From Chitinophaga pinensis (GTDB lineage: Bacteria > Bacteroidota > Bacteroidia > UKL13-3), in contig CAMCQX010000034.1 of NCBI GenBank assembly GCA_945876985.1, positions 1 through 10,169 of the forward strand: a stretch of DNA of 10,169 nt, read 5' to 3'. This document shows positions 1-10,169 of this stretch, one piece after another; position 1 is the first letter of the stretch; every line of letters begins with the position of its first letter. Both the position numbers and the translations under genes were made by a program. The notes below the pieces were generated by a model. It did no database searches. It worked only from the letters and a program-made list of their open reading frames with translations, and was not told the origin of the DNA.

Positions 1-16
1 TAAAACAAAAAGTTAA

Positions 17-577
17 TTGAAAACTGAACTAAGCGACAATGAAATAATTTTAAAATTTGCAGATGAGAAAACACGTACTGCCGCTTTTGAATTAATTCTT
101 GAAAAATACCAAAAGAAAACCTATTGGCATATTCGCAGAATAGTGATTAACCACGATGATGCAGACGATGTTTTGCAAAATACTTTTATAAAAGTTTGGG
201 AAAATTTAAGCAAATTCAGAGAAGATAGTAAGCTTTATACTTGGATTTATAGAATTGCAACCAATGAAGCTTTGCAATTTATTCAGAAGAAAAAACAAAA
301 TTATAATATCACATTAGACGATGTTTCTTATGAATTAAGCAGTTATTTAACTGCTGAAAATTATTTTGATGGAAACAATATAGCACTCAAATTACAACAA
401 GCAATTTTAACTTTACCAAACAAACAGCGCATAGTTTTTAACATGAAATACTATGAAAATATGAAATATGAAGACATGAAAGATGTGTTGGAAACAAGTG
501 TTGGCGCACTTAAAGCATCTTATTTTCATGCGGTAAAAAAAATAGAAGAGTACATGAAAAAAGAAATCAATCAATAA
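17..577 (+). CDS. ECF-type RNA polymerase sigma factor (sigma-70 family)
   Basis: This 186-residue protein should direct RNA polymerase to a small set of promoters, probably envelope-stress or surface genes. Region 2 spans about residues 22-95 and contains the typical DADDVLQNTFIKVWENL stretch (about 48-64), then the core-binding and -10-binding helices ending TWIYRIATNEA. Region 4 (about 125-180) has the LTLPNKQRIVFNMKYYE helix-turn-helix entry and a basic C-terminal helix. The length is normal for ECF factors. An in-frame TAA ends directly before position 17 and no in-frame ATG occurs until region 4, so TTG at 17 is the most likely start. The next two genes follow on the same strand after 57 and 11 bases and look like its regulator and a periplasmic partner. 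The family is certain; the exact ECF group and target genes are not visible. Confidence 0.93.
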   Translation: MKTELSDNEIILKFADEKTRTAAFELILEKYQKKTYWHIRRIVINHDDADDVLQNTFIKVWENLSKFREDSKLYTWIYRIATNEALQFIQKKKQNYNITLDDVSYELSSYLTAENYFDGNNIALKLQQAILTLPNKQRIVFNMKYYENMKYEDMKDVLETSVGALKASYFHAVKKIEEYMKKEINQ

Positions 578-634
578 AAATTGTTTGATTAAATTAAACC
601 ATCAATGGTTTATGGCATCAATGTAAAACACAAA

Positions 635-1177
635 ATGAAAGACGAATTAGAAAATATAGATGATGGTTTTTTAAAAAACTTAGGAAATAAGGGCGATTTT
701 GGCGTTCCTGAAAAGTATTTTAATCAATCGAAAGTAAGTATTTTAATTAAAATAAATGCAGCATCCGATTTTACTATAAGTAATAATGAAGGTGGATTTA
801 CAGTTCCAAATAATTATCTTGAAACGAGTAAATCTCAAATATTAAGTAAAATAAATACTCAACAAGCTAAAAAAGTAAATCTATTTTTTGGTTTTAATTG
901 GCAATTTGTAATCGGAATTGCTGCCATTTTTATCGCCATTATTTCGCTATTTGTTTTTTTAAATATTAAAAATAACAGCACTTTAAACGCAAACTTAAAC
1001 AAAGTAAGTGAAGCTGAAATGATAGAATATTTGGCCAATAACGATGTGAAAATAGAATGGATTAATGAGTTAAATCCGGTAATAAAAACTGTTTCCAAAA
1101 ATGACGATAACAACAAAGAAATAGAACAATATTTATTAGAGCATGCTGACGAACAAGCTTTATTAGACGAACTTTAA
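635..1177 (+). CDS. Single-pass membrane protein, probable anti-sigma factor
   Basis: This is a 180-residue protein with a cytoplasmic N-terminal half (1-88), one hydrophobic segment (about 89-110) and an acidic C-terminal part that should lie in the periplasm. That layout, directly behind an ECF sigma gene, suggests an anti-sigma factor; no zinc-binding HxxxCxxC motif or FecR domain is visible, so the role rests mainly on context. Two related 22-residue units lie at 20-41 and 53-74 (12 of 22 identical, sharing F-x-VP-x-x-Y and a final K-I-N). A second pair of similar short helices follows the membrane segment (about 128-145 and 161-180). The frame is open from an ATG at 605, but the ATG at 635 (MKDELENID) fits better as a start. 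It ends 11 bases before the next gene, so the three are probably one operon. Confidence 0.72.
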   Translation: MKDELENIDDGFLKNLGNKGDFGVPEKYFNQSKVSILIKINAASDFTISNNEGGFTVPNNYLETSKSQILSKINTQQAKKVNLFFGFNWQFVIGIAAIFIAIISLFVFLNIKNNSTLNANLNKVSEAEMIEYLANNDVKIEWINELNPVIKTVSKNDDNNKEIEQYLLEHADEQALLDEL

Positions 1178-1188
1178 AAAACAATACC

Positions 1189-1620
1189 ATGAAAAAATAT
1201 ATTTATTTATTAGTAATCGTTGCAACAATTTCATTGAATGCAATGGCACAAAAAGGGGGAAGATTAGAAGCCATGAAAATTGGTTTTATAACTGAACGAT
1301 TGAATTTAAGTAGCGATGAAGCCAAAGTATTTTGGCCTGTTTACAACAAATTTACTGACGATTTCAAGAAATTACGTCAAAGTTCAAAAGGAAAGATTTC
1401 GGAGGAAATGGCCGACATGCCAGCAATGACTGATGCAGAAGCTGAAAAAGTTTTAACTGATATGGTGAATTTCAAAATTCAAGAAGCCGATTTACTAAAA
1501 AAATATGCGTTAGAATTTAAAAAGGTTTTACCAGTAAAAAAGGTAGTTTTATTGTTCAAAGCCGAAAACGATTTTAAACGCGAATTGCTTAAAAAATTAT
1601 CTCAAAGAAATAGGAATTAA
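1189..1620 (+). CDS. Exported Spy/CpxP-like protein (sensor of ECF sigma type)
   Basis: This 143-residue protein starts with a clear signal peptide (charged MKKY, a hydrophobic core, and a probable cleavage after AMA near residue 20). The mature part is all-helical and charged. It holds the LSSDEAKVFWPVYNKF signature (about 40-55) of small periplasmic proteins often named sensor of ECF-type sigma factor or Spy/CpxP/heavy-metal-resistance-like. A second conserved helix, LPVKKVVLLFKAENDF, lies at 114-129. Family members act as periplasmic chaperones or stress sensors. Its place as third gene after an ECF sigma factor and a membrane regulator suggests that it feeds a periplasmic signal to the regulator or is a target of the sigma factor. 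The ligand cannot be told from the sequence. It is convergent with the next gene, with 51 bases between the stop codons. Confidence 0.8.
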   Translation: MKKYIYLLVIVATISLNAMAQKGGRLEAMKIGFITERLNLSSDEAKVFWPVYNKFTDDFKKLRQSSKGKISEEMADMPAMTDAEAEKVLTDMVNFKIQEADLLKKYALEFKKVLPVKKVVLLFKAENDFKRELLKKLSQRNRN

Positions 1621-1671
1621 TATACATAATTAGCAGAATAATTATAAATGCTAGCTGCCAGAAGCCAGTTG

Positions 1672-2583
1672 CTACTTCCTTAATGTAATTTCTACACTTT
1701 CGCCTTCTTTTAATATAAGTGAATTGCTACGCAACCAAGGATTTAAAAGCTTTACTGTTTTGTAATTGGTTTTGAATAGAATTGCCCAATCTGCAAGATT
1801 TGGAATAGAATAATTTACCGAATGATTCATGTTAGGAATTACATCGTATAAATGTCCTTTGGCTATATAAAAACCATATTGCTGCGTTTTTTCCGCAATT
1901 TCCTTAATGGCTAAAATCCTAAAAACATAACGTGATGTTTCGGTATTTAAATACAAATCGTAATAACTATTACCTGATTGAGTTTTTAGTTGGCGTTTTA
2001 AACCTTCAATTCCCATGTTATAACTGGCAGCCACCAAACCCCAATCATTAAATTCCGAATACGATTCTTTAAAATATTTGCAAGCTGCATACGTAGCTTT
2101 TTCTAAATGATAGCGTTCATCTACTTCATCATTAATTTTTAGTCCGTATTGTTTTCCGGTTTTATCCATAAACTGCCAAAAACCTGCCGCACCAGCTGGC
2201 GAAACCACATTTAATAAACCACTTTCTATTAAAGCTACATACTTTAAATCGTCAGGTAAGCCTTGTTCTTTCAATATTTTTTCAATGGTAGGAAAAAACC
2301 TGTTGGCACGTTTTAATAATAATATAGTTTGCGACTGCCAATAAACATTGGTTAATAATTCTCTATCGAAACGTTCTTTTACATCAAATTCTTTTAAACT
2401 TATTTTCTGATTGGCAAAATACACATATTCAGGAATGGGAAGCGAGTAACATTTTAAACTTTGATCAATCAATTGTTGTTGTTTATCGTCTTCGCGCAAA
2501 CTAGCGTTAATAAACATACCACTACCAAAGCAAATAATTGCTAGCAGCAAAATAATGACTGTATTCTTGTTTAAAAGTTTCAT
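1672..2583 (-). CDS. MltD-like membrane-bound lytic transglycosylase
   Basis: This 303-residue enzyme should cleave the MurNAc-GlcNAc bond of peptidoglycan, forming 1,6-anhydro ends, at the outer face of the inner membrane or in the periplasm. An N-terminal hydrophobic stretch (about 8-26) serves as a signal anchor or signal peptide. The goose-lysozyme/SLT (GH23) domain covers about 95-230. It has the catalytic glutamate E120 in ALIESG, the GAAGFWQFM motif at 131-139, ASYNMG at 186-191 and ETSRYVFRILA at 215-225. The last 50 residues (NLADWAILFKTNYKTVKLLN) look like a degenerate LysM or LysM-like repeat. It starts two bases after the stop of the pseudouridine synthase gene and is probably co-transcribed with it. 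It is shorter than E. coli MltD, which carries full LysM repeats. Confidence 0.9.
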   Translation of the reverse strand: MKLLNKNTVIILLLAIICFGSGMFINASLREDDKQQQLIDQSLKCYSLPIPEYVYFANQKISLKEFDVKERFDRELLTNVYWQSQTILLLKRANRFFPTIEKILKEQGLPDDLKYVALIESGLLNVVSPAGAAGFWQFMDKTGKQYGLKINDEVDERYHLEKATYAACKYFKESYSEFNDWGLVAASYNMGIEGLKRQLKTQSGNSYYDLYLNTETSRYVFRILAIKEIAEKTQQYGFYIAKGHLYDVIPNMNHSVNYSIPNLADWAILFKTNYKTVKLLNPWLRSNSLILKEGESVEITLRK

Positions 2584-2585
2584 AG

Positions 2586-3653
2586 CTATTCTTCTTCAAA
2601 TGGTTTAAAGTGCGCGTAATTTTTCCATTTATCGAGCACTTGTACAAAATCATCAGGCAATGGACTTTCAAAAAACATGCGTTCGCCAGTTACCGGATGT
2701 GTAAATCCTAATGAACGTGCGTGCAGCGCCTGACGTGGAAGTATTGCAAAGCAATTATCTACAAACTGCTTGTATTTGGTAAAAGTAGTTCCTTTTAAAA
2801 TTCTATCGCCACCATAAGTGGTATCGCCAAATAGTGGATGACCAATGCTTTTTGCATGAACCCTAATTTGGTGTGTTCTACCTGTTTCTAGCTTTAGTTC
2901 TATTAAACTTACATAGGTTAAACTTTGTAAAACTTTGTAATGCGTAACACTCCATTTTCCTTTTTCTTCTTCATTGTAAAGTTGAAAAATCTTTCTATCG
3001 TGGTTACTTCTTCCTATATAACCTGTAATTGTTCCTTCTTCTTCTGGCATTTCGCCCCAAGCTATGGCGTTATAACTACGTTCAATGCTGTGTTCGTAAA
3101 ACTGTTTTGCCAAATGTGTCATGGCATGTTCGCTTTTGGCCACTACCAATAGTCCGGTAGTGTTTTTGTCAATTCTATGAACCAATCCAGGACGAATATT
3201 GTTTTCTTGTGCAAAAGGTAAATCTTTAAAATGCCAAGCCAAAGCATTTACCAAAGTTCCCGTTGTGTTATTATAACCAGGATGAACCACCATGTTTGTA
3301 GGTTTATTTACTATTAGTAACGAATCATCTTCGTAAATAATATCAAGCGGAATATTTTCGGCAACTATTTCGGTATTAGCAGGAGGATTTGGTAAAACTA
3401 TGCTAATTACATCTAGCGGTTTTACTTTATAATTTGATTTTACAGGCTTTTCATTTACCAAAACACAACCTAAATCACAAGCTTGTTGTAATTTAGAACG
3501 TGTAGCATTGGCTATTCTAATCATTAAATACTTGTCAATACGCAGCAAGGCTTGGCCTTTTTCTACTTCTACTCTATGGTGTTCGTATAGTTCTTGGTCT
3601 TCGTTTTGGTCGTCTTCGTTTTGGTCGTTTTTTAAAAGCGGCTTTAAATACAT
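2586..3653 (-). CDS. rluD: RluA/RluD-family 23S rRNA pseudouridine synthase
   Basis: This 355-residue protein should convert specific uridines of 23S rRNA to pseudouridine. An S4 RNA-binding domain lies at about 34-80 (LLRIDKYLM...LVNEKPVKSNYKV). The RluA-type catalytic domain follows: HRIDKNTTG at 159-167 with catalytic D162, and GRTHQIRVH at 258-266. Length and domain order match RluD; RluC is the alternative but usually differs in the N-terminal part. The start at 3653 is supported by a TACTTTTG box four bases upstream and by the ELYEHHR stretch at 21-27, which I recognise as normal in this phylum. Residues 9-19 hold an acidic repeat (DQNED twice) made by a 15-bp tandem repeat. The gene lies 84 bases downstream of a detached prmA 3' fragment and two bases before the transglycosylase gene. 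Confidence 0.92.
   Translation of the reverse strand: MYLKPLLKNDQNEDDQNEDQELYEHHRVEVEKGQALLRIDKYLMIRIANATRSKLQQACDLGCVLVNEKPVKSNYKVKPLDVISIVLPNPPANTEIVAENIPLDIIYEDDSLLIVNKPTNMVVHPGYNNTTGTLVNALAWHFKDLPFAQENNIRPGLVHRIDKNTTGLLVVAKSEHAMTHLAKQFYEHSIERSYNAIAWGEMPEEEGTITGYIGRSNHDRKIFQLYNEEEKGKWSVTHYKVLQSLTYVSLIELKLETGRTHQIRVHAKSIGHPLFGDTTYGGDRILKGTTFTKYKQFVDNCFAILPRQALHARSLGFTHPVTGERMFFESPLPDDFVQVLDKWKNYAHFKPFEEE
3599..3628 (-). repeat. Two perfect 15-bp tandem units inside the 5' end of rluD
   Basis: The plus-strand unit CTTCGTTTTGGTCGT occurs at 3599-3613 and again at 3614-3628. A weaker third unit (GTTCTTGGTCT) lies just before it. On the coding strand each unit reads as Asp-Gln-Asn-Glu-Asp, so gain or loss of a unit keeps the rluD frame and only changes the length of a disordered acidic leader before the S4 domain. 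Confidence 0.9.
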
Positions 3654-3657
3654 GGTG

Positions 3658-3665
3658 CAAAAGTA
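3658..3665 (-). promoter_or_regulatory. Candidate Bacteroidota -7 promoter box for rluD
   Basis: On the minus strand TACTTTTG fits the TAnnTTTG consensus of the housekeeping sigma factor in this phylum. It lies four bases upstream of the rluD ATG, so the message would be leaderless or nearly so. No clear -33 TTTG is seen at the usual 19-21 base distance. Confidence 0.4.
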
Positions 3666-3683
3666 AGTTTTTTTGACGGTTAA

Positions 3684-3746
3684 TAGACCATAGACGATAG
3701 TTTATTATTAGACTTTCTATGGTCCATGGTCCATCAACTATTGTCT
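3684..3746. repeat. Seven-base-period repeat with nested inverted repeats
   Basis: From 3684 the plus strand breaks into seven-base units: TAGACCA, TAGACGA, three degenerate units, then ATGGTCC, ATGGTCC, ATCAACT, ATTGTCT. The first and last units are near reverse complements, which gives two competing stems. One is 3686-3694 with 3716-3724 (9 bp perfect, 21-base loop). The other is 3691-3701 with 3737-3747 (10 of 11). There is no T-run after the stems on the minus strand, so this is not a standard intrinsic terminator. The right-hand part overlaps the end of the detached prmA fragment and recurs at 4321-4348. Confidence 0.6.
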
Positions 3747-3831
3747 AACCAGCACCGAAGCGCACCATCCATTTGTTACTACTTTTTGTTGTAAATTTAA
3801 ACCAAAAGCTTGGCAGCAATTTAACAAATCA
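3715..3831. repeat. Direct repeat copy A (detached prmA 3' end plus flank)
   Basis: This 117-bp segment matches 4317-4433 at 110 positions, with a constant offset of 602 bases and no gaps. Outside the boundaries similarity stops at once. It holds the last 30 prmA codons, the stop and 23 bp beyond. It ends four bases before the toxin stop codon, so the toxin gene lies directly against it. Confidence 0.95.
3738..3831 (-). pseudogene. prmA: prmA 3'-terminal fragment (last 30 codons and stop)
   Basis: Read on the minus strand, this fragment gives the final 30 residues of PrmA (DLLNCCQAFGL... to ...VLVRQ and a TAG stop) with no frameshift or internal stop. Compared with the complete gene at 4340-5167 it has six coding differences; five are silent and one changes Ala to Ser. 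There is no start codon or upstream prmA sequence, so it is a relic that is not expected to be translated as PrmA. It is best read as the former end of the resident prmA, displaced when the toxin-antitoxin DNA arrived; the alternative is that it came with that DNA. Confidence 0.88.
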
Positions 3832-3835
3832 ATTT

Positions 3836-4117
3836 CTAAACTAACATTTTTGCTGCGTGATGAATTGTTAAAATAAATATTTGATTTTCTTTTATCAAAT
3901 GAACAATTCTGTAATTTCCCTCTATCAATTCCCTCACATTTTCATCATTATATTCAGGTACTTTTCTTCCTGAAAGAGGTTGAATTTTAAGCTGCTGAGT
4001 TCTTAATTTGATTCTTTTTACTTGAATACTAGCATACTTTTTAGAATCTTGAGCTATGTAATCAAAGATGTTTTTCAAATCATATAATGATTTATTTGAC
4101 CATCTTATTTTGACCAT
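3836..4117 (-). CDS. RelE/ParE-superfamily toxin of a type II toxin-antitoxin pair
   Basis: This 93-residue basic protein has the RelE/ParE toxin fold signature. It shows the DLKNIFDYIAQDS helix (13-25), a second long basic helix (about 26-45), PLSGRKVPE (47-55), VRELIEGNYRIVH (61-73) and the final ILTIHHAAK strand (82-90). The sequence is closer to ParE-like members than to classical ribosome-dependent RelE, so gyrase or mRNA are both possible targets; the sequence does not settle this. All landmarks are present, so the gene looks intact. Its ATG overlaps the 3' end of the antitoxin gene by 13 bases, which implies coupled translation. Its stop lies four bases from the detached prmA fragment. 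Confidence 0.9.
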   Translation of the reverse strand: MVKIRWSNKSLYDLKNIFDYIAQDSKKYASIQVKRIKLRTQQLKIQPLSGRKVPEYNDENVRELIEGNYRIVHLIKENQIFILTIHHAAKMLV

Positions 4118-4287
4118 TTTTCAATTAAATTATCAACTTCGGATTCATTTACCACATTATTTAAATCCACATCCTTTATTCCTTCTTCTATTTTTTGAAT
4201 AAAAATAATGCGCTCAATTAAATCTTCTGTTGTAGCATCAGTAGGCATTTTTTCGATGGTTTCAATTATTTGTTTTTTCAAAAGCAT
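4105..4287 (-). CDS. Small antitoxin partner of the RelE/ParE-like toxin
   Basis: This 60-residue acidic protein lies directly upstream of the toxin and overlaps it by 13 bases, the usual antitoxin-first order. It is predicted as two helices: an N-terminal amphipathic part (LLKKQIIETIEKMP, then EDLIERIIFIQKIEEGIKD) and a C-terminal arm (ESEVDNLIEKWSK) that probably wraps the toxin. No ribbon-helix-helix or helix-turn-helix motif is clear, so it may not bind DNA by itself. I recognise the general pattern of short antitoxins found beside ParE-like toxins, but not a named family. The ATG start at 4287 follows a TATATTTG box by four bases. Confidence 0.8.
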   Translation of the reverse strand: MLLKKQIIETIEKMPTDATTEDLIERIIFIQKIEEGIKDVDLNNVVNESEVDNLIEKWSK

Positions 4288-4291
4288 AGTT

Positions 4292-4299
4292 CAAATATA
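4292..4299 (-). promoter_or_regulatory. Candidate -7 promoter box for the antitoxin-toxin operon
   Basis: On the minus strand TATATTTG matches TAnnTTTG and ends four bases before the antitoxin ATG, the same spacing as at rluD. The region where a -33 element would be expected falls into the end of the prmA direct repeat (copy B); no TTTG is seen there. Confidence 0.4.
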
Positions 4300-4316
4300 A
4301 TAATTCTTGTTAAATA

Positions 4317-4433
4317 TTCTATGGTCCATGGTTCATCAACTATTGTCTAACCAACACCGCTGCACACCAACCATTTGTTACTACTTTTTGTTGTAAATTT
4401 AAACCAAAAGCTTGGCAACAATTTAACAAATCA
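4317..4433. repeat. Direct repeat copy B (true 3' end of prmA plus flank)
   Basis: This is the partner of 3715-3831, 110 of 117 identical. It contains the last 30 codons of the functional prmA, its stop at 4340-4342 and 23 bp downstream, ending 17 bases from the antitoxin -7 box. The seven-base units ATGGTCC and ATGGTTC at 4321-4334 are part of it, but the left arm of the inverted repeat next to copy A is missing here. Confidence 0.95.
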
Positions 4434-5167
4434 GGTAAATCGGTTTCGTAAAAACCACTGATTAACACTATGCCATTTGGTTTCACATTTTTGCTCAGTT
4501 GCTCAAAACTTTTTAGTAAAATATTCTTGTTAATATTGGCTAAAATAATGTCGTATTCCACATTTGGAACAATGCTTAAATCTCCTTTTTGATAATCTAT
4601 ATTGGTAATTTTATTATAACCTGCATTTTCACCCACGTTTTCAAAGGCCCAATCATCTATATCGTTTGCAAATATATTGGCAGCTCCTAATTGTGAAGCT
4701 AGTATGGATAAAACACCAGTTCCGCAGCCATAATCAAAAACAGTTTTATTTTTAAAATCCATATTCAACATCAGTTCCATAATGCTTTGGGTAGTTTCGT
4801 GGTGGCCTGTTCCAAACGAAGTTTTGGGTTGAATGATTATTTCATATTCATACTTTTCAGTAATGTTATGGAAAGGGGCTTTTATGATTAGTTTGTTACT
4901 CACTATTACCGGTTCAAAGCTGCATTCCCAAAGGGCATTCCAGTTTTGCTGCGCAATATTGCTTGCTATTACTTGGCTTTTATCGACCGAATATTTAAAC
5001 AATATTTCATTGAACAATGTTTCATCAAAAGCTTCTTCTTCTAAATACGCTTCAAATCCATGGTCGTTTTCTAAGAAACCTTCAAAGCCAATTTCAGCTA
5101 ATTCCGCTATTAATAATTCCGCTAATTCAGGTTTGCAATTTATTTGAAATACTTTGTAATTGCTCAT
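4340..5167 (-). CDS. prmA: Ribosomal protein L11 methyltransferase
   Basis: This 275-residue cytoplasmic enzyme should transfer methyl groups from S-adenosylmethionine to ribosomal protein L11. The N-terminal part (1-100) is the substrate-recognition domain. The C-terminal Rossmann methyltransferase domain has FGTGHHETT at 118-126, the SAM-binding DYGCGTGVLSI at 145-155, an acidic ANDID at 167-171 and LANINKNIL at 209-217, all standard for PrmA. Length is normal for the phylum. The ATG at 5167 has a TATATTTG box 22 bases upstream. The last 30 codons lie inside a direct repeat whose second copy is 602 bp downstream beside rluD; the gene itself is complete. It is divergent from secA. Confidence 0.95.
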   Translation of the reverse strand: MSNYKVFQINCKPELAELLIAELAEIGFEGFLENDHGFEAYLEEEAFDETLFNEILFKYSVDKSQVIASNIAQQNWNALWECSFEPVIVSNKLIIKAPFHNITEKYEYEIIIQPKTSFGTGHHETTQSIMELMLNMDFKNKTVFDYGCGTGVLSILASQLGAANIFANDIDDWAFENVGENAGYNKITNIDYQKGDLSIVPNVEYDIILANINKNILLKSFEQLSKNVKPNGIVLISGFYETDLPDLLNCCQAFGLNLQQKVVTNGWCAAVLVRQ

Positions 5168-5189
5168 GTTTTGATTACTTTTTGGTGTG

Positions 5190-5197
5190 CAAATATA
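5190..5197 (-). promoter_or_regulatory. Candidate -7 promoter box for prmA
   Basis: On the minus strand TATATTTG (followed by CACACC) fits TAnnTTTG. A 22-base leader separates it from the prmA ATG. It lies in the 204-base divergent region shared with secA. A -33 TTTG at the right distance is not obvious. Confidence 0.5.
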
Positions 5198-5371
5198 TTA
5201 TAAAGCTGGTAAGAAATTTTGAATTTTAAAATTGCGCCAAATAGTCAATAAATGGTAGTTGGTTTAATTTTAGCTAATTCATATTTACTTTATAAAAAAA
5301 AGTATTATTTTGATGCTGTAAAATCCTTATTTTGCAAAATATTTTTTATCGAAAAAACAACGTTTTTGTAT

Positions 5372-8300
5372 ATGTTAAATGCCCTTTTAAAGAAATTATT
5401 TGGAAATAAATCAGACAGAGATTTAAAACCTATTTACCCAATTGTAGCTCAAATTACTGAGGAGTATGCCAAACTTCAATCTATAACTGATGATGAATTA
5501 AGGAATAAAACTGCTGAATTTAAGGCATATATAAAGTCTGAACTTTCGGAAATAGATGGAAAAATAGCAGCACTTTTAGCTGAAACTGAAGTAGACGAAA
5601 TTGATTTATTAGACAAAGATGATTTGTTTAAGCAAATAGATAAACTAAAAAAAGAACGTGATGTGCAAATAGAAAAAGCACTGAACGAAATACTTCCTCA
5701 AGCATTTGCGGTGGTAAAAGAAACTGCACACAGACTTACCGAAAACAAACAATTAGTAGTTACCGCAAGTCAGTTTGACCGCGATTTAGCCGCACAAACA
5801 AAACCTGTAAAACCTGTTACTATTCAAGGTGATAAAGCTATTTTTAGCAATACTTGGGATGCCGCTGGCAATACAGTAGTTTGGAATATGGTGCATTACG
5901 ATGTGCAATTAATAGGTGGAATTGTATTGCATAGCGGAAAAATTTCGGAAATGGGAACTGGTGAAGGTAAAACTTTGGTTTCTACTTTACCTGCTTATTT
6001 AAATGCATTGGCTGGCGAAGGTGTTCACATTGTAACTGTGAACGATTATTTGGCACGAAGAGATAGCGAATGGAATGCACCTTTATTTGAATTTCATGGT
6101 TTGAGAGTTGATTGTATTGATTACCATCAACCAAATACGGAAGCAAGGCGTTTGGCTTATTTAGCCGATATTACTTACGGAACTAATAATGAATTCGGTT
6201 TTGATTACTTACGTGATAACATGGCGCGTGAAAAAGAAGAATTGGTTCAGCGCAAACATCATTTTGCCATGGTAGATGAGGTGGATTCAGTATTAGTAGA
6301 TGATGCAAGAACTCCATTGATTATATCAGGCCCGGTTCCAAAAGGCGATGACCAACAGTTTTTTGCGTTGAAACCACGTATTGAAAAATTAGTGAATGCC
6401 CAAAAGCAAGTTTTCAATATGGCTTTAGGCGATGCTAAAAGAATGATTGCCGCAGGCGATGAAAAAAATGGTGGTTTTAAATTATTGCAAGCACAGCGTG
6501 CAATGCCTAAAAACTCTGCATTAATAAAATATTTGGGAGAACAAGGTATCAAACAAATTTTAACCAAAACCGAAAGTTATTATTTACAAGATCAACAAAA
6601 AGAAATGCATAAAGTAGATGCAGATTTGTATTTTGTAATAGATGAAAAAGTAAATTCAATTGATTTAGTAGAAAAAGGCACGGAATTAATTACCGCTAAT
6701 GGCGAAGATCCGCAGTTTTTTATTATTCCTGATGTAGGTTCGGCCATTGCGCAAATAGAAAATAAAGAAGGTATTTCGGCTGATCAAAAAGCAGAAGAAA
6801 AAGAGCAGTTAATGCTTGATTTTTCTATTAAATCGGAACGCATTCATACTGTAAATCAATTGCTAAAAGCATATTGTATGTTTGATAAAGATGTAGAATA
6901 CATTTTATCTGATGGAAAAGTAAAAATAGTAGATGAGCAAACTGGTCGTGTGCTTGACGGACGTAGGTATAGCGATGGTTTGCACCAAGCCATTGAAGCC
7001 AAAGAAAACGTAAAAGTAGAAGCGGCTACGCAAACTTATGCTACTGTAACTTTGCAAAACTTCTTTAGAATGTACCATAAATTATGTGGTATGACGGGAA
7101 CAGCGGAAACAGAAGCTGGTGAATTATGGCAAATTTATAAATTAGATGTAGTGGTAATTCCATCAAATAGAGCCATTGCTCGTAAAGATGAGAACGACAT
7201 TATTTATAAAACTAAGCGTGAAAAATACAACGCAGTAATTGACGATATAGTAAAACTTTCGGAAGCTGGACGACCAACATTGGTGGGAACAACTTCGGTA
7301 GAAGTATCGGAATTATTAAGCCGAATGTTAACCATGCGTAAGCTAAAACATAATGTGTTAAATGCAAAGCAAAACCAACGTGAAGCAGAAGTTATTGCTG
7401 AAGCTGGACAAAAAGGTGCAGTTACAATAGCTACCAACATGGCTGGAAGGGGAACCGATATAAAATTAGGTGATGGCGTGAAAGATGCAGGTGGATTAGC
7501 AATTATTGGTACCGAACGCCACGAATCGCGAAGAGTTGACAGACAGTTACGTGGTCGTGCGGGACGTCAAGGAGATCCAGGTTCTTCGCGTTTTTATATT
7601 AGTTTGGAAGATGACTTAATGCGTTTATTCGGAAGCGAAAGAATAGCAAAAGTAATGGACAGATTGGGTATGAAAGAGGGTGAAAACATTGAGCACTCTA
7701 TGATTACCAAAAACATTGAAAATGCACAACGCAAAGTAGAGCAAAATAACTTTGGAACTCGTAAGCGTTTGTTAGAGTATGATGATGTAATGAACTCTCA
7801 GCGTGAGGTAATTTACGCTAAAAGAAGAAGTGCATTATATGGCGATAAATTAGAGTTAGACTTAAGTAACATGCTTCACGATTTGTGTTACGAATTGGTA
7901 GAAACTTATCAGGAAATGAAAAGTTTTAGTGAGTTTAAATTGGAAACCTTGCGCTTACTAACTCATGAAATAAAATTAACTGAAGATGACTTTAGTGGAA
8001 ACACAGAAGTAGTTGTTGACTTGTTAATGGAAGAATTAAACGACCATTACAAATCAAAATTAGGACATATGGCTACTCAATCTTTCCCAGTATTTAATCA
8101 AATAAATAACGAAAATAAAGTTCAACAGCATGAAATGATTGTTGTGCCAATTACTGATGGTTTACGTAATATTCAATTACCAGTAAATATTAAAGATGCA
8201 GTTGCAAATCAAGGAAAAGAAGTAGCAAAAGTATTTGAAAAATTTGCCACTCTTTGGATCATTGACGATGAGTGGAAAGAGCATCTACGTGAAATGGACG

Positions 8301-8701
8301 ATTTAAAACAATCATCTCAAAATGCGGTATTTGAACAAAAAGATCCTTTATTGATTTATAAATTGGAGTCTTTTAATTTATTTAAAGGATTATTGAGCAG
8401 AATAAATCGGGAGGTTTTAGGCATGTTGTTCAAAGGACATATTATGGTTGGTGACAACAATCAAAATATAAAAACTACGCAACAATTACCTAAAAAAGAA
8501 CCAGCACCAAGGTTACAAACCAGTAGAACAGATGACATTGCAGAAGCACAACAAAGAGCTATGCAAAATGCTGGTCAACCTGAGAGCGATAAGCCAAAGC
8601 AACAGCAAGTTTATGCCGATGCAAAAGTTGGTAGGAATGATTTATGCCCGTGTGGAAGTGGTAAAAAATTTAAACAATGCCATGGGAAAGAAGGTGTTTA
8701 A
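5372..8701 (+). CDS. secA: Protein translocase ATPase subunit SecA
   Basis: SecA (1109 residues) drives unfolded preproteins through SecYEG. The Walker A motif MGTGEGKT is at 194-201 and the DEVD Walker B at 302-305. The second ATPase half has TNMAGRGTD from 688 and QLRGRAGRQGDPGSS from 725. The C-terminus ends with a zinc-binding CPCGSGKKFKQCH (C1092, C1094, C1103, H1104), which contacts SecB or ribosomes in other bacteria. It is about 200 residues longer than E. coli SecA, mostly from an extra charged helical segment at about 50-105 and a lysine/glutamine-rich insertion near 335-405, both common in Bacteroidota. The ORF is open 40 codons further upstream, but MLNALLKKLFGNKSDRD is the usual start. 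A near-consensus TATTTTG at 5328-5334 may be its -7 box. Confidence 0.97.
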   Translation: MLNALLKKLFGNKSDRDLKPIYPIVAQITEEYAKLQSITDDELRNKTAEFKAYIKSELSEIDGKIAALLAETEVDEIDLLDKDDLFKQIDKLKKERDVQIEKALNEILPQAFAVVKETAHRLTENKQLVVTASQFDRDLAAQTKPVKPVTIQGDKAIFSNTWDAAGNTVVWNMVHYDVQLIGGIVLHSGKISEMGTGEGKTLVSTLPAYLNALAGEGVHIVTVNDYLARRDSEWNAPLFEFHGLRVDCIDYHQPNTEARRLAYLADITYGTNNEFGFDYLRDNMAREKEELVQRKHHFAMVDEVDSVLVDDARTPLIISGPVPKGDDQQFFALKPRIEKLVNAQKQVFNMALGDAKRMIAAGDEKNGGFKLLQAQRAMPKNSALIKYLGEQGIKQILTKTESYYLQDQQKEMHKVDADLYFVIDEKVNSIDLVEKGTELITANGEDPQFFIIPDVGSAIAQIENKEGISADQKAEEKEQLMLDFSIKSERIHTVNQLLKAYCMFDKDVEYILSDGKVKIVDEQTGRVLDGRRYSDGLHQAIEAKENVKVEAATQTYATVTLQNFFRMYHKLCGMTGTAETEAGELWQIYKLDVVVIPSNRAIARKDENDIIYKTKREKYNAVIDDIVKLSEAGRPTLVGTTSVEVSELLSRMLTMRKLKHNVLNAKQNQREAEVIAEAGQKGAVTIATNMAGRGTDIKLGDGVKDAGGLAIIGTERHESRRVDRQLRGRAGRQGDPGSSRFYISLEDDLMRLFGSERIAKVMDRLGMKEGENIEHSMITKNIENAQRKVEQNNFGTRKRLLEYDDVMNSQREVIYAKRRSALYGDKLELDLSNMLHDLCYELVETYQEMKSFSEFKLETLRLLTHEIKLTEDDFSGNTEVVVDLLMEELNDHYKSKLGHMATQSFPVFNQINNENKVQQHEMIVVPITDGLRNIQLPVNIKDAVANQGKEVAKVFEKFATLWIIDDEWKEHLREMDDLKQSSQNAVFEQKDPLLIYKLESFNLFKGLLSRINREVLGMLFKGHIMVGDNNQNIKTTQQLPKKEPAPRLQTSRTDDIAEAQQRAMQNAGQPESDKPKQQQVYADAKVGRNDLCPCGSGKKFKQCHGKEGV

Positions 8702-8740
8702 TAGGTTATATTACCTTAAAGAAGCTTAAAAAATAAAAAA

Positions 8741-9403
8741 ATGGAGTTAGCTAAACGAATAGAGCATACAAATTTAAAACCTGATTGTACAAAGGAAGAA
8801 ATTATTCAACTTTGTAATGAGGCAATAACACATGGTTTTTATGGTATTTGTATTTCACCATATTTTGTTCAATTAGCAAAGAAATCCATTGTAAAAAAAG
8901 CAATAAAAATTATAACTGTTGTGGGTTTTCCTCTAGGATATTCAACAGTTGGAGCCAAAGTAGAAGAAGCTAAAAAAGCAATTATAAGTGGTGCTGATGA
9001 GATAGATATGGTCATGAATATTGCTGCTTTTAAAAGTGGTGATATGCAAACAGTACAAAACGATATTCAATCGGTAGTAACAGTTTGTCATTTACAAAAC
9101 AAAAAAGTAAAAGTTATCATTGAAACAGCTTATTTATCTGATGAGGAAATTATTAGGGCTTGTAAAGTTTGTGCCGATTGTGAAGTTGATTATGTGAAAA
9201 CATCTACTGGTTTTGCAAGTACAGGAGCTGAGCCAAGAACGGTAAAATTAATGAGAGCAAATTTGCCAATTAAAATAAAAATTAAAGCTGCTGGAGGAAT
9301 AAAAACTAATAAACAAGCTTTAGAGTTATTATTAGCAGGAGCCGATATTTTGGGCTGTTCAAGTAGTTTAAAAATTATTGAAGAAAATAATGAAAACAAT
9401 TAA
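8741..9403 (+). CDS. deoC: Deoxyribose-phosphate aldolase
   Basis: This 220-residue cytoplasmic class I aldolase should cleave 2-deoxyribose-5-phosphate to glyceraldehyde-3-phosphate and acetaldehyde in deoxynucleoside breakdown. The Schiff-base lysine is K153 in VKTSTGF, the second active-site lysine is K182 in KAAGGIKT, and the acidic pair D86/D89 lies in ADEIDMVMN. The early RIEHTNLKPD stretch is also typical. Length matches the short bacterial form. It starts 39 bases after secA. The last 14 bases overlap the start of the SPOR-domain gene, so translation of the two is probably coupled. No other nucleoside catabolism gene is in the window. Confidence 0.96.
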   Translation: MELAKRIEHTNLKPDCTKEEIIQLCNEAITHGFYGICISPYFVQLAKKSIVKKAIKIITVVGFPLGYSTVGAKVEEAKKAIISGADEIDMVMNIAAFKSGDMQTVQNDIQSVVTVCHLQNKKVKVIIETAYLSDEEIIRACKVCADCEVDYVKTSTGFASTGAEPRTVKLMRANLPIKIKIKAAGGIKTNKQALELLLAGADILGCSSSLKIIEENNENN

Positions 9404-9794
9404 TGTTATATCGTTTATTACATGCTGTTTTGTCTTAAATTTAAATGCTCTCTCACAAAATACGGGTGCTATTAAAATAAAAGGTGACAATATTTATTTA
9501 GATAGTTTAATTGATAAAAATATTGCCAAGAATAATATTAACAGAACTATTTCTGGATTTAGAATTCAATTGTTTTCAGGCAATGAACGCATCAATGCAA
9601 ATAATATAAAGACAAAGTTTTTAAGATTATTTCCTGAACAAACAGCTTATTTATCATATCAACAGCCTTATTTTAAAATTAGAGTAGGGGACTTCAGGTC
9701 AAAATTGGAAGCAAAACTTTTTTACAATAAAATAAAAGATGAATTTAGTGAAAGTATTATTATTCAAGACAAAATAAACCTCCCTAAACTATAA
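9390..9794 (+). CDS. Exported SPOR-domain protein
   Basis: This 134-residue protein has an N-terminal signal peptide (MKTINVISFITCCFVLNLNA, cut near LSQ) and, after a short linker, a C-terminal SPOR domain (about 55-130) with the GFRIQLFSG entry strand, FKIRVGDF and EAKLFYNKI. SPOR domains bind glycan strands that lack stem peptides, as found at division sites, so a role in cell-wall remodelling or division is likely. The ATG at 9390 gives the best signal peptide; an upstream in-frame TTG at 9378 only adds four residues. It overlaps deoC by 14 bases and is followed at once by a strong terminator, so it closes the transcription unit. Confidence 0.85.
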   Translation: MKTINVISFITCCFVLNLNALSQNTGAIKIKGDNIYLDSLIDKNIAKNNINRTISGFRIQLFSGNERINANNIKTKFLRLFPEQTAYLSYQQPYFKIRVGDFRSKLEAKLFYNKIKDEFSESIIIQDKINLPKL

Positions 9795-9812
9795 AATTTA
9801 TTTATAAATCAG

Positions 9813-9847
9813 AAAAGCTAAACTTATAAAATGAGTTTGGCTTTTTT
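9813..9847 (+). terminator. Intrinsic terminator after the SPOR gene
   Basis: AAAAGCTAAACTTA (9813-9826) pairs with TGAGTTTGGCTTTT (9832-9845) over 14 positions, two of them G-U, around the five-base loop TAAAA. The stem runs into T's up to 9847. It lies 18 bases after the SPOR stop. It may also stop transcription from the LysM gene on the other strand, although the T-run there is short. Confidence 0.85.
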
Positions 9848-9869
9848 ATATTTAAAGTTGAGATAAAAA

Positions 9870-10169
9870 TTAATCTTTTCTTTTCAATTTTTTCTTTAGT
9901 TTGGTAGTCATTTTGTTGATTCGTTTGTAGTAACCAGTTTTGTTTGCTGCTACAAAAATAGTAAGCTTTTTACCCTTTTGAACATTGTTACTCTTTAATT
10001 TATTCCAATGTTTAATATCGGCATTGCTACAATCAAACCAATCGGCTATATCACTTAATACATCACCCCGTTTAACAACATAAAAAACCTTAGCTAATTT
10101 CTGACTTTTTGGTTCAGGTTCAATTTCTATTTTATCTTTTTTGGAATTAGTATTTTTGTTATTGGGCGT
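9870..10169 (-). CDS. LysM-domain protein, C-terminal part (runs off the window)
   Basis: Only the last 99 residues are inside the window, with the frame open from 10169 and a TAA at 9870-9872. The visible part holds a charged, proline-containing linker (IEIEPEPKSQKLAK), one LysM domain at about 28-73 (FYVVKRGDVLSDIADWF, then DIKHWNKLKS and GKKLTIFV), and a strongly basic tail (KKKLKRKD). LysM binds peptidoglycan. I infer the C-terminus of a lytic transglycosylase of the MltD type, which often ends this way in the phylum; a peptidase or other wall enzyme is possible, since the catalytic part is not seen. It is convergent with the SPOR gene, sharing the hairpin at 9813-9847. Confidence 0.85.
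   Translation of the reverse strand, partial: TPNNKNTNSKKDKIEIEPEPKSQKLAKVFYVVKRGDVLSDIADWFDCSNADIKHWNKLKSNNVQKGKKLTIFVAANKTGYYKRINKMTTKLKKKLKRKD

Follow-up and report, generated by a model that had tools for sequence, protein, structure and literature searches.

Genomic islands that enter at tRNA genes or at gene 3' ends leave the 3' end repeated on both sides and the gene intact, and integron toxin–antitoxin (TA) cassettes are small TA units with flanking repeats. Insertion with long target duplication was reportedly first described, in restriction–modification (RM) systems, by Nobusato in 2000 and Furuta in 2010. The accessible parts of three articles report it for RM systems (PMC3874152, PMC3031569, PMC1643837). 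In E. coli, TA pairs in the relA-mazG and folA-apaH intervals lie between core genes and are absent from many relatives, and such intergenic TA sites also accept other inserts, for example REP sequences, according to the accessible part of a 2020 review whose passage on this subject mentions no target duplication and leaves the route by which TA systems integrate unelucidated (PMC7167474). The locus described here bears on the entry route of TA pairs into chromosomes. In contrast to the E. coli passage, duplication of the target is explicit at this locus.

The locus lies in a window of 10,169 nucleotides (the whole stretch of DNA that was analyzed), which is contig C34 of genome G000, a genome estimated to be 65.87% complete. 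Our proposal is that a chromosomal ParE-family TA pair probably reached the prmA–rluD interval through insertion with long target duplication. The features of this region are as follows.

2586..3653, minus strand: rluD-type pseudouridine synthase gene, the downstream flank (PF00849 and PF01479)
3681..3736, minus strand: hairpin 3' of prmA (fold z –4.15 over 3660–3770)
3715..3831, minus strand: repeat copy R2, a second prmA 3' end with no gene attached (97% identity, PrmA residues 246–275)
3832..4316, minus strand: insert of 485 bp (missing in G005, shared by G001 and G008)
3836..4117, minus strand: ParE-family toxin gene, 93 aa (PF05016, 53.5 bits with the cut-off at 23, E = 3.6e-14)
4105..4287, minus strand: putative antitoxin gene, 60 aa (5' of the toxin gene and overlapping it)
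4317..4433, minus strand: repeat copy R1, comprising the prmA end, the stop codon, and 23 bp (from the repeat alignment)
4340..5167, minus strand: prmA, ribosomal protein L11 methyltransferase gene, intact (PF06325, E = 3.7e-46; NF001785, 312.6 bits, above the cut-off)

A first-pass annotation made from the sequence had noted a TA pair filling 485 bp between two 117-bp direct repeats. The alignment bore this out, with 3715–3831 and 4317–4433 identical at 110 of 117 positions (7 mismatches, no gaps). Ungapped extension lengthened the match to 130 nt at 91% identity, and self-BLAST gave an E value of ~2e-48. As had also been claimed, each repeat consists of the prmA 3' end with its stop codon (4340–4342 in the intact gene) and 23 bp of flank. 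The two TA genes are the only genes between the repeats. The insert begins 29 bp 5' of the antitoxin start and extends 4 bp beyond the toxin stop codon, so the coordinates agree with the four-base spacing between toxin stop and repeat pointed out earlier. R2 ends at 3715, two bases inside the hairpin loop, and R1 retains the first hairpin arm alone. Because the target (~117 bp, comprising the prmA end and half of the hairpin that follows it) is present on both sides of the insert, no gene was broken. No RNA family reached its gathering threshold in the window.

The toxin, originally labelled RelE/ParE-type, matched PF05016, and its match to the RelE/StbE model fell below the cut-off (26.0 against 27.9 bits). 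From the PF05016 match we assign the toxin to the ParE family. The toxin proteins of G008 and G001 are 98% and 96% identical to the window copy. The 60-aa ORF had no match in Pfam, NCBIfam, or PADLOC; its protein is identical in G001 and G008 and is conserved alongside the toxin. We presume from its position and size that it is the antitoxin. Elsewhere in their genomes, G003 and G018 carry homologous pairs, for which the main match is confined to window 4303–3842.

We compared the locus across a sample of ten genomes of the genus, G000 included. PrmA was searched for in 58 genomes, which included G000 and the nine others of the genus, and ~1.1 kb beyond prmA was read in each genus member. The TA pair was found between prmA ends in G000, G001, and G008 (filled sites). 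These were the only genomes among the 58 with a second prmA end, and every one had the same TA pair. By contrast, G005 was empty, with a single prmA end that runs straight into the counterpart of window 3661–3714. This is the arrangement that the first-pass annotation had expected of a relative lacking the pair, and it supports the earlier reading of DNA entry at the 3' end of prmA, with this end now doubled. The other six members (G002, G003, G004, G006, G007, and G009) had one prmA end and no TA pair within the ~1.1 kb read. Because the arrangement also occurs in two further MAGs of the genus, it is due neither to chance nor to faulty assembly; an assembly artefact is ruled out by a structure seen in three MAGs with diverged repeats. 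The first-pass annotation had proposed looking for the 117-bp repeat around other cargo, and none was found: G000 has no other full-length copy, and every second prmA end in the 58-genome PrmA search came with the same TA pair. In G002, G003, G007, and G009, unrelated sequence follows a common CCATAGAA word 3' of prmA, and in G003 and G009 the sequence immediately preceding CCATAGAA also differs. From these comparisons, the stretch 3' of prmA is apparently an insertion-prone site.

The right junction (toxin stop codon, then repeat) was identical in the three filled genomes. The left junction was the same in G000 and G008, with different sequence there in G001. Nucleotide identity between species was 94.7–96.0% for the TA pair and 93.0–94.3% for the flanks, and this similar divergence would fit one insertion older than the filled species. 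These data also bear on a Campbell-type single crossover, where a circle with the TA pair and a prmA end integrates by homologous recombination and the second end comes from the donor. Such an event yields precisely the observed structure, and it is in keeping with the differences of several bases between the two copies in one genome and with the patchy presence of the TA pair between species. However, it accounts for spread and not for the original joining of the TA pair with a prmA end, and both the shared junctions and the equal divergence of TA pair and flanks fit one old insertion. In addition, both G008 copies share two bases, one of them private within the set of ten aligned sequences; the other is also found in the distant G007. 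We therefore regard circle integration as rather unlikely, with spread by homologous exchange being possible. Within one genome, R1 and R2 had 8, 4, and 5 differences in 117 columns, and between filled genomes there were 6–12. Conversion or recombination between the copies is weakly indicated by these alignments.

Other loci were found by self-comparison of the neighborhoods of related TA pairs and by scanning 1.36 Mb of G001 regardless of cargo, and empty sites were sought in relatives. Three further TA loci in the genus had the same footprint, with unrelated targets of ~37–115 bp and single-copy empty sites in relatives. Locus 2 has a terminator-like hairpin on each side of a TA pair in G002 (37-bp repeats) and G005 (46 bp), and the toxin of this pair has 43% identity to the window toxin; the G005 toxin frame has an internal stop. 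The gene before this hairpin, which we take to be of outer-membrane type, was matched also in five more distant genus members. Locus 2 is empty, with one hairpin, in G001, G008, and G000, where the contig stops ~40 bp beyond. At locus 3, copies of the region separating two divergent genes (52–69 bp) flank a ParE-family pair in G001 and G005; in G008 the two flank matches overlap as a single 75-bp copy, and the site is empty. At locus 4, a PIN-domain toxin (PF13470) and an upstream 92-aa ORF lie between copies of a convergent gene end (112–115 bp) in G001. This site is empty in G000, G005, and G008, where the flank matches overlap to give one copy (110, 98, and 113 bp, respectively). The PIN pair occupies this position in G009 too, but no clear first copy is present there. 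Thus, what recurs is the type of footprint rather than the prmA-end repeat itself, and the target duplication is long, variable, and non-specific with gene ends preserved. In G001, 63-bp repeats likewise enclose a HigB pair, but the site in relatives is complex and yielded no clean empty site.

The first-pass annotation had likened the prmA locus to islands at tRNA genes. Site-specific integration at the prmA 3' end by a recombinase supplied in trans, with the incoming end rebuilding prmA, would explain why the repeat is a gene 3' end, why the gene is intact, and why a relative has an empty site. Against this, the other TA pairs, two of which also have PF05016 toxins, duplicated unrelated targets, and the four targets share no core. 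Their longest common words are 7–9 nt, and of 150 random pairs between 15 and 107 did as well. The length of the duplication ranges from ~37 to 117 bp. No recombinase or integrase was detected among the 8 window proteins scanned, which for these proteins upholds what had been noted before. Targets without a shared core, together with the lack of a recombinase in the scanned proteins, make island-type integration unlikely. We rejected it as the best explanation because there is no common attachment core, and we consider it highly improbable. The locus also differs from integron cassettes in that its repeats are pieces of a local housekeeping gene. At some loci outside the genus (for example, L164), the repeats may resemble cassette recombination sites.

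Insertion with long target duplication remains the reading that we prefer. In common with the RM cases, as described in the accessible parts of those papers, the insert is unlinked to a mobile element, the duplications are variable and ~100 bp long, the cargo is addictive, and the event is seen by comparing related genomes. Copies of the target flank the insert at the four loci (117, 37–46, 52–69, and 112–115 bp), single-copy empty sites are present, and no mobile element was found among the scanned window proteins. Unlike the RM cases, the cargo here is a type II TA pair and not an RM system, the hosts are Bacteroidota MAGs, and there are four loci in one genus. The literature searched covered the field in part, with subscription papers mostly outside it, and contained no description of target duplication for TA pairs. 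This kind of footprint is known from RM systems, and its occurrence with TA pairs appears to be new. Having four TA loci in one genus makes filled and empty sites comparable, and these loci have a common, non-disruptive footprint and no element-specific site.

In the mechanism we propose, the insertion event itself would have produced the target duplication, probably when ends were joined without site specificity, or when the template was switched, at a fragile site (a hairpin, for example). Strong hairpins are present in three of the four empty sites, including the prmA site of G005, and absent from locus 3. Random segments folded as well as the empty site in 0 of 200 cases for prmA, 2 of 200 for locus 2, 13 of 200 for the PIN locus, and 143 of 200 for locus 3. 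Breakage or template switching would be in keeping with a hairpin at the junction, but hairpins are often present at gene ends anyway. Neither a donor nor an intermediate was seen. After the insertion, homologous recombination could convert the two copies and could also excise the cargo precisely, so that a clean empty site remains. In a local tree (~1.2 kb), the empty G005 is placed beside the filled G000 (0.919), and precise excision in G005 is plausible. Identities at locus 2 group the species differently from this tree, so horizontal exchange of the flanks is possible.

Judging from the cargo, the toxin would penalize cells that lose the pair, and TA pairs would then outlast other cargo between such repeats. 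Addiction would most likely slow repeat-mediated loss in this way. If the repeats are kept by addiction, TA pairs mark insertions that without it would be self-deleting. Whether this applies widely is more doubtful, but we tentatively suggest that type II TA pairs may commonly enter chromosomes by long target duplication without a recombinase of their own, with addiction retaining inserts that otherwise would be lost by self-deletion, and that RM systems may use the same route.

We also compared how often toxin genes and other positions are flanked by direct repeats. The 1.36 Mb of G001 contained 46 close direct-repeat pairs, five of which enclose a toxin gene (two intact PF05016 genes, one PF05016 gene with a stop, one HigB gene, and one PIN gene) and one an Eco57I-type RM gene. 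By our reading, many of the other pairs appear to be intragenic repeats, gene duplicates, or dispersed repeats. Across the ten genomes, 17 of 55 PF05016 matches lie between direct repeats, but these 17 loci are non-independent, since prmA contributes three of them, loci 2 and 3 contribute two apiece, and the rest may include further homologs. Three of the 17 (G000:C23, G008:C81, and G002:C298) resemble dispersed repeats. Among the 49 PF05016 loci with 700 bp or more on each side, 15 were repeat-flanked compared with 46 of 1,500 random positions, all taken from G001 (p = 8e-11). HigB loci were repeat-flanked in 5 of 16 cases (3 of 12 with full flanks). In a set of 69 named-contig loci, 13 of 51 full-flank toxins were repeat-flanked compared with 8 of 168 pseudo-positions (p = 7e-5), and 9 of 44 compared with 8 of 149 after nine loci of the genus were removed (p = 0.0045). 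Several of the nine repeat-flanked ParE loci outside the genus have multi-copy repeats, and we therefore do not count them as proven cases. Together, these data show a far higher frequency of flanking direct repeats for TA pairs than for random positions.

As a control with other mobile genes, we used 30 of 153 GNAT matches. Three of the 30 were repeat-flanked (3 of 27 with full flanks), which leaves the contrast between TA pairs and other mobile genes unsettled: 3 of 12 for HigB against 3 of 27 for GNAT gave p = 0.26, and ParE plus HigB against GNAT gave p = 0.051. This result, along with several non-TA intervals in the G001 scan, leaves some room for the enrichment being merely apparent, with small mobile genes generally lying between repeats, or for a tandem duplication of the prmA end that came first and received the TA pair later. 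However, two prmA ends without a TA pair were found in none of the nine other genus genomes, and two copies without cargo were likewise seen in none of the relatives whose sites were read at the other three loci. We consider this explanation quite unlikely, and prefer an insertion that itself duplicated the target.

Several minor observations were made at these and other loci. At locus 3, the same repeats hold different cargo, with a TA pair in G001 and G005 and an IS200-like transposase ORF in G002 (PF01797; L275, G002:C229, reverse-complement 1400–2370), bounded by GC-rich inverted repeats. ParE pairs lie between 77-bp repeats at L178 (G004:C67) and L181 (G003:C48), and L178 has an additional 223-aa ORF. 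One repeat copy at L178 covers the 5' end of the neighboring gene, so the repeated target may also be a gene start. The Eco57I-type RM gene of G001 (L251:2486–5936, G001:C25) lies between 42-bp direct repeats ~3.4 kb apart, and a 99-aa GIY-YIG domain protein is encoded between 35-bp direct repeats in the same genome (L198:15265–15724, G001:C2). On the prmA–rluD side (window 3660–3736), short inserts in L004, L006, L007, and L009 vary by species, and in four species they follow CCATAGAA.

A DNA-uptake-like role for the CCATAGA word beside prmA was unsupported, with TCTATGGTC occurring 17 times against 7.7 expected in the 1.36 Mb of G001. For the longer ATAGACCATAGA, 9 occurrences compare with 0.3 expected in the same sequence, so that it is a low-copy dispersed word. 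The 10-mer TTGCAAAGCA, found in the window at 2744–2753, occurs 118 times on both strands of the 1.36 Mb of G001 against 2.6 expected from base composition, and could be an uptake-type or other dispersed signal.
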